Below, in pieces: positions 1 through 64,000 of a stretch of DNA of 64,000 nt. Within the stretch, counting starts at the first letter, position 1; the number at the start of each line of letters is the position of its first letter. Both the position numbers and the translations under genes were made by a program. This DNA is from Phycisphaerae bacterium (GTDB lineage Bacteria > Planctomycetota > Phycisphaerae > Phycisphaerales > Phycisphaeraceae): the NCBI GenBank assembly GCA_030432595.1, contig JAUIGU010000014.1:1-64000 (forward strand). The letters are read 5' to 3'. Under the pieces are notes generated by a model that was not told where the DNA came from, did no database searches, and saw nothing but the letters and a program-made list of their open reading frames with translations.

Positions 1-328
1 CGTCCGAACCGGGCGGCTGAAGCCACCACAGCACCCCGAAACCCGCGAGCACGCCGAGGGTCGCCCCGGCCAACGCGGGCTTGAGGTGGGCGTCTGAACG
101 GTTTCGGCGGTGTTGTGCGAAGGCGACCAGGTCCGCCCCGATCAGCACGGGGAGCATCACGCCCACCGCGTGGTCCGCCCGCAGCACGTTCGCGACCAGG
201 GGAACCGCGAGGATGCCGATGCCACCGCCGAACCCGGACTTGGCCAGGCCGATGATGAACGCGGCAAGCAGCAGCGCGGTCCACGCGATCGGGGCGGGCG
301 TGCCGGGCTGCAAAAGGTGGTCGATCAT
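1..328 (-). CDS. TauE/SafE (TSUP) family membrane transporter, 3' part cut off by window edge
   Basis: The first 109 codons of a minus-strand gene run off the left edge. The translation opens with MIDHLLQPG, followed by a membrane helix and the motif GLAKSGFGGGIGILAVPLVA, typical of the first repeat of TSUP permeases, which export or import sulfite, sulfonates or similar organic anions. A second hydrophobic stretch (AVGVMLPVLIGADLVAF) and a third helix follow. An in-frame ATG five codons upstream (343) is an alternative start; neither has a clear Shine-Dalgarno site. The substrate cannot be told from this fragment. The gene lies downstream of the PEP-CTERM gene on the same strand but is separated from it by a strong terminator. 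Confidence 0.85.
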   Translation of the reverse strand, partial: MIDHLLQPGTPAPIAWTALLLAAFIIGLAKSGFGGGIGILAVPLVANVLRADHAVGVMLPVLIGADLVAFAQHRRNRSDAHLKPALAGATLGVLAGFGVLWWLQPPGSD

Positions 329-371
329 TGGGCGGAGGACCATACCCCGCCGGGCGGAGAAAGGCACGGCC

Positions 372-402
372 AAAAAAAAGCCCGCTCTCGAGGAGCGGGC
401 TT
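372..402 (-). terminator. Rho-independent terminator of the PEP-CTERM gene
   Basis: Read on the minus strand this is a 9-10 bp GC-rich stem (arm GAGCGGGCT) with a 5-base loop, followed by a run of eight T residues. It begins 24 bases past the stop codon of the PEP-CTERM gene at 426-1142 and separates it from the TSUP transporter. Confidence 0.9.
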
Positions 403-425
403 GGGAGAAGCTTGAGGAGAGAGGT

Positions 426-1142
426 TCAGGCCGAGCGGCGACGGGCGGAGAGCATCAGCGTCGAGCCGGCGAAGAACAGGGCGGCCATGCCGGGCTCCGG
501 CACGTCAACCATGAACTCCTTCTTGCGGATGAACGCCGAGGCGCTGCCGCTGCCGGAGGCCTGCAGGGCGTTGTCGATCTCGACCTTGAACTCGGTGAGC
601 CCGTACTGGCTGAGGTCGATGTTGACCGAGTTGGTCCAGAAGCCGCCCTCGATCGGCACGTTGTCGAACGTATCGACGAACGCGTCGGTGGCTTGGGCGA
701 TCAGGGCGTCGGTGTTGGCGTCAAGGATGCGAACGAACAGGCCGGCCGCGACCGCTTCACCGCCGGTGACCGAGCCGAGGAACTGGTAGTCGCCACCTTC
801 CATAACCTGGAAACTGGGGATCACCGTGTTGTTGTTCGAGGTGACCAGGAAGGTCAACGAGCCGTCGGTCGTGTCCGGCGGCGGCGAGTACGAAGCGAAC
901 GCGTTGGCCGACGGATCGAAGTCGAGCTTGTTGCCCACCGCGATTTCGGGTTCGCCGTACAGCGGTTCGGGGTCGTTGATCGGGTCGCCGCTGGCTTCCA
1001 CCAAGTCGGTGTAAGTCACGTCGGCACCGACGTACGGGCCGGGATAGGACACGGCGGCGAACGCGCTGGACGCGCTCAACACCGAAGCCGTCGCGAATCC
1101 CGCGACGACTTGAAGCAGGTTGGTTTTCGAGATTCCCCTCAT
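426..1142 (-). CDS. Secreted PEP-CTERM domain protein of unknown function
   Basis: This 238-residue protein has an N-terminal signal peptide (about 1-29, ending SSAFA). The C-terminus is a classical PEP-CTERM sorting tail: VPEP at about 214, a hydrophobic helix and a terminal ARRRSA. In known systems an exosortase recognises and cleaves this tail. No exosortase gene is in the window. The middle (30-210) is acidic and predicted to be beta-rich, with no domain I recognise. A GAGGAG sequence lies about 10 bases before the ATG. The gene appears monocistronic and ends at a strong terminator. Likely a cell-surface or matrix protein. Confidence 0.8.
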   Translation of the reverse strand: MRGISKTNLLQVVAGFATASVLSASSAFAAVSYPGPYVGADVTYTDLVEASGDPINDPEPLYGEPEIAVGNKLDFDPSANAFASYSPPPDTTDGSLTFLVTSNNNTVIPSFQVMEGGDYQFLGSVTGGEAVAAGLFVRILDANTDALIAQATDAFVDTFDNVPIEGGFWTNSVNIDLSQYGLTEFKVEIDNALQASGSGSASAFIRKKEFMVDVPEPGMAALFFAGSTLMLSARRRSA

Positions 1143-1371
1143 AAGTCAGTCTCTCCTCAGACGATGAGCGGTTTGATATCGACCAGAAACCGGAATGCGG
1201 AGGCAGAACTTGCCTACTCCGACCAGCCAATAATACCGGCATTTCCCTGATCACACAAGCCCGCACAGCGGGTTTTTTACAAAAACCGATCAAAACTTCT
1301 AAAACTCTCCCATCCCCCAACTTACCGCAGCCCCCTAAGAAACCACGACGTGGGAAAAATAGAAAATTCGG

Positions 1372-2595
1372 TCAAACGCCCACGGCGTTCCGCTGGCGCT
1401 GGGCTTGGTCCATCTCGTCTGCCCCCGGCGCCCGGCCAGACGCCATCATCGCCCGGAAGCAGTCGAACAGATACCGGGCGTCGTGCGGGCCCGGGCTGGC
1501 CTCGGGGTGGTACTGCACCGCGAAGGTCGGCTCCGAGCCGTGCCGGAAGCCCTCCAGCGTCCCGTCGTTCAGATTGATGTGCGTCGGCTCGGCCCCGGCC
1601 TTCTCCAGCGAGCCCTGCGTGACCGCGAAGCCGTGATTCTGGCTGGTGATCTCGACCTTCCGGGTCCCCAGGTTCTGGACCGGCTGGTTCCCGCCGCGGT
1701 GCCCAAACGGCATCTTCACCGTCTCCGCCCCCAGTGCCAACGCCAGCAGCTGGTGCCCCAGGCAGATCCCGAAGGTCGGCAACTCGCCGCGCATGGCCTT
1801 GAGCGTGTCGATGGTCTGCGTGACCGCCGCGGGGTCGCCCGGGCCGTTGGAGACGAACAGCCCGTCGGGGGCATGTTCCCGGATCGCTTCCGGGGGCGCG
1901 TCGAACGGCAGCACCACCACCTCGCAGCCGGACTCGGCAAGGTTCCGCAGAATGTTCAGCTTCGCCCCGCAGTCCAGCGCGACGACCTTCGGCTTCGCGG
2001 GGTCGTGCGACACCTCGCCCTGAATCGGCTTCCACTCCCCGAGGTCCTCCGACCAGCGGATCGGCTCGGACCGCGAAACGCCGGCCACGAGGTTCCGCCC
2101 GACCAGGCCGGGGCTGGCCTTGGCGCGATCGACCAACTCGGCGTCGGTAATCGCGCCGGCGCCACCACTTCCGGGGGCGGCACACAACACTCCGTCCATC
2201 GCCCCGTCCGTCCGTAGTTTCCGCGTGAGCGCCCGGGTGTCGATGCCGTCGATCCCGGTCACGCCCGACCGCTCCAGCCAGGCTTCGAGCTTAGAGGTGC
2301 TGCGGAAGTTGCTTTCGAGGTTGGCGAGTTCGCGGATGACGAACCCGGAGACCTGCACGTGTTGTGATTCGAGGTCGTCGTCGTTGACGCCGTAGTTCCC
2401 GATCATCGGGTTGGTCATGGTGACGATCTGTCCGGCGTAAGACGGGTCGGTCAGCACTTCCTGATAGCCGGAGAGCGACGTGTTAAAGCACACTTCACCC
2501 TCGACGCATCGGGGCGTGAGGTCGCCGAAGCCGTGGCCGTGGAACACGGTGCCGTCTTCGAGCGCGAGGCGGGCGGGGGGGCGTTTTTGCGGCAT
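1372..2595 (-). CDS. carA: Carbamoyl-phosphate synthase small (glutaminase) subunit
   Basis: CarA hydrolyses glutamine and passes ammonia to CarB for carbamoyl phosphate, feeding arginine and pyrimidine synthesis. At 407 residues it is close to the usual length (about 380). The N-terminal CPSase small-chain domain shows EGEVCFNTSLSGYQEVLTDP. The C-terminal class I amidotransferase domain has the nucleophile elbow GICLGHQ (Cys278) and the QYHPE motif (His363, Glu365). It lies 23 bases downstream of the uracil-DNA glycosylase gene on the same strand, so co-transcription is likely. carB is not in the window. Confidence 0.96.
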   Translation of the reverse strand: MPQKRPPARLALEDGTVFHGHGFGDLTPRCVEGEVCFNTSLSGYQEVLTDPSYAGQIVTMTNPMIGNYGVNDDDLESQHVQVSGFVIRELANLESNFRSTSKLEAWLERSGVTGIDGIDTRALTRKLRTDGAMDGVLCAAPGSGGAGAITDAELVDRAKASPGLVGRNLVAGVSRSEPIRWSEDLGEWKPIQGEVSHDPAKPKVVALDCGAKLNILRNLAESGCEVVVLPFDAPPEAIREHAPDGLFVSNGPGDPAAVTQTIDTLKAMRGELPTFGICLGHQLLALALGAETVKMPFGHRGGNQPVQNLGTRKVEITSQNHGFAVTQGSLEKAGAEPTHINLNDGTLEGFRHGSEPTFAVQYHPEASPGPHDARYLFDCFRAMMASGRAPGADEMDQAQRQRNAVGV

Positions 2596-2618
2596 GGTGG
2601 CGGGAGTTTAGCGGCGAA

Positions 2619-3380
2619 CTACCCGGCCCAGATTCCCAAATCCACAAGCTGTTTCGTCGCCTGCCCTGCCCAGTCTTTGTTCGCTGCAGGGCTGGCCGGG
2701 GATGGGTGCAGGATGCGGCCGACCGTGACGCCATCCCGGCCGCCGCAACACTCGCGGGCCCGCTGCTCCGCCCACGCGCCCACGCCGACGACGAACTCGG
2801 GCTCGAGCGCGTCGAGCAGTCGAGCCATGTGGCGGTTGCACGCGTCGATCAACGGCTCACGCTCGGCGGCCGGCAGCTTGTCGGGCGTGAGGTTACGTCC
2901 CGTGTCCGCCATGAACACCAGCGGGCAGAAGTTCGCGATGTAATGCCCCCCGCCCCCGGAAGAATCGCCAAAAAAAGCTTCGGGTGTCTCGTACCGCTCG
3001 GCGATCAAGCTCCAGATGCGTCGACCCGAAACCTCCGACCGCGGGCAGTCCAATCCGGTGATCGGGCGCTTGGGGTGCTCGGGGTCGGGCTTGCCGATCG
3101 GTGCGTCGAGTTGCAGGAAGTCGCGGACGTGACCGACCTCACCGAACGGCACGCCGGTCTGGGCCATGCCCCAGGGCCCGGGGTTCATGCCGAACAGCAC
3201 GACGCGCTTGGGCCCGGTCGCGAATCGCTGCGTATACGCCTCGATCATCGGCCACGCGTAGTCAAGCGGGTTGTAGACCGTGTGCACCGGGTCGGCGAAG
3301 CGCAAGGCGTTGACCGCGTCGCGCAACTCCGCAGCGGCGTCGAGCAGGGCGGTGGTGGTCTGGTTCGCGCGGCGGGGCAT
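2619..3380 (-). CDS. SMUG1-like single-strand-selective uracil-DNA glycosylase
   Basis: This enzyme removes uracil and oxidised pyrimidines from DNA in base-excision repair. The 253-residue product carries the SMUG-type catalytic motif GMNPGPWGMAQTGVPFGEV and the C-terminal HPSPASPAANKDW motif that binds the minor groove. Both match SMUG1 better than the Ung family. I chose the ATG giving MPRRANQ. An ATG 36 bases upstream lies almost inside the terminator hairpin of gap and adds 12 residues with no motif. SMUG1-type enzymes are patchily distributed in bacteria. It is followed at 23 bases by carA. Confidence 0.87.
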   Translation of the reverse strand: MPRRANQTTTALLDAAAELRDAVNALRFADPVHTVYNPLDYAWPMIEAYTQRFATGPKRVVLFGMNPGPWGMAQTGVPFGEVGHVRDFLQLDAPIGKPDPEHPKRPITGLDCPRSEVSGRRIWSLIAERYETPEAFFGDSSGGGGHYIANFCPLVFMADTGRNLTPDKLPAAEREPLIDACNRHMARLLDALEPEFVVGVGAWAEQRARECCGGRDGVTVGRILHPSPASPAANKDWAGQATKQLVDLGIWAG

Positions 3381-3419
3381 CGGGAAAAGATCACAGATTA
3401 CGGAGCGTCTCGCCAATGA

Positions 3420-3450
3420 AGAAGCCCACGGAGTGACTCCGTGGGCTTCT
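3420..3450 (-). terminator. Palindromic repeat/terminator hairpin after gap (GAAGCCCACGGA family)
   Basis: This is a near-perfect 31-base odd palindrome with arms GAAGCCCACGGAGT and its complement around a single central G, extended by an A/T pair. It lies 41 bases beyond the gap stop codon. On the minus strand it is followed by TTCATTGG, a poor U-tract, so termination is plausible but not certain. The same outer arm recurs at 14477, 48846 and 56967. The central bases differ but keep complementarity, so it belongs to a repeat family. Confidence 0.7.
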
Positions 3451-3491
3451 CGAATGATCGCAACAGTTGACCGTGTTGCAAGCCGTCAGGC

Positions 3492-4622
<1,131 letters not shown>

Positions 4623-4768
4623 CTACGGGAACCGACGATAGGCGATGCTTTGGTCGCCTTCAAATCGCCGCGTCTACAGATCGTTAGACTCCCCGTCTTC
4701 TAGAACCTTTTGCGCGGCCACGCCTTTCAGAGCGCGGGCTGCGCCCGCCAAACCGGCAAGGAGCCGCC

Positions 4769-5881
4769 GTGCCCGACCGCATCGCCATCCTCACCCAGGG
4801 CCGGACCGAGCCCGTCTCCGCCAAGACCGCCGTGTCGCTGCTGCGGTACCGGCCCGACGAGGTCGTTGCCCTGATCGACACCGAAACCGCGGGGCAGACC
4901 TGCCAGCAGGCGCTGGGCTTCGGCGGAGACGTACCGATCGTCGCAAGCCTCGCCGAGGCGGATGCGCTCGGTGGCGTGGACACGCTCGCCATCGGCGTCG
5001 CGCCGGCGGGAGGGCAGTTGCCGCCGGAGATGCGATCGGTCGTGCTCGACGCGGCGAAGGCCGGGCTCAAAATCCTCTCCGGCCTTCATAGTTTTCTGTG
5101 TGACGACGAAGAGATCGCCGCGGCCGCGAATCAGGGCGGGGCCACGCTCTACGACATTCGCAAAAACCGGGAGCGCGACGTAGCCGACCGCAAAGGGCTC
5201 GACCCCAAGTGTTTGAAGATTCACACCGTCGGGCAGGACTGCTCCATCGGCAAGATGATGAGCTCCGTCGAGCTCACGCTGGGCCTGCAGCAGCGCGGGC
5301 AGGACGCCAAGTTCGTCGCCACCGGGCAGACCGGCATCATGGTCGCCCCCGGCGTCAACGCCGCCATAAAGATGTCGGATGAAGAACGCGAAGACCCGTC
5401 CGGCGGCGGTGCCCCCATCGACTGCGTCGTCGCCGACTTCATCAACGGCGCGAGCGAAAAACTCGTCAAGCGCAACCAGCACCACGACATCCTCGTCCTC
5501 GAGGGCCAGGCCACACTTGTCCACCCCAGCTACTCGTCCGTGAGCTACGGCCTCTTGCACGGCACGCTGCCCGACGGCCTGATCATGTGCTACGAGCCCG
5601 AGCGCCCGCACATGGTCGGCCGGCCGCACATGCCGCTCACCGACCTCAAGACCGTGGTCAAACTCTACGAACACGTCGCCAACCTCGAGCAGCCCTGCAA
5701 GTTCATCGGCATCGCCATGAACGCCCGACGCATCGCGAAAGACCCCGGCAAGATCGAAGCCGAGAAAAAGCGGATCAGCGCGGAACTCGGCCTGCCGGTG
5801 TGCGACGTGATCCTCGAAGGGCCGGGCGTGCTGGTGGACGCGGTGCTTGAACTGAAAAACGAACTCGGTAAGGGTCAATAA
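4769..5881 (+). CDS. dgcN: DUF1611 family protein, probable D-glutamate N-acetyltransferase (DgcN-like)
   Basis: The 370-residue protein belongs to the DUF1611 family. It has an N-terminal Rossmann-like part (1-140) and a C-terminal P-loop-type domain with GQDCSIGKM at about 155-163. Members of this family paired with an enolase-superfamily epimerase have been described as DgcN/DgcA, which acetylate D-glutamate and racemise N-acetyl-D-glutamate. Here the epimerase gene follows at 87 bases, which is the basis for the name; function is inferred from family and neighbour. The start is a GTG with AGGAG five bases upstream. It is transcribed divergently from gap across a 257-base gap with no recognised feature. 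Confidence 0.8.
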   Translation: MPDRIAILTQGRTEPVSAKTAVSLLRYRPDEVVALIDTETAGQTCQQALGFGGDVPIVASLAEADALGGVDTLAIGVAPAGGQLPPEMRSVVLDAAKAGLKILSGLHSFLCDDEEIAAAANQGGATLYDIRKNRERDVADRKGLDPKCLKIHTVGQDCSIGKMMSSVELTLGLQQRGQDAKFVATGQTGIMVAPGVNAAIKMSDEEREDPSGGGAPIDCVVADFINGASEKLVKRNQHHDILVLEGQATLVHPSYSSVSYGLLHGTLPDGLIMCYEPERPHMVGRPHMPLTDLKTVVKLYEHVANLEQPCKFIGIAMNARRIAKDPGKIEAEKKRISAELGLPVCDVILEGPGVLVDAVLELKNELGKGQ

Positions 5882-5888
5882 AGTCATT

Positions 5889-5962
5889 CACCGCAGAGGA
5901 CGCAGAGGGCCGCAGAGTTTTACTCGTGCTTTTCTCTGCGGCCCTCTGCGATCTCTGCGGTG
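5889..5962. repeat. Long inverted repeat (CCGCAGAGG type) between dgcN and dgcA
   Basis: Two 29-base arms (5889-5917 and 5934-5962) match as inverted complements at 27 of 29 positions around a 16-base T-rich loop. Each arm is built of short GCAGAG-like units. The right arm ends 5 bases before the dgcA ATG, so a transcript hairpin here would sit over the ribosome-binding region of dgcA. Confidence 0.85.
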
Positions 5963-5967
5963 CAACC

Positions 5968-7083
5968 ATGCTCGAACTCAAGCTCCACCCCCTTGAACTG
6001 CCCCTGCGTCACGCCTGGACCATCGCCCACGGCACACGCACCGTCCAGCATAACCTCGTCGTCGAACTCCACGACCCCGACACCGGTCTGTCTGGCTACG
6101 GTGAAGCGGCCGCGATCCCGTACTTCGGGGTGACGATGGAGAAGATGCTGGGAGCTTTCGCGAAAGATGCTGAGAACGATCGATACTTGAAATTCGACTG
6201 GATTGGTTCTGTCTATCAAGTCTTTGATTCAATTAATCAAGTCGGCGAGCAAGATCCGGATACCAGGCGAGGAAAGCCGCCTTGGATCGGTGCCGACTTG
6301 AACGACCCCTCGACTTGCTTTGCAATCTGTGCAGTCGATGAAGCTTGCCATGATTTATGGGGAAAACAGCGGGACAAATCCATTTGGTCAGCTCTTCAGC
6401 TCGACCGTTTAACCTGCCCGCCCTCCGACTACACCATCGGTATCGCCGAACCCGATGTGATGGCCGCGAAATTGAACGAATTTCCGAACTTCCCGGTCTA
6501 CAAGATCAAGCTCGGCACCGGGTCGCCCGAGACCGACCTGAAGCTCGTCGAACGCCTGCGTCAAGAAACCGAGGCGACCTTTCGCGTCGATGCCAACACC
6601 GCGTGGACGGCCGAGCAAACCATCAGGCTCTCCGGCCCGCTCAAGTCGCTTGGCGTCGAGTTCATCGAGCAGCCGCTCAAGCGCGAGCTGCCGCGCAGCG
6701 AGCACGAGGCGGTGTACTTCGGCTCAGACCTGCCGATCATGGCCGACGAGTCTTGCATCACCGAAGGCGACGTGGACGACTGTGCCGGCGTGTTCCACGG
6801 CGTCAACATCAAGCTCATGAAGTGCGGCGGCATGACCCCTGCCCGACGCATGATCGCCCGCGCCCGGGAGCACGGCATGAAGGTCATGATCGGCTGCATG
6901 ACCGAGACCACCGTAGGCATCAGCGCGATCGGCCAACTCCTGCCGCTGCTGGACTACGTCGATATGGACGGCGCGCTCCTGCTCGCCAAAGACGTGGCCG
7001 ACGGCGTCAAGGTCGGCGACGACGGCATCGCCATCTTCCCCGACACCCCCGGCAACGGAGTCACCTGGCACGGGCTGGATTGA
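5968..7083 (+). CDS. dgcA: Enolase-superfamily dipeptide epimerase / N-acetyl-D-glutamate racemase (DgcA-like)
   Basis: The 371-residue protein has the muconate-lactonising subgroup layout: a capping domain (1-130) with LPLRHAWTIAHGT and GYGEAA, then a barrel. Visible active-site residues are the KIK pair (Lys179, Lys181), metal ligands Asp208 (RVDAN), Glu234 (FIEQP) and Asp260 (MADES), and a lysine in NIKLMKCGG (282/285). Such enzymes act on L-Ala-D/L-Glu dipeptides or N-acyl amino acids; the dgcN neighbour favours N-acetyl-D-glutamate. An ATG 42 bases upstream exists, but those codons are the arm of a repeat. Codons for about residues 65-148 are strikingly AT-rich compared with the rest. 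Confidence 0.85.
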   Translation: MLELKLHPLELPLRHAWTIAHGTRTVQHNLVVELHDPDTGLSGYGEAAAIPYFGVTMEKMLGAFAKDAENDRYLKFDWIGSVYQVFDSINQVGEQDPDTRRGKPPWIGADLNDPSTCFAICAVDEACHDLWGKQRDKSIWSALQLDRLTCPPSDYTIGIAEPDVMAAKLNEFPNFPVYKIKLGTGSPETDLKLVERLRQETEATFRVDANTAWTAEQTIRLSGPLKSLGVEFIEQPLKRELPRSEHEAVYFGSDLPIMADESCITEGDVDDCAGVFHGVNIKLMKCGGMTPARRMIARAREHGMKVMIGCMTETTVGISAIGQLLPLLDYVDMDGALLLAKDVADGVKVGDDGIAIFPDTPGNGVTWHGLD

Positions 7084-7328
7084 ACCGCCAAGACGCCGAG
7101 ATCGCCAAGAAACAGACCAAGCAGTTTTGCCGCAGATTTCGCAGATGAACGCAGATATGAAACATTTTGAATCAGGATAGACAGGATGATTCAGGATGAG
7201 GCAAAGATGTTTTGCAATCTCATCCTGCCAATCCAACTCATCCTGATTCTGTTTGTCTGAAACTGCGTATATCTGCGAAATCTGCGGCCAACTTCTGACT
7301 TCTTGGCGTCCTTGGCGTCTTGGCGGTT
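7083..7328. repeat. Compound element of three concentric inverted repeats
   Basis: The whole spacer between dgcA and xseA is one nested palindrome. The outer arms (7083-7111 and 7300-7328, starting AACCGCCAAGACGCC) pair at 26 of 29 positions. Inside lie arms at about 7125-7158 and 7269-7291 made of CGCAGAT units. The innermost arms, about 7168-7200 and 7210-7250, are made of CAGGATGA units around a short loop. The element is visibly AT-richer than the flanking genes. It overlaps the last base of the dgcA stop codon and ends 12 bases before xseA. Confidence 0.85.
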
Positions 7329-7339
7329 AGATTCTTCTG

Positions 7340-8686
7340 ATGTCGCGAACGACCGATCAACCGCTGACCGTCACCGAGGTGGCGGGCCGGATCCGCGGGG
7401 CGCTCGAAGCGGGCCTGCCCGGCAAGCTCCGCGTCGTCGGCGAGATCAGCAACCTCTCGAACCGCTCGCACTGGTTCTTTTCCCTGAAAGACGGCGGCGC
7501 GGCGTTGCGTTGTGTGATGTTCGCGTCGGCGGCGCGGCGGGTGGCGTTTGCCGCGAAGGACGGGCTCGAAGTCGTCGCGACCGGGCGGATCGATTTTTAC
7601 GACGCCCAAGGCAACGTTCAGCTTTACGTGGACAAGCTCGAACCCGTCGGGCAGGGGGCGCTCGAGTTGGAGCTGCGCCGCCTGATGGCCGAGCTGCGGG
7701 AGCTGGGGTATTTCGAGCTGGACCGCAAGAAGCCGCTTCCGGCGGTGCCGCGCAAGGTGGCGGTCGTGACTTCCGTGGGCGGGGCGGCGTTGCAGGACGT
7801 GATCGACACCGCGCGGCGGCGGTGGCCGGGGTGTGAACTGGTGTTGATCGACGTACGGGTGCAGGGCGCGGACGCGGCGCCGCAGGTGAGCAGGGCGCTC
7901 CGCAAACTGTCGCAGCGTGGGAAGGCGTGGGGGATCGACGCGGTGATCCTGACGCGCGGCGGCGGGAGCATCGAGGACCTCTGGGCGTTCAACGAGCGCG
8001 ACGTCGCCGATGCTTTGTTCAAGTGCAAACTGCCCGTGGTGGCCGCGATTGGGCACGAGACCGACACGACCATTGCCGAACTGGTCGCGGACGTGCGCTG
8101 CGCGACACCGACGCAGGCGGCGATGACCGTGGTGCCCGACGCGGCAGCGCTTTCGGAACAGGTCACGCAATTGCAACGCCGGCTGTCGCTGGGGCTGCGG
8201 CGACGGGTGGAATACGCCCGGCAACGCGTGGACAGTGCCGCCAGGCACCGCCTGCTCGCCCGGCCCGAACAACTGGTCCGGGACGCGGACGCCGAGCTCA
8301 AGCGTGTCGCGGCCCGGCTGCGGCCCGCGGTCACGCGCCGGCTGAACGATGCCAGGACAACGCTCGCGTCCACCGCCCGCCACCTCGACGCCGTCGCGCC
8401 CCAGCGCGTGCTCGAGCGCGGCTTCACCTACACCACCGACGCGGACGGCCGGGTGCTGCGGCAGTCCGGGCAGGCGACCCAGGCCGGCTCGATCGTGACC
8501 GTCTTCCCCGACGGCCGGGTGGCCAGCGTGGTGGTCGGGGCGGCGAGCGATCCCACGGACCAACCCGCGACGCCGAACTCCGCCCACCCGACGTCCTCGC
8601 CGGCGTCTCGCTCGCCGCATCCGCGCAAGAAGACGCGCCGCCGCGGCAAGACTTCCGGGGGCGGGCCGTCGTTGTTCGAGCGGTGA
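7340..8686 (+). CDS. xseA: Exodeoxyribonuclease VII large subunit
   Basis: XseA is the catalytic subunit of the single-strand exonuclease VII used in recombination and mismatch repair. The 448-residue protein has the N-terminal OB fold (VVGEISNLSNRSHWFFSLKD), the central nuclease domain with VAVVTSVGGAALQD, LTRGGGSIEDLWAFN and the metal/catalytic segment AAIGHETDTTIAELVADVRCATPTQAA, then the long helical arm. The C-terminus ends in a Lys/Arg-rich low-complexity tail. xseB lies 178 bases downstream, separated by a repeat. Confidence 0.96.
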   Translation: MSRTTDQPLTVTEVAGRIRGALEAGLPGKLRVVGEISNLSNRSHWFFSLKDGGAALRCVMFASAARRVAFAAKDGLEVVATGRIDFYDAQGNVQLYVDKLEPVGQGALELELRRLMAELRELGYFELDRKKPLPAVPRKVAVVTSVGGAALQDVIDTARRRWPGCELVLIDVRVQGADAAPQVSRALRKLSQRGKAWGIDAVILTRGGGSIEDLWAFNERDVADALFKCKLPVVAAIGHETDTTIAELVADVRCATPTQAAMTVVPDAAALSEQVTQLQRRLSLGLRRRVEYARQRVDSAARHRLLARPEQLVRDADAELKRVAARLRPAVTRRLNDARTTLASTARHLDAVAPQRVLERGFTYTTDADGRVLRQSGQATQAGSIVTVFPDGRVASVVVGAASDPTDQPATPNSAHPTSSPASRSPHPRKKTRRRGKTSGGGPSLFER

Positions 8687-8726
8687 GTTCGGCGTGAATG
8701 TCCCGGTGACGGTTCACGGTCCACCG

Positions 8727-8800
8727 CTGACGAGCCGCGACCGTGAGAGAGCGGGTTTCCGGTGGCAGGTGCCCGCTCCCTTACGGTCGCGGCTCGTCAG
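8727..8800. repeat. Inverted repeat (GACGAGCCGCGACCGT type) between xseA and xseB
   Basis: Arms at 8727-8755 and 8772-8800 are 29 bases each. They are inverted complements with a few mismatches near the loop end; the outer 17 bases pair perfectly. The loop is 16 bases. An open reading frame running into xseB crosses it, but those codons are simply the repeat and argue against the longer xseB start. Confidence 0.85.
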
Positions 8801-8864
8801 TATGAAACTCCGCCGAATCGCCACACCCGGGACCCTGCCGCCCGCGATCCTTTACGATCCGTGT

Positions 8865-9155
8865 GTGGCCAAGAAGAAAGTCAACCGCAAGAAGAAGCCC
8901 ACACTGCCGGACGCCCCCGAGCTTTCTTTCGAGGACGCGCTTGAGCAGCTCGAAGCATTGATCGACCGCGTCGAGTCCGGCGAGGTCGGGCTTGAAGAGT
9001 CCATCGCCCAGTACGAGCGCGGCGCGGCGTTGGTGAAGCGTTGCCGGGCGGTCTTGGACAAGGCGGAGAAGCGGATCACCGAGCTCACGGCCGAAGATTT
9101 GGACGGCCCGGCCCCCGAAGATTACGACGCCCCCGCGTCGCGGGACGATGAGTGA
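8865..9155 (+). CDS. xseB: Exodeoxyribonuclease VII small subunit
   Basis: The small regulatory subunit of exonuclease VII. The core ELSFEDALEQLEALIDRVESGEVGLEESIAQYERG is the family signature and is followed by the expected helix ending in the KRC/EKR region. I place the start at a GTG giving a 96-residue protein with a Lys-rich N-terminus. An in-frame ATG at 8802 would add 21 residues with no family match, and longer starts run through the inverted repeat. The acidic C-terminal tail is typical. Confidence 0.92.
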   Translation: MAKKKVNRKKKPTLPDAPELSFEDALEQLEALIDRVESGEVGLEESIAQYERGAALVKRCRAVLDKAEKRITELTAEDLDGPAPEDYDAPASRDDE

Positions 9156-9161
9156 GGCATC

Positions 9162-10355
9162 GTGATTCCGCTCGAACTCTTTGCCGTGATTCTGCTGGGT
9201 GTGTGGGGGTGCTGCGTGGGCAGCTTCCTGAACGTGGTGATCTTCCGCGTGCCCGAGGGGTTGAGCGTGGTGTCGCCGCCGTCGCGTTGCCCGGGGTGCG
9301 AGACGAAGCTGGCGTGGTACGACAACGTGCCGGTCCTGGGCTGGCTGTGGCTGCGCGGCAAGTGCCGGTCGTGCAAGATGAAGATCAGCCCGCAGTACCC
9401 GCTGATCGAGGCGCTGACGGGGCTGCTGTTCGCGGGTTTGACGGCGGCGTATTACTTCACGGACCTGCGCCCGCCGTTCGCGGAGGCAGGGGTGGCGGCG
9501 ACGTGGCCTGTGCTGGGCGTGCATCTGTGCCTGATCGCGTGCATGGTCGCCGCGACGGTGATCGACGCAAAGCTGTTCATCATTCCGTTGGGGATTACTT
9601 GGACGGCGGCGGTAATGGCAATGGTTCAGCCGGTGGCCTTGCTGGTCGGACTGATCGACCCGCGAGCGATTCAACAGGGCGACTTTTGGGACTCGCTCGT
9701 TCCGGTGGCGATGGGGAGCGAGGTCGGGTTAGCCATCGGCGCGACGATCGGCCTGTTGATCTCGGTCGGGCTTCTGTGGCGTGGCGTCTTCCCCCAAAGC
9801 TTCGCCGACGAGCCGGAGGTGCCCGAAGGGATGGACCCGAACGATCCGGATCTCATCCTGGTTCACCCCCACCCGCGACGTGAAGTGATGAAGGAGTTGT
9901 TGTTCCTTGCTCCGGTGATCGCGCTCGGGATATTGGGTTTTGCGACGTCCGCTGCGCTTGAAGAATCCGTCGCCGGCGTCAACGCGATCTCCGGCGTCCT
10001 CCTCGGCTACCTCATCGGCGGCGGTGTGGTCTGGGCGGTCCGCATCCTCGGCACGCTGATGTTCGGCAAGGAAGCCATGGGCCTGGGCGACGTGCACCTC
10101 ATGGCGGCCGTGGGCGCGGTGATCGGTTGGCGCGACGCGACGCTCGCGTTTTTCGTCGCCCCCTTCATCGGCATCCTCGTCGTGCTCGTCACCAGCGGGC
10201 TCGCGTCGGTGCTCAAGGGCAAGACGCGGATCATCCCGTACGGCCCGTCGCTGTGCGCCGCCACCCTGATCGTCATGCTGCTGCGCAACCACTTTTACGC
10301 GTACCTGCTGCCGGGCATGGGCGGGCCCGGCGGGGTGTCCGGCGTCTCGCCATAG
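9162..10355 (+). CDS. Prepilin leader peptidase / N-methyltransferase (type IV pilin or type II secretion)
   Basis: This membrane aspartyl protease (family A24) cleaves and methylates type IV prepilins and pseudopilins. The N-terminal methylase part has SFLNVVIFRVP and two CxxC pairs (CPGC at about 45, CRSC at about 68) for zinc. The catalytic GLGDVH motif is near residue 308, and membrane segments fill the rest. At 397 residues it is longer than the usual 250-290. The extra length is a charged segment between TM helices (about 190-250, PEVPEGMDPNDPDLILVHPH) typical of planctomycete homologues. GTG start, 6 bases after the xseB stop. Pilus genes themselves are not in the window. Confidence 0.92.
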   Translation: MIPLELFAVILLGVWGCCVGSFLNVVIFRVPEGLSVVSPPSRCPGCETKLAWYDNVPVLGWLWLRGKCRSCKMKISPQYPLIEALTGLLFAGLTAAYYFTDLRPPFAEAGVAATWPVLGVHLCLIACMVAATVIDAKLFIIPLGITWTAAVMAMVQPVALLVGLIDPRAIQQGDFWDSLVPVAMGSEVGLAIGATIGLLISVGLLWRGVFPQSFADEPEVPEGMDPNDPDLILVHPHPRREVMKELLFLAPVIALGILGFATSAALEESVAGVNAISGVLLGYLIGGGVVWAVRILGTLMFGKEAMGLGDVHLMAAVGAVIGWRDATLAFFVAPFIGILVVLVTSGLASVLKGKTRIIPYGPSLCAATLIVMLLRNHFYAYLLPGMGGPGGVSGVSP

Positions 10356-10377
10356 CCCCGCAAACGCATGCGGGGCT
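10354..10377 (+). terminator. Hairpin overlapping the stop of the prepilin peptidase
   Basis: Arms AGCCCCGCA (10354-10362) and its complement (10369-10377) form a 9-bp GC-rich stem with a 6-base loop, starting within the TAG stop codon. The bases after it (TGGCCCTTTC) are only weakly U-rich, so this is a possible rather than certain terminator. Confidence 0.45.
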
Positions 10378-10463
10378 TGGCCCTTTCATCCGGGGTGCGG
10401 CGGGCCGACGCCGCTCTCCGCGGAGCGTTAAACTCCGGGCTTCTCGAACCTCAGGAGCCCGCC

Positions 10464-11102
10464 ATGATGACCCGTCTGACGCCCGTGTTTGCCCTGACGC
10501 TGCTCGCGTGGGTCGGCCTGTCCTCGACCGGCTGCACGTCCTGGACCAGCCTCCAGAACGAGCGCGACGCGCTTTACCGCCAGAACCGCCAGCTTCAGAG
10601 CGAGAAGGACCAGCTAGCGGCCGAGAACGAAGCGCTGCGGGCACAACTCGCGCAGCGTTCCACGGCCCCGCAGACCCAGCCGGACACGGCCGTGCTCTCC
10701 TTCGATGGCTCGGGCTTCGAGGGCATCTCCGGCGTTGAGGTCGACACCTCCACCGCCGGCGAGGTCACGGTCCGCGTGCCCGGCGACGTGCTCTTCGCCT
10801 CCGGGCAGGCGACGCTCAGCAGCGGCGCGAAGAAGACGCTCAACGACGTCGCCAAGGCGCTCAACGCCAGCTACGCCGGCCGCCCGGTCGTCGTCGAGGG
10901 CCACACCGACAGCGACCCGATCCGCCGCAGCAGTTGGGCCAGCAACGAAGCGCTCAGCGAGGCCCGGGCGAAGGCGGTGGCCGACTACCTCGCCCAGCAG
11001 GGTGTGAGCGGTTCGCGTCTCTCCACCGTCGGCATGGGCGCGTCCCAGCCGCGCGGCAGCGACAAGGCGAAGAACCGCCGCGTCGAGATCGTGGTGCGTT
11101 GA
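10464..11102 (+). CDS. OmpA-family (peptidoglycan-binding) lipoprotein
   Basis: The 212-residue protein has a lipoprotein signal with lipobox STGC (Cys about 24), then a coiled coil (LQNERDALYRQNRQLQSEKDQ and onward, about 29-65). A Pal/OmpA-like domain follows (about 95-212) with VLFASGQATLS, VEGHTDSDPI and the terminal AKNRRVEIVV. This domain binds diaminopimelate in peptidoglycan, so the protein probably ties the outer membrane to the wall. AGGAG sits 7 bases before the ATG. It is not adjacent to tol genes, so it is not named pal. Confidence 0.9.
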   Translation: MMTRLTPVFALTLLAWVGLSSTGCTSWTSLQNERDALYRQNRQLQSEKDQLAAENEALRAQLAQRSTAPQTQPDTAVLSFDGSGFEGISGVEVDTSTAGEVTVRVPGDVLFASGQATLSSGAKKTLNDVAKALNASYAGRPVVVEGHTDSDPIRRSSWASNEALSEARAKAVADYLAQQGVSGSRLSTVGMGASQPRGSDKAKNRRVEIVVR

Positions 11103-11208
11103 GAGAATGGTCGATTGAGGATTGCCGGGTGCCGATTTCCTCGGGCAGTTAGCTAACCTTCGACTCGGCGCATCACTGGGCATTTGTCAATCCTCGCTCG
11201 GCAATGGC

Positions 11209-11859
11209 ATGATCGGCATCGTTGACTACGGCATGGGCAACCTGCGCTCGGTGCAGAAGGCGCTGCAGCACCTCGGGCACGACGCGGAGGTCGTGGCGGA
11301 TGCGGCGGGCATTGCCGGGAGCGCGCGATTAATCCTTCCGGGGGTCGGCAACTTCGCGGACGGGGTGCGGCAGCTCGAAGAACGCGGGTTGACCGACACG
11401 GTCAAGGCGTTCGCGGCTTCGGGCAAACCGATGCTGGGCGTGTGCATGGGGATGCAACTGCTGTTCGATTCCTCGACCGAGGACGCGCCGCCTGGCGGAC
11501 CGACGGTACCGGGCCTGGGGCTGCTGCCGGGGCGGGTAGTGCGTTTTGAGGAAGACCAGGGGCCGGGTCGGCCGCGGCTGAAGGTGCCGCACATGGGGTG
11601 GAACATGCTCGACTTCGACGCGTCGTCGACCGTGCTGTTCGAGGGCCTGGAGCCGGGGCCGAGCACGCAGGTCTATTTCGTGCACGGCTACTACTGCGTG
11701 CCCGACGCCCCCGCCGACATCGCCGCGACCGCGACCTACGGCAGGCCGTTTTGCGCCGCGGTCCACCGCGGGAACCTGTGGGCGACGCAGTTCCACCCCG
11801 AGAAATCGCAACGCGTCGGCCTGCGTATCCTCGACAACTTCGCACGCTGCGAAGCCTGA
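11209..11859 (+). CDS. hisH: Imidazole glycerol phosphate synthase, glutaminase subunit
   Basis: HisH supplies ammonia to HisF in histidine synthesis. The 216-residue protein starts MIGIVDYGMGNLRSV, has the oxyanion/nucleophile segment LGVCMGMQLLF with the catalytic Cys, and ends with QFHPEKSQ (His, Glu of the triad). Length and start match the family. No other his genes are nearby, so histidine genes are dispersed. The 106-base upstream spacer contains a weak inverted pair (GAGGATTG near 11115 and CAATCCTC near 11188). Confidence 0.95.
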   Translation: MIGIVDYGMGNLRSVQKALQHLGHDAEVVADAAGIAGSARLILPGVGNFADGVRQLEERGLTDTVKAFAASGKPMLGVCMGMQLLFDSSTEDAPPGGPTVPGLGLLPGRVVRFEEDQGPGRPRLKVPHMGWNMLDFDASSTVLFEGLEPGPSTQVYFVHGYYCVPDAPADIAATATYGRPFCAAVHRGNLWATQFHPEKSQRVGLRILDNFARCEA

Positions 11860-11873
11860 AGACAAAGACCACC

Positions 11874-13034
11874 ATGACCCACCCGACGACCCGCCCGGTC
11901 ACGCCGGGCCCGGCTTTGCCGGACGATTCGCCCGCTCTGGCCCGCCGCGCCCAGCGTGTCCCGCTGCCATTGCTGGCGGACGTGGCCGGCTACGTGCCGT
12001 GCATGACGGACGTCTCCGCGGACACGGACGCCCACGCGTACTGGATTCAACTCTTTCGCGACCACTTCGCGATGCTGCGGCGGGGTCTGGTTGAGCAGGC
12101 GGCGGCGCTTTCATGGACCGAGGCCAAAGCACGCGACCGAGGCCAGGCCGCAGAAGACGACTTCTTCGCGTACCTCGACGCGGTCACGCGCGACCCCGCG
12201 GCGTACGGCCGGCTCGACATCCTCTCGATCTGCTGGGCCCGTGAGGATGCGCTCGAACGAGCAGGCATCGTGGATGCGTACGTCGTGCCCAAACGTGATG
12301 AGAACGAAAGTGCACTGGCGTTGCTGCCGGGCTTGCTCGCCGAGCAGGACGCACTTAACCCCGAGGCGCGTTTTGCTGCCGTGGTCCGCGGTGTTTTCGC
12401 AGGGAACATCTTCGATCTTGGCGCGAAAGAAACCATCGCGATGTTCGAGAAGGGCGAGATGGACTTTGCCGCCGTCCGCGCGAAACTCAAGCCGCGCCCG
12501 TGGCGGGTGGACGGCTTCGACGCACTGGCCGCGCGTTTCCCGGCCGCCGAAACCTCGCCGTACCGCTGCGCGGTGTTGTTCGTGGACAACGCCGGGCCGG
12601 ACGTATTGCTGGGGATGCTGCCGTTTGCGCGGGAGTTATTGCGACGCGGTACGGGCGTGATCCTCACGTCCAACACGCGACCATCCCTGAACGACATCAC
12701 GCACGACGCGCTGGTCGTTCTCGTCGAGCAGGTTGCCGAATCCGACGAAACCATCGCGGACGCGTTGGCCGACGGCCGGCTGGAACTGGTCCCCAGCGGC
12801 AACGACGCCCCGCTGATCGACCTGTCCGCCGTAAGCCCCGAACTGGCCGAGGCGTGCGAACGACGCGGCGTCGATTTCGTCGTGCTCGAAGGCATGGGCC
12901 GGTCGCTCGAAAGCAACTGGCACGCCAAGTTCACCTGCGACGTGCTCAAGGTCTGCATGATCAAAGACCTGGGCGTCGCGCGGTCGATCGATGCAGAGCT
13001 TTACGACTTGATTCTGAAGTTTGAGCCCGCGTAA
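11874..13034 (+). CDS. DUF89 damage-control phosphatase, PANK4-type, stand-alone
   Basis: The 386-residue protein belongs to the DUF89 metal-dependent phosphatases. Diagnostic segments are FVDNAGPDVLLGMLPFAREL (metal-binding Asp/Asn), LTSNTRPSLND and VLEGMGRSLESNWHAKFTCD. The last is characteristic of the subfamily fused to pantothenate kinase in eukaryotes (PANK4), which hydrolyses 4'-phosphopantetheine and its oxidised forms. Here it is a separate bacterial protein with no kinase domain. It starts 14 bases after the hisH stop, so it is probably co-transcribed with it. Substrate is inferred from the family only. Confidence 0.82.
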   Translation: MTHPTTRPVTPGPALPDDSPALARRAQRVPLPLLADVAGYVPCMTDVSADTDAHAYWIQLFRDHFAMLRRGLVEQAAALSWTEAKARDRGQAAEDDFFAYLDAVTRDPAAYGRLDILSICWAREDALERAGIVDAYVVPKRDENESALALLPGLLAEQDALNPEARFAAVVRGVFAGNIFDLGAKETIAMFEKGEMDFAAVRAKLKPRPWRVDGFDALAARFPAAETSPYRCAVLFVDNAGPDVLLGMLPFARELLRRGTGVILTSNTRPSLNDITHDALVVLVEQVAESDETIADALADGRLELVPSGNDAPLIDLSAVSPELAEACERRGVDFVVLEGMGRSLESNWHAKFTCDVLKVCMIKDLGVARSIDAELYDLILKFEPA

Positions 13035-13046
13035 ATCGAGTTGCTG

Positions 13047-13985
13047 TCAGTCTGTGTTTTGTTGTGCGCCGGTTTCGCGCTCGATGGTATCCAGCAACGC
13101 GTGCCGCAACCACGTTGTGACCGTCCCGACATTGCCGTTGCCGATCGCGTGCTGCTCCACCTTCGTCACCGGCAGTACCCCCCAACCCGAGTTGGTCAGC
13201 ATGACTTCGTCGGCCCCGAGCAGGTCGTCGATGCTCAGCATCTTCCGCCGCACTTCGATCCCTTCCGCCTCGGCCAACTCGAACAGCGCGGCGCGCGTGA
13301 TCCCCGGCAGCACGGGCGCAGGCAACGCGCCCTCGACCTCTTCGCCTTTGGCGAACGGCGTGAGCAGCGCGCCGTCTTTGACCAGCAGCACGTTGGACAC
13401 GCAGCCGGAGGCAAGGTGGTTGGTGACATTCAGCCAGATCGCCTCGGCCGCGCCCAACGCCGCGGCGCGGCGCAGCGCGCGGAGCCGGGCCCAGTAGTTG
13501 AGCGTCTTGTGCCCGGCGGTCTCGTCGAAGGGGTTGGCGGCCGGGCCGTGCACGACAACGGTCACGCCCCGCTCGAAGTAGGCCGGGTCGTACTGCGTCG
13601 GCGGCTGCGGGACAATGGCGATCGTCTGCCGGGACTGCGCGGTCACGCCGGCCGCGCCGTCCGACTCTGCCTGGTCTTCGGTCGGGCGGAGCATCGACAA
13701 CGTCCCGGCCGTGACGGTCAGCCGGAGTCGCGCCCGGTCGATGCCGTTGTGAATGATGGTCTGCTCGACCGCGTCGGCCAGCGGGGCGGGGTTAAGGTCC
13801 GCCGCCAGGCCCAGGGCGGCCGCAGAATTTGCCAACCGCCGCAGGTGGGCGTCCAGCCGGAAGACCCGTCCGTGGTACGCCTGGAAGGTCTCGAACAGCC
13901 CGACCGCGTGCTGGAGCCCGGCGTCCTCAACGCGGACGCGGGCCTGATCAGGGGCGTGAAATGTGCCGTTGAGGTAGACGTCCAT
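13047..13985 (-). CDS. Class IV PLP-dependent aminotransferase / aminodeoxychorismate lyase family
   Basis: The 312-residue fold-type IV PLP enzyme has MDVYLNGTFHAPDQARVRVEDAGLQHAVGLFETFQAYHG at its N-terminus, the PLP lysine in AGHKTLNYW (Lys160), and the downstream segments SGCVSNVLLVKDG and LPGITRAALFELA. The family covers branched-chain aminotransferase (IlvE), D-alanine aminotransferase and 4-amino-4-deoxychorismate lyase (PabC). The sequence alone does not settle which, though the GLFET motif leans toward PabC or D-amino-acid transaminase. It is convergent with the DUF89 gene. Confidence 0.88.
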   Translation of the reverse strand: MDVYLNGTFHAPDQARVRVEDAGLQHAVGLFETFQAYHGRVFRLDAHLRRLANSAAALGLAADLNPAPLADAVEQTIIHNGIDRARLRLTVTAGTLSMLRPTEDQAESDGAAGVTAQSRQTIAIVPQPPTQYDPAYFERGVTVVVHGPAANPFDETAGHKTLNYWARLRALRRAAALGAAEAIWLNVTNHLASGCVSNVLLVKDGALLTPFAKGEEVEGALPAPVLPGITRAALFELAEAEGIEVRRKMLSIDDLLGADEVMLTNSGWGVLPVTKVEQHAIGNGNVGTVTTWLRHALLDTIERETGAQQNTD

Positions 13986-14018
13986 GGCGAGGCTGGGATT
14001 AAAGTCTGAAAGTGTTGG

Positions 14019-14158
14019 GCTGGGGCTTGGGGATGGGCCGGAGCGCGGCCGTGCCCAGGTTGAACACCCATTCGAACCTGATTACACTGCTGGGCTCGCC
14101 ACGGGAAACGGTGGTGAGCTTTCACCATACCTCAAGCCCGAAACCCCAGCCCCCAACC
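14019..14158. repeat. Imperfect C/G-rich inverted repeat upstream of rpmE2
   Basis: A G-rich segment (14019-14035, GCTGGGGCTTGGGGA) faces a C-rich segment (14132-14158, with CCCCAGCCCCCAACCCC). The two are imperfect inverted complements and resemble the much cleaner element at 46091-46186. The right arm ends 13 bases before the rpmE2 ATG. Confidence 0.55.
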
Positions 14159-14170
14159 CCGAGCCCGACG

Positions 14171-14434
14171 ATGAAAGACGGCATCCACCCCGAATACCGC
14201 CCGGTCGTGTTCCGCGACGTGTCCTCTGATGTCTCGTTCCTGACCCGCTCGACGGTCAAGAGCAAGGAGACCGTCAAGTGGGAAGACGGCAAGGAGTACC
14301 CGCTGGTCAAGGTCGATATCTCGTCGGCCAGCCACCCGTTCTTCACCGGCAAGCAGAAGTTCGTCGACGCCGCCGGCCGGGTCGAGAAGTTCCAGCGCAA
14401 GTTCAGCGGCAACTACTTCGGCAAGAAGAAGTGA
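14171..14434 (+). CDS. rpmE2: Large ribosomal subunit protein bL31, type B (zinc-free form)
   Basis: The 87-residue protein [25 protein letters not shown] matches type B L31. It lacks the CxxC zinc ligands of type A L31, and in many bacteria it replaces that form under zinc limitation. The C-terminus ([15 protein letters not shown]) is the usual basic tail. Start and length match the family. It is followed by a hairpin terminator and then prfA, a pairing (rpmE-prfA) common in bacteria. Confidence 0.94.
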
Positions 14435-14476
14435 GCCCGCGGACCGCGGCAGCGCCCGCATGGATTTGACACCCCC

Positions 14477-14514
14477 GAAGCCCACGGATTCAATCCGTGG
14501 GCTTCTTTGTTTTT
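14477..14514 (+). terminator. Perfect palindrome plus T-tract: terminator between rpmE2 and prfA
   Basis: A perfect 29-base odd palindrome (arms 14477-14490 and 14492-14505, GAAGCCCACGGATT) is followed by TTTGTTTTTC. This is a good rho-independent terminator for rpmE2. It is also a member of the GAAGCCCACGGA repeat family: the stretch from about 14471 to the centre is identical to 56961 onward. Confidence 0.85.
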
Positions 14515-14526
14515 CTGTTCAATCCC

Positions 14527-15618
14527 ATGTCCATCCCGCGAGACAATTTGATCGACAAGCTCGAAGCGCTGCGCACGCAGTTCGACGAGCTCGAACGGCA
14601 ACTCGCGGACCCGGCGGTCGTGTCGGACCACGAAAGGGTTCGGGCACTGTCGGTCAAGCGGGCCGCGATCGCGGGGATCGTCGAGAAATACGGCGTGTAC
14701 TGCGACGAGATCGAAGCACTCGAAGAAGCACGCGAGATCGTGGACGCCGGCCCGCAGGGCGAAGACGCCGAACTGGTCGAGCTGGCGGCGGATCAACTGC
14801 GGGTGCTCGAATCCAGCACCGCCGAGACGCTCGACGCCATCGCCGCCGAGTTGGTCACGGCCGACGACGCCGCGGTCGGGGCGGTGATCCTTGAGGTCCG
14901 GGCGGGGACCGGCGGCGCGGAGGCGGCGCTGTTCGCTGGCGATCTCCTTCAGGTCTACGAGCAGTATGCCCGCCAGCGCGGCTGGGCCTTCGACGTCCTC
15001 GAAACCAGCGCCGGCGAGCAGGGCGGCGTCCGCGCCGCGACCGTTGGCGTGCGTGGCGAGGGCGTCTGGCAGCACCTGGGTTACGAGGGCGGCGTCCACT
15101 GCGTCAAGCGTGTCCCGGCCACCGAAACACAGGGCCGGGTGCATACGTCCACCGCGACCGTCGCCGTGCTCCCCGAGCCCGAAGACGTCGAGGTCGAGCT
15201 GAACCCCGACGACATCGAGACCCACGTCACCACCGCCCAGGGCCCCGGCGGGCAGAACGTCAACAAGGTCGCCACGGCCGTCCACCTTATCCACAAGCCC
15301 ACGGGCATCGAGGTGCGGATGCAGGAGAGCAAGAGCCAGCAGCAGAACCGGCAGAAGGCGATGCAACTGCTCAAGGCACGCCTGTACGAACAGCAACGCG
15401 CCGCCGCCGACGCGGAACGGGCCGAGCAGCGCAGCGAGATGATCGGCACGGGCGGCCGCAGCGAACGCGTCCGCACTTACCGCTGGAAGGACAACCTGGC
15501 CGTCGATCACCGGCTCGGGGCGTCGTTCAACCTGCAACGCGTGCTGGCCGGCGAGCTGGACGAACTCATCGACGCCCTGATCGCCGAGGACCGGGCCCGG
15601 CGGTTGGCGGCCTTGTAA
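14527..15618 (+). CDS. prfA: Peptide chain release factor 1
   Basis: RF1 reads UAA and UAG and triggers peptide release. The 363-residue protein carries the PxT-type tripeptide in [14 protein letters not shown], which marks RF1 rather than RF2, and the catalytic GGQ in [16 protein letters not shown]. The N-terminal helical domain and C-terminal [18 protein letters not shown] are as expected. The start [10 protein letters not shown] is chosen because an upstream in-frame ATG lies in the terminator hairpin. Confidence 0.95.
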
Positions 15619-15678
15619 CCGCGTATTCCCCGGCAGCGGTTGTGAAGTGGGGGGGCGGGAACACCCGATAACCTCGGA

Positions 15679-18498
15679 GTGAAGCGTTGGTGCGCGTTTG
15701 TTGTCGTTTGGTTGACGGTCGGCTGGGCGTGGCCCGTCGGACCATCGACGGCGCTGGCGCAGGAGGTAGTGGTCAGCCCGCGGCGGCTGGTTCACCTCTT
15801 CGACTTCGAGGAGACCAACGACGCGGGCGTCAAGATCGGCCGCGGCTTGGCGATGCCGCGCAACTGGTACCCGGTCGGCCGTGACCCGCTCGCCGAGGAC
15901 CCCAACTTCCTCGCCATCCCGCTGCACCAGCGCCTCACCGACCGGCCCGGCTACCCGCCTTACGGGCAAGTGGGTTTCGACACGACGCAGACGGCCTCGG
16001 GCGACTTTGCGCTCGGGCTCGAGACCCAGGGGGGGCACACCGGCGCGTACCTCGCCGTCGGCGCATTGCCCGCGCTTCCGGACAGCGACTACCTCGTGAC
16101 CGCCAAGGTCAAGACGCAAGGCCTCAAGCACGCGGGTGCCGTGCTCGTGGCATACCTGATCGACGAGGACGGCCAGCGCATCGCGGACAGCGTCCGCCAC
16201 ACCCGCCTGCTGCGCGACGAGAAAAACCAGGGGTGGGTCGCCGTCGATCTGAAGCTGCGCGGCCGGCACCAACGCGCCGCATTCATCGGCATCGAAGCCC
16301 ACCTCGTCCAGCCCACGCCCGACCCCGACCACCCGCTGGCGGATCAGCAGGTCGTGGTGCAGGACGTGGAAGGGCGGGCGTGGTTTGACGACATCGGCGT
16401 CTGGCAACTGCCCAGCATCGACCTGCGCACGCAGAGCCCGGTCAACCTCATCCGCGCCCCGGAACGCCCGCGGATCGAAGCGGCGGTGCGCGACCTGGCA
16501 GGGAGGAACCTCTTCGCACGGCTGACCGTCTACGACATGGACCGCCGCAAGGTGGATGAGCAGGTCCAGCCGATCTTCCCCGGCTCGCCCGCGTCCTGGC
16601 AGTGGGAGCCCAACCTGCCGGGCTACGGCTGGTTCCTGTCCGAACTGGCGGTGTTCGACGACCCGGAAGGACGCCTGCCGTACCGCACCGACGCTGAGGC
16701 GCTGGCCAAGTCCGGACTCAATGCCGCTGCCCGGTCGTTCGGCGCGTTTCTGCACCTGCCGATGCACGAGCCTTCCGAGGGCGACGACGTCACCCGCATC
16801 GGCCTGGATGCCCAAGGCGTCCCCGAAGACGAACTGGCGCTGCTGCCCGACGTCGTTTCGACGCTGGGTCTGCGGTCTTTGACGGTGAGCGCCTGGGATC
16901 GCCACACCAAGCTGGCCGATCTGCCGCGGCGCCAGGCGTTCCTGGAGCGCGTCGTCGAAAGGGCGTTGACCATCGGCGACGACCTGACCGTTTCGTTCGA
17001 TCCCGTGCCGCAGGACTTGGAGTTGTCGGACGGCGTGAACACCCACGACCCCCTGGTAGTGTTCACCCGGCCCGTCGAGACCTGGATGCCGTACGTGCAG
17101 CCGGTGCTGGTCACGATGGGGCAGTTGGCCAGCGCATGGCAGGTCGGCGGGGAGGTTTCCGTATCCACCACCCTTGAGCCCGACCTTCTCGAAACGCTGG
17201 ACGAAGCCCACCGCGCGTTCGGACAGTGGTCGCCCGCGCCGGTGTTCGCGATGCCCGGCGCCATCAACCTGCCCACCGCCGCCACGGCACGCCACGTCAG
17301 CCACAAGCGCGTCTGGCCGATGGGCGTCGTGCCGGAAGACTTGGGCCGCTACCTCGAAAGCGAAGACTCGGCGGCCGCGGCGCCGCTCACATTGCAGATC
17401 GAAACCCCGCGGGCCGACCGGGTCCCGCATCGGCAGAGGGCCTCCGATCTGGCCCGCCGGATGATCGCCGCGTGGCAACTCGACGACGCGGTCGCCCTGT
17501 CCGTCGGCCCGCGGTGGACCCGCGGCGGCAGCGACAGATTGACGCTGCTGCCCGACCCGCTGCTGGGCGTCTACGCCAACGTCGCCGAACGCCTGATCGG
17601 CCGGCGCATCGTCGGCGAGATCGACCTGGGCCCGGGCGTGCGCTGCCTCGTTCTCCAGCACGGCGACCAGGAAGAAGGCTCGCTGATCGTCTGGAACGAC
17701 AGTCGGCGGGAAGAGTTTGCTTGGCTGGAGATGTACCTCGGCGACGAGCCGGTCGCGATCGACCTGTGGGGCAACCGCCACGAACCCAGCCGACGCGGCG
17801 GCAAACACCGCCTCGACCTCACGCCCGACCCGGTCTTCATCGAGGGCGTCAACCTCAGCCTCGCGCTGTTCCGGGCCGGGTTCGGTCTGGACCGGGCGTT
17901 CATCCCCTCGACCCAGGTGCCCCACCAGCGCACCGTGCGCGTCACGAACCCCTGGCCGATGACCATCAACGGCCGGTTCACCGTCACCGGGCCCGGGCAC
18001 TGGACGATCAACCCCCAGCGGCAGGTGTTCTCGCTGGCCCCCAACGCGTCGGTGGACTTGCCGGTGGCGATGAGCTTCCCGGTCAGCGAAGCGGCCGGCT
18101 TCAAGACGTTCTCCGCGCGCTTCGAGTTCCAGGCCGACCGCGAGTACGTCGTTGACCTGACGACGCCGATGGCGGTGGGCCTGGAGAACGTGCGCTTCGA
18201 AGCGTCGCTGCGGCTGGACAAGAAGTCCAACCCCGGGCAGGCCGACCTGATCGCGACCTGCATCATCACCAACATCGGCGACGAGGATCTGTCGCTCAAC
18301 GTGTTTGCCAGCCACGTCGATCACCCCTACGCCGAACGGCTGATCCCTCGGCTGGAACCGGGGCAGGCGGCGATCAAGAACTTCCGCTTCCCCAACGCCG
18401 GTGCCGCGCTGGTCCATACGCCGGTCTTGTGCGGGGTGCGGGAAGTCAACGGCCCGGCCGTGCTCAACCGGCACCTCACCCTGCTGAACTCAAAATGA
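15679..18498 (+). CDS. Large exported protein of unknown function with C-terminal NEW3/Ig-like domains
   Basis: The 939-residue product starts at a GTG and has a signal peptide (about 1-27, ending STALA). Residues 28-240 resemble a beta-sandwich carbohydrate-binding-like region (LFDFEETNDAGVKIGRGLAMPRNWYPVG, GRAWFDDIGVWQLP). The centre (about 300-650) is a mixed domain I do not recognise. The end (about 750-939) has repeated segments like TNPWPMTINGRFTVTGPG and CIITNIGDEDLSLNVF, typical of Ig-like/NPCBM-associated NEW3 domains. No catalytic motif is clear. It is convergent with the Ser/Thr kinase gene, 12 bases apart. Confidence 0.65.
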   Translation: MKRWCAFVVVWLTVGWAWPVGPSTALAQEVVVSPRRLVHLFDFEETNDAGVKIGRGLAMPRNWYPVGRDPLAEDPNFLAIPLHQRLTDRPGYPPYGQVGFDTTQTASGDFALGLETQGGHTGAYLAVGALPALPDSDYLVTAKVKTQGLKHAGAVLVAYLIDEDGQRIADSVRHTRLLRDEKNQGWVAVDLKLRGRHQRAAFIGIEAHLVQPTPDPDHPLADQQVVVQDVEGRAWFDDIGVWQLPSIDLRTQSPVNLIRAPERPRIEAAVRDLAGRNLFARLTVYDMDRRKVDEQVQPIFPGSPASWQWEPNLPGYGWFLSELAVFDDPEGRLPYRTDAEALAKSGLNAAARSFGAFLHLPMHEPSEGDDVTRIGLDAQGVPEDELALLPDVVSTLGLRSLTVSAWDRHTKLADLPRRQAFLERVVERALTIGDDLTVSFDPVPQDLELSDGVNTHDPLVVFTRPVETWMPYVQPVLVTMGQLASAWQVGGEVSVSTTLEPDLLETLDEAHRAFGQWSPAPVFAMPGAINLPTAATARHVSHKRVWPMGVVPEDLGRYLESEDSAAAAPLTLQIETPRADRVPHRQRASDLARRMIAAWQLDDAVALSVGPRWTRGGSDRLTLLPDPLLGVYANVAERLIGRRIVGEIDLGPGVRCLVLQHGDQEEGSLIVWNDSRREEFAWLEMYLGDEPVAIDLWGNRHEPSRRGGKHRLDLTPDPVFIEGVNLSLALFRAGFGLDRAFIPSTQVPHQRTVRVTNPWPMTINGRFTVTGPGHWTINPQRQVFSLAPNASVDLPVAMSFPVSEAAGFKTFSARFEFQADREYVVDLTTPMAVGLENVRFEASLRLDKKSNPGQADLIATCIITNIGDEDLSLNVFASHVDHPYAERLIPRLEPGQAAIKNFRFPNAGAALVHTPVLCGVREVNGPAVLNRHLTLLNSK

Positions 18499-18510
18499 AA
18501 ACCTCGGCGT

Positions 18511-21120
18511 TCAGGACGCGTCGTCCGTCTCACCCGACTCGCGTTCGAGCTCTTCGAGCAGCTCCTTGACCTCGTCGGTGTAGTCGATGCGCGCCGCCTG
18601 TTCGAGTTCGGCTTTGGCCGGCGCGAGCAACCCGTTGGCCAGGTGGTCGCGGGCTTTGGCCAAAGACCAGGTGTACTGGGTCTCGTTGATCCGCTGCTGA
18701 ACCTCTTCGGTGTCCATGATCTCGCGGGCCTCCTGCAGCCGGCGGATCGAGAGGCGGTAGTTGCCCTCGGCCCGGCGCTCTTCAGCAACCTTCAGCTTCT
18801 CGCGGTACGCCCGGTGCAGCGCGATCTGGTCCCGCAACGCCGTGAGGTCCGGGTGGTCGGGCGCGAGGTTGCCCGCCAGCGCGGCCTGGGCGTCGGCCTC
18901 GTCGAGATCGCCGGCCCCCAACGCCCGTTCGGAGAGTTGCATCGCCCGCAGGCGCTGCGCCTCCCTGAGTTTGCCTTCGATCATCTCCAGGCCGTCCAGC
19001 CCGAACGCCCGGGTGTATTGCGCGACGGCGCCCTCGTAGTCGCCCGCCTCCATCGCCTGATCGCCGGCCAGCAGCAGCGACTGCACCTCCGTCACCGAAA
19101 CCAACTGTCGGCGGTACTTCTGCGCGTCGGCGTTGGTCGGGTCCTTGAGCAGGGCGGTTTCGAACTGCGCGGCGGCCTCTTCAAGCCGACCCTCATCGAC
19201 CAGCCGGGCCCCGACGCGCACAGCCTGCCGCGCTTCGAGCTGACCAAGCTTCTCGGCGACCTCGGCGTTGTCTTCGAGTTCCAGTGCCCGGCGGTAGGCG
19301 ACGATCGCGTCGTCAAGCCGGCCCGTCCGCGTGGCGTCGCGCGCTTCTTCGAGCGCCGAGGCCAGATCACGCTCCGCCCGCAGCCGACCGAGCAGCGCGA
19401 CGCCGTCCGGCGGCAGCACGTTCCGCTCTTCTAGCACCGCAATGGCCTCGTCCACACGCCCCGCGTCCGCGAACGCCTGCGCTTCACGCAGCAACACCGC
19501 CACCCGGGCCCGCGCCTCGCCGGCGTGCAGGCCGGCGTCGGCCTTTTCGAGCAGCGTCCGTTCGGACTCGGTCAACGACTCGTCAGACCACTGCGCGATC
19601 CGCTGCCGCGCCCCCTGGAAGTCGCCGTCGGCGACCAGCGCCTCGATCTCCTGCAACGCCACGGCGAAACCCGCCTTCCGCCGCACCGCCTCGATCAGCG
19701 GCCGCACCAATTCACGGTCCGCTTTGGGCGACTCGTCGAACGCCAGGTACGCCTCCAGCGCGTCGTCGTACCGGCCCTCTGATTCCGCGATCCGGCCGCG
19801 CGTAAAACCCTCCCACGCCCGGCCCGTCTCCGCCGCGCTGCCGTTGTCCGGCCAGTCGGTCTGGAGCGTGGCGAAGCCGGCCAACGCCGCCTCGTACTCG
19901 CCGTCCAACACCAGCTGCTTCGCCTGTGAAAACTGGGCCCGCGCCGCCTCCAACTGTTCACGCTGTTCCTGCGCCGTCTGCCGCTGGGTGACAAACCAGA
20001 TCACCCCGCCGACCACGACCCAGAACACCAGCAGGGCGGTGAGGATCAGCGGCAGCCGGCTCTTGGTGGGGAGCCGCGCGGTGTCGCCGGGCGTGGAGGG
20101 CAACGGTGGCGGGGCCGCTGCGCTAGCGACCGTCTTCGCGGTCTCGGACGGCACGTCGGCCTTCTCGGCGGAGGCGGGCACGTCGGGGATGGCCTGCTCG
20201 CTGGGCGTCGCGTCGCGGTTGTCGATGAAGTGCCGTTTGATCGCGTCCACCACGTCGTCGGCTTTGCGGACCCGGCGGGACGCGTCTTTGTCCATCATCC
20301 GCGCCACCAGGTCCGACAGCGTCTGCGGCGTCCCGGGCACGAGTTCGGTCAGCGGCGGGGCGGTGAGGCGGTCGTTGGTGTGCCATTTCATCCAGCGCAT
20401 CCCCGGGTTTCGCCGATCGCGCAGCACGGTCTTGAACGCCTGGTCAAAGCGTTCACGGCCTGCCAGCAACTCGTACGCGATCATGCCCAGCGAATACAGG
20501 TCGCACGCAGGCGTCGCCGGGTCGCCGCGCAGCAGCTCCGGCGACATGTATCGCACCGTCCCCAGCGACAGCGACTCCTGCTCGCCGACCAGCGCCGCCA
20601 GCCCGAAGTCCGCAAGTTTCAATCCGCCTTTGCGCGGCAGCATGATGTTGGCGGGCTTGAGGTCGCGGTGCACGACCCCGGCACCGTGAAGGTCCGATAA
20701 CGCCTTTGCCGAGGCCGCGACGATGCCCAGCGCCCCGCGCTCGTCATGCGGGTCGGAGCGGACCTGGAAACGCTCTTCGAGCGTCACGCCGTCCACGTAC
20801 TCGCTGACGAGCATCAGCCCGCGCGCGTCGTCCACGATGTCGATGAACTGAACCAGGTGCGTCGGGTTGGCGGTGGCGACCTTCTTCTGGAGTGCGGCCT
20901 CCCGCCGGACTTGCTCGCGCAGCCGCTCAGGGTCGATGGCATCGCCCAAGAGGACATGCTTGATCGCGACGTGCCGGTCCAGCAGAGGGTCGTGGGCCTT
21001 GTACACCGTGCCCGTGCCGCCGCGGCCAATCACCTCGGCCACGACGTACGCGCCGATCTTCTCCCCGGGGTGCAGCGACAACGTGCGGGCGGATCCGGAA
21101 CTCAAGGGGGATTCGGCCAT
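18511..21120 (-). CDS. Transmembrane Ser/Thr protein kinase with TPR-like helical repeats
   Basis: The 869-residue protein has an N-terminal Hanks-type kinase (about 20-300): glycine loop GRGGTGTVYK (32-41), Lys54 in AIKH, catalytic HRDLKPAN (Asp153) and DFG (171-173), SPE. All catalytic residues are intact. A linker rich in Ala/Pro leads to one membrane helix (about 355-378, LPLILTALLVFWVVVGGVIWF). The rest (380-869) is tandem TPR-like/coiled-coil helices, predicted to be outside the cytoplasm. I chose the ATG giving MAESPLSSG because the 44 codons upstream are Gly/Arg-rich and unlike the family. Planctomycetes encode many such kinases. Confidence 0.92.
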   Translation of the reverse strand: MAESPLSSGSARTLSLHPGEKIGAYVVAEVIGRGGTGTVYKAHDPLLDRHVAIKHVLLGDAIDPERLREQVRREAALQKKVATANPTHLVQFIDIVDDARGLMLVSEYVDGVTLEERFQVRSDPHDERGALGIVAASAKALSDLHGAGVVHRDLKPANIMLPRKGGLKLADFGLAALVGEQESLSLGTVRYMSPELLRGDPATPACDLYSLGMIAYELLAGRERFDQAFKTVLRDRRNPGMRWMKWHTNDRLTAPPLTELVPGTPQTLSDLVARMMDKDASRRVRKADDVVDAIKRHFIDNRDATPSEQAIPDVPASAEKADVPSETAKTVASAAAPPPLPSTPGDTARLPTKSRLPLILTALLVFWVVVGGVIWFVTQRQTAQEQREQLEAARAQFSQAKQLVLDGEYEAALAGFATLQTDWPDNGSAAETGRAWEGFTRGRIAESEGRYDDALEAYLAFDESPKADRELVRPLIEAVRRKAGFAVALQEIEALVADGDFQGARQRIAQWSDESLTESERTLLEKADAGLHAGEARARVAVLLREAQAFADAGRVDEAIAVLEERNVLPPDGVALLGRLRAERDLASALEEARDATRTGRLDDAIVAYRRALELEDNAEVAEKLGQLEARQAVRVGARLVDEGRLEEAAAQFETALLKDPTNADAQKYRRQLVSVTEVQSLLLAGDQAMEAGDYEGAVAQYTRAFGLDGLEMIEGKLREAQRLRAMQLSERALGAGDLDEADAQAALAGNLAPDHPDLTALRDQIALHRAYREKLKVAEERRAEGNYRLSIRRLQEAREIMDTEEVQQRINETQYTWSLAKARDHLANGLLAPAKAELEQAARIDYTDEVKELLEELERESGETDDAS

Positions 21121-21668
21121 GAAAGCCGGGCATTGTAACGTGCCCCCGGGCCCACCCGCACCCCGACCACCCGCCGGCCAGCGCGTCCACCCGTGGCGTA
21201 GATCCGCCTTCATCCCCGCCCGCGCGTGCCCGGCTGGAATCGCGAAAGCCACGAGAAAACCAGGGCGAAACCGCGGGAACCCCTGTTGTTAAATCCCGGA
21301 GACGGAATTATACATAACATGCATTATGAGACCTTCGGGATCAGGCTACGGGCAGGGGGCTGATGCCGCGAAACCCGCGTTCGCGGGCCTGCTCAAGGGA
21401 TTGGCCTTACGCCAAAGGCGTGGTCGCATCGGCTCCTAAGAGCCTGCCCGCGGCCGGGTCCGCCGAGAGGCCTGTGGCCGAATCCGTCAACCGAAGCACG
21501 CGATCTCGCAACGGGTTGGGGCTACCCTTAGTTCTCAATTTGTTCTGTAGTTTCTGGTTCCATTGGCATGTCGCCCCGGCACGTTTCGTTTCCGCTTAGG
21601 CATTCCCGTCCTGCGGCGTGGTCCAGGTGCAAATCGCGGCGTCGCTCAACGCTTGGAGGAAGCCTGCT
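21121..21668. other. 548-base intergenic region upstream of the pectate lyase
   Basis: The first 170 bases are GC-rich and contain nothing I recognise. From about 21283 the sequence becomes AT-richer, with a promoter-like pair of boxes, a short inverted repeat CCCGCG-TT-CGCGGG near 21373, and another GC-rich stretch. The last 70 bases lead into a strong ribosome-binding site. No ORF here resembles a gene. Confidence 0.6.
21286..21314 (+). promoter_or_regulatory. Candidate sigma-70-type promoter for the pectate lyase gene
   Basis: TTGTTA (21286-21291) and TATACA (21309-21314) are separated by exactly 17 bases in an AT-rich island of an otherwise GC-rich intergenic region. It would give a leader of about 350 bases before the lyase start. 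It is unproven; the spacing and local composition are the only support. Confidence 0.45.
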
Positions 21669-21671
21669 TTG
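21655..21671 (+). promoter_or_regulatory. Ribosome-binding site fixing a TTG start
   Basis: GGAGGA at 21655-21660 lies 9 bases before an in-frame TTG at 21669. It is the best Shine-Dalgarno match seen in the window and places the start directly in front of the signal peptide. Confidence 0.65.
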
Positions 21672-24077
21672 ATCTCTGTATCACATCGCAAGTGTTCGAT
21701 CGCCGCAACCATGGCCCTCTTCGCCGCCGGCGTGTTTGGTTTTAATTCGGCCTCGGCGCAGCTGCCGGCGTTCCCCGGGGCCGACGGCGCCGGCGGCCTC
21801 GCGACCGGCGGGCGCGGCGGGGTTGTCTACCACGTCACGAAGCTCGACCAGAACTACAGCGACGCCGGCGAGGGCACGCTGCGCTACGGCCTTAACGACG
21901 CGAACTTCACCGTCGGCGGCGTGGTCCAGCCGCGCACGATCGTTTTCGACGTCGGCGGCACCTTCTGGCTCGGGCGCTTCGGGGCCGACCGCGGCCACGA
22001 CAACGGCTGGGACACGCAGTCGCGCCTCAACCTGGGCAGCCACGTCACGATCGCCGGCCAGACCGCGCCCGGCGGCGTCACCATCATGGGCGGCGTCCTC
22101 AAGGCCAACGGCGACAACCTGATCATGCGCAACGTCACCGTCGCGCCCGGCTACGGCCTGCGGAACTTCGCCAAGCCCGACGAGGGCATCGAACCCACGC
22201 CCGGCGACTTCCCCGACAGCTACGTCTACGACGCGCTCGACATCTCCGGCACCAACATGGTGTTCGACCACCTCACCGCGCTCTACGCCACCGACGAAAC
22301 CGTCTCGGCCAACGAAGAGGCCGACGACATCACCCTGCAGTACAGCATCCTCGCCCAGGCGCAGAACTACCCCCAGGCCGACGCGGAGGGCAGCGGCGTG
22401 CGCTACACCGGGCACGCGCTGGGTTCGTTATTCCAGATGGGTACGGCCGCAAACCTCAGTGTCCACCACAACCTTTACGCGCACATGAAGGGCCGGCTCC
22501 CGCGCGTCGGCACCGAATCGGGCGACCTCACCGACTTCAACGAGGGCGCGTACAACGACTTCCGCAACAACGTGTTCTACAACTGGTTCGATACCGCCGG
22601 CACCGGCGCTTCCGGCCAAGCGAGCCAGAACAACTTCATCAGCAACTTCTACCTCGCGGGCCCCGGCGGCGACGACGTCACCCAACTGCCCGGGGAAGAC
22701 GGCATCGCCGGCACGCTCGACGACACTGCGGAGGTCACGCCCAAGGACGGCGGGACCGACCTGTTCAACGGCAACGGGTTCCGCTCGCGCGTGTACCACG
22801 AGGGCAACGTCAAGGACACCAACAAGGACGGCGACCCCGACGACGCCGTCGCCACCGACAACCTCGACTACCGCCTCTCCAACTGGCAAACCGAAGCGTT
22901 TCTACAAACGCCCTACCGCGGCGTGACCGATTCGGCAGAGGACGCATTCGCCCGGGTGTTGCAAAACGCGGGCGCGTTCGGCAACGTGGACACGATCGAC
23001 CCCGGCGTGGTCAACGTCGATGCGCGTTTGCGTAATGAAGTCCACAACGGCACGGGCAAGATCCTTGCCTGGGCCGACGACCCGTTCAACGACGACCCGA
23101 ACGAAGGCACGGAGTGGCGTGCCCTGCTCGCGCTGCGTGCCGACCTTACGACCGGGTCCGCGCCGTTCACCCGCCCCGCCGGCTGGGACACCGACCGCGA
23201 CGGCATGCCGGACCCTTGGGAACTTGCCCACGGCCTCAACCCCGACGCCCAGGACCACAACGGCGACTTCGACAACGACGGCTACACCAACCTCGAGGAC
23301 TACCTCAACGAGATCGCCGCCATCCCCGCGCCCGTCGTGCTGCAGTTCACCAACGCCAACGGCAACGGCCGCTACGAAGAGATCGGCAACTGGACCACCG
23401 GCATCTGGCAGCCGACGCGCTTCGACGACGCCGAGATCAACGCCGGCAACGTCACCGTCGATAGCGTCGGGCAGCACGCCTCCACGCTCGTGGTCGGCAC
23501 CGACGCCGCGATCCCCGTCCGCCTCGACATTCACGACGGCTGGCTCATGGTCGAGCAGCAACTCACCATCGGCGTCAGCGCCACGGTCGAGCTGGCAGGC
23601 GGCGAACTCTACACGACCGCCCTGTCCAAACAACCCGGCGGCGTCTTCGACCTCACCGGCGGCACGCTGCACGCGGGCGTGGTCGATTTCGACCTGGTCA
23701 ACCAAGGCGGCACGATTGCGCCGGGCTCAAGCGTCGGAACGACCCACGTCCAAGGCGACCTGACCCTCGATGACGGTACGCTCGACATTGAGTTCGCGTC
23801 CAACCGCTCGGGAGACTTCGTCCGGGTTGACGGCACGCTCACCCTCGGCGGCGCTCTGCGCATCGCGCTGTTGGACGACTTCACACCCAACGAGAACGTC
23901 CGCTTGCGGATCGCCACCGCCTCCACCGTGACCGGCGCGTTCGATTCCGTCACGCCCGGGTACGCCGTCGAGGTGATCGGCCCCGACGTCTACGTCAGCC
24001 GCGTGCCCGAGCCGTTGGTGTTGGTGCCGGCCGCCCTGGTCGTGGCCTTCACGCGACGGACTTCCGCCGGGTTCTGA
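21669..24077 (+). CDS. Secreted pectate lyase-like polysaccharide lyase (PL1 type) with PEP-CTERM anchor
   Basis: The 802-residue protein has a signal peptide (ending NSASA-Q), then a right-handed beta-helix lyase domain (about 33-400). It shows FPGADGAGGLATGGRGG, SHVTIAGQTAPGGVTI, MVFDHLTALYATDE and GRLPRVG. A calcium-binding thrombospondin-3-like segment (DTDRDGMPDPWELAHGLNP) follows, then an autotransporter-like beta repeat region (about 590-770). The end is VPEPLVLVPAALVVAF plus a basic tail. It would cleave pectate or related uronans at the cell surface. A GTG 51 bases upstream is possible, but the TTG has a strong ribosome-binding site. Its end overlaps the convergent GDSL gene by 29 bases. 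Confidence 0.85.
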   Translation: MISVSHRKCSIAATMALFAAGVFGFNSASAQLPAFPGADGAGGLATGGRGGVVYHVTKLDQNYSDAGEGTLRYGLNDANFTVGGVVQPRTIVFDVGGTFWLGRFGADRGHDNGWDTQSRLNLGSHVTIAGQTAPGGVTIMGGVLKANGDNLIMRNVTVAPGYGLRNFAKPDEGIEPTPGDFPDSYVYDALDISGTNMVFDHLTALYATDETVSANEEADDITLQYSILAQAQNYPQADAEGSGVRYTGHALGSLFQMGTAANLSVHHNLYAHMKGRLPRVGTESGDLTDFNEGAYNDFRNNVFYNWFDTAGTGASGQASQNNFISNFYLAGPGGDDVTQLPGEDGIAGTLDDTAEVTPKDGGTDLFNGNGFRSRVYHEGNVKDTNKDGDPDDAVATDNLDYRLSNWQTEAFLQTPYRGVTDSAEDAFARVLQNAGAFGNVDTIDPGVVNVDARLRNEVHNGTGKILAWADDPFNDDPNEGTEWRALLALRADLTTGSAPFTRPAGWDTDRDGMPDPWELAHGLNPDAQDHNGDFDNDGYTNLEDYLNEIAAIPAPVVLQFTNANGNGRYEEIGNWTTGIWQPTRFDDAEINAGNVTVDSVGQHASTLVVGTDAAIPVRLDIHDGWLMVEQQLTIGVSATVELAGGELYTTALSKQPGGVFDLTGGTLHAGVVDFDLVNQGGTIAPGSSVGTTHVQGDLTLDDGTLDIEFASNRSGDFVRVDGTLTLGGALRIALLDDFTPNENVRLRIATASTVTGAFDSVTPGYAVEVIGPDVYVSRVPEPLVLVPAALVVAFTRRTSAGF

Positions 24078-25221
24078 ATCCACACATCACCCCGCCGCCT
24101 CCCAACACCACCAAAGCGCTCGGCTCGGGCACTGCTCCGCGATTCGCGTGCGGCGCATTCGCCGCGCCCCAGTTCGCGAGCACGCCGTCGAGTTCGCTCT
24201 GTTCAATCACGCCCTGCGGCAACTCGCCAGTCCACCCCGTCGGCACGCCCGTCGCGTCCGTATCGATGCCCCAGTTCTGCAGCACCAGATCCAAATCCCC
24301 CTGCTCGACCTGGCCCGACGCGTTGTAGTCGCCGGGCAGCGCCGCCAACAACAGGTCAAGCGCCGCCTGGCTGATCAGCGCGTGGCCCGTGGCCGTGGGG
24401 TGCACGTCATCCCAGAACAGGTACCCGCTGACGTCGGTCCCGCTCGGCAGGTCGATCGCTGCGTCGGTTGTATTAGTGATGCCGAACGCCGCCGGGTTGT
24501 TGAGCAACTGTTCAAAGATCGTTTCGACGTCCAGCGCGAACACCTCGGCGTCGCCGACGCTTGCGGTGAACGCGTCCAAGCCGGCCGCGAGCGCGTCGTT
24601 GTACTGCCCGACCGTCGCGTCCCGCGCGGCTTCGTCGGGGCCGCCTTTAAACCGCGGGGTCTGCCCCAGCGGCGGCAGGTTCGGCACCAGGAACTGCCGC
24701 GCCCCCGCGTCGTACAAACGCCCGACGTGGTCCAGCATGTCCGCCGCCGCGCCGGACGTGTCCGTCCCGCCGCCCAGGAAATTGTTCGCGCCGGCCCAGA
24801 GCACGACCAGCGTGCCGGCCGAAGGCGTGCGCGCTTCGCGGACCAGGTATTCATCGACCTGCCAGCCGACGTTGCGCGTGATGGTCAGGTTGCTGGAGCC
24901 GCCGCCGGTGGTCGCTGCGCCGTACGCGTAGTTGGTGCCGTCTGCGCGGTAGCTCCGCGTCGAAGCGTCCAGCCCCAGCGCCTCCGCGACCCGCTCGACC
25001 CAGACGTCGCCGTTGGAGAACCGCCCGCGGTCGTACCGGTCGTCCGGCTGCACGAACAACCCGAACGTCACATCATCGCTGCGCTGGTGCACATTGCCGA
25101 CGTCCGACAGACTGTCGCCGAAGACGACGATCTCGGACCACGACCCCGGCTGCGCCCACGCGTGGACCGCCAAAACGGCCAGGCCAAACGTGAATATGAG
25201 CGCTCGCAACGCGGGCATCAT
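24049..25221 (-). CDS. Secreted GDSL-family esterase/lipase with dockerin-like segment and PEP-CTERM tail
   Basis: The 390-residue product has a signal peptide (about 1-24), the nucleophile motif VVFGDSLSDVGN, an ANN block (LWAGANNFLG) and the catalytic DDVHPT (Asp, His). This is a typical SGNH/GDSL hydrolase of the plant-type thermolabile haemolysin subgroup. Residues after about 300 carry GDYNASGQVEQGDLDLVLQNWG, a dockerin-like repeat common in Phycisphaerae secreted enzymes, then VPEPSALVVLGGGGVMCGF and a basic tail. The ATG pair at 25221/25218 is preferred over one 21 bases upstream. It probably deacylates polysaccharide or lipid substrates outside the cell. Confidence 0.85.
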   Translation of the reverse strand: MMPALRALIFTFGLAVLAVHAWAQPGSWSEIVVFGDSLSDVGNVHQRSDDVTFGLFVQPDDRYDRGRFSNGDVWVERVAEALGLDASTRSYRADGTNYAYGAATTGGGSSNLTITRNVGWQVDEYLVREARTPSAGTLVVLWAGANNFLGGGTDTSGAAADMLDHVGRLYDAGARQFLVPNLPPLGQTPRFKGGPDEAARDATVGQYNDALAAGLDAFTASVGDAEVFALDVETIFEQLLNNPAAFGITNTTDAAIDLPSGTDVSGYLFWDDVHPTATGHALISQAALDLLLAALPGDYNASGQVEQGDLDLVLQNWGIDTDATGVPTGWTGELPQGVIEQSELDGVLANWGAANAPHANRGAVPEPSALVVLGGGGVMCGFRTRRKSVA

Positions 25222-25260
25222 CCGCTCTTCAATACATGGCATCTCATCCGGCAGCGAAGT

Positions 25261-26625
25261 TCACGCCCGCCGACGGCCCAGCCCCGCCAGCCCCAGAAGC
25301 ACTACCGCCGCCGCCGGCTCCGGCACCGCGCTGCCGGTGAAGTCCGGCACCGTTGTGTCGCCCCAGTTGCTCAGCACCAGGTCCAGTTCGGTCTGCTCGA
25401 CCTGTCCGCCGATACTGTTGCCGGGCAGGCCCGCGAAGTTGGTCCAGTCAAGGACGTCCGACACGTCGGTGTCGCCCCAGTTGCTGAGTACGAAGTCCAG
25501 GTCGCCCTGCTCGACCTGGCCGGAGTCGTTGTAGTCTCCTTCGACCGCGGCGGAGATGGTGGCGATGTCCCAGTTGATGTCGTCGAGGACGGCGGCGTCG
25601 AGGTTGGTGATGTATTTGCGTTCGCCGCTGCCGATGCTCGGGTCCATCGCGGCTTCCTGCGATGTGGTCGTGCCGAACACCACGCCGTCAAGTCCTTCGG
25701 CAAGGTGGGCGCCGCTTTCAACGTCGATGGCGTCCTCGCCGCTGCCGCCCAGGGCGGCGATCAAGGCCGGTCCGGTCCACTCGTCGGGGTCGCTGGGGTT
25801 GATCAGGCCGTCCCACGTGTCCGACCCGCCGAAGCCCAGCGAGTGAAGGATCTCGTGGACGGCGACGGAGTAGAAGTCGATCTTGCCCGAGTCGGGCGCG
25901 GTGGTGTGGTTCCAGTGCCAGTAGTTGTCGAGGGTGGTGTTGTTGTCGAAGGTGCCGTTGTCGTCGGTATCGACGTCGAACCAGAGGTTGCCGACGCCGA
26001 CGCCGTAGGACACGTCCGCGGAGAACGAGAAGTTGGTCCCGCCCAGGTTGCCGCTGAAGTCGAGGTTGTTGAACGTGCCGACGGTGGGCCCGACGCCGCC
26101 GCGACCGGCGTTGACGTTGGCCTCGGTCTCGAGCTGCGCGACCGCCGTACCCAGGTCATCAATGGCCTGCTGGATCTCGTTCTGGAAAACCGGCTCGATG
26201 CTGAACCCGTTGCTCAGCGCGATGCCCGACACGCCGCCGCGGCCCAGGGTCGGCTCCGGCTCGCCCGGCTGGGTGATCGGCCGGACGCCGACGAACACGC
26301 GGTACTCGTCGGCGGGGATGTCGACCGGGTCGATCGAGATCAGGCTGCCGGTCGCCGGGTTGGTGTAGCGGATCTCCCAGTCGATCGACGCGGTCGCCTT
26401 GCCGATCGTTACCGAGTTGAGGTCGGTGCGGGCGGGAAGCGTCGAGGTGATCACCGCCTCGATGTCGTCGGCCGCGGCCTCGAGCGCCGCCATCGCGTTC
26501 GCGTTGGTCTGGATGTAGGTGTCGTGCGAGTAGTCCAGCACGATGTTCAACGCGCCGGCTGATCCGGTCAGCAGAAGCGAAGCGGGCAGGGCGACACGAG
26601 CGAAGCGTTGTGGGCGGGCGGCCAT
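25261..26625 (-). CDS. Secreted zinc metalloprotease with dockerin-like repeats and PEP-CTERM tail
   Basis: The 454-residue product has a signal peptide (ending GSAGA) and a metzincin-like zinc site, VAVHEILHSLGFGGSDTW (HExxHxxG), at about 255. AAMDPSIGSG further on could be the Met-turn. The third zinc ligand is not obvious; it may be an Asp or later residue. The C-terminal part has GDYNDSGQVEQGDLDFVLSNWG and a second partial copy (GGQVEQTELDLVLSNWGD), then VPEPAAAVVLLGLAGLGRRRA. It lies 39 bases upstream of the GDSL esterase on the same strand, and the shared C-terminal architecture suggests joint export and anchoring. Confidence 0.8.
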   Translation of the reverse strand: MAARPQRFARVALPASLLLTGSAGALNIVLDYSHDTYIQTNANAMAALEAAADDIEAVITSTLPARTDLNSVTIGKATASIDWEIRYTNPATGSLISIDPVDIPADEYRVFVGVRPITQPGEPEPTLGRGGVSGIALSNGFSIEPVFQNEIQQAIDDLGTAVAQLETEANVNAGRGGVGPTVGTFNNLDFSGNLGGTNFSFSADVSYGVGVGNLWFDVDTDDNGTFDNNTTLDNYWHWNHTTAPDSGKIDFYSVAVHEILHSLGFGGSDTWDGLINPSDPDEWTGPALIAALGGSGEDAIDVESGAHLAEGLDGVVFGTTTSQEAAMDPSIGSGERKYITNLDAAVLDDINWDIATISAAVEGDYNDSGQVEQGDLDFVLSNWGDTDVSDVLDWTNFAGLPGNSIGGQVEQTELDLVLSNWGDTTVPDFTGSAVPEPAAAVVLLGLAGLGRRRA

Positions 26626-26738
26626 GGGTCAGTTCCTCCGGGGTTGAAAACGGCGCGATTCGTGACGGGACTTGAACAGGCTACCGGCTCACCCGCCGGG
26701 CTGGCAATGAAAAACCTGTGAATCGGCCGGAATCGGCG

Positions 26739-28034
<1,296 letters not shown>

Positions 28035-28101
28035 GGGCTTTCTCTATGGTATGAAGTCCCGAGGCATCCGGAGGGTGTTTCGTATCGAGGAGTGCGGACC
28101 C

Positions 28102-29490
28102 GTGAACATATCTCGTTTTTCTTTGGAAGCCTGCCGGTTCTTGATCACTGCCGCGGTTCTCCTGGTCGGGCTCTCCGCTGCCGCCCGCACCGCCCGGGTC
28201 GATTCCATTGACCGGCTGCATGAAGCGTTGGAGCAGGCCCGACCCGGCGACACGGTCGTCCTCGCCGACGGAACGTACCGCGACGCCGAGCTGCGCCTCC
28301 ATGCCGTCGGCACGGCCGAGCAGCCCGTCACCGTCCGCGCCCAGACCGTCGGCGGTGTCAAACTCACCGGCGACGCGTCCCTGCGGCTCTGGGGCAAGCA
28401 CCTCATCGTCGAAGGCCTGAGCTTCGAAGACGGGTTCACCGAGAACGGCGACGTCATCCAGTTCCGACGGGACCAAGGCGACCAGGAAGGCGACGACGCA
28501 CAAGACTGCCGGCTGACGCGTTGTTCCATCATCAACTTCAACCCGCCGGACGACACGGACGGCAACAAGTGGGTCTCGATCTACGGCCTGCGCAACCGTG
28601 TGGATCGCTGTTTTTTCGAGGGCAAGAACAACGACGGCGCGATGCTCGTGGTCTGGCTCGACGGCACGCCCGACCACCACCGCATCGACCGCAACCACTT
28701 CGGCCACCGGCCGCCGCTGGGCCGCAACGGCGGCGAGACCATCCGCGTCGGCACCAGCATCTGGTCGCAGAGCACCTCCGCCACCGTCGTCGAGCACAAC
28801 CTCTTCGACCGCTGCGACGGCGAGATCGAGGTCATCTCCAACAAGTCCTGCGAGAACATCTACCGAAACAACACCTTCGACGACTGCGACGGCATGCTCA
28901 CCATCCGCCACGGCGCACGCTGCCTGGTCGAGAACAACGTCTTCCTCGGACGTGACCGCGCGGACCGAGACGGCTTCGAGGGCTCGGGCGGCGTCCGCGT
29001 CATCGGCCCCGACCACGTCGTCCGCAACAACCACATGCAGGACCTGCACGGCTCCGGCTTCCGCGCCGCGCTGTCCATTATGAACGGCATCCCCGACTCG
29101 CCGCTCAACGGGTATTACCGCGTCGAACGCGCGGTGATCGAGAACAACGTCGTGATCGACTGCACCCACCCGCTCACGCTCGGCACGGGTTTCGGCTCGC
29201 GCAACCGGGTGCTGCCGCCGCTCGACTGCACGCTGGCCGGCAACCTCATCGTCAACCGACAGCGCCCTGGCGCGATCGCTGCGCTCGACGAACCGGAGAA
29301 CCTCGAAGTCCGCGACAACACCATCGCCGGCTCGCCGGCCCCCGAGTTGTTGTCCACCCAGACCATCAACGACATCCCGCAACTCAAGAAACGCGACGAC
29401 GGCCTGTGGCGCCCCGCCGACGAAGACCCGGCGGCCTCCCTACGCGTGCTGACCCCCGCGGACGTCGGCCCCGTCGCGCCGGCGGAATAA
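28102..29490 (+). CDS. PL6 family polysaccharide lyase (alginate lyase / chondroitinase B type)
   Basis: The 462-residue product has a signal peptide and a parallel beta-helix with the PL6 signature: NGGETIRVGTSIWSQS, VEHNLFDRCDGEIEVISNKSCENIYRNN and MLTIRHGARCLVENN. The Lys of NKS and Arg of RHG correspond to the catalytic base and acid of chondroitinase B. The enzyme should cleave alginate or dermatan-like uronans extracellularly. The GTG at 28102 is chosen because AGGAG lies 9 bases upstream and the signal peptide starts at once. An ATG at 28051 would add 17 residues. It is divergent from ispG and carries no PEP-CTERM tail. Confidence 0.88.
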   Translation: MNISRFSLEACRFLITAAVLLVGLSAAARTARVDSIDRLHEALEQARPGDTVVLADGTYRDAELRLHAVGTAEQPVTVRAQTVGGVKLTGDASLRLWGKHLIVEGLSFEDGFTENGDVIQFRRDQGDQEGDDAQDCRLTRCSIINFNPPDDTDGNKWVSIYGLRNRVDRCFFEGKNNDGAMLVVWLDGTPDHHRIDRNHFGHRPPLGRNGGETIRVGTSIWSQSTSATVVEHNLFDRCDGEIEVISNKSCENIYRNNTFDDCDGMLTIRHGARCLVENNVFLGRDRADRDGFEGSGGVRVIGPDHVVRNNHMQDLHGSGFRAALSIMNGIPDSPLNGYYRVERAVIENNVVIDCTHPLTLGTGFGSRNRVLPPLDCTLAGNLIVNRQRPGAIAALDEPENLEVRDNTIAGSPAPELLSTQTINDIPQLKKRDDGLWRPADEDPAASLRVLTPADVGPVAPAE

Positions 29491-29538
29491 CCCCGCCAGC
29501 CCCCGCAACACGCGGCCCGCACTCCGTACACTGCCGAC

Positions 29539-30591
29539 GTGACCACCGCCGCCCCGCCGAACTACCCGCTCCTGCTCCAGCCGATCTACAAGGAAAAAGT
29601 CTGGGGCGGCCGCACGCTCGAACGCCTCGGGCGCGACCTTCCCGGCGACGCCGACGCCAAGATCGGCGAGTCGTGGGAACTCGTGGACCTCGCGCAGACC
29701 TCCGCGTCCGGCGGGGGCGGCGGGGCCGAGAGTTCCGTCGTCGCCAACGGCCCGCTCGCGGGGCAGACGCTCGGGCAGCTCGTCGCCAAACATCAGGCCG
29801 ACCTGCTGGGCGACGTGCCGTTGTCCAACGAAGGCGGCTTCCCGCTGCTGCTCAAGTACCTCGATGCCTCGCAGAACCTCTCGGTGCAGGTCCACCCCAG
29901 CGCCGCCTACGCCGCGCAGCACGACGACGCGTTCCTGAAGTCCGAGGCGTGGTACATCGTCGACTGCGAGCCCGGGGCCGTGATCTACAAAGGCATCCAG
30001 CCCGGCGTGACGCCTGACCAACTTCGCGCTGCGCTCGAGAGCAACACCGACGAGGCCGTCGTCCCGCTCATGATCTCCGTGCCCGTCACGCCCGGCGACA
30101 TCCACTACCTGCCCTCGGGCACCTGCCACGCCCTGGGCGGCGGCATCCTCGTCGCCGAGGTCCAGACCCCCAGCGACACCACCTTCCGCGTCTACGACTG
30201 GGGCCGTACCGGCCGGGAACTCCACGTCGAGCCGGCCCTCCAATGCATCGACTTCGGGCCCGCCGACACCGACCGCTACCAGCCCGGCACCGTCCTCGAC
30301 GACGGCCCGGTCCATACTGCCCGCCTCGTCGCCTGTGAGCACTTCCGCATCGACCGCGTGCAGTGCCCGGCCGGCCAGACCGCCGATTTCCCCGCCGGCC
30401 AGCCCGTGGCCCTGATGCTCCTCGACGGAACCGTCGCCCTCACCGCGGACGGCGCCGAGCCCGTCCGCGCCACCCGGGGCGACACCGCCCTGCTCCCCGC
30501 CGCCGCGTCCGGCCTCGCCGCGACCCCGGACGCCGACGCCGTCTGGCTGGAAGTCACCTTCCCCGCCGCCGGCCAAACCCGCCTGGCCTGA
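29539..30591 (+). CDS. manA: Mannose-6-phosphate isomerase, class I type
   Basis: This zinc enzyme interconverts mannose-6-phosphate and fructose-6-phosphate. The 350-residue protein shows PIYKEKVWGGRTLE, IGESWELVD, LSVQVHPS (zinc ligands Gln, His) and the distal PSGTCHALGGGILVAEVQTPSD. It starts at a GTG. It follows the PL6 lyase by 48 bases on the same strand and may be co-transcribed. The link to sugar use is plausible, though the enzyme also serves GDP-mannose synthesis. A short stem (GGCCTCC, 30639 to about 30665) follows it. Confidence 0.92.
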   Translation: MTTAAPPNYPLLLQPIYKEKVWGGRTLERLGRDLPGDADAKIGESWELVDLAQTSASGGGGGAESSVVANGPLAGQTLGQLVAKHQADLLGDVPLSNEGGFPLLLKYLDASQNLSVQVHPSAAYAAQHDDAFLKSEAWYIVDCEPGAVIYKGIQPGVTPDQLRAALESNTDEAVVPLMISVPVTPGDIHYLPSGTCHALGGGILVAEVQTPSDTTFRVYDWGRTGRELHVEPALQCIDFGPADTDRYQPGTVLDDGPVHTARLVACEHFRIDRVQCPAGQTADFPAGQPVALMLLDGTVALTADGAEPVRATRGDTALLPAAASGLAATPDADAVWLEVTFPAAGQTRLA

Positions 30592-30813
30592 CCGCCCCAC
30601 CACCCCGCCGCCCCACCGCGGATTCAGCCCATGCCCTCGGCCTCCGGTGTTAATCCGGGAGGCCTGTAGCGGCTGATCACGGCCGCCGCCCGGTGCGCCC
30701 CCCAACATTTTCACCTCGTGCTGGCCCGCTCGCAAAACCGGGGCAGAGTTGTCGTGTCGGTGCCGTGGGGCGCCGAATCCATCACCCGACTCCGATTATT
30801 GGGGAGCATCAGC

Positions 30814-31320
30814 ATGTTCGGAAAATACGCACTGGCCTTCATCGTCACCTGTTCTGTCGCCGGCCTCGCCAGCGCCGGGTCGTCCTGGAACTGGAGCTCC
30901 AAGAACAGCCACCACGGCTTCAAGAACGTCAACTTCAACTGGAACTCCTGGAACCACAAGAACAACAACAACAACAACGACGACTGCGAAGCCGAGTTCG
31001 ACTTCGACTGGGACCTCGACTGCGACTGGGACTTCGGCAAGAAGAACCACGACGGCAAAGACCTGGGCAAATGGCTCAACGGCAACAAGGACCTGGGCGA
31101 CTTCCTCGGCGGCCTCTTCGGCAACAAGCACAAGAACGGCTACGACTTCGATTGGGACTTCGACAAGAAGGGCAAGGGCAAGTTCTGGTGCAAGCCCAAG
31201 AAGGACGATTGCAAGCCCAACCCGCCCAAGTGTGACCCCGTGCCGACCCCCAGCGCCGCCGCCGCCGGCCTCCTGGGCCTGGGCCTGCTGGGCGCCCGCC
31301 GCAAGAACAAGGCCGCCTGA
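30814..31320 (+). CDS. Low-complexity W/N/D/K-rich secreted protein with variant PEP-CTERM tail
   Basis: The 168-residue product has a signal peptide (ending GLASA). Its mature region is almost only Trp, Asn, Asp, Lys, Phe, Gly and His: first NWSSKNSHHGFKNVNFNWN, then a poly-Asn run, then alternating acidic-aromatic FDFDWDLDCDWDF and basic blocks. Four Cys residues are spaced through it. The tail VPTPSAAAAGLLGLGLLGARRKNKAA is a PEP-CTERM-like anchor with Thr in place of Glu. GGGGAG lies about 9 bases before the ATG. No homologue is recognised; it may be a structural, metal-binding or adhesive matrix protein. A strong terminator follows. Confidence 0.75.
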   Translation: MFGKYALAFIVTCSVAGLASAGSSWNWSSKNSHHGFKNVNFNWNSWNHKNNNNNNDDCEAEFDFDWDLDCDWDFGKKNHDGKDLGKWLNGNKDLGDFLGGLFGNKHKNGYDFDWDFDKKGKGKFWCKPKKDDCKPNPPKCDPVPTPSAAAAGLLGLGLLGARRKNKAA

Positions 31321-31360
31321 ACCGCGACCTGAACCACCAAACAACCTGAATCAATCCCAC

Positions 31361-31390
31361 AACCCCGGCCGTAAGGCCGGGGTTGTCTTT
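31361..31390 (+). terminator. Rho-independent terminator after the W/N/D/K-rich gene
   Basis: Arms AACCCCGGCC (31361-31370) and its perfect complement (31375-31384) around a GTAA tetraloop are followed by GTCTTT. The same stem with a GGAA loop recurs at 57551-57574. Confidence 0.85.
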
Positions 31391-31426
31391 ACGCACCCGA
31401 GATGCGAAGCACGACCTGCGTCCGCG

Positions 31427-32545
31427 TCACGCCGGCAGATGCTCCCCCCAGAACCGCAGCCAGTTCCCCGCGAACACCCCCCGCACCGCGTCTTCGCTCC
31501 AGCCACGCGCTTGCATCCGCGCCGCCAGGTTCGGCATCGCCGCGCTCGTCTCCACGCCCGTCGGCGTGAACTCCAACCCGTACCCGCCGTCCATGTCCGA
31601 CCCGATCGCGATCAGTTCTTCGCTGCCCATGACCTCGCGCAGGTGTTCCAGGTGATCCACGACGTCGTCCAGCCCGCACTTCTCGCGCGGCGTCTGCGGC
31701 GTGAAGCCCTGCACCAGGTACGGGCTGTGCAGGATCATCCCGATCACCCCGCCCCGCCGGGCGATCTCCCGGATCATGTCGTCGGGCAGGTTGCGCTGCC
31801 ACTCCGGGTTCAGCGCCCGGCACGCGCAGTGGCTCGCGTACACCGGCCCGTCAAACACATCCAGCGCCTCGGCCATCGACGTGTCCGCAAGGTGCGTCAA
31901 GTCCAACGGCATCTTGAGCGCCGCGACTTCTTTCAACAGCCGGCGACCCGCGTCGGTCAGCGGCCCGTCCACGTCCTGCCGCGGCGGGTCCGGCGACTCG
32001 TGGTCCGGCGTGCCGTGGGCGTACGTCGAACGGCCGAAGTGCGCCAGCATGATCGTCCGCAGCCCCTTCTCGAACCACCGGTGCAGGTCGTCGGGGTCGC
32101 GCACCGGGTCCGCGCCCTCCATCGTCAAAAGCAGCGGCAGCGGCGCGTCGTCCGGCAGACGCCCGTCGTTCAACGCGGACACATCCGGAAGGTCCGCCCG
32201 GCCCAACACCCACTTCAAACGCCCGCGGTCGACCTGGCACTGGTAGTAGTCCCACTGCGCCATCGCCGCCGCGTGCGCGGTGTCCTGGTCGGGGAAGTCG
32301 CCGATGGCACCGCCGACCTCGCCGTGCGTCACCCGCCACGGCCGCGTCCGCGCCAAGACCGTACTCAGCACCATCACCGCCCCGCCTTCCTTCAGCGCGG
32401 GGTACGTGACCGTGCACGTGTCGAACGGCTTTTTCGCGACGTGCTTCTCCTTTTCGCGCACCTGGTCGACGCTCAGGTGCAGCTCGCGCCGCAGCATCAG
32501 CGCGTTGAGCGCCAGGTCGAGGTGGCCGTCTACAAACGGGATCAT
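31427..32545 (-). CDS. Membrane dipeptidase (peptidase family M19)
   Basis: The 372-residue protein belongs to the binuclear zinc renal-dipeptidase family: IPFVDGHLDLALNAL (metal ligands His, Asp), LTMEGADPV (bridging Glu), PLDLTHLAD, YASHCACRALNP (His) and IAIGSDMDGGYG (Asp). Such enzymes hydrolyse dipeptides, including ones with D-residues at the C-terminal position. No signal peptide is visible. The ATG overlaps the stop of the upstream esterase gene (ATGA), so the two are translationally coupled. Confidence 0.9.
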   Translation of the reverse strand: MIPFVDGHLDLALNALMLRRELHLSVDQVREKEKHVAKKPFDTCTVTYPALKEGGAVMVLSTVLARTRPWRVTHGEVGGAIGDFPDQDTAHAAAMAQWDYYQCQVDRGRLKWVLGRADLPDVSALNDGRLPDDAPLPLLLTMEGADPVRDPDDLHRWFEKGLRTIMLAHFGRSTYAHGTPDHESPDPPRQDVDGPLTDAGRRLLKEVAALKMPLDLTHLADTSMAEALDVFDGPVYASHCACRALNPEWQRNLPDDMIREIARRGGVIGMILHSPYLVQGFTPQTPREKCGLDDVVDHLEHLREVMGSEELIAIGSDMDGGYGLEFTPTGVETSAAMPNLAARMQARGWSEDAVRGVFAGNWLRFWGEHLPA

Positions 32546-33375
32546 GTCGTGGCTCCGGATACGTCAGATGATGCGTGTTCTTGATGGTTCGATGGGTCGC
32601 CGGCGTCAAGGTGCCGTTGGAGAAATGCCGTCGCCAGCCCGAACCAGCTCGCCACGTCCGGCAGTTCCGGCGCCAAACCCAGCCCGTGCCGCCCACGTTC
32701 ATAAAGATGCAGTTCGAACGGCACGCCGTGTGCCCGGCACGCCGTCGCAAACGTCACGCTGTCTTCCATCGCCACCGCCGCGTCCTCGACCGTGTGCCAC
32801 AGGAACGTCGGCGGGCTCTCGGCATCGACGTGCCGGTGCGGCGACATCAACGCGCGCTGCGCCTCGTCCTCGGCGCGTTCGCCCAACAGGTTCTTTATCG
32901 ACCCCAGGTGGGCGGACTCGGCCGCCATGTCGATCACCGGGTAGCACAGCACAGCTGCGTCGGGCCGCGCGGAAACGTCGCCGGCCAGATCGTCGTCATC
33001 GCAAGGGAAGCTGTCGTGGTGGACCGCCAGCGTCGCCGCCAGGTGTCCGCCCGCCGAGAACCCCAGGACCGCGACGCGCTTTAACCGCCCGGCTTGTTCG
33101 AGTTGCTGCCGGAACAACCGCATGCCACGCGCCGCATCGTGAATCATCGCCGGGTGGTGGTTGTGCGGCCCCAGCCGGTACCGCAGCATCGCCGCGTCGA
33201 ACCCCGCGGCGCTCAGCGCGGCGAGCATGTCCGCCCCTTCGTGCCCGACGGCCAGGTGCTGGTACCCGCCACCCGGACACACCAACACGCCGCCGATCGG
33301 GTCCTTGGTTTCCGACAAAGACACCGTCAGGTCCGGGCGCGGGCGGTTCGGCCACAGGGGGATCGTTTCGGCCAT
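32542..33375 (-). CDS. Alpha/beta-hydrolase, acyl/acetyl-esterase (BD-FAE/AXE-like)
   Basis: The 277-residue hydrolase starts MAETIPLWPN and contains GGVLVCPGGGYQHLA (oxyanion hole), the nucleophile elbow GFSAGGHLAAT, and the acid and His in HTVEDAAV and ERGRHGLGLAP. The pattern is that of esterases acting on acetylated xylan or similar short acyl sugar esters. No signal peptide is visible, so it probably acts in the cytoplasm on imported substrate. It ends by overlapping the M19 dipeptidase start by 4 bases. The start codon seven residues downstream of the longest frame is chosen as closest to the family. Confidence 0.87.
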   Translation of the reverse strand: MAETIPLWPNRPRPDLTVSLSETKDPIGGVLVCPGGGYQHLAVGHEGADMLAALSAAGFDAAMLRYRLGPHNHHPAMIHDAARGMRLFRQQLEQAGRLKRVAVLGFSAGGHLAATLAVHHDSFPCDDDDLAGDVSARPDAAVLCYPVIDMAAESAHLGSIKNLLGERAEDEAQRALMSPHRHVDAESPPTFLWHTVEDAAVAMEDSVTFATACRAHGVPFELHLYERGRHGLGLAPELPDVASWFGLATAFLQRHLDAGDPSNHQEHASSDVSGATT

Positions 33376-33412
33376 GCCGGAGCATACCCGGCGCATCGAC
33401 TAACATGACGGA

Positions 33413-34270
33413 ATGCCTTCCGACGACGCCAACCCGAATGCCGGCGGCGGCTCCGGTCCTTCCGGCAATCCCGGCGCGCCCGACGGCCAGGACCGCCCCG
33501 ACGGCTCGGGCAAGAAACGCCGACGCCGACGCCGCGGCGGCAAACGCAACCGCGGCAAACAGAACAAAGCCGGCCAGGATGCCGGCAAGACCCAGCCGCA
33601 GGCGGCGTCAAACGGGGACACCGCGCCCAACGCCGAACAGCGCGACAACGCGGACGCCGGCTCTGACACGACATCATCCAAAAAGCACTCCCCGCCACGC
33701 AGCGACCGCGAGCGCGGCAACGACCGTCCCGATCGACGTGAACACCGACCCGGACGCGGCCGCCCCGACGCCCAACAAGCCGGCAACGCCCCCAAGGCCC
33801 GAAAGAAACGCAAACCCCGGACCAAGCAGTGCGTCCACTGCTACACGCCCTGCACGATCATCCACAAGGTCAAGCTCGACCACCGCAAGCAGACCGCTTT
33901 CATCTGCGACATCTGCTGGCCGACCCGCTGCGTCGACAACCCGCACTACGAGTACCAGGGCCTGTGGAACAGCGGCCGACTCATGCGCCCCGGGCAGGAC
34001 GCCGCCCCACCGAAAAAGCGATCCGGGAACCACCACGCCAACGCCCCCGGCCCCCGCAAAGACGAAACAAGTAACCAGGGCGCCAACAACGCAAATCCTG
34101 TGCAAACACCGGTTAACGCCACCACCACACCGGGGGAGCATGCGTTAGCGGAACCCGCGTCTCAAAGCCACTACGAAAACACCAGCACCAATCCGGACGC
34201 CGGGCAGGAAACGCCGTCTGAACCAGGTGGAGGCGAACCCACCGAACCATCGACTCCGAGCGAGTCATAA
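33413..34270 (+). CDS. Disordered basic protein with a central Cys-rich (zinc-like) motif, unknown
   Basis: The 285-residue protein is disordered at both ends. Residues 34-50 are an Arg/Lys tract (KKRRRRRRGGKRNRGKQNK), and 95-137 are again basic with RG-type dipeptides. A compact central block (about 137-190) has six Cys: C140, C143, C147, C165, C168 and C173 (CVHCYTPC ... CDICWPTRC). This looks like a zinc finger or knuckle. The C-terminal 90 residues are Asn/Thr/Pro-rich and acidic. Basic flanks plus a zinc module suggest RNA or DNA binding, which is inference. It is divergent from the esterase gene. Confidence 0.7.
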   Translation: MPSDDANPNAGGGSGPSGNPGAPDGQDRPDGSGKKRRRRRRGGKRNRGKQNKAGQDAGKTQPQAASNGDTAPNAEQRDNADAGSDTTSSKKHSPPRSDRERGNDRPDRREHRPGRGRPDAQQAGNAPKARKKRKPRTKQCVHCYTPCTIIHKVKLDHRKQTAFICDICWPTRCVDNPHYEYQGLWNSGRLMRPGQDAAPPKKRSGNHHANAPGPRKDETSNQGANNANPVQTPVNATTTPGEHALAEPASQSHYENTSTNPDAGQETPSEPGGGEPTEPSTPSES

Positions 34271-34294
34271 CTCCGGCGGAAGCCTTCGCGTGTT

Positions 34295-35062
34295 TCACGG
34301 CGTTGTCGCGAACAACGCACCAAACAAAGCTTGCTCATTCTCCTCGATCTGCGCGGCCACGCGGTTCTGCGGCTGCTCCCACAACGACGCCAGCACCGGG
34401 ATGACCCCGCCTAGACGCCACGGCGTCACGCCCTGCCCGTCCACCAACGCGTAAGGCCCGTCCGACTCCAGCACCACCCGGTCGGGCGGCAGCGCCCGCA
34501 TGATCTTCCGCCCCTTCGCCGACGAAGCCATCGCCGGGTTCACGGAAAACCATCGCCGCTCCGACACCGCCCGCTTCAACGCCGCGTCGTCGCCGCTGAA
34601 CCAGTGCAGCACCGCCCGGGGAAAGCCACCGCCCAGCATGTCGAGCACGGGCTCCGCCGCCCGCCGGCTGTGGACCGACAGCACCCGTGCGTCGTCGCCG
34701 AGCTTCGCGCACGCTTCGAGCACGCCGGAAAAAACGCGTCGTTGCGCTTCCTGAATTTCTGCGGACTCGTCCACGCCGTCGAGCCCGACTTCGCCCACCA
34801 ACGGCGTCGATTCGATCATCTCACAAAGCGCGTCGCGTTGATCGCCGTGCGTGTGCGCGTGCATCGGGTGCAACCCCGCGGCGATTTGAGCCCGTAAACC
34901 CGGCGGAGAATCCGACGCAAGCGTGGCATGAAACCCCGCCACCTGCTCCGGCAGCGTCGTGACCCACACCACGCCGACGCCATCTTTAGCGCACCGTTTC
35001 AACACGCCTTCCGGCGAAGGGTCCTCGTACGCCTCGACGTGGCAGTGCGTGTCAATCCACAT
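34295..35062 (-). CDS. TatD family metal-dependent hydrolase
   Basis: The 255-residue protein begins MWIDTHCHVEAYED with the metal-binding HxH. It has GLHPMHAH, VGEVGLDGVDES (bridging Glu), SVHSRRAAEPV, VLHWFSGD and VLESDGPYALV at the family positions. TatD-type enzymes act as DNases or hydrolases in repair and tRNA quality control. The sequence is divergent from E. coli TatD. The ATG with GGGGG seven bases upstream is preferred over one 30 bases earlier. It overlaps the tcdA stop by 11 bases, so it is the last gene of a miaB-tcdA-tatD operon. Confidence 0.85.
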   Translation of the reverse strand: MWIDTHCHVEAYEDPSPEGVLKRCAKDGVGVVWVTTLPEQVAGFHATLASDSPPGLRAQIAAGLHPMHAHTHGDQRDALCEMIESTPLVGEVGLDGVDESAEIQEAQRRVFSGVLEACAKLGDDARVLSVHSRRAAEPVLDMLGGGFPRAVLHWFSGDDAALKRAVSERRWFSVNPAMASSAKGRKIMRALPPDRVVLESDGPYALVDGQGVTPWRLGGVIPVLASLWEQPQNRVAAQIEENEQALFGALFATTP

Positions 35063-35918
35063 CGTTGCCCCCTTTCTCTTTACCTTTCCCACCCCCGGAA
35101 GTCGAAGCCTTCGCGAGTTGATGCTCAGAAGCGTGATCGCAACCGGATGCGATCAACAAATCAACCGCCGCCGCGGCCGCCTGGAACGCGAACACCCCCG
35201 TGACCATTACCGACGAGCCGTAGCCCGTGGCACAGTCGAGGCGTTTCGGCCCGGACGCCACATCTATCGGTTCACATGTTTCCACTTCCGGGGGACGCGG
35301 CAGTTCCGGCGAGAACACGCACGGCACGCCGAACTTCTTGCGGACGTTCCGCTCGAAGCCGTGCTTCTGCCGGAGCTGTTTGCGCGTGGTCGCCAGCAGC
35401 GTGTCGTTGAACGCCCGCGTCAAATCCACCGTCTGCACCCGCGTCGGATCGACACGCCCGCCCGCCCCGCCGACCGTAACGATCGGCACGCCCACACGCT
35501 TCGCGGCGTCGATCAACAACGCCTTGGTCGAGGCCCGGTCGATGGCGTCGATCACCAGGTCCGGCTGCGTGTCCCATAAACGGTCGAGCGTGGCTTCACC
35601 CAGAAACGCGTGCAACTCCTCAATACCGGCCGCCGGGTTGATCGCCTTCACGCGTTCTGCCGTCGCCTCGACTTTGGATCGCCCGATGTTGCTTTGCACC
35701 GCGTGCGCCTGCCGGTTCGTGTTGCCGACGCACACATCATCGAGGTCCATCAGTACCAACCGCCCGACGCCGGTCCGCGCGAGTGCCTCGGCCACCCAAG
35801 ACCCCACGCCGCCCAGGCCGATCACCGCGACCGCCTTGCGTTGCAACACCGCCAGCGCGTCACGCCCGTACAGCCGCGCGACGCCGTCGAACCGTGCGTC
35901 CACCGTCTCGTGATTCAC
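35052..35918 (-). CDS. tcdA: tRNA threonylcarbamoyladenosine dehydratase (E1-like, CsdL family)
   Basis: TcdA uses ATP to cyclise t6A at position 37 to ct6A. The 288-residue protein has RFDGVARLYGRDAL, the nucleotide-binding GLGGVGSWVAEALARTGVG, the adenylate segment DLDDVCVGNTNRQAHA and the C-terminal YGSSVMVTGVFAFQAAAAAVD. It lacks the CxxC zinc pairs of MoeB/ThiF, which supports TcdA. Its ATG overlaps the miaB stop (ATGA). TsaD, which makes the t6A substrate, is encoded at 47.9 kb. Confidence 0.9.
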   Translation of the reverse strand: MNHETVDARFDGVARLYGRDALAVLQRKAVAVIGLGGVGSWVAEALARTGVGRLVLMDLDDVCVGNTNRQAHAVQSNIGRSKVEATAERVKAINPAAGIEELHAFLGEATLDRLWDTQPDLVIDAIDRASTKALLIDAAKRVGVPIVTVGGAGGRVDPTRVQTVDLTRAFNDTLLATTRKQLRQKHGFERNVRKKFGVPCVFSPELPRPPEVETCEPIDVASGPKRLDCATGYGSSVMVTGVFAFQAAAAAVDLLIASGCDHASEHQLAKASTSGGGKGKEKGGNDVD

Positions 35919-37627
35919 CGCCCCGCCGCCCCGACCGCCCCCGCCCCCGGAACCGGGTCGCCGACGCGCGAACCAAACAGCGTCAACGGTGCCGACGACG
36001 TGACCTCCACTTCCACCATCCGCCCCACCAGCGCCGGGTCGCCGTCGAACATCACGATCAAATCGCCCTCGGTCCGGCCAGACAACTGCGTCACCTCGCG
36101 CGGCTTCTCCCAGCCCAGCGACACGCTCGTGCCCGACCCCGGCAACGCGCCGTTGCTTTCTTTCACCGCCTTGCGCGACACGCCCTCGACAAACACCTTC
36201 ACGGTCTTGCCGACGTACCCCGCGTGCACCTCGGCCGAGATGTCCGCCTGGATCGCGAGCAGTTCGTTGTTGCGTCGGCGCTTCACCTCGTCGGAGATGT
36301 CGTCGGGCAGGCGGTCGTACGCGGCCGTGCCGGGGCGCGGCGAGTACTTGAAGATGAACGCGTTCTTGAACCGGCAGCGCCGCAGAAGCTCGGCCGTCTT
36401 AGCGTGGTCTTCGTCGGTCTCGCCCGGGAAGCCGCAGATGATGTCCGTCGCCAGCTCCGCCCCCGGAAGGTAGTGCCGGACACGATCCACCAGATCAAAA
36501 TACTGCTCGACCTTGTACCCGCGGTTCATGCGGGCCAGCACGCGGTTGCTCCCGGACTGAACCGGCAAATGCAGATACCGGCAGATGCGTGGGCAGTCGC
36601 GGATCACTTCAAGGATGTCGTTGCCGAAGTCGCGCGGCAGCGACGTCACGAAACGCAATCGCTGGATGCCCGGCACCTCGTCGTGGATGCGCCGCAAGAG
36701 CTGCGCGAAACTCACGGTCGTGTCGTTGAACTTGGGCGAAGGCCCGCCGGTGCCCGCGTTGGGCGAGATCACCGTGCCCACCTGCGGCTGAACCACGCCG
36801 TCCACTTCGACGGCCGCGGCGGTGTCGAAGTGGTAATGATTGACCGTCTGCCCCAGCAGCGTGATCTCGAGCACGCCTGCGTCGGCGAGGCGTCTGCATT
36901 CTTCGACGATGTGGTCCGGCGGGCGATGCACCTCCGCGCCGCGCGTCTGCGGGACCACGCAGTATGTGCACAGCTTGTTGCAGCCCCGCGTGATCCGTAC
37001 GTACGCCGACCGCCCTGCCGCCTCGGTGTCGTCCGCCGCGAACGCACGGCTCAGGTCCACCAGCTCCAACTCGTCCTGCGCTGCGCTCAGCGTGCCGCTG
37101 CGCCGGTGCGTGTTGCCCTGGAGCGCGACCTGCGCCGCCTTGACGCCGCCGCGCTGGTCCACGGCGGTCCGCAGCGCGTTGTCGATCAGCATCGGCACCT
37201 TGTCGAGCTCGCCCGGACCGCACAGCACGTCGATCTGCGGGTGCCGCCGGATCATGTCCGTGCCGTCACGCTCGGCCATGCACCCGATCACGCCGAGCAC
37301 CCCCGGAAGTTTCCCCTGCGCCGCACGCGCCTGCTTGTGTTTGCCGACCAAGCCGATGCGGGACCAGACCTTGTTCTCCGCCATCTCGCGGACGCTGCAC
37401 GTGTTGTAGAGCACCACGTCCGCCGACTTCCAGTCCTCGATGAAGCGGTAGCCCAGCGCCCGGAGCTGCCCCGTCACGAGCTGGCTGTCCAGCACGTTCA
37501 TCTGGCAGCCAAACGTCTCGAGGTACACCGTCGGCCCCCGGCCGTCCGGCGAATCGGGGAACACGGCCGAGCCTTCGCCGCAGCACGCCTGAGGTTGTCC
37601 GGCATCCGAAATCATCGAACCGGGCAT
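35915..37627 (-). CDS. miaB: tRNA-2-methylthio-N6-dimethylallyladenosine synthase
   Basis: MiaB is a radical-SAM methylthiotransferase acting on i6A37. The N-terminal domain has the first cluster Cys residues (ETFGCQMNVLDS, YNTCSVRE, GCMAER). The radical SAM domain has GCNKLCTYCVVP, and a TRAM domain follows (about 485-550). The 570-residue length exceeds the usual about 450. Part of this is an insert after LGQTVNHYHFD (about 270-310, with PNAGTGGPSPKFND), and the N- and C-terminal extensions are low-complexity. The start may be 12 bases downstream. First gene of the operon with tcdA and tatD. Confidence 0.94.
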   Translation of the reverse strand: MPGSMISDAGQPQACCGEGSAVFPDSPDGRGPTVYLETFGCQMNVLDSQLVTGQLRALGYRFIEDWKSADVVLYNTCSVREMAENKVWSRIGLVGKHKQARAAQGKLPGVLGVIGCMAERDGTDMIRRHPQIDVLCGPGELDKVPMLIDNALRTAVDQRGGVKAAQVALQGNTHRRSGTLSAAQDELELVDLSRAFAADDTEAAGRSAYVRITRGCNKLCTYCVVPQTRGAEVHRPPDHIVEECRRLADAGVLEITLLGQTVNHYHFDTAAAVEVDGVVQPQVGTVISPNAGTGGPSPKFNDTTVSFAQLLRRIHDEVPGIQRLRFVTSLPRDFGNDILEVIRDCPRICRYLHLPVQSGSNRVLARMNRGYKVEQYFDLVDRVRHYLPGAELATDIICGFPGETDEDHAKTAELLRRCRFKNAFIFKYSPRPGTAAYDRLPDDISDEVKRRRNNELLAIQADISAEVHAGYVGKTVKVFVEGVSRKAVKESNGALPGSGTSVSLGWEKPREVTQLSGRTEGDLIVMFDGDPALVGRMVEVEVTSSAPLTLFGSRVGDPVPGAGAVGAAGR

Positions 37628-37698
37628 GATACCGGCCGCCCGTTGGCTCCGGAACCGCCCTTTCACGCCCCGCGTAGGCCCCGGCCGATGATCACCCC

Positions 37699-38292
37699 AT
37701 GGCAGGGGCAAGGAACCGACAACGCGGAGCGTCCAACAAGTACCGCCGGTGGTCGGACGAGCTCGACCGCCCGTCGGCCGCGGACGCCGGTCCCAGCCCG
37801 CTGGGCCGGGCGGTGGACGCGCTGCCGGGGTTGCTGATGCTCCTCGGCGGGTTGGCGCTGGTGGCGATGGCGGCGCTCACGCCGGCGTGGCTCGAGCTGG
37901 GCCGGCTCGACGCCCAGCGGGAACTGATGCAGCAGCAGGCCGACGCGCTCACCGAGCAGACCCGGCGGTACGAGACGTTCCACCAGGCCGTCCGCGCGGA
38001 CGACCCGGTGCTGATCGAGCGGCTGGCGTACACGCAGTTGCGTCGCGAGCCGCGCGGCCGGCAGAGCGTGCCGGTACACACGGCCGGCGGGGGCGGGCTG
38101 CCGCCGGGCGACATCGACCGCTGGCTGCGTGTCGAACCCGCGTCGGCCGACCCCGATCTGCTCGAGCGCGCAACGCCCTCGACGCGCCTGACCCGGCTGG
38201 CCGGCGGGGTGACCCGCTTCGTGCTGCTGGCCGCGGGCATGTTCTGCGTGGTCGGCGGCCTGTGGTGGGGGCCACGCCGCAGCGCAGCGTGA
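37699..38292 (+). CDS. Two-helix membrane protein of unknown function
   Basis: The 197-residue protein has a basic N-terminus (MAGARNRQRGASNKYRRWSDE), one membrane helix (about 44-65, LPGLLMLLGGLALVAMAAL), a predicted coiled coil (LGRLDAQRELMQQQADALTEQTRRYETF), an exposed soluble segment and a second helix near the end (about 172-190, FVLLAAGMFCVVGGLWW). The layout loosely resembles FtsB/FtsL-like or septum-associated proteins, but I see no diagnostic motif. It is divergent from miaB across 71 bases. Confidence 0.6.
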   Translation: MAGARNRQRGASNKYRRWSDELDRPSAADAGPSPLGRAVDALPGLLMLLGGLALVAMAALTPAWLELGRLDAQRELMQQQADALTEQTRRYETFHQAVRADDPVLIERLAYTQLRREPRGRQSVPVHTAGGGGLPPGDIDRWLRVEPASADPDLLERATPSTRLTRLAGGVTRFVLLAAGMFCVVGGLWWGPRRSAA

Positions 38293-38377
38293 CCGCCGAC
38301 TCGGATCGAAACGCGGTTCAACCAACACTGCGCCCCGAAAGTTGAAGCAGGAGTCGCCGGTGGTTCTCGGCCTGTCG

Positions 38378-39319
38378 TCACCGATCCAGGTCTTCGATGC
38401 GCTGCGGCTTCAGCGCCGCGATCAGCACGTCCAGGTCGAACAACTGGTCGCGCACTTTCGGGTCCTGCGCCTTGGCGGTCTTGAATTCCACCGTCATCCG
38501 CGAGGTCTCGTCCGCGGGGTAGATCGTCGCCTCCTCGGGCAGCAACAACGGCGCCGCGGCGCGGCCATCGAGTTGCACGTCGCCGATGCGCTGCATCAGC
38601 TCGCCGCCGGCGACGTGGACCGCTTCGAGCATCCGCCCTTCCACCTCCACGCCGCCGTTGAGCACGCAGATCACCGCCGAGTTGCCCGCGCGGTCGATCA
38701 CGTCCACGCGCCGCGGCGTCCCGGTCTCCGGCTCCAGCAAAAACCGCAGCGGCAGCCCCGGCGGCTCGATCAACGCGTAGCCCCGGAACGCCTCCACCGC
38801 CGGCGGGTCCGGCGCATCCGCGTACGGCTCCAGCGGCATCAGGCCCAGCAAGAACGGCACCGTGTCCGGCGACACCGGCATCGGCAGCGGCCGCCCCCCA
38901 CGGTCCGCGCCGAAACGACCGAAGAACACCTCGCCGTCCTCGTGCAGGTTCGCGAACAGCCAGTACTGGAAATCGTTCGACCCCGCCCACATCACCGTCT
39001 TGCCGAACGCCTCGACCGTCAGCGCCGTGTCGAGCGGCCGACGAAAAATCAAACGCCCCTTGCCCGACTCGCGCCGCGGCCTGCCCTTGTCGTCCAGCCA
39101 CGTCGCCTCCACCTCGGTCCGACACGAAACCAAATCGACCCCGACCAGCCGGGCGTTGTAGCGGTGGATCAACTCGGTGTAGCCGGGCAGTTCGCCTTGG
39201 GCTTTGTGCTCCGGCAGCAATTCGTCGTCGATGAGTTCCGACGGCGGCGGGCAGCCAGGCAAGAACACAAGCATCGCAAACGAACCGAGCAAAACCGCCA
39301 CATTTCGATGCCAAGCCAT
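38378..39319 (-). CDS. Lipoprotein of unknown function (possible LolA/LolB-like fold)
   Basis: The 313-residue product has a lipoprotein signal with FLPGC (Cys23). The mature part is rich in beta-strand-like segments (VDLVSCRTEVEATWLDD, GRLIFRRPLDTALTVEAFGKTVMWAGSNDFQYWLF). This suggests a half-barrel such as in LolA/LolB-type lipoprotein or lipid carriers; that is a guess from pattern only. A long upstream open frame overlaps the preceding gene and is unlikely. It is the third gene after folD and the 204-residue protein, with a 29-base spacing. Confidence 0.65.
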   Translation of the reverse strand: MAWHRNVAVLLGSFAMLVFLPGCPPPSELIDDELLPEHKAQGELPGYTELIHRYNARLVGVDLVSCRTEVEATWLDDKGRPRRESGKGRLIFRRPLDTALTVEAFGKTVMWAGSNDFQYWLFANLHEDGEVFFGRFGADRGGRPLPMPVSPDTVPFLLGLMPLEPYADAPDPPAVEAFRGYALIEPPGLPLRFLLEPETGTPRRVDVIDRAGNSAVICVLNGGVEVEGRMLEAVHVAGGELMQRIGDVQLDGRAAAPLLLPEEATIYPADETSRMTVEFKTAKAQDPKVRDQLFDLDVLIAALKPQRIEDLDR

Positions 39320-39348
39320 GCGGGTTGCCAGGGCAAATTTCCGGGGCG

Positions 39349-39963
39349 TCAAAGCTCGGCCTCCAGCACCTCGCCGAGCTGCTGTGTGACCTGCTCGATC
39401 CCCGTCGCGTCGAGTTTGGGGTCCAGCACGCGCAGCGTTTCGTCTTCGCTCCACTTGCCGAAGTGCCCCTTGGTCACGTCCACCTTCGGCGTGAACCGCC
39501 ACCACTCCTGGATGACGGATTCACTTGTGGTTTCGCCTTCCGTTGCGCTTTCCGACTCCGCTTCGACCTTGTCCACGCCGTCGTAGCGCAGCAGCTTCTT
39601 CCGCATGAGGATCAGCGCGACGACGTGCCGGAACGCGAGGCGCTGCGGCTCGGTCGTGTCTTCGAGACGCCGCAGCAGGTTCATCAGCACCGCGTCATCG
39701 ACGAACGTCTTTTTCTTCGCTTCCGGGTCGGGAACCGTCGTTTTCCAGAACGAGAACAAGCCCGGCGGGCGGAAGCCCTGCTGCCACGCGTCGGCCGAGA
39801 CGTCCACGCGTTTCATACCCAGCAGGTCGTTGGGCTCGCGCTCTTCGACGGGGATATCGACCAGCGCCGAGAAGCAGGCCTCGCCCGGTTCGAGCGAGCG
39901 GCCCGTCGCCTGGCAGAAGCCCGAGGGTTTCTGGATGTCGTAGCCGGGGGTGAGTTGCGACAT
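39349..39963 (-). CDS. Conserved-looking hypothetical protein (204 residues)
   Basis: I do not recognise a characterised family. The N-terminus (YDIQKPSGFCQATGRSLEPGEACFSALVD) has two Cys (17 and 30) in a motif reminiscent of a treble-clef or zinc-binding start. The centre has FWKTTVPDPEAKKKTFVDDAVLMNLLRRLEDTTEPQRLAFRHVVALILMRKKLL, a well-formed helical stretch, and the C-terminus is charged. It sits 8 bases after folD and 29 bases before a lipoprotein gene on the same strand, so an operon is likely. Confidence 0.65.
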   Translation of the reverse strand: MSQLTPGYDIQKPSGFCQATGRSLEPGEACFSALVDIPVEEREPNDLLGMKRVDVSADAWQQGFRPPGLFSFWKTTVPDPEAKKKTFVDDAVLMNLLRRLEDTTEPQRLAFRHVVALILMRKKLLRYDGVDKVEAESESATEGETTSESVIQEWWRFTPKVDVTKGHFGKWSEDETLRVLDPKLDATGIEQVTQQLGEVLEAEL

Positions 39964-39971
39964 GGTGAAGC

Positions 39972-40826
39972 TTATGCGTCCTGCATGTTCAGTTGCCGAG
40001 CGGCCGCGGTGACGGTCTGGTCGATCAGCGTGGCGATCGTCATCGGGCCCACGCCGCCGGGCACGGGGGTGATCATCGACGCGATTCCCTTTGCGGCGTC
40101 AAAGTCCACGTCGCCGACGTTGCCGGGGTTGTAGCCCGCGTCCATGACGACCGCGCCGGGCTTGATCCAATCGCCCTGAACGAACTGCGGTTTGCCGACC
40201 GCGGCGACCACGATATCCGCCTGTTTCACGACGGTGCCGAGGTTTTGTGTCCGGCTGTGGCAGATGGTCACCGTCGCGTTGCGGTCCAGCAGCAGCCCGG
40301 CCATCGGTTTGCCGAGGATCGCGGACCGGCCGATGACCACCGCGTGCTTGCCCTCGATCTTCACGTTGTACGCGTCGAGCAAACGGACGATCCCGCCGGG
40401 CGTACACGAGGCAAAACCCGCTTCGCCGAACCACATGTGGGCGAAGCTGCCGAAGGTCACGCCGTCCACGTCCTTGCCGACCGGGATCGCCTCGAACGCG
40501 GCGCGTTCGTCGACGTGCGGCGGGCTGGGGTGCTGAAGCAGGATGCCGTGGACCGCGTCGTCTTGACCGAGCTTCGTGATCTCGGCGACGAGTTGCTCGG
40601 TCGTGGTGGATTCGGGCAGCTCGACCTTGAGCGAACGCATGCCGATGCCCTCGCACCGCTTGCGTTTCATCTGGGTGTAGGTGACCGACGCCGGGTCGGC
40701 CCCGACCAGCACCGTCGCGAGGCACGGCACAACGCCCGTCTGGTCGATGATGTGCGCGACGCGTTTTTCCGCCGCCGCCAGCGTCTCGGCCGCCACGCGT
40801 TTGCCGTCCATGAGCTCCGCGGTCAT
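39972..40826 (-). CDS. folD: Bifunctional methylenetetrahydrofolate dehydrogenase / cyclohydrolase
   Basis: FolD interconverts 5,10-methylene-, methenyl- and 10-formyl-THF. The 284-residue length is exactly typical. It shows SVTYTQMKRKRCEGIGM (active-site Tyr and Lys), QHPSPPHVDE in place of the usual LPLPxH, the NADP-binding GRSAILGKPMAGLL and the C-terminal PVPGGVGPMTIATL. The start MTAELMDGKRV is chosen over an ATG 72 bases upstream. It is the first gene of an operon with two uncharacterised proteins. Confidence 0.96.
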   Translation of the reverse strand: MTAELMDGKRVAAETLAAAEKRVAHIIDQTGVVPCLATVLVGADPASVTYTQMKRKRCEGIGMRSLKVELPESTTTEQLVAEITKLGQDDAVHGILLQHPSPPHVDERAAFEAIPVGKDVDGVTFGSFAHMWFGEAGFASCTPGGIVRLLDAYNVKIEGKHAVVIGRSAILGKPMAGLLLDRNATVTICHSRTQNLGTVVKQADIVVAAVGKPQFVQGDWIKPGAVVMDAGYNPGNVGDVDFDAAKGIASMITPVPGGVGPMTIATLIDQTVTAAARQLNMQDA

Positions 40827-40896
40827 GACCGGAAGATAGCAGACCCGCCCCCCACCGGCACGGCCGAAACCGCCGCCGCGCCCTACCATCGCCGCC

Positions 40897-42252
40897 ATGA
40901 CCGTGAATCACGAACCACCACAAAACACCGACGCCGTCCACGCCGTGCTGCTGTCCATCGGCGACGAGCTCGTGCTCGGGCAGACCGTGGACACCAACAC
41001 CGCCTGGCTCGCGCAGCGCCTGGCCCGGCGGGGCATCGCGTGCGTCCGCCACGAGACCGTCGCCGACGACCGCGCCCTGATCGCCGCCGCGCTGCGCCGC
41101 GCGGCAAGGGACGCACGGCTGGTCCTGGTGTCCGGCGGGCTGGGGCCCACCGCCGACGACCTCACCCGTGAAGCGCTCGCCGACGCGATGGGCGTGAGTC
41201 TGGAGCTTCACGAGCCGTCGCTCAACCAACTGCTGAAGTTCTTCAAGCGCCTCGACAAGCCCATGCCCGAACGCAACCGCGTGCAGGCGATGTGCCCGAT
41301 CGGCGCGACGATGATCCCCAACGCCCACGGCACCGCGCCCGGCATCCACGCAGAACTCAAAGACGAAGAACGCGAAACGTCCACGCACGTCTTCGTCACG
41401 CCCGGCGTGCCGCGCGAGATGAAGGGGATGTTCGACGACGCCATCGAACCGCGGATGCAAGCCTTCACCGGCTCCGCCGACACGCTCCTGACCGCCAAAG
41501 TCAACACGTTCGGGCTCGGTGAGTCCGACGTCGCGCAGAAGCTCGGCGACCTCATGGCCCGCGACCGCAACCCCACGGTCGGCACCACCGTCTCCGACGG
41601 GCTGTGCTCGGTCCGCATCCGCGTCCGCCACGCCGACCCCGCAACTGCCGCGCGTCTGCGCGATGAAACGATTGCTCACGTGGAAGCGGCGTTGGGCGCG
41701 GTGTGCTTCGGGCACGACGAAGACACGCTGCAATCCGCGCTGATCAAATCCCTGCACGACAAGGGCAAGACGCTCGCCACCGCCGAGTCCTGCACGGGCG
41801 GGCTGCTCGGCTCGCTCATCACCGACGTGCCCGGCTCCAGCAACGTCTACGCCGGCGGGTGGGTGACGTACAGCAACGCGATGAAGACGTCGCAGCTCGG
41901 CGTCGATCCGGGATTGATCGAGAAGCACGGCGCCGTAAGCCCCGCCGTCGCCGAAGCGATGGCCCAGGGCGCGCGGACGCGCAGCGGTGCCGACTTTGCG
42001 CTGTCGCTGACCGGCGTGGCCGGGCCCGGCGGCGGGACCGAAGAGAAGCCGGTGGGCACCGTCTGGATCGGCCTCGCCACACCCGAGGGCGTGACGCCTT
42101 ACCTCGCGAAACTCACCGGCAACCGCGCGGCCGTCCGCGATCGCGCCGCCAAGTGCGCCATGCAACTGCTCCGCCTCACGCTGCTCGGGCAAGACCCGCT
42201 GCAGGTCCGGTGGGTCACGAAGCCCGATGCTTCCGACACACTCGCAAGCTGA
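40897..42252 (+). CDS. cinA: CinA-family protein (nicotinamide mononucleotide deamidase / ADP-ribose pyrophosphatase)
   Basis: The 451-residue protein has both CinA parts. The N-terminal MoaB-like domain (COG1058) has LLSIGDELVLGQTVDTNTAWLAQ and LVSGGLGPTADDLTREAL. The C-terminal deamidase domain has TLATAESCTGGLLGSLITDVPGSS (catalytic Ser) and SLTGVAGPGGGTEEKPVGTVWIGL. It recycles NMN to NaMN in pyridine-nucleotide salvage and may hydrolyse ADP-ribose. It is divergent from folD with 70 bases between starts. Confidence 0.95.
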   Translation: MTVNHEPPQNTDAVHAVLLSIGDELVLGQTVDTNTAWLAQRLARRGIACVRHETVADDRALIAAALRRAARDARLVLVSGGLGPTADDLTREALADAMGVSLELHEPSLNQLLKFFKRLDKPMPERNRVQAMCPIGATMIPNAHGTAPGIHAELKDEERETSTHVFVTPGVPREMKGMFDDAIEPRMQAFTGSADTLLTAKVNTFGLGESDVAQKLGDLMARDRNPTVGTTVSDGLCSVRIRVRHADPATAARLRDETIAHVEAALGAVCFGHDEDTLQSALIKSLHDKGKTLATAESCTGGLLGSLITDVPGSSNVYAGGWVTYSNAMKTSQLGVDPGLIEKHGAVSPAVAEAMAQGARTRSGADFALSLTGVAGPGGGTEEKPVGTVWIGLATPEGVTPYLAKLTGNRAAVRDRAAKCAMQLLRLTLLGQDPLQVRWVTKPDASDTLAS

Positions 42253-42304
42253 AACACTCGCGACGCGTTTCGGCACTTGGGTCTGTGACGCAAACAGAGG
42301 TTCT

Positions 42305-43156
42305 CTATTCCGCCGTGTCCTGCGACCACAGCACCGGGTTCAGCGGGTCGTTCATGACTTCGCCGACCTTCGTGCTCGGGGTCCAACGCTCCCAGTCCGC
42401 GCGATGGTTGTCGTGCTGCGGCTCGAGCAGGCGCGTGTCCTGGGCCATGTAGATCACAGTGAACACACGCCGCGGGTCGTCGAGCTTGTTCGGCCCGGCC
42501 CGGTGCAGCGTCCAGCCGTAGTGGAAACTCACTTCGCCCAGCGCGTAAGGCTCGAACACCTCCTCCACGCGGTTGGACTTCACGGCCTGGTCGATGATCT
42601 TTTCCGACTCGTCGGAAATCGCAATGTCCCGCGCGATGTGGCGGCGGTGGCTGCCCTTCCCGAAGCACAGCGGGCCGTGTTCGAGCGGCACCGCGGTGAA
42701 GGGCATCCACATCGTGCAGCAGTTCGTTGTGTCCATCGGCCAGTAGAACTGGTCGACGTGCCACGGGGTGAACCCGCCGCCCGCCTCTTTGTAGAGCGAC
42801 TGGTCGTGCCAGAGCCGGGTGCCGGCGACGCCCATGAGTTCCGCGGCGGCCCGGGCGGCGCGGCGGTTGAAGGTGAGCTGCTTGACCGTTTCGTCGAGTT
42901 CCCAGAGGTTGCCGACCTGGATGAAAGCCTTGCCGTAGGTGTTGCGCTGTTCGAGCGGGACGTCGCGGTATTTGTTGTGTTCGAGCGTGCGCGTCGTCAC
43001 GACGTCGTCGAAGAACGCGAGCGTCTCGGCGGTGTAGAACCCGGGCAGCTTGACGAAGCCGTCGTCCCGGAAGCGCTGCCGCTGCCCGTCGGTGAGTGCG
43101 TAGGGCGCGGCGAGTTCGGCTTCGACGGCGGCGGGGAGTTTGGTGGTCGCGGGCAT
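42305..43156 (-). CDS. Phytanoyl-CoA dioxygenase (PhyH) family oxygenase
   Basis: The 283-residue Fe(II)/2-oxoglutarate-dependent oxygenase has the metal-binding HxD in FTPWHVDQFYWP and the distal His in VSFHYGWTLHRAGPNKLDDPRRVFTVIYM, the Arg of which binds 2-oxoglutarate. Homologues of this type are numerous in planctomycetes and act on unknown small molecules. The ATG giving MPATTKL is chosen. It is divergent from an AraC-type regulator across an AT-rich 139-base spacer; such pairing suggests that regulator controls it. Confidence 0.88.
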   Translation of the reverse strand: MPATTKLPAAVEAELAAPYALTDGQRQRFRDDGFVKLPGFYTAETLAFFDDVVTTRTLEHNKYRDVPLEQRNTYGKAFIQVGNLWELDETVKQLTFNRRAARAAAELMGVAGTRLWHDQSLYKEAGGGFTPWHVDQFYWPMDTTNCCTMWMPFTAVPLEHGPLCFGKGSHRRHIARDIAISDESEKIIDQAVKSNRVEEVFEPYALGEVSFHYGWTLHRAGPNKLDDPRRVFTVIYMAQDTRLLEPQHDNHRADWERWTPSTKVGEVMNDPLNPVLWSQDTAE

Positions 43157-43295
43157 GGGCGGGCTCCGGGGGGAAGGATGGGGAGCCGGCATTGCACCCG
43201 ATCCCGTGGGCGGCGTCTACGCGGATTCTGCGTTTTACATGCTATATTGATGTTTGAAGGATTTTTTTCTTCACTTCGCATCATAGAGGCATGAG
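43157..43295. promoter_or_regulatory. AT-rich divergent regulatory region between PhyH and AraC genes
   Basis: From about 43230 to 43285 the sequence is unusually AT-rich for this genome (TTTTACATGCTATATTGATG, then a T7 run). No pair of boxes with proper spacing stands out. AGAGG precedes the AraC ATG. The region should hold both promoters and the AraC operator. Confidence 0.45.
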
Positions 43296-44135
43296 ATGAT
43301 CCCGCGTCGCGAACACGTCAAGGCCGGGCCGGACGCCTCGTTTCCGACCCACCGGACGCGTCGGCACGGGTTCCCGTTCATCTGGCACTGGCACCCCGAA
43401 TACGAACTGACGCTCATCCTGCGGGGGCGCGGCGAGCGGTACGTCGGTGACCACATCGAACCGTTCACCGAGGGCGACCTGGTCCTCATCGGCGGGAACC
43501 TGCCGCACTCGTGGTCGGCGACGGTGCGTCGGCAGCGCTGGTGCGAGGCCGTGGTGGTGCAGTTCGACCCGATGCGGATGGGCACGTCGCTCTGGGCCCT
43601 GCCCGAGATGCAGCCGGTGATGCGGACGCTGGAATGTTCGTCGCGCGGCCTGGTGTTCGATGACGACGCGGTGCGCGACGTGCTGGCGGGGTTGCCGGCG
43701 CTGCGGGCGTCGGGCCGGTTGGTTCGCCTGCTCGACGTGCTGACGCGTCTGGCCGACCTGGAGCCCCGGCCGCTGTGTTCGCCGGGCTACCGGGTGGGGC
43801 CTTCGCGCCGCGACCAGGAGCGACTCGAAAACGTGCTCGCGACGTTGCACACCGACTTCCGGGACGAGGTGTCGGTGGGGCCCGTCGCGCAGATGCTCGG
43901 GTTGACGCCGGAAGCGACGTGCCGCTTCTTCAAGCGCAGCACCGGGCGGACGCTGATCCAGTACGTCCACGCGTTGCGGGTGGCGGAGGCGTGCCGGCTG
44001 CTGGGCGAGACCGACGACAACATCTCCGACATCGCGTTCGAGGTGGGGTTCGGGAACCTGCCGCACTTCAACCGGGTGTTCCGCCGGGAGCGCGGGATGA
44101 CGCCACGGGCGTACCGCAAGGCCGTGCCGTCGTGA
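43296..44135 (+). CDS. AraC-family transcriptional regulator
   Basis: The 279-residue regulator has an N-terminal cupin-like sensing domain (FIWHWHPEYELTLILRGRGERYVGDH ... GDLVLIGGNLPHSW) and two C-terminal helix-turn-helix motifs (about 180-275). These include VGPVAQMLGLTPEATCRFFKRSTGRTLIQYV and the signature ISDIAFEVGFGNLPHFNRVFRRERGMTPRAYR. The cupin metal-type residues (HWH, PH) are present, so it probably binds a sugar-like or small-acid ligand. It most likely regulates the divergent PhyH oxygenase and itself. Confidence 0.93.
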   Translation: MIPRREHVKAGPDASFPTHRTRRHGFPFIWHWHPEYELTLILRGRGERYVGDHIEPFTEGDLVLIGGNLPHSWSATVRRQRWCEAVVVQFDPMRMGTSLWALPEMQPVMRTLECSSRGLVFDDDAVRDVLAGLPALRASGRLVRLLDVLTRLADLEPRPLCSPGYRVGPSRRDQERLENVLATLHTDFRDEVSVGPVAQMLGLTPEATCRFFKRSTGRTLIQYVHALRVAEACRLLGETDDNISDIAFEVGFGNLPHFNRVFRRERGMTPRAYRKAVPS

Positions 44136-44270
44136 AGCCGTTCGTGGCGGCGTGGCGGACGCGCTGCACGCGAGCGACCGAATCGAATCACACGCCAACC
44201 ACATTCTTGCGGTCACCTCGTTCTGAGTATTCGTGAATCAAACGCGGCTCGTCGTGCGTCTTGTCGGCAG

Positions 44271-44609
44271 ATGGTGGTGCATCTACAAGACCCGCGGGAC
44301 CCGTTGCGACTGGCCGGCTGCGCGTGCCCGCAATGCGATTACGACCTCAAGGCCTGCCGTACGTGCCGGTGCCCCGAGTGCGGTCTGTTGTTCGACCTTG
44401 ACGACGTGCGGCAACGACGCGCCGAACACCCGGAGACCCGTATCACCACGGGTGTCGCCAGTGTGGGCGTCACCGCGGTCGTGGCGGCTCTGCTCTGGAT
44501 GGCGGATCAGTTTCTCGATCTTTACTGGGGCGGGCTGATCGGGCTGCTGATGGTCGGGCTGGCGGTGGTGGTGCTGCTGATCGTGTGGGCGTACCACCTG
44601 CTGCTGTGA
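44271..44609 (+). CDS. Small zinc-ribbon membrane protein
   Basis: The 112-residue protein opens with a double CxxC ribbon, CACPQCDYDLKACRTCRCPECG, then has two membrane helices (about 60-82 and 85-110, VVVLLIVWAYHLLL). This is the planctomycete pattern C-x-x-C-x-Y-x-L ... CPECG seen at the N-terminus of many small membrane proteins of unknown function. The GTG codons directly after the ATG could also be the start. A larger relative lies at 49101. Confidence 0.7.
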   Translation: MVVHLQDPRDPLRLAGCACPQCDYDLKACRTCRCPECGLLFDLDDVRQRRAEHPETRITTGVASVGVTAVVAALLWMADQFLDLYWGGLIGLLMVGLAVVVLLIVWAYHLLL

Positions 44610-44611
44610 AG

Positions 44612-46021
44612 CTATTGCAGTTCCTGAATGGCCTGATCGAGGGAATCCACTGGATGGGTGTCGAGACCTTCGACCTTGAGCTTCGAACCCTTCGGCACGA
44701 GCACACGGGAAAAGCCGAGGCGTTGTGCCTCGGCGAGTCGGCGTTCGAGTTGCTGCACGTGGCGGACCTCGCCGCCCAGGCCGATCTCCCCGACGGCGGC
44801 GGTCTTCTCCGGGAGCGAACGATTCAGGTGCGCCCCCGCGATGGCGAGCGCCAACGGAAGATCGGCGGCGGGCTCGGCGATCTTCAGCCCGCCCACGCTG
44901 CTGGTGAACACGTCCTGGTCGGCCAGACGAAGCTCCGCGCGTTTTTCCAACACGGCGATGAGCATCGCGAGGCGGTTGCTGTCCAGGCCGGTTGCCTTGC
45001 GTTTCGCGCTGCCGAGAAAGCCCGTCGCCGTCAGCGCCTGGATCTCGACGAGCAAACAGCGCGACCCCGACAACACCGGGCAGACCACGGAACCCGGGCG
45101 CGGCGCGTGCTCCTTGGCGAGCAGTCCGCCCGCGTCGGTGACCTCGGCGAGCCCGGTGCCGGTCATCTCAAATAAGCCCACCTCGAGCGTGTTGCCGAAG
45201 CGGTTTTTCACGGCGCGGACGACGCGGTGGGCGTGGTAGCGGTCGCCCTCGAAGGCGAGCACGGCGTCGACCATGTGCTCCAGCAGTTTCGGACCCGCGA
45301 GGTTGCCCGACTTGGTGACGTGGCCGACGAGCAGCAGCGCGTGGCCGGCAGCCTTGGCGTGATACACCAGCTCCAACGTGCAGGTCCGCAGTTGCGTCAC
45401 GCTCCCGGGCGCGGCGGGCAGGTCGCCCTTGTAGATCATCTGCACCGAGTCGATGACGACGGCCGCGGGGTTGAGCTTGCGCGTCTGCTCGACGATCCGG
45501 GCGAGGTTCGTGTCCGCGAGCACGTACAGGTTCTCGGGCAACTCGTGGCTGACGTTGCTGTGCTGCGCAAGGCGCTCGGCCCGCAATCGGATCTGCGCCG
45601 CGGATTCTTCCGCCGAGACATAAAGCACGGGTCGGCCTTGACGCGCCAACCGCCCGGCGGCCTGGAGCATCAGCGTCGACTTGCCGATGCCCGGGTCCCC
45701 GCCCAGCAGCACGGCCGAGCCGGGGACCAGCCCGCCGCCCAGCACGCGGTCGAACTCGCCGATGCCCGTGACGATGCGCGGCGTGTTCTCCGCCTCGCCG
45801 ATGTCGGTGATCGGCAGCGCCTGGACGCGCGACGCGTCGTCAACGCCGGAGCCGCCAGCCGGGCTCGCAAACGCCGGCCGGTGCGCATCCTGGGTCGCCG
45901 ACTTGTCGATGCGGAACTCCTCCAGCGCATCCCACGTCCCGCAATCCGGACACCGCCCGGCCCACTTGGCGAACGACGACCCGCAGTGGGAGCAGACGAA
46001 CTGGGTGCGGGCCTTGGCCAT
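44612..46021 (-). CDS. radA: DNA repair protein RadA (RecA-like branch-migration ATPase)
   Basis: RadA processes recombination intermediates. The 469-residue protein has an N-terminal zinc finger (CSHCGSSFAKWAGRCPDCG), the Walker A GGDPGIGKST, VVIDSVQMIY (Walker B), the RadA-specific KNRFGN motif and the C-terminal Lon-like domain (SSVGGLKIAEPAADLPLALAI, GEIGLGGEVRHV). The start MAKARTQFVCSHCG is exactly the family start; a longer frame upstream runs into repeat DNA. It is convergent with the small zinc-ribbon gene, 2 bases apart. Confidence 0.96.
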   Translation of the reverse strand: MAKARTQFVCSHCGSSFAKWAGRCPDCGTWDALEEFRIDKSATQDAHRPAFASPAGGSGVDDASRVQALPITDIGEAENTPRIVTGIGEFDRVLGGGLVPGSAVLLGGDPGIGKSTLMLQAAGRLARQGRPVLYVSAEESAAQIRLRAERLAQHSNVSHELPENLYVLADTNLARIVEQTRKLNPAAVVIDSVQMIYKGDLPAAPGSVTQLRTCTLELVYHAKAAGHALLLVGHVTKSGNLAGPKLLEHMVDAVLAFEGDRYHAHRVVRAVKNRFGNTLEVGLFEMTGTGLAEVTDAGGLLAKEHAPRPGSVVCPVLSGSRCLLVEIQALTATGFLGSAKRKATGLDSNRLAMLIAVLEKRAELRLADQDVFTSSVGGLKIAEPAADLPLALAIAGAHLNRSLPEKTAAVGEIGLGGEVRHVQQLERRLAEAQRLGFSRVLVPKGSKLKVEGLDTHPVDSLDQAIQELQ

Positions 46022-46090
46022 GAGGCGGAGGATACTGCGGGCGTGGTGCGACGAACTGAAAGTTGTGAACACACGGGGCGTGGCTGCGTA

Positions 46091-46186
46091 GGGTCTGGGG
46101 CTTGGGGGCTGGGGTTTGGCGGACAAGGATTGAGATCACGCGATCTCCTTTGTTCTTCCCGACCCCAGCCCCCAAGCCCCAGACCC
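46091..46186. repeat. Inverted repeat (GGGTCTGGGGCTTGGGG type) between radA and ctpA
   Basis: The 25-base arms 46091-46115 and 46162-46186 are perfect inverted complements. Inside them a second pair (GAGATC/GATCTC around 46131-46147) forms an inner hairpin. A looser relative is at 14019-14158. It lies in the 224-base divergent spacer between radA and ctpA. Confidence 0.88.
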
Positions 46187-46245
46187 GCGCCCGGTGTCCC
46201 CTCCCACACGGCCAACTCCCCACCCGCAGCCCCTACAATCCGCCC

Positions 46246-47928
46246 ATGCACAAGAACCGACTCGCCGCCAACCTCGCGATCGTGGCCGTGATGGCCGTCC
46301 TGCTCGTCTCGCTCCGCACGACCTGGGCGCGGACCGGCGGGCCGCTCGAACAGATCGACCTGTTCGTCCACCTGCGGTACGACCTGCTGCAGAACTACGT
46401 CGAGCAGCCCGACGACCAGGCGATGATCGAGGGCGCGGTGCGCGGCATGATCGAGTCGCTCAACGACCCATACACCGTGTACATGAACAAGGAAGAGTTC
46501 GACGACTTCAACAAGCACGTGTCCGGATCGTTCTCCGGCATCGGCGCCGAGGTCAACTACAACCCCGACGAGGAACGCCTGCAGATCATCTCGCCGCTCG
46601 AAGACTCGCCCGCCTACAACTCCGGCGTCATGGCCGGCGACATCGTGCTCGAAGTCGACGGCGAGGACACGCACCAGATGAAAGTCACCGAGGCGGTGCA
46701 GAAGCTCACCGGGCCCGAGGGCACGGACGTGACCATCAAGGTGCTCCACCCCACCGGCGACGAGGAGACGATCACCATCACCCGTGCCCGCATCGAGGTC
46801 AAGACCGTCCGCGGGTTCCAGCGCGACGCGGACCAGCACTTCCGCTACTGGCTCGACGAGGGCCGGAAGATCGGCTACGTCCGTCTGTCGCAGTTCAATC
46901 AGGACTCGGCCGCGGACCTGCGGGCGGTGCTCGATACGCTGGTCGACCAGGGCATGACCGCGCTGGTGTTCGACCTGCGGTTCAACCCCGGCGGCCTGCT
47001 GCCCGCCGCCAAAGAGATCAGCGACATGTTCCTCCCCGCCGGCCAGCGCATCGTTTCGGTCGGCGGGCGCTCCGTGCCCGAGCAGGTGTTCGAGAGCGAG
47101 CAAGGCGTGGTCGTGCCCGAAGACCTCCCCGTGGTGGTGCTCGCCAACGAGAGCAGCGCCTCGGCGTCGGAGATCGTCACCGGCGCGCTGTCCGAGAACG
47201 GCCGGGCGCTGTTCGTGGGCACGCGCACCTTCGGCAAGGGCAGCGTCCAGCAACTCAAAGAGCTCGACAATGAACTGGGCGCGCTCAAGATCACCAACGC
47301 GTACTACTACCTGCCCTCGGGCCGGAACATCCACCGCCGGCCGATCAACGGCGACGAAGGCCTGACCGAAGTCGAAAAGCCCGCGCTGGACGACGACGGC
47401 GCGCCCGTGCTGGATGATGATGGCAACCCCACGACCGAGACCGTGAAAATCGAGAAGCCCTGGGGCGTCGACCCGTCCGAGGGCCAGTACGTGCCCATGA
47501 CCGTTGAGGAGATCACCGAGATGATCGAACTGCGCCGCAACCGCGACGCGGTGCGCGACCGCAACGGCGACGAGGCCACTGCGATCACACCGTCGTACGT
47601 GCGCGAAGAACTGAAAGACCCGCAGCTCGCCGCCGCGTACGAGGCGGTCCTGGGCAAACTCGACACCGGCGACTGGCCGCAGGTCGGGCAGGACAACGTC
47701 GAGGCGATCCTCGCCGCCTCGGAGATCGAAGGCCTCAAACGCGCCCGCAAACGCGCCCTCGAAGCGTTGGACATGATCGACGAAGAACTCGCCGAGCTTG
47801 GCGTCGTCGCGCCCGCCGACGAGGCGATGATGCCGCCCGAGACGCTCGGCCCGGGCGTTGAAGACGCGATCGAAGACGCCACGGACCAAGCCGTGCAAGA
47901 CCTCGAGCCCGAGCCGGCTGCGCCGTGA
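46246..47928 (+). CDS. ctpA: Carboxy-terminal processing peptidase (S41 family)
   Basis: The 560-residue periplasmic or membrane-anchored protease has an N-terminal signal/anchor (about 8-28) and a PDZ domain (about 90-175, FSGIGAEVNYNPDEERLQIISPLEDSPAYNSGVMAGDIVLEVDGED). The S41 core has FDLRFNPGGLL, the Ser in NESSASASEIVTGAL and the Lys in FGKGSVQ. The C-terminal part (400-560) is a longer acidic helical extension. It cleaves proteins near exposed C-termini. The tsaD GTG start overlaps its stop by 4 bases. Confidence 0.93.
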   Translation: MHKNRLAANLAIVAVMAVLLVSLRTTWARTGGPLEQIDLFVHLRYDLLQNYVEQPDDQAMIEGAVRGMIESLNDPYTVYMNKEEFDDFNKHVSGSFSGIGAEVNYNPDEERLQIISPLEDSPAYNSGVMAGDIVLEVDGEDTHQMKVTEAVQKLTGPEGTDVTIKVLHPTGDEETITITRARIEVKTVRGFQRDADQHFRYWLDEGRKIGYVRLSQFNQDSAADLRAVLDTLVDQGMTALVFDLRFNPGGLLPAAKEISDMFLPAGQRIVSVGGRSVPEQVFESEQGVVVPEDLPVVVLANESSASASEIVTGALSENGRALFVGTRTFGKGSVQQLKELDNELGALKITNAYYYLPSGRNIHRRPINGDEGLTEVEKPALDDDGAPVLDDDGNPTTETVKIEKPWGVDPSEGQYVPMTVEEITEMIELRRNRDAVRDRNGDEATAITPSYVREELKDPQLAAAYEAVLGKLDTGDWPQVGQDNVEAILAASEIEGLKRARKRALEALDMIDEELAELGVVAPADEAMMPPETLGPGVEDAIEDATDQAVQDLEPEPAAP

Positions 47929-49097
47929 CGCTGATCCTCGGCCTGGAAACTTCCTGCGATGAAACCGCCGCCGCCGTGGTGGACGACACGCTGCACGTCC
48001 ACAGCAACGTCGTCGCCACGCAGTTCGACCTGCACGAGCGCTACGCCGGCGTCGTCCCCGAGATCGCCAGCCGCGCGCACCTCGAAAAGATCACGCCCGT
48101 CGTGACCGAGGCGCTGGAACGCGCAAGCGTCGACGTGCGTGACCTCGACGCCGTCGCCGTCGGGCACCGCCCGGGCCTCGTCGGCTCACTCATCGTCGGC
48201 GTGGCGGCGGCCAAGGCGCTGGCGTGGTCGCTCAACCTCCCGCTGATCGGCGTCGATCACGTCGAGGCGCACCTCAGCGCAGCGTCGCTGCGCGGTACGG
48301 GGTACCGGGTGCAGGGTTCGGGCGAACAAGACAAATCCGAAACCCGAGTGAACCCCGAGCATTTTTCGCGGCACGGCGCCGTACCCCCGAACCCCGAACC
48401 CCGCACCCCGTACCCCGCCCTCGGCCTGGTCGTTTCCGGCGGGCACACGTCGCTGTACCGCGTACACGGGCCGCGCCAACTCGAGTTTCTCGGGCGCACC
48501 ATCGACGACGCGCTGGGCGAGGCCTTCGACAAGGCCGCGGTGATCCTCGGCCTGGGCTACCCCGGCGGGCCGCGCATCGATGAACGCTCAACGCAAGGCG
48601 ACCCTGCGGCAGTGGACCTGCCCCGACCGCTGCTGGACAAAGACTCATTGGACTTCTCTTTCTCCGGGCTCAAGACCGCCCTGCTCTACGCGGTGCGTGG
48701 CCAACCCGTGGGGCGAGGCAAGGACGCGCGCTTCGAGCGCGACCATACCCACCTCACCGAGCCACAGATCGCCGACTTCGCCGCGTCGTTCCAGGCCGCC
48801 GCGGTGGACGTCGTGATCGAGAAACTCAACCGCGCCCTTTACCCCGAAGCCCACGGACTGAATCCGTGGACGACAAAACCCCGATCCATCATCCTCGGCG
48901 GCGGCGTCAGCGCGAACCGGGAACTGCGCCGTCGGGTACAAACGTTCGCCGGAGACCACGGCCTGGCCTGCCGCCTGCCTGACCCCGCGTTCTGCATCGA
49001 CAACGCCGCGATGATCGCCGGCCACGCCCACGCCCTGCTCGCCGAAGGCGACACCGCCGACCTTACCCTCCCGGTCATCGCGACCACCCGGGTCTGA
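47925..49097 (+). CDS. tsaD: tRNA N6-adenosine threonylcarbamoyltransferase with two in-frame inserts
   Basis: TsaD transfers the threonylcarbamoyl group to A37 of ANN-decoding tRNAs. The start is a GTG in MTLILGLETSCDETAAAVVDD. Metal ligands appear as ASRAHLEKI and IGVDHVEAH, and the ATPase core as GLVVSGGHTSLY and ILGGGVSANREL. The family is about 340 residues; this one has 390. The excess is mainly two stretches: about residues 123-165 (RGTGYRVQGSGEQDKSETRV and on, Pro-rich at the end) and about 306-320 ([15 protein letters not shown]). Both coincide with palindromic repeats. The catalytic motifs are intact and the frame is open, so it is probably functional. Confidence 0.92.
   Translation: MTLILGLETSCDETAAAVVDDTLHVHSNVVATQFDLHERYAGVVPEIASRAHLEKITPVVTEALERASVDVRDLDAVAVGHRPGLVGSLIVGVAAAKALAWSLNLPLIGVDHVEAHLSAASLRGTGYRVQGSGEQDKSETRVNPEHFSRHGAVPPNPEPRTPYPALGLVVSGGHTSLYRVHGPRQLEFLGRTIDDALGEAFDKAAVILGLGYPGGPRIDERSTQGDPAAVDLPRPLLDKDSLDFSFSGLKTALLYAVRGQPVGRGKDARFERDHTHLTEPQIADFAASFQAAAVDVVIEKLNRALYPEAHGLNPWTTKPRSIILGGGVSANRELRRRVQTFAGDHGLACRLPDPAFCIDNAAMIAGHAHALLAEGDTADLTLPVIATTRV
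48291..48419. repeat. Inverted-repeat insert inside tsaD (GGTACGGGG type)
   Basis: A G-rich segment (from 48291, CGCGGTACGGGGTACCGGGT) faces a C-rich one (about 48380-48419, with CCCCGAACCCCGAACCCCGC). They are imperfect inverted complements around an AT-richer loop. The segment adds roughly 35-40 codons between AASL and LGLVVSGGHTS, where other TsaD proteins have about 10 residues. Confidence 0.75.
48846..48870. repeat. GAAGCCCACGGA-family palindrome inside tsaD
   Basis: GAAGCCCACGGACTGAATCC followed by GTGG retains the family sequence, with a 7-bp stem CCACGGA (48851-48857) / TCCGTGG (48863-48869). It is read in frame as PEAHGLNPW just before the ILGGGVSAN motif. Confidence 0.8.
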
Positions 49098-49100
49098 CCC

Positions 49101-50090
49101 ATGTCCGAAACGACCCCGCCGAACCCCCCTCCGACGACGACCGAAGCGCCCCCGCCCGTCGATGATCGCAGCGCGATCCACTCGGCCGACAACGGGATCG
49201 ACACCGGCGAAGGCGGACCCGCCTCCAGCCCCACCCCCGCCCCGGAGCCGTGGATCGAGCGCGACCTGCTCTGCCACGCCTGCCTCTACAACCTGCGGAG
49301 CCTACGCAAGGACGCCCGCTGCCCCGAGTGCGGCACCCCGGTCGCGGACACCCTCGCCCGCGTCGTGCTCGATCAAGCGCGGCGGCAGGACGTCGAGACC
49401 TTCCGGTCGGGCATCTACCAACTCGCGTGGTCGCTCTTGTTCACGGCGTTGCTGATGCCCGGCACGATCTTCTTCGGCGTTCTCATGGACGGCGACGAAG
49501 GAATCATGGTCGTTCTGGTGGGCGGCGTGTTGATCGAGTACGTGTTCTGGGGCGCGGGCGTCGCCTCGATCGTCCGCGCGTTGCGCGAGACCGAAGGCTC
49601 GAACCGCTCGGCGTTCAAGGCCGCAACCAAGCTGGGGTGGAGCACCACCGGCGCGGCCGTACTCACCGTCCTCACGCTGGCGTACGCCGTGTTCGCAAAC
49701 AGCGGTGAAGTAATCATCTTCACGCTGCTCGTCTTGCTGGTGGCGGCGGTCCAGGCCCTGCGCGTGGGGTCGATCCTCGCGGTCGGCCCGGCCGTCTTGG
49801 ACGCGTTGCGCAACCTCACGCTGCCTGGCCACGCCAAGGCGCTCAAGGCCGCCACCGTCGCCGGGCTCATCACGACCGCGGCCCTGGGCTTGTCGCACCT
49901 GCTGATGCTGCCGGCCACGACAAACCTCGAGCCCTGGGACGACCTGGCGGCGATGTTCGTGCTCGCCGCGGTCATCGCCGCCATCGCGTGCTACGTCGCG
50001 GCGTTCTGGGCGTCCGTTACGCTGTTCATCAACGGCGGAGGCGTGTCAAAAGTCCTGGCGCGCGGTGCCGACGACACCACGACCGCGTGA
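49101..50090 (+). CDS. Zinc-ribbon multi-pass membrane protein of unknown function
   Basis: The 329-residue protein has a Pro/Thr-rich N-terminal tail (1-50), then the ribbon CHACLYNLRSLRKDARCPECG (about 56-76), then about six membrane helices (about 110-315). It shares the ribbon-plus-helices plan with the small protein at 44271, and this plan is frequent in planctomycetes. No transport or enzyme motif is visible. It starts 3 bases after the tsaD stop, so ctpA, tsaD and this gene probably form one transcript. Confidence 0.7.
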   Translation: MSETTPPNPPPTTTEAPPPVDDRSAIHSADNGIDTGEGGPASSPTPAPEPWIERDLLCHACLYNLRSLRKDARCPECGTPVADTLARVVLDQARRQDVETFRSGIYQLAWSLLFTALLMPGTIFFGVLMDGDEGIMVVLVGGVLIEYVFWGAGVASIVRALRETEGSNRSAFKAATKLGWSTTGAAVLTVLTLAYAVFANSGEVIIFTLLVLLVAAVQALRVGSILAVGPAVLDALRNLTLPGHAKALKAATVAGLITTAALGLSHLLMLPATTNLEPWDDLAAMFVLAAVIAAIACYVAAFWASVTLFINGGGVSKVLARGADDTTTA

Positions 50091-50144
50091 TGCGGTGAAT
50101 ACCAAAACTTCACATATGTTCACGCGTCGTGAAAGTACGACGCC

Positions 50145-51296
50145 TCAATCCGCCCGCGCCACCGCGTCGTCGTCCTCTTCACCGGGCGCCGGTTCGGCCA
50201 ACAGCAGCTTGATCGCCTCTTCGACCTGGCCGTTCTTCACGTCGGCGGCCCGCAGGACGCCCGACCGGTCCACAAGGTAATAGTCCGGGAAGCCGTTGAC
50301 GATGTACGCCGCCTCGGTCGCGTGGTCGATGTCGGCGGCGACGGGGTAGCGGATGTCGTGGCGCTTGACCGTGGCGGCCATGTTCTCGGCGCCGCGGCTC
50401 TGGCAGACGCCCAGGATCACCAGGCCTTCCGGGCCGTACTTGTCCATCAGCTCGTTGGTCTTGGGGATGCTCTGGATGCACGGGCCGCACCAGGTCGCCC
50501 AGAAGTCGATGAGCACAACCTTGCCTTTGAGGTCCTTCGCGGTGGGCGGCGCGGCGTTGAGCCAGTTTTCCAACTGCATGGCCGGCGGGCGCTGCCCCTC
50601 CAGCCCGGCGAAGCGCTCGCGCTGGTGGTCCGTGCCCTCGAGCATCGCCGCCGGCAGCGGTTCGTAGTCCAACGCCACTTTCTCGGCGTCGGCGGGGTCG
50701 GCGTTGCCTTGTTCGTCAACCGCGTCCGGGCCGGGTTGTTCTTGCAGGAGGTCTTGGACCACCGCTTCGATGTGCGAAGGCATGAGCCCCACGGCCCGGT
50801 ACCTGCCCTGCCGATCGACGACCGCGTACGTCGGGTACCACATGACGTTCAACGCGCGTTCGACGTTGCGCGAGCGGTCCTTGCCGCAGGGGTACTGGAT
50901 ATCGTGCTGCTCGGCGACCTGTTCCATTTTCTCCTGGCCGCGCGACGAACCGCAGATGCCCAAGACCACCACGCCCTGATCGGCGTACTTCGCCGCGAGC
51001 TCGTTGTTGTGCGGGATGCTCTTGATGCACGGCCCGCACCACGTCGCCCAGTAGTCCAGCACGACGATCTTGCCCTCCAGGTCGCGCGAGGTCACCGGGC
51101 CGTTCACCCAGTCGGAAAGCCGCATGCGGGGGATACGCTTGCCGATCATGGCGTCGTGGACCTTACGCTGCTGCGCGTCGCCCCAGAACCAGCCGGCGGG
51201 GTACGGGTTCTCCGCGGCGGCGGCACCGAAGGCGGGGATGATCAGCGCGGCAAACAGCAACGCGACGAGCGGCAGGCAGAAACGCGGGGCGGACAT
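50145..51296 (-). CDS. Exported protein with two tandem TlpA-like thioredoxin domains
   Basis: The 383-residue product has a signal peptide (about 1-28) and two redoxin domains in tandem. Domain 1 (about 50-190) has DYWATWCGPC (Cys87, Cys90), and domain 2 (about 235-370) has DFWATWCGPC (Cys270, Cys273). Both keep the full WCGPC active site. They are linked by an acidic segment and followed by an acidic tail. The product is likely a periplasmic thiol:disulfide reductase or oxidase, for instance in cytochrome c maturation. The two domains look like an internal duplication. Confidence 0.87.
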   Translation of the reverse strand: MSAPRFCLPLVALLFAALIIPAFGAAAAENPYPAGWFWGDAQQRKVHDAMIGKRIPRMRLSDWVNGPVTSRDLEGKIVVLDYWATWCGPCIKSIPHNNELAAKYADQGVVVLGICGSSRGQEKMEQVAEQHDIQYPCGKDRSRNVERALNVMWYPTYAVVDRQGRYRAVGLMPSHIEAVVQDLLQEQPGPDAVDEQGNADPADAEKVALDYEPLPAAMLEGTDHQRERFAGLEGQRPPAMQLENWLNAAPPTAKDLKGKVVLIDFWATWCGPCIQSIPKTNELMDKYGPEGLVILGVCQSRGAENMAATVKRHDIRYPVAADIDHATEAAYIVNGFPDYYLVDRSGVLRAADVKNGQVEEAIKLLLAEPAPGEEDDDAVARAD

Positions 51297-51415
51297 GGTT
51301 TCACTCCCGGGGTCAAAGGGGCAAGCCGAAGGGATAGTGCATGGTACGACGCCGCGCCGCCGGGGCCAAGGGCGGTTCGCAGATTTGCCGCGCCGATGGC
51401 CCTACACTCGCGGCC

Positions 51416-52324
51416 ATGGCGTTCGAGCTGTTGTTCCTCGGGTCCGGGACGTCGGCGGGCGTGCCGATGATCGGGTGCGACTGCGCGACCTGCACCTCCG
51501 ACGACCCGCGCGACCGGCGCGGCCGGCCGAGCGTGCTGCTCCGCATCCCGGATGATTCGTTGGACCTCAGCGACCGCGGCGCAACGACGTGGGACGAGAC
51601 CCGGCCGTCCTCGCAGGACACCGACGCCGACGGCTTCCACGCCCGGTTCAATCCGAACCAGATCGGGCACCGCCAGGTGCTGATCGACACGGCCCCGGAC
51701 CTGCGCGAGCAGTGCGTGGCCCACCGCATCTCCCGGCTGGACGCCGTGCTGTTCACGCACAGCCACGCGGACCACGTGTTCGGGCTCGACGACCTGCGGC
51801 GGTTCAACGCAGTGATGAAGCGGCCGCTGGACCTCTACGCCGAGCCGGACGTGATCGCCACGCTGCGGGGCATGTTCCGCTACGTCTTCGAGCCGCACAC
51901 GAACGTGAACGCATCGTTTATCCCAGAGTTGATCGCGTCGCCGCTCGAGGCCGAGCAACGGATCGAGATGCACGGCGCGGTGTTCACGCCGCTGCGTCTG
52001 ATGCACGGCCGGCTGCCGATCCTGGGGTTCCGGGTCGATCACGGAGGCACGGCGCTGGCGTACTGCACCGACTGCTCGACGATTCCCCCGGAAACGTGGC
52101 CGCACCTGGAAAACCTCGACGTGCTTGTCCTCGACGCCCTGCGCTACCGGCACCACCCCACGCACATGACCGTCGACCGCGCCCTCGAGGTGATCGAGCA
52201 GATCAAGCCCAAGCGGGCGTACCTGACGCACCTGGCCCACGACATCCACCACGCGACGCTGGCCGCGGAACTGCCCGAGGGCGTTGAGCCCGCGTACGAC
52301 GGTTTGAGTGTCGTGGTGACGTGA
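51416..52324 (+). CDS. MBL-fold metal-dependent hydrolase (PhnP-like)
   Basis: The 302-residue metallo-beta-lactamase-fold enzyme starts MAFELLFLGSGTSAGVPMIG. It carries CDCATCTSDDPRDRRGRPS, typical of PhnP-type phosphodiesterases with an extra zinc site. The hallmark HSHADHVFGLDDLRRF binds the two metals, and DTAPDLREQ and LTHLAHDIHH complete the site. Likely a cyclic phosphodiesterase acting on small nucleotide- or ribose-type substrates. A 75-base upstream extension is open but Arg/Gly-rich and unlike the family. It is divergent from the twin-thioredoxin gene. Confidence 0.87.
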   Translation: MAFELLFLGSGTSAGVPMIGCDCATCTSDDPRDRRGRPSVLLRIPDDSLDLSDRGATTWDETRPSSQDTDADGFHARFNPNQIGHRQVLIDTAPDLREQCVAHRISRLDAVLFTHSHADHVFGLDDLRRFNAVMKRPLDLYAEPDVIATLRGMFRYVFEPHTNVNASFIPELIASPLEAEQRIEMHGAVFTPLRLMHGRLPILGFRVDHGGTALAYCTDCSTIPPETWPHLENLDVLVLDALRYRHHPTHMTVDRALEVIEQIKPKRAYLTHLAHDIHHATLAAELPEGVEPAYDGLSVVVT

Positions 52325-52346
52325 GGTTGCAGGCGTTTTTTTGCCT

Positions 52347-52414
52347 GGGTGCCACCTGCGCTTGCGGCGGCGCGATGAACAGTCCACGCACGGTCGCAAG
52401 CGCCCGTGGCACCC
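52347..52414. repeat. Inverted repeat (GGGTGCCAC type) after the MBL-fold gene
   Basis: GGGTGCCACCTGCGCTTGCG at the left pairs with the complementary segment ending at 52414, with two mismatches inside the 20 bases. The loop contains GAACAGTCC. It fills the 97-base convergent spacer and could end transcription from either side. A T7 run precedes the left arm. Confidence 0.75.
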
Positions 52415-52421
52415 GCGAAAC

Positions 52422-53084
52422 CTACTGGAGGATCGGCCCGAGCTTCTTGTTCTTTGCGGGCGTGAAGCCGTGGTCATCTTCGAGGCGTTGTTGGGTGTCT
52501 TCGAAGAGGTACATGCCGCCGGGCTTGGACCACTCGTTTTTTTCGAAGACGAAGCGGTTGGTGGAGTAGCCCTTCTCGTCGCGGTTGCCGGGGCTGGGGT
52601 TGACCTGGAGCTCGGTGCCGGGGTCGTAGAGCGGGCCGTAGTTGCGGATGAGGCATCGCTCCAGGGCGCGGGGCGGGGTGTTGCCGGGGGTGATGCGGTG
52701 GTCGACGGCGTTGGCGATGGGCAGGCCGTCGGACGTGAACTTCCACTGACACACGGGGCAGGTAAACGTGCCGCTGACCGAATCCCAGCGGACGCCGACG
52801 CCGTCGCCGTGGTCGGGGTTGGGGCAGGTGTCCGCCAGGGCGACGAGCATGCCGTGGTCGGTCACGAGGAACACGCCGCGGTCGCGCGCGAAGCGTGAAT
52901 CGACGCCGGGCCGCTGGTAACGCTCGGGCAGCCCGATGAGGAACGGCCCGCCGCGCTTGGAACGCGAGGCAAACGCCGGGTTGGCGTGGGCGCTCTGCGG
53001 GTCGCCGCAGCCGGGCGCCAAGCACGCCATCAAAAGCAGCGATATCACGCCGAAGAACAGCCAAGAGCGATGACAAGACGCCAT
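52422..53084 (-). CDS. Lipoprotein with a Rieske-like domain and non-canonical ligands
   Basis: The 220-residue lipoprotein has a lipobox APGC (Cys26). Residues 45-135 resemble a Rieske 2Fe-2S domain (GGPFLIGLPERYQ, RGVFLVTDHGMLVALADTCPNPDHGD, TFTCPVCQWKFTSDGLPI). The canonical ligands are C-x-H and C-x-x-H. Here the first motif is C87-x4-H92 and the second is C109-x2-C112, with Cys replacing the last His. It may bind a modified Fe-S cluster or zinc. It starts 7 bases after a K+ channel gene on the same strand. Its C-terminal 80 residues are unrecognised. Confidence 0.75.
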   Translation of the reverse strand: MASCHRSWLFFGVISLLLMACLAPGCGDPQSAHANPAFASRSKRGGPFLIGLPERYQRPGVDSRFARDRGVFLVTDHGMLVALADTCPNPDHGDGVGVRWDSVSGTFTCPVCQWKFTSDGLPIANAVDHRITPGNTPPRALERCLIRNYGPLYDPGTELQVNPSPGNRDEKGYSTNRFVFEKNEWSKPGGMYLFEDTQQRLEDDHGFTPAKNKKLGPILQ

Positions 53085-53091
53085 GCAGGCT

Positions 53092-53640
53092 CTATCGGCC
53101 CGCGGTCGGCTCGGGGTGCAGGGTTTCCGGTGGCGCCTCCCCCCAGCGCTTCTGCCACGCGAACTGCATCGCCAGAAAGGTGAACGACGCCGACCACGTC
53201 AGCATGAGCAGCCCGGTGATCGCCTCGATCCCCGCCATGAACCGCAGCGGCCCGACCGGCACGATGTCCCCGAACCCCACGGTCGTGTAGACGCAGGCCG
53301 AGTAGTAGCACATGTCGTAGAAGCTGCCGTTGTAATCCCCGGCCAGGTGCCCCACGGGGTCCAGCAGCCACGCGTGCGACGCCCACATGGCGCCGGCGAA
53401 CAGCAAGATCTCGAGGCAGTGGACCGTCAGCAGCACCAGCACGCCGAAAGGCAACGCCCACTGCAACCGCGGGCTGCGGCTACGGCTGCGGGCGACCCAG
53501 ATGAGCGCTTCGAGCGTGCCCCAGTGCGCGACGACGCACAACAACGCCACCACAATCGACAACACCGACACGGGGATCACCCCGGATTGCCCCGCCGAAT
53601 CCAGCGGAGAGCCGACGACGTGTGCGAGCAGATTCACCAC
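53092..53640 (-). CDS. Two-TM potassium channel-like protein
   Basis: The 182-residue membrane protein has hydrophobic segments near 22-50, 63-90 and 135-160. A pore loop before the last one carries the K+ selectivity filter TTVGFGD (119-125). It resembles the ion-channel (Ion_trans_2) domain without a C-terminal RCK or cyclic-nucleotide domain. It is 49 bases downstream of the glycosyltransferase gene and 7 bases upstream of the Rieske-like lipoprotein, so the three may be co-transcribed. Confidence 0.85.
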   Translation of the reverse strand: MVNLLAHVVGSPLDSAGQSGVIPVSVLSIVVALLCVVAHWGTLEALIWVARSRSRSPRLQWALPFGVLVLLTVHCLEILLFAGAMWASHAWLLDPVGHLAGDYNGSFYDMCYYSACVYTTVGFGDIVPVGPLRFMAGIEAITGLLMLTWSASFTFLAMQFAWQKRWGEAPPETLHPEPTAGR

Positions 53641-53689
53641 CCGAGAACTCTACCACCCTGTCAGCGGCCGAGTCACTTTGGCGGCCGAG

Positions 53690-55102
53690 TCACTCGCCGA
53701 TCATCGCCGCCGCGCCTTTGTAGACCGCGAGGCACTTCTCCGCGGCGCCGTCCCAGGTCAGGCGGCGCACCTCCACCGACGCGTGCTCGTTCATCGTGTC
53801 GGCCAGCGGCGGGTGCTTGAGGACCGCGATGATCTTGTTCGCCATCTCGTCGACGTCCCAGAAGTCGACCTTGAGCGCGTGCTCGATCACCTCGCTCACG
53901 CCTGACTGCTTGGACATGATGACCGGCACGCCGTTGCGGATCGCTTCCAAGGGCGCGATGCCGAACGGCTCGGACACCGATGGCATGACGTACACGTTCG
54001 CCATGCGGTAGACCTTCTCCACGTCCTTGCCGCGTAAAAACCCGGTGAACAGCACCTTGGAGCCGATGCCGTACCGCGCGACGGTCTCGATGGACTGCGT
54101 GAGCTTGTCGCCCGAACCGGCCATGACAAACTTCACGTTGTCGATTTTTTCGAGGACGCGCTTCGCCGCCTGCAGGAAGTACTCCGGGCCCTTCTGCATC
54201 GTCACCCGGCCCAGGAACAGCACGATCTGGTCGTCCTTCTCGATGCGCGGCAGTGGCGAGGGCAGATCGGGGTTCGGCGCGCCGTTCTCGACGCCGTTGT
54301 AAACCACGTACACCTTGTCGGGGTTCACGCCGTACCGGTCGACGAGGATCTTCTTGGTCCGGCGCGACACCGCGATGATGCTCAGCGCCGCGTGCACGCC
54401 GCGGCGTTCGATGTCGTACACCTGGCTGTGGACCGACTCGCCGGCCCGGTCGAACTCGGTCGAGTGGACATGCACGACCAGCGGCTTGCCCGTGTGCCGC
54501 GCGACCGCCAGGCCCGCGGGGAAGGTCAGCCAGTCGTGGGCGTGGATGACATCGAACTCTTCGCCGTCCGCCAGATCGACGCACAGCGACGCGTACCGCT
54601 GGGCCTCCGCGACCAGATCGCCCTCGTACTCGGTCCCGACCCCGCCGGAGCTGGGCGTGACCGGCGGGGCCTCGCCGGACGCGGCCGCCTGCTGGGCCAC
54701 CGACGTCGCGGGGTTGACGAAGCTGATGCCGCGGCCAGCCGCACCCTCCGACGCGACCGACCCGGCGTCGGCGGCGTACGGGCTGGGCATCCGCGACGGC
54801 ACCGCCTTGAACGTCACGTTCTCAAACGCCCCCTCCGGCCCCGGCGGCACCAGACCCGACGGGTCGATCGCCATCGTGCTCGCCACCGCGTCGGGGCTGC
54901 GGTCGCCCGCGGCGGCGGTCGGCGACTGCGGCGTGAGCAGCTTGATGTGCTGCCCATCGTAGTCGCCGTCGATCACCTTGGGCAGCACGAACGTGACCTT
55001 GGCGTCCTGACGGGACAGCGCCTTGGTGAGCCCGTAGCAGGCCGTGCCCAGACCGCCGCTGATGAAAGGCGGAAACTCCCAGCCGAGCATGAAGATGCGC
55101 AT
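53690..55102 (-). CDS. GT4/GT5-type glycosyltransferase (glycogen-synthase-like)
   Basis: The 470-residue protein begins MRIFMLGWEFPPFISGGLGTACYGLTKAL, the sugar-nucleotide-binding start of GT4/GT5 enzymes. The acceptor domain has DVIHAHDWLTFPAGL and the nucleotide-binding domain has VLFLGRVTMQKGPEYFLQA and VMPSVSEPFGIAPLEAI (E-x7-E). A low-complexity insert occupies about 65-155. It is similar to archaeal-type glycogen/starch synthases, so a role in glycogen or polysaccharide synthesis is likely; the exact sugar cannot be fixed. The alpha-glucan operon at 58-64 kb lies a few genes away. Confidence 0.85.
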   Translation of the reverse strand: MRIFMLGWEFPPFISGGLGTACYGLTKALSRQDAKVTFVLPKVIDGDYDGQHIKLLTPQSPTAAAGDRSPDAVASTMAIDPSGLVPPGPEGAFENVTFKAVPSRMPSPYAADAGSVASEGAAGRGISFVNPATSVAQQAAASGEAPPVTPSSGGVGTEYEGDLVAEAQRYASLCVDLADGEEFDVIHAHDWLTFPAGLAVARHTGKPLVVHVHSTEFDRAGESVHSQVYDIERRGVHAALSIIAVSRRTKKILVDRYGVNPDKVYVVYNGVENGAPNPDLPSPLPRIEKDDQIVLFLGRVTMQKGPEYFLQAAKRVLEKIDNVKFVMAGSGDKLTQSIETVARYGIGSKVLFTGFLRGKDVEKVYRMANVYVMPSVSEPFGIAPLEAIRNGVPVIMSKQSGVSEVIEHALKVDFWDVDEMANKIIAVLKHPPLADTMNEHASVEVRRLTWDGAAEKCLAVYKGAAAMIGE

Positions 55103-55273
55103 CGATAGCCTCTGGCGTTGCGTTGGTCGCGCGGGCCGAACTCCCTTACCCGAGCCGGGTTTTGACGGCAGGTCCGCGGGAGGGTCGCGGGAACGTCGGC
55201 CGTATTGGAGGCAGGTGGTGGACTCCCCTGTATCGGCCCAAGATAATCACTCGCCACCAAAACGCAAGCGGGG

Positions 55274-56194
55274 TCAAGCATTCACGCCCGGTTTATCGCC
55301 CCTTCGCCGACGGGCCGCCTCAAAAATCAGCACCGCCGCCGCCGTCGAAGCGTTCAGCGAATCCACCAACGCCGGACGCTCCGCGGTCCCCGCGACCATC
55401 GGGATCGTCACCGCCACGTCCGCGGCCCGCCGCCAATCCGCATCCAGCCCCGCGTGCTCAGGCCCGACCACCACCGCCGCCGGGTACGACCACGCCGCAT
55501 CAAAACAGGACACGGATGCATCACCGTCGCCCGCGCCGTTTCCTTCATCCAAAAGCGGAGCCAACGCCGCGAAGATCGTCACGCCGCGCGTCTTCAGCCA
55601 CGCCACCGCCTCGTCCGTCTCCGACACCACCACCGTCGGCAACGCGAACACCGCCCCGGTGCTGTTGCGGATCGCGTTCGGATTAAACAGATCCACCACC
55701 GGCCCCACCGCCAGCACCCCCGCACAACCCGCCGCCGCCGCCGTCCGCACCATCGCGCCAAGGTTGCCGGGCTTCTCGCTGCCGACCACGACCAGCACGA
55801 TGCCCTTCCCGCCGTCCTCGATCCGGATGTCGTCGAGCGTCCACGCCGGCGAACGAAACACACCCACCACCCCCTCGGGTTTGTCGTGGTACGCCATCTT
55901 CTTCAGCACGTCCGCACTGACCGAACACCACGACGAACCCTTGACCACCTCACCTTTTAGCCGAGGGCTGAGCGAAGCGAAGCCCCGGATCAACCCCTCC
56001 CCGCTTTCCCCCAGCAACGCGTCACACCAAAACAACTCGTCGTTCTCCAACCCCGCCCGAAACGCCCGCTCCACCTCCCGCCGACCCTCCGCGATCAACA
56101 CCCCCGCCGCGCGACGCTCGCGCGGCTTGCGCAGCCGAACCACCCGCTTGACCTTCGGGTTCTGCACCGACGTGATGTCCGGCTCACGCGACAT
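55274..56194 (-). CDS. TrmH/SpoU-family RNA 2'-O-methyltransferase
   Basis: The 306-residue SPOUT enzyme has an N-terminal substrate-binding domain (DITSVQNPKVKRVVRLRKPRERRAAGVLIAEGRREVE). The knotted domain motifs are VVVGSEKPGNLGAMVRTAAAAG (motif 1), VVVGPEHAGLD (motif 2) and VDSLNASTAAAVLIFEAARRR (motif 3). It probably methylates 23S rRNA or tRNA. Around residues 75-95 is an unusual stretch, RGFASLSPRLKGEVVKGSS. Its DNA (about 55945-55980) looks like repeat sequence and does not fit family expectations. The start MSREPDITS is chosen over one 66 bases upstream. Confidence 0.9.
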   Translation of the reverse strand: MSREPDITSVQNPKVKRVVRLRKPRERRAAGVLIAEGRREVERAFRAGLENDELFWCDALLGESGEGLIRGFASLSPRLKGEVVKGSSWCSVSADVLKKMAYHDKPEGVVGVFRSPAWTLDDIRIEDGGKGIVLVVVGSEKPGNLGAMVRTAAAAGCAGVLAVGPVVDLFNPNAIRNSTGAVFALPTVVVSETDEAVAWLKTRGVTIFAALAPLLDEGNGAGDGDASVSCFDAAWSYPAAVVVGPEHAGLDADWRRAADVAVTIPMVAGTAERPALVDSLNASTAAAVLIFEAARRRRGDKPGVNA

Positions 56195-56238
56195 CGCCGA
56201 ATCGTAACGCCGCCCACGCTTCCCGATAGCATCGCCCC

Positions 56239-56961
56239 GTGGACCTCGTCGCCCCCACATGGTGGAAGGTCGTCGCCCCCGCCACGGCCATCGTCGGCGG
56301 CGCGCTGGCCTACGGCACGCTGCACCCCCGCGCCCAACTGTTCGGCCCGGTGACCTTCCGCGCCCCGGAAGAACCCCACCAACCCGCCATCGCCCTGACC
56401 TTCGCCGGCCGGCTCGACCCGCGCCTGCTGCCGACCTTGCTCGACATCCTGGAGCGGCGTGACGCCGTCGCGGCGTTCCACGTCACGACACCCGACGCCC
56501 ACGCACACCCCGACGCCCTGCGCGAGCTGCACCGCCGGGGCCACCTGCTCACCAACGCCGGCCCCGCGCCGTCACCCGCCCACCTCGTGCAGGGCTACGC
56601 GTTCTGGCGCCGCGCGATCGACGCCGGGGACGACGCCGTCGCCGACGCCGTCGGCCGACGCCCCCTCGTCTTCGCGCCGCCGCACGGCGTCAAGTCGCCC
56701 GTCATGCTGCGCGAAGCGCTCTGGGGCGGGCACCTCGCCGTGACGTGGGCGCGGTCGTCGTGCCGTTGGCTGCCGACGCGTTGGGATCAGCGGCGCCTGA
56801 ACAACGCCTGGCCGAACACGATCGTGCAACTGCCGCCCCACCGCCGCCGCACCCTCGACACCCTGCCGACCTTGCTCGACGCGTGGGCCCAAGGCGGCCT
56901 GCGCCCGCGACGCCTAGACCACCTCCTGCAAATCCCCGGCTACCGGCCGGACCATACATGA
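56239..56961 (+). CDS. NodB-fold polysaccharide deacetylase-like protein lacking catalytic residues
   Basis: The 240-residue protein starts at a GTG and has an N-terminal membrane helix (about 9-25). The NodB-type core follows: IALTFAGRLDPRLLPTLLDILERRDAVAAFHVTT, LHRRGHLLTNAG and LVFAPPHGVKSP. In active enzymes the first motif is TFDDGPDP, carrying the catalytic base and metal Asp; here it is TFAGRLDP. The H-x3-H metal motif keeps only its first His. It is therefore predicted to be inactive, probably a binding protein or pseudoenzyme. It is divergent from the TrmH gene across 44 bases. Confidence 0.75.
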   Translation: MDLVAPTWWKVVAPATAIVGGALAYGTLHPRAQLFGPVTFRAPEEPHQPAIALTFAGRLDPRLLPTLLDILERRDAVAAFHVTTPDAHAHPDALRELHRRGHLLTNAGPAPSPAHLVQGYAFWRRAIDAGDDAVADAVGRRPLVFAPPHGVKSPVMLREALWGGHLAVTWARSSCRWLPTRWDQRRLNNAWPNTIVQLPPHRRRTLDTLPTLLDAWAQGGLRPRRLDHLLQIPGYRPDHT

Positions 56962-57072
56962 CCCCCGAAGCCCACGGATTCAATCCGCGCGCTCCATCCC
57001 TTCTCTCGGTGCCCTTGTGGGACTCCTTACGCCCCTGCTTCACTTGTGAAAGAACGCCGTGTGCGTTTCTGA

Positions 57073-57130
57073 GCGAGCCGGGGCGTGTCGCCCCGGTGTC
57101 CGGAACCCGGGCCGACACGGCCCGGCTCGC
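57073..57130. repeat. Inverted repeat (GCGAGCCGGGG type)
   Basis: Arms at 57073-57096 and 57107-57130 are inverted complements with about three mismatches, around a 10-base loop. It is a long GC-rich hairpin with no T-tract. Confidence 0.8.
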
Positions 57131-57473
57131 TTTGGACTCGCTTCGAAACAAACCCGGGGCGGGACCGTCGTCACGATCCACAGACCCCCGTCCGGCGTCG
57201 GTTTTGCAACCCGCCGTCACCGCGTTTCGGATGGGACTCACTCGGGGGGTTCCGGCGGGATGCGGCGTGTCGTCGGGCTCCATCCCGACCCACCCGCGTC
57301 CAAGGCCGCACGACAATTCGTGATTAAGGAACTCAAGCCCTCACCCACCTGGCACCCACGCGGAGGCCACGCTCCTCAAACCTGCACCCATATTTTACCC
57401 GCCCGACTTTCCATCTCCGCCGAACTACCGGGCCAAGCCTGCGCAGGTTTGCGGTGATTTGAGTTCTACGCAG

Positions 57474-57516
57474 CCGGAGCGTGACTCGCTCCGGTCCGGA
57501 GGCTGTCAGCCTCCGG
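57474..57516. repeat. Two adjacent small hairpins
   Basis: CCGGAGCG-TGACT-CGCTCCGG (57474-57494) is followed after one base by CCGGAGGCT-GTC-AGCCTCCGG (57496-57516). Both stems are perfect, and the two hairpins share a CCGGAG core. Confidence 0.8.
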
Positions 57517-57550
57517 CTAAAGGAAACCACTTCGCGAACCGCTGCCCCGT

Positions 57551-57574
57551 AGCCCCGGCCGGAAGGCCGGGGTT
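57551..57574. repeat. CCCCGGCC hairpin, second copy of the stem used as terminator at 31361
   Basis: CCCCGGCC-GGAA-GGCCGGGG followed by TTGCCC. The stem is identical to the terminator at 31361-31384 apart from the tetraloop, so this terminator stem is itself a repeated sequence. Confidence 0.75.
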
Positions 57575-57748
57575 GCCCGCGGTGAAGATCGCGAATGATA
57601 TCGACATCACGAACCCCCGCCTCCCGGCGGCGGCTAAGGAGTTTCACAGCGTGGGGCGTAGACGCGGGACACGCCGGATAGACTGCCCGCGGCAAGTGGG
57701 TGTTTCAACTTTCTGTGCAACGACGGCTCGCATCAGGAACCCGAATCC

Positions 57749-58369
57749 ATGAGTCGCCACATTGCTTGTTTTTGCGTGATGTTCGTTCATCCGCTCATCA
57801 CATCAGGATGCGCGGATGAGCCCGCCTCGGACTGTGTTTCCGCGGTGCAGCAGCATATTCGCGACGAAAACCTGCCCGACGTACTCAACGAACACCTAAG
57901 GCTGGCGACGGACATGCCTCCCGTCATGGGTCCGGGCGCCAACATCTTTGCCGACTCATACTGTTTTGTGGAGCGCCCCTCCGATCATTGGCGCGACCAC
58001 TTTATCGTGCGCGAAGCCCCTAGATACACAGCGGCCCGCCTCATCGCCGACAGTATGAAAGTGGATGGCTTGCCCTATTCAGCAGTTGGCTATGACGAAC
58101 TGAAATCGATCTACGCCACGCCGTCGCCCCTCGGCGACGTCTGGGTGTTCGCGTATGAGAGAATGATGGGCAGGACGAATCTATATGTGTCGGCTTACTA
58201 CTACGATGAGCGTCTTGAAAAGTTTGAACGGATCGAATCACACCGTGTGGGCGTTCCGTCTATGCGTGAATATGAAATTGATTATTCCGAGTCGGGCCAT
58301 GTACTGACAGTCGAGGTCCGCGGGATTGATACCGACCACGGCACGGTTGTGTTCCAACTGGCAAACTGA
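57749..58369 (+). CDS. Lipoprotein of unknown function, AT-richer than neighbours
   Basis: The 206-residue product has a lipoprotein signal with TSGC (Cys21). The mature protein has no family I recognise. It contains SYCFVERPSDHWRDHFIVREAPRY and a Tyr-rich strand region (FAYERMMGRTNLYVSAYYYDERLEKF). Codon use (for example AAA, GAT, TAT, ATT) and base composition are less GC-biased than in the neighbours, and it sits beside a repeat-rich region. Both suggest recent acquisition or relaxed selection. It is isolated, convergent with the transporter operon. Confidence 0.65.
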   Translation: MSRHIACFCVMFVHPLITSGCADEPASDCVSAVQQHIRDENLPDVLNEHLRLATDMPPVMGPGANIFADSYCFVERPSDHWRDHFIVREAPRYTAARLIADSMKVDGLPYSAVGYDELKSIYATPSPLGDVWVFAYERMMGRTNLYVSAYYYDERLEKFERIESHRVGVPSMREYEIDYSESGHVLTVEVRGIDTDHGTVVFQLAN

Positions 58370-58433
58370 TTGGTTCGAGAATCGATACAAGCCACGCGGC
58401 GTGTCCGCTGCGCTTGCCCTTGGCTGCCGTGAC

Positions 58434-59450
58434 TCACCCCTTCAACCCCGCGCTCGCGCCGTTGTCGACGAAGTAGCGTTGCGCGGCGAAGAAGAGCAGG
58501 ACGCAGGGGAGCATGGTCACGCAGCTGGCGGCCATGAGCAGTTCACGGTTTTCGACGCCGTACTGGCCGTTGAAGGCGTTGAGCTCGAGGGCGAGGGTGC
58601 GGTTTTCGGGGCTGTTCAGGTAGATCAGCGGGGTCATGAAGTCGTTCCACGTGAACATAAACGTGTAGATGGCGACGATGGCGATGACCGGGCCGGACAG
58701 CGGGAGCATGATGCGCCACCAGGTGGAGAGGTGGCCCGCGCCGTCGATGCGGGCGGCTTCGAGCAGCTCTTCGGGGACCTGGGCGAAGAACTGGCGGAAC
58801 ATGAAGATGAAGAACGGCGTGCCGAAGAACGCGGGCACGATCAGCGGCAGCAGCGTGTCCACCCAGCCCAGCCCCCGGAAGAGCAGGAACACGGGGATCA
58901 TGGTGACCTGCGCGGGGAGCATCATGGTCGCGAGCATGATCATGAAGGTGGTGTCGCGGCCCTGGAAGCGGTAGCGGGCGAAGCCGTAGCCCACGAGCGA
59001 GGAGGAGATGACCTGGCCGACGACGCAGAGGACGGTGATGACGACGGTGTTCGAGAGCGCGGGGAAGTAGACGGCCCAGCCATCGACGGTCATGCCCAGG
59101 CGGCGGAGGGCTTCGGGGTAGTTGCCCCACTGCGGGACGGCGGGGAGGATCTGCGAGATCTTCGAGACTTCCTGGTCGGTCTTGAGCGAGTTGGACACGA
59201 GCCAGAAGAACGGGATGAGCAACGCGATCGCGCCGCCGATGAGCGTGGTGTAGATCGCGAGTTTGCCGAGCAGGCGTTGGCGGCGGAGGGAGGTGTCGCG
59301 GCGCGACGGCGGTGGCGCAGGGGATGGAGGTTGTAGCGCGTCGCCGTTGCGTTGCGCGTGGGGCAGGTCCGCGGCGTTTGCGGTGATGGCGGCGGCGCCG
59401 CGGGCGTCGGGTTGGCCGGCGGGCAGGATGTCGGACGTGGTCTGCGTCAC
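58434..59450 (-). CDS. Carbohydrate ABC transporter permease (MalG type)
   Basis: The 338-residue inner-membrane protein starts at a GTG that overlaps the upstream gene by 4 bases. After a disordered N-terminus (about 1-60) come six membrane helices and the EAA loop LLEAARIDGAGHLSTWWRIMLPLSGPV that contacts the ATPase. Helix WLVSNSLKT and GLGWVDTLLPLIVP are typical of the CUT1 MalG subfamily. With the fused protein upstream it forms the translocation pair for an alpha-glucan importer. No ATP-binding subunit is encoded in the visible operon. Confidence 0.92.
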   Translation of the reverse strand: MTQTTSDILPAGQPDARGAAAITANAADLPHAQRNGDALQPPSPAPPPSRRDTSLRRQRLLGKLAIYTTLIGGAIALLIPFFWLVSNSLKTDQEVSKISQILPAVPQWGNYPEALRRLGMTVDGWAVYFPALSNTVVITVLCVVGQVISSSLVGYGFARYRFQGRDTTFMIMLATMMLPAQVTMIPVFLLFRGLGWVDTLLPLIVPAFFGTPFFIFMFRQFFAQVPEELLEAARIDGAGHLSTWWRIMLPLSGPVIAIVAIYTFMFTWNDFMTPLIYLNSPENRTLALELNAFNGQYGVENRELLMAASCVTMLPCVLLFFAAQRYFVDNGASAGLKG

Positions 59451-61816
59451 GCCTTGAGCCCTTCGTAGTGCACCATGTTGCGGCTGCCGCGGAAGACGAT
59501 GAGCGTGAGCCCGAGCAGGATGACGAACAGCACCCACGCCATCGCGGAGGCGTAGCCCATGTTGTGGAAGCGGAAGGCGTGGTCGTAGAGGTTGAGGACG
59601 TAGAAGAGCAGGTCCTCGTTCTGGCCGCCGCTGCCGCCGCGGATGACGTAGGCCTGGGTGAAGACCTGGAACGAGCCGATGATGCCCATGACGACGTTGA
59701 AGAAGATGAGCGGCGAGAGCATGGGCACGGTGACCGCCCAGAACTGCCGCCAGGGGGACGCGCCGTCGATGCGTGAGGCTTCGTAGAGCGAGGCGGGGAT
59801 GCCCTTGAGGCCGGCGAGGTAGATGACCATGCCGCCGCCGACGCCCCAGAGGGTCATGAGCACGAGCGCGGGGACGGCGAACCAGCGCGAGTCGGTGCCG
59901 AACCAGTCGGGCGGTTCGAGTCCGAACAGTCCGAGCGGCCAGCGCAAGAGCGCGTTGAGCATGCCGGTGTCGTTGTTGAAGATGGTGATCCAGAGGGTGA
60001 CCAGCGCGACGCCGGTGACGACGGAGGGGACGAAGTAGGCGGTGCGGAACCACTCGATGCCGCGGACCTTCTGGTTCATGAGCAGCGCGACGGCGAGCGC
60101 GGCGGCCTGCACGATGGGCACGGCGAGGATCGTGTAGTAGACCGTGACCCAGAGCGACTGGCCGAACTGTTTGTCGAAGAAGAACAGGTGGCGGAAGTTG
60201 TCGAGGCCGACGAACTCCGCTTGGGAGAGCGGGACCATCGCGGACCACTTGGTCAGCGCGAGCAGGAGCGAGACGATCATCGGCCCGGCGACCAGCAGGA
60301 CGAAGCCGGTGACCCACGGGCTGACGAACAGCCAGCCGGCGCGTTGTTGCGCTTTGGCGAGCGGGCTCATCGGTTCGCGCCGGGCGAGCCAAAACAGCAC
60401 GGCCAGCGCCGCGGCGACCATGACGGCGGCGACCGCGCTGACGGTGCCCCAAGGCATGGGTTCGTACTGCTTGCTCTTCAGCGGCGAAGATCGTTCGTCG
60501 GCCCAGTCCTGCTCGACCGTGGCCATCGCGTCGGCGGCGGTTTTCTGGTTGAGCTGCAGGGTCTTCTGCACCTCGCGGGTGAGGATGCGGTCGAACTCGG
60601 GGTAGTTCGCGGGCTGGGGGCCGAGCCGGCCCTGGGTGTCCATGAGCTCGACGAACAGTCGGCCGTTGGCGGGCTTCTGGCCGGGCGCGACGAAGGTGTC
60701 GCTGTACGCAACGTGCCGCATGGACGGCAGCGCGAGCCCGAGCTGTGCGCCCATGATCTGGCCCTCTTCGCCGCAGAGGAACTTCATGAGCTCGGTGGCT
60801 TCATCAGGATGTTCGCTGTCGGCGGAGATGGCCCAGGCGACGGTCGCGATGCACGACGATGGCGGGACGCCTTGTTTGTGCGGCAGGGGCACGACGTCCC
60901 AATCGAAGTCGTCGATCTTGCGGTAGCGCGGGACGAGCCAGCGCCCGAGCGGTCCGGCGGTGGCGATGCGGCCGCGGCGGAAGAGGTCGTCTTCGCTTTC
61001 GCTGATGCCGGTGGCGTTGTAGACGCTGCCGTCGTCGAAGCGGAGGGTGCGAACCATCTCGAAGGCTTCGACGGTGGCGGGGTCGGTGAGGCGGAGGTTG
61101 ACGAAGTCGCGGGCGTCGTCGCCGCCGAAAAACTCGCCGCCGAAGTTCCACACGAGGTTGCGGAGCATCATGGGCCAGGTCTTGAGCAGCCCGCCGTAGA
61201 CGCGCTGCGACGGGTCGTCGGACGCGCCGTGCTCGGCGATGGTGGCGAGGGTTTCGCGGTACTGGTCCCAGGTCCATCCGTCGTAGGGCACGTCCACGTC
61301 GGCGGCCTCGAAGAGGTCGAGGTTGACGTACATGAGGATGGTGGTGAAGTCCTTGGGCACGCCGTAGAGCCGGCGGACGCCGTCGGGCCCGGGCTCGCGG
61401 AAGGCGTCGAGCAGCTTGGGGAAGAACAACTCGAGCCAGGCCGGTTCGACGCGGTCTTCCACGGGCAGCAGCAGGCCGCTCTGCGCGAAGGCGGGCGTGT
61501 CGTCGTAGCGCAGGTAGAACAAGTCCGGCGGGGTGCCGGCGGCGAGCATCGTTTTGAGCTTGGCGTCGTAGTCGGTCGCGTGGAGGCGCTGAACCTTGAC
61601 GTTGGGGTTCTCGGCCTCGTACGCCGCGACGAGTTCCTGCACGATGTCCGTCTCTTCGGGCGAGCCCCAGTGCAGGATGGTCAGCTCGACCTTGTCGTCG
61701 ATGGCCGCGACAACGTGCTGCCGCCACACGCGTGCGCCGACGTCGATAAACGCCCACACCACCACCAGCGCGGCGGCGAACGTGAGCAGCAACCGCAGCG
61801 CGCGGGTCACGGTCAA
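59447..61816 (-). CDS. Fusion of a sugar-binding protein and a MalF-type ABC permease
   Basis: The 789-residue protein joins two functions normally on separate chains. After an N-terminal membrane anchor (about 7-25), residues 45-440 are an extracellular solute-binding protein of the maltose type (VELTILHWGSPEETDIVQELVAAYEAENPNVKVQ, ADSEHPDEATELMKFLCGEEGQ). A membrane helix (about 455-475) leads to a complete permease (about 490-789) with EASRIDGASPWRQFWAVTVPMLSP as EAA loop and the usual FRHLFFF region. The ATG overlaps the amylase stop (ATGA) and the end overlaps the second permease start. No frameshift or internal start breaks the fusion. Confidence 0.9.
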   Translation of the reverse strand: MTVTRALRLLLTFAAALVVVWAFIDVGARVWRQHVVAAIDDKVELTILHWGSPEETDIVQELVAAYEAENPNVKVQRLHATDYDAKLKTMLAAGTPPDLFYLRYDDTPAFAQSGLLLPVEDRVEPAWLELFFPKLLDAFREPGPDGVRRLYGVPKDFTTILMYVNLDLFEAADVDVPYDGWTWDQYRETLATIAEHGASDDPSQRVYGGLLKTWPMMLRNLVWNFGGEFFGGDDARDFVNLRLTDPATVEAFEMVRTLRFDDGSVYNATGISESEDDLFRRGRIATAGPLGRWLVPRYRKIDDFDWDVVPLPHKQGVPPSSCIATVAWAISADSEHPDEATELMKFLCGEEGQIMGAQLGLALPSMRHVAYSDTFVAPGQKPANGRLFVELMDTQGRLGPQPANYPEFDRILTREVQKTLQLNQKTAADAMATVEQDWADERSSPLKSKQYEPMPWGTVSAVAAVMVAAALAVLFWLARREPMSPLAKAQQRAGWLFVSPWVTGFVLLVAGPMIVSLLLALTKWSAMVPLSQAEFVGLDNFRHLFFFDKQFGQSLWVTVYYTILAVPIVQAAALAVALLMNQKVRGIEWFRTAYFVPSVVTGVALVTLWITIFNNDTGMLNALLRWPLGLFGLEPPDWFGTDSRWFAVPALVLMTLWGVGGGMVIYLAGLKGIPASLYEASRIDGASPWRQFWAVTVPMLSPLIFFNVVMGIIGSFQVFTQAYVIRGGSGGQNEDLLFYVLNLYDHAFRFHNMGYASAMAWVLFVILLGLTLIVFRGSRNMVHYEGLKA

Positions 61817-64000
61817 GGCGTCGGCTCCGGCCGGGGTTGCGTCGTGGCTTCGTCGGCTTGTTCCTGCGCCTTGGCGGCGGCTTCTTCGAGCTGCCGTGTC
61901 TCTTCCGCGATGCGGGCGTTGTTCTTGCGGCGTTCTTCCGCGTCGCGCACGCGTTGCAGCAGCCGGTCGGCGAGTTGCTGCTCGCTGGGGATGGCCTGGT
62001 AGGGCACGAACACGGTGGTGTTGTACGGCGGCATGGTCATGTTCACGACGCCGTCGGTGGGCTGAACGTACGACGCGCCCTGCTTGCGGAACAGGACCGG
62101 GCGCGGGTCTTCGGGCGAGTCGCCCGTCACGCCGACCGACGACGGGCTGAGCGCGTTGATGTAGACGCCCTCGTCCATCGGCAGGTCGACGACGCTCTTG
62201 TCCGCCGAGCGGTTGAAGACGACGTAGACCACGTCGTCGCCCAGCCGGCGCTCGAAGGCGAGCACGCCCTGGTCGTCGTCGGTGAGGATCACGCGGAACC
62301 CGCCCACGCGGAGCGCCGGCAGCGAGCCGCGCAACGCGAAGAGCCGGCGGTAGCCTTGATAGATATCGTCCTGGAACTCGACGCCGTAGCCTTCATAGGG
62401 CTGGCGGTCTTCCCAGACCATGGGCTGGCGGTTGCTGGGGTCGTCGGGGCTCCACATGCCCGCCTCGGTGCCGTAGTAGATCATGGGCGCGCCGACGAAC
62501 GTGGCCTGCAGCGCCGCGGCCTGCATCTGGCGGACGCGCTCGGTGCGGTCGGGCGGGCGCTTCTGGTAGCCCTCGCCGCCCTCGTCCTGGAGGCGGTTCT
62601 GCCCGTCGTACCCGCGGTCGGGGTTGACGAACATCGACGCGAAGCGGTCGGTGTCGTGGCTGTCGTACAGGTTCATCTGCGCCATCGAGACCTGCATCGG
62701 GTAGTTGAACACGACGCGGTTGAGCTGTTTGGCGAACTCGCTGGGGGCGATGGCGTCGCGCTCGTCAACAAAGAAGTCCAGCGCGGGGATGGCGAACTGG
62801 TAGTTCATGACCGCGTCGAACTGGTCGCCCTGGAGCCAGGGGTGGGCCCAGGTCCAGATCTCGCCGGAGATGAACGCGTCGGGGTTGGTGCCCTTGACCA
62901 GTTCGCGCCACTCGATCCAGAACGGGTGCGCGATGTCGCCGGGCACGTCGAGCCGCCAGCCGTCGATGCCGTCGGACGGGTCGCCGTCGCCGTCGGGGTC
63001 CATCCAGCGCGCGGTGATGTCGAAGATGTGCTGGCGGGGCCCGTCGGCCAGGCCGGTCTCGGGGTCGTTCTTAAACACCGGCAGGTGGCCGTTGGCCTCG
63101 TCCCACGCGATCCATTGGATGCCGCCTTCTTTGCCGTGCACCGAGTACGGGTCGTCCAGGGGGCGCCAGTGTTTCGGGTCGCCCCAGTCGGTGATCTCGA
63201 ACCAGCCGGCGTACTTGCTGTTCTGGCCCTTGGCCAAGACATCCTGAAAGAACGGGTGCGCTCGGCCGACGTGGTTAAACACGCCGTCGATCACGACCTT
63301 GAAGCCGCGCGCGTGCGCCTCGTCGAGGAACTCGAGGAAGACCTGGTCGCTGGGGGACCAGACCCAGGTCGCGGGGTCGTCGGTCTCGCCGGCGAAGCGC
63401 GGCGGGTAGTGCCGGCCGTCGTCGCGGACGCCGAGGTTGTCGTCGATGTGGCGGAAGTCGGCCGTGTCATACTTGTGCATCGACTCGGCCTCGAAGACCG
63501 GGTTGAAGTAGAGCGCGTTGACGCCCAGGTCGCGGAGGTACGGCAGCTTTTCGCGCACGCCCTGCAGGTCGCCGCCGAAGCGCCGCCGCCAGACGTTGCC
63601 CCGGCCGGTGTAGAAGTTGTCGTCGCCGGTGGCCTCGCCGTGGTCGCGGTGGTTCTTCCACCAGTCGATCGTCCAGGGCAGCAGGGTTTCGTAGGGCATG
63701 TCGCCGGGGTCGTTGGTGTCGTCACCGTTGCGGAAGCGCTCGGGGAAGATCTGGTACCAGACCGCGTGCTTGGCCCAGTCGGGCGTCGCGAAGCTGGGGG
63801 CCATCTCGACGGTGAACGCCTTGTCGCGCGCTTCCTTGATGTCGTTCACGATCCCGCCGTCGGCGAAGAGCACGGACGCGTCGCCGTCGCGCAGCTCGAA
63901 GTAGTACGCCGTGACCGGCAGCGTCGTGCCGATCAACCCCACGAACGTCTCGAGCCCGAGCTTCTCGCCCTCGACCGACAGCCGCACCGGCTCCCACGCG
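61813..64000 (-). CDS. GH13 alpha-amylase/neopullulanase-type glucanase, 5' end beyond window
   Basis: About 729 codons are visible and the frame is open to the right edge, so the true start lies outside. The visible part opens with a beta domain (LSVEGEKLGLETFVGLIGTT). The GH13 barrel follows, with AVWYQIFPERFRNGD, DGVFNHVG (region I), GWRLDVPGDI (region II, nucleophile Asp), ISGEIW (region III, acid Glu) and YDSHDTDR (region IV). The C-terminus has a beta domain and an Arg/Glu-rich coiled coil. It resembles neopullulanase/cyclomaltodextrinase and would make maltodextrins for the transporter encoded next to it. Confidence 0.93.
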   Translation of the reverse strand, partial: AWEPVRLSVEGEKLGLETFVGLIGTTLPVTAYYFELRDGDASVLFADGGIVNDIKEARDKAFTVEMAPSFATPDWAKHAVWYQIFPERFRNGDDTNDPGDMPYETLLPWTIDWWKNHRDHGEATGDDNFYTGRGNVWRRRFGGDLQGVREKLPYLRDLGVNALYFNPVFEAESMHKYDTADFRHIDDNLGVRDDGRHYPPRFAGETDDPATWVWSPSDQVFLEFLDEAHARGFKVVIDGVFNHVGRAHPFFQDVLAKGQNSKYAGWFEITDWGDPKHWRPLDDPYSVHGKEGGIQWIAWDEANGHLPVFKNDPETGLADGPRQHIFDITARWMDPDGDGDPSDGIDGWRLDVPGDIAHPFWIEWRELVKGTNPDAFISGEIWTWAHPWLQGDQFDAVMNYQFAIPALDFFVDERDAIAPSEFAKQLNRVVFNYPMQVSMAQMNLYDSHDTDRFASMFVNPDRGYDGQNRLQDEGGEGYQKRPPDRTERVRQMQAAALQATFVGAPMIYYGTEAGMWSPDDPSNRQPMVWEDRQPYEGYGVEFQDDIYQGYRRLFALRGSLPALRVGGFRVILTDDDQGVLAFERRLGDDVVYVVFNRSADKSVVDLPMDEGVYINALSPSSVGVTGDSPEDPRPVLFRKQGASYVQPTDGVVNMTMPPYNTTVFVPYQAIPSEQQLADRLLQRVRDAEERRKNNARIAEETRQLEEAAAKAQEQADEATTQPRPEPTP

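Follow-up and report, generated by a model that had tools for sequence, protein, structure and literature searches.

Concentric gene-less palindromes between dgcA and xseA in a Phycisphaerae bacterium and their possible kinship with GxxExxY nuclease cassettes

In the window, the whole stretch of 64,000 nucleotides from a Phycisphaerae bacterium analysed here, the spacer between dgcA and xseA is filled by three inverted-repeat layers, A (GCCAAG units), B (CGCAGAT units) and C (CAGGAT units), which are nested on one centre (Table 1). This arrangement raises the question how different palindromes came to share a centre, and whether they represent one composite element, a product of local DNA copying, a regulatory hairpin or successive insertions of mobile DNA.

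The stack in the dgcA-xseA spacer

Three concentric inverted repeats at 7083-7328 had been described in an initial annotation of the window, and the arm coordinates, the unit matches and the predicted fold agree with that description. The gene names given there are supported by profile matches to the MR/MLE enolase family for dgcA (MR_MLE_C above the cut-off, MR_MLE_N just under it) and to Exonuc_VII_L for xseA. GCCAAG-type units lie at 7087, 7095 and 7104 in the left and at 7302, 7311 and 7319 in the right outer arm, and the CGCAGAT units at 7131, 7140 and 7150 have exact partners at 7271 and 7280. The C layer is weaker and staggered, pairing 7179-7200 with 7237-7258 (77%), 7169-7178 with 7240-7249 (10 nt, 100%) and 7175-7189 with 7220-7234 (87%). 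Calculated from the arm coordinates, the centres of the three layers fall within about 6 nt of each other (7205-7211). The dgcA stop codon (TGA, 7081-7083) is composed of TG and the first A of the left A arm, and the right end of the element is separated by 11 nt from the xseA start codon. Upstream, dgcA is preceded by a D-type palindrome, which the initial annotation had overlooked, so that the gene is bracketed by two palindromes of different type. The true start of dgcA is probably the ATG at 5968 and not 5926, since the listed open reading frame begins within the D palindrome and its first 14 codons read through the right arm of that palindrome.

Table 1. Positions of the palindrome arms and neighbouring genes in the window.
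Feature	Position	Strand	Description
Outer (A) left arm	7083..7111	+	29 nt; three GCCAAG-type units; foot AACCGCC
Outer (A) right arm	7300..7328	-	29 nt; 90% complementary to left A arm
Middle (B) left arm	7126..7154	+	29 nt; three CGCAGAT units
Middle (B) right arm	7263..7291	-	29 nt; 90% complementary to left B arm
Inner (C) left arm	7169..7200	+	CAGGAT units at 7173, 7182, 7192
Inner (C) right arm	7220..7258	-	exact ATCCTG units at 7222 and 7240; one unit degenerate; 77-100% pairing by piece
Apical loop	7201..7219	.	no gene
dgcA-like dipeptide epimerase (MR_MLE)	5926..7083 as listed ORF	+	MR/MLE enolase family
xseA, exonuclease VII large subunit	7340..8686	+	Exonuc_VII_L match
Second, simple palindrome, D type (CGCAGAG units)	about 5890..5962	.	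between upstream gene (ends 5881) and dgcA

Folding of the RNA, which had been suggested as a check, yielded -156.8 kcal/mol for 7050-7360 (z -13.7), a value that none of 100 dinucleotide shuffles reached. Rfam contained nothing over the gathering score for the window element, the only match being MIR841 with 36.6 bits against a gathering score of 200. Neither an intrinsic terminator (a stem followed by a T run) nor a promoter-like site was found at the element, and the sole terminator-like match lies inside xseA.

Single modules, stacks and unoccupied junctions

A BLAST search with the 246-base element against its own genome (4.39 Mb) returned 85 matches, one place often being counted on both strands. 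Exact pairs of GCCAAGA units occurred 22 times compared to 0 in the reversed control, the B motif 57 times compared to 2 and the A foot 59 times compared to 10, with 37 of the 59 foot matches having at most one mismatch; the genome contains about 20 A palindromes. A chance composite, considered in the initial annotation for the case that the arm pairs never occur at other loci, is contradicted by these many loci in the same genome. Maps of 31 loci added the types D (CACAGAG/CGCAGAG) and E (CACGGAT) to A, B and C. Within this genome, A stands alone at L046, L054 and L055 and B alone at L043:3025-3154, and the layers combine, from outside to inside, as A>B, A>D, D>B>C and A>D>B>C (the four-layer stack L047), as well as in the reversed order B>A (L045). 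Hence, of the two origins proposed at the outset, different palindromes stacked in each other's loops stands, and one element built of three modules is not supported, since A and B are found singly and the modules in several orders. Two A shells surround other open frames as if a shell could carry cargo: pentapeptide-like ORFs under the Pfam cut-off in L036 (3150-3950) and a 136-aa ORF, which is not the nuclease described below, in L048 (3060-3640).

The loci for the analyses of nesting, symmetry, target sites and gene orientation were chosen for their resemblance to A, B or C, and arm types and unit motifs were defined after inspection of the loci. Among paired modules from 39 own-genome sources and 20 loci of relatives, 21 were nested, 10 disjoint and none crossing, under a pairing rule that favours nesting. 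The inner elements of 17 direct nestings deviated from the middle of the outer loop by 0.097 on average, compared to 0.25 for random placement (one-sided KS p 6e-5; two-sided against uniform positions p 0.085). As a rule, the gaps between layers lacked complementarity (medians 4.5 and 4.5, means 7.2 and 4.8, n=17), and the excess in the means was due to three gaps (L038, L040, L111) holding arms that the motif scan had missed. The layers therefore look like separate palindromes on one centre and not like one mirror-copied arm, so that a single mirror duplication of a whole A-B-C arm is not favoured.

Comparison with the congener G001, of which contigs 1-20 (at most 20 kb of each), nine additional stretches and some loci from searches were covered, provided orthologous junctions for 12 elements, of which 11 were comparable (L034 was not). 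L317 883-997 and L041 4533-4866 were left out of the count, since neither is an element. The same full element was kept at none of the 11, and eight G001 junctions were without palindrome; all of these concern sister elements, as the junction of the window falls at a G001 contig break. The spacers of these G001 sites measured 17 nt opposite the B>A element of L045, 54 nt opposite the four-layer stack L047, 10 nt opposite the B>C element and about 12 nt from stop to ATG opposite the GAAG palindrome of L041, 13 nt opposite L098, 82 nt opposite L094, 67 nt opposite the D element of L043 and 92 nt, with an apparent single arm remnant, opposite L050. Two junctions carried another palindrome, A in place of B (L043) and a borderline case at lysS|lolC, and at the junction matching L036 the A shell was kept with a different interior. 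No intermediate with one layer fewer was seen at the same junction, the unoccupied site facing the four-layer stack being the G001 counterpart of L047. Presence and absence at orthologous sites, which is expected of mobile elements, was thus observed for sister elements of the stack. Single pairs of genomes cannot separate loss from gain, but gain is the more parsimonious explanation given the very short gaps in several genera.

In G010, which belongs to another genus and in which dgcA and xseA are neighbours as well, the spacer of about 407 nt lacks arrays of the A, B and C types and contains a different small palindrome with GGTCTGGT units. Upstream of xseA in G007, again from another genus, a nested palindrome pair with CGCAGAG outside and GGAAGCCAGGAA inside was noted (L018, about 2831-2993). 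The different G010 spacer, the unoccupied congener junctions and the lack of a terminator-like or promoter-like site at the window element make it very improbable that the stack is a bidirectional terminator or mRNA-stability hairpin kept to regulate dgcA and xseA, even though its RNA is predicted to fold very stably and, by an ORF heuristic, most own-genome elements (28/37) are flanked by co-directional genes, with 5 at convergent and 4 at divergent positions. Effects on dgcA or xseA expression are possible as a side effect.

Beyond this genome, the exact pattern AACCGCCAAGACGCCAAGA, 0-3 bases, GCCAAG was found in at least 117 stretches of GTDB genomes. Among the matches listed, the exact 25-28-nt A arm pattern stood under record titles of more than 10 phyla, although these titles mostly denote MAGs, which can be misbinned. 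The titles comprise Cyanobacteria, Chloroflexi/Thermomicrobiales, Alpha-, Beta- and Gammaproteobacteria, Myxococcales, Sorangium, Planctomycetota, Lentisphaerae, Verrucomicrobia, Armatimonadota, Acetothermia, Hydrogenedentota, Bacteroidetes and Deferrisomatales. IMG/VR contained the A pattern in 7 stretches of 6 contigs, and two of these carry one 27-nt A arm each, embedded in long open frames that it leaves unbroken (L086 at about 6950, with overlapping frames of 397 and 596 aa; L090 at about 4680, with a frame of 752 aa). Among the 80 of the 117 loci that were inspected individually (L122-L201), five cyanobacterial ones (L142, L153, L177, L196, L199) have solo A arms followed by a common stretch like GTAGAGTGTGCGTAAGTCCTA, which represents a different context for the A arm. 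An uninterrupted run of seven GCCAAG units was observed at a contig end of a gammaproteobacterial assembly (L124, 4159-4216).

The 117 listed stretches were all used for the tests of A-pair symmetry and target sites. In 90 A pairs, direct target-site duplications of 3-9 nt within 4 nt of the foot showed no excess over cross pairs, and repeats exactly at the foot were found in 2/90 pairs for k 3 (cross pairs 0.7%) and in 1/90 for k 4. A slight excess of symmetry extended about 6 nt outward from the A feet. Beyond the AACC foot, the symmetry of 85/90 pairs did not exceed the top 1% of cross pairs, and a general inverted duplication of the flanking target at A feet was rejected on this basis. Three of the five pairs above this level are explained by further arms (L045, L053, L149), one is weak (L218), and in L194 (4435-5052) 23 nt of flank beyond the left A arm recur inverted beyond the right arm, possibly as an inverted target duplication. 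In several cassettes with other arms (L264, L279, L281), the inverted alignments extend past the array.

The last two observations, together with the absent target-site duplication and the different unit types that one junction (lysS|lolC) displays between genera, would fit palindromes that arose locally through replication slippage, template switching or quasi-palindrome correction and without any mobile element, with their occurrence in several phyla resulting from convergence on preferred units. We regard this as improbable, considering that an exact 25-28-nt pattern recurs under the titles of more than 10 phyla among the matches listed, that few A pairs are symmetrical beyond the foot and that the gaps between layers are not generally complementary. 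Formation in place would also leave the coupling to a nuclease family unexplained.

GxxExxY nuclease cassettes with matching arms

Some A pairs enclose a gene of the GxxExxY family (TIGR04256), a connection absent from the initial annotation, namely L163, L194 and L195 (E 7e-43 to 9e-46) and L165 with an apparently frameshifted copy. Altogether, GxxExxY similarity was detected in 7/90 A pairs, comprising five near-full-length sequences (L180 included; one apparently frameshifted) and two short remnants in L140 (34 aa, E 6e-6) and L185 (28 aa, E 4e-4). Three linked proteins scored 146-155 bits against TIGR04256 (cut-off 35) and two scored 143-153 bits against PF13366 (cut-off 22); a phage family and a defence family were rejected. 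These cassettes consist of inverted arms, each with about three tandem units of 7-10 nt, around a gene for a protein of about 125 aa. Aligned GxxExxY sequences (n=24) share the invariant residues D72, E82-x-K84 and Q96-x-x-x-Y100. For a structure model with pLDDT 95.9, the top Foldseek match was SSO0001 (E 7.8e-4), which we take to be a Cas4, followed by lambda exonuclease and MGME1 (E up to 6e-3; one match below 1e-3), and the sole sequence match among solved structures had E 0.25. The model indicates a PD-(D/E)XK fold of the RecB/Cas4-like kind, and by fold and conserved residues the protein is a predicted nuclease. A PADLOC scan for defence families returned weak Cas4 matches only (E 0.005-0.008), for one of three proteins.

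The window element contains the inverted pairs of about three-unit arrays with matched unit type that characterize the cassettes, clearly in A and B and more weakly in C, and no GxxExxY gene or remnant between the arms. Its A pair is not among the seven with GxxExxY similarity; the best match of 56 queries (E 0.007 over 49 aa) was not significant and no recognisable gene was found in the A-to-A stretch, in line with the initial view that the element is devoid of coding sequence. Being gene-less, it is classed as a relative of the GxxExxY palindromic cassette and not as a cassette.

A family search located GxxExxY genes at 93 places in 36/61 genomes (35 above the cut-off), including seven copies in the genome studied here. 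Arms were scored at 51 of the 93 places, of which 30 came from the search and 20 were selected, many in A-rich genomes, with L096 in addition. Of 56 non-redundant domains, 53 had both flanks, and inverted arms scored above 99% of shuffles at 50 of these; at 40 the arms exceeded the highest shuffle, and at 38 the own partner was the best of all. When the seven loci fetched through their arms were excluded, arms were present at 43/46 loci from the family search (missing at L242, L261 and L270), or at 42/45 without L276, where A matches on both sides were known before selection. The median arm score was 25 for own pairs and 9.5 for pairs across loci (Wilcoxon p 2e-10), and at the same threshold the control genes xseA and lolC reached 1/45. 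On plasmids of other phyla, arms were found at 4/8 GxxExxY genes, e.g. in Sphingomonas fabD|GxxExxY|fabG and Bacteroides radA|GxxExxY, and clear arms were absent at the other four. By eye, the GxxExxY gene of a Fusobacteria plasmid (L324) lies between direct, not inverted, repeats of about 20 nt. An IMG/VR search with one GxxExxY protein as query gave 12 stretches, none of which was confirmed.

Mapping the arm unit on a maximum-likelihood tree of the 56 domains required 17 changes, compared to a mean of 28.2 after shuffling and with 0/200 shuffles as low. Within a well-supported clade of 26 nucleases, 22 had AGAG arms. By type, clustering was evident for AGAG and CAAG (0/500 shuffles as low) and GAAG (3/500), weak for AGAT (43/500) and absent for AGGAT, AAAG and the type 'other', to which four rows were assigned. 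The clustering crosses host phyla: four nucleases with CAAG (A-type) arms from Chloroflexota, Cyanobacteriota and two planctomycete genera were grouped on a weakly supported branch, and L163, the verrucomicrobial CAAG row, was placed inside the AGAG clade. Gene and arms thus tend to travel together, which does not prove that the nuclease recognises the arms.

Net A counts were higher in the GxxExxY genomes (35 above the cut-off; p 0.019, uncorrected for kinship), and 11/12 genomes with a net A count of at least 15 were GxxExxY-positive compared to 35/61 overall (p 0.0087, with a threshold of our choice and kinship uncorrected). A arrays were more numerous in six genomes with a typed CAAG nuclease than in the other GxxExxY genomes (p 0.0075, with incomplete typing and kinship uncorrected). 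A arrays are also present in G001 and G022, which lack GxxExxY, and none of the seven GxxExxY genes of the genome studied here has A arms despite its many A palindromes. The junction lysS|lolC was examined in loci from 30 of the 60 genomes with a match, and the loci of 25 genomes included the lysS end. These 25 comprised five cassettes, seven gene-less palindromes, eight sites without palindrome, three with other DNA and two borderline cases (among them G022). Three of the cassettes had A arms, G047 had CACGAAG arms, and in G033 a CACCGAG palindrome lay beside the gene. The gene-less palindromes represented six unit types, with the copy of the present genome being of type E, and gaps without palindrome ranged from 3 to 211 nt. 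At two of the sites without palindrome (L310 and L313, from G051 and G006), there is an apparent ordinary hairpin with T-run terminator. On the tree, the nucleases found at lysS|lolC are not united in a single clade, most of the branches in question being weak, and repeated arrival is the more probable interpretation.

Alternatively, the palindromes could be independent MITE-like elements that are moved by another enzyme, with GxxExxY as a passenger in their loops. A shells with other small genes (L036, L048 and a 144-aa ORF in L128), the persistence of A palindromes in a genome none of whose GxxExxY genes is A-armed, and the congener shell with exchanged interior at the L036 junction all agree with such a role. 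Arms at 43/46 family loci and the clustering of arm type on the nuclease tree are not what is expected of a chance passenger, and transposases of the Y1/RAYT type, searched for with Y1_Tnp only, amounted to three weak matches in this genome, without arms in about 3.2 kb around each. We therefore consider this alternative unlikely, though it has appreciable weight.

A possible route to nested palindromes and its relation to known systems

We favour, at a probability of a little over one half (about 0.53), that the dgcA-xseA spacer consists of three gene-less, MITE-like relatives of nuclease cassettes, stacked by insertion at each other's centre. Four observations carry this reading, namely the anatomy of the cassettes, the coupling of arm type to nuclease lineage, the balanced and centred nesting, and occupied next to unoccupied orthologous junctions. 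Cassettes and their gene-less derivatives would come and go in short stop-to-start gaps, mostly between co-directional genes, and might also arrive at the centre of a resident palindrome, which would result in concentric nesting. We infer that the GxxExxY nuclease drives this spread: it may recognise its own arm or cruciform DNA and thereby start copying, by homing-like repair or by single-strand or hairpin integration, and gene-less copies may originate from internal deletion. The centre of a palindrome might be preferred because a cruciform tip could be a good target. The window element would then represent three gene-less satellites, each later one having arrived inside an earlier one.

This reading is challenged mainly by the abundance of A palindromes in a genome that now has no A-armed nuclease gene. 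The driver of the A arms was possibly lost, lies in a missing part of the assembly or is a nuclease with other arms. In addition, joint travel alone might account for a tree common to gene and arms. More broadly, and at somewhat less than even odds, the cassettes and their derivatives could constitute an undescribed class of selfish DNA, in which a RecB/Cas4-like nuclease recognises its own arms, targets gene junctions and palindrome tips without target-site duplication, sheds gene-less satellites in numbers and has crossed more than 10 bacterial phyla; stacks would then be a layered record of successive invasions. We found no description of a link between palindromic arrays and GxxExxY (TIGR04256/PF13366/PDDEXK_3) in the open-access literature searched, where passages that name the family do so only in passing, and no mention of the repeat unit strings; the link may be described elsewhere.

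Short tandem heptamer arrays are scattered through the genomes of many phyla and often translated as spurious peptides. Their connection with one small nuclease family offers a candidate cause and a mechanism that can be tested. Should the nuclease drive the arrays, this would define a class of mobile elements that lacks a transposase or recombinase and is able to use many operon junctions, and the shifts of arm specificity along the nuclease tree would offer a natural series for the study of DNA recognition. Concentric palindromes would likewise be explained, unlike by the MITE or REP models.

Free-standing homing endonucleases, including PD-(D/E)XK homing nucleases, are small selfish intergenic nuclease genes with vertical loss and horizontal spread. 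The cassettes resemble them as small selfish nuclease genes at intergenic sites and in this pattern of loss and spread, and differ by inverted arms of short arrays, many gene-less derivatives and the use of many junctions. Heptamer direct repeats (TAACTGA) of Beggiatoaceae occupy many intergenic sites and were possibly exchanged between distant lineages (PMC4679880). The likeness lies in short heptamers at many intergenic sites; the Beggiatoaceae repeats are direct, and the available part of that article mentions neither palindrome nor nuclease. Rickettsia palindromic elements of about 150 bp can lie in frame within genes, as outlined in a section of PMC10969869, comparable to the single A arms inside open frames of two viral contigs, whereas host and sequence differ and tandem-unit arms and nuclease cassettes are particular to the elements described here. 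REP and REPIN sequences are small intergenic palindromes of high copy number, and the RAYT gene lies elsewhere between long TIRs and the same, tagged repeats, according to the excerpt of PMC3733652, an arrangement similar to palindromes plus cassettes. The feet found here are AACC...GGTT, in contrast to the GTAG/CGTC tag, the arms are tandem 7-10-mers, and the linked protein has a predicted PD-(D/E)XK nuclease fold instead of being a Y1 HUH transposase. MITEs, whose features are summarized in the accessible text of PMC10969869, share with the present elements the terminal inverted repeats, the gene-less dispersed copies, sites unoccupied in a relative and coding versions with like ends. They differ from the 90 A pairs, which lack target-site duplication, and from layers nested on one centre; with Y1_Tnp as the only transposase family searched, no transposase with the same ends was found, and GxxExxY nuclease cassettes were encountered instead.
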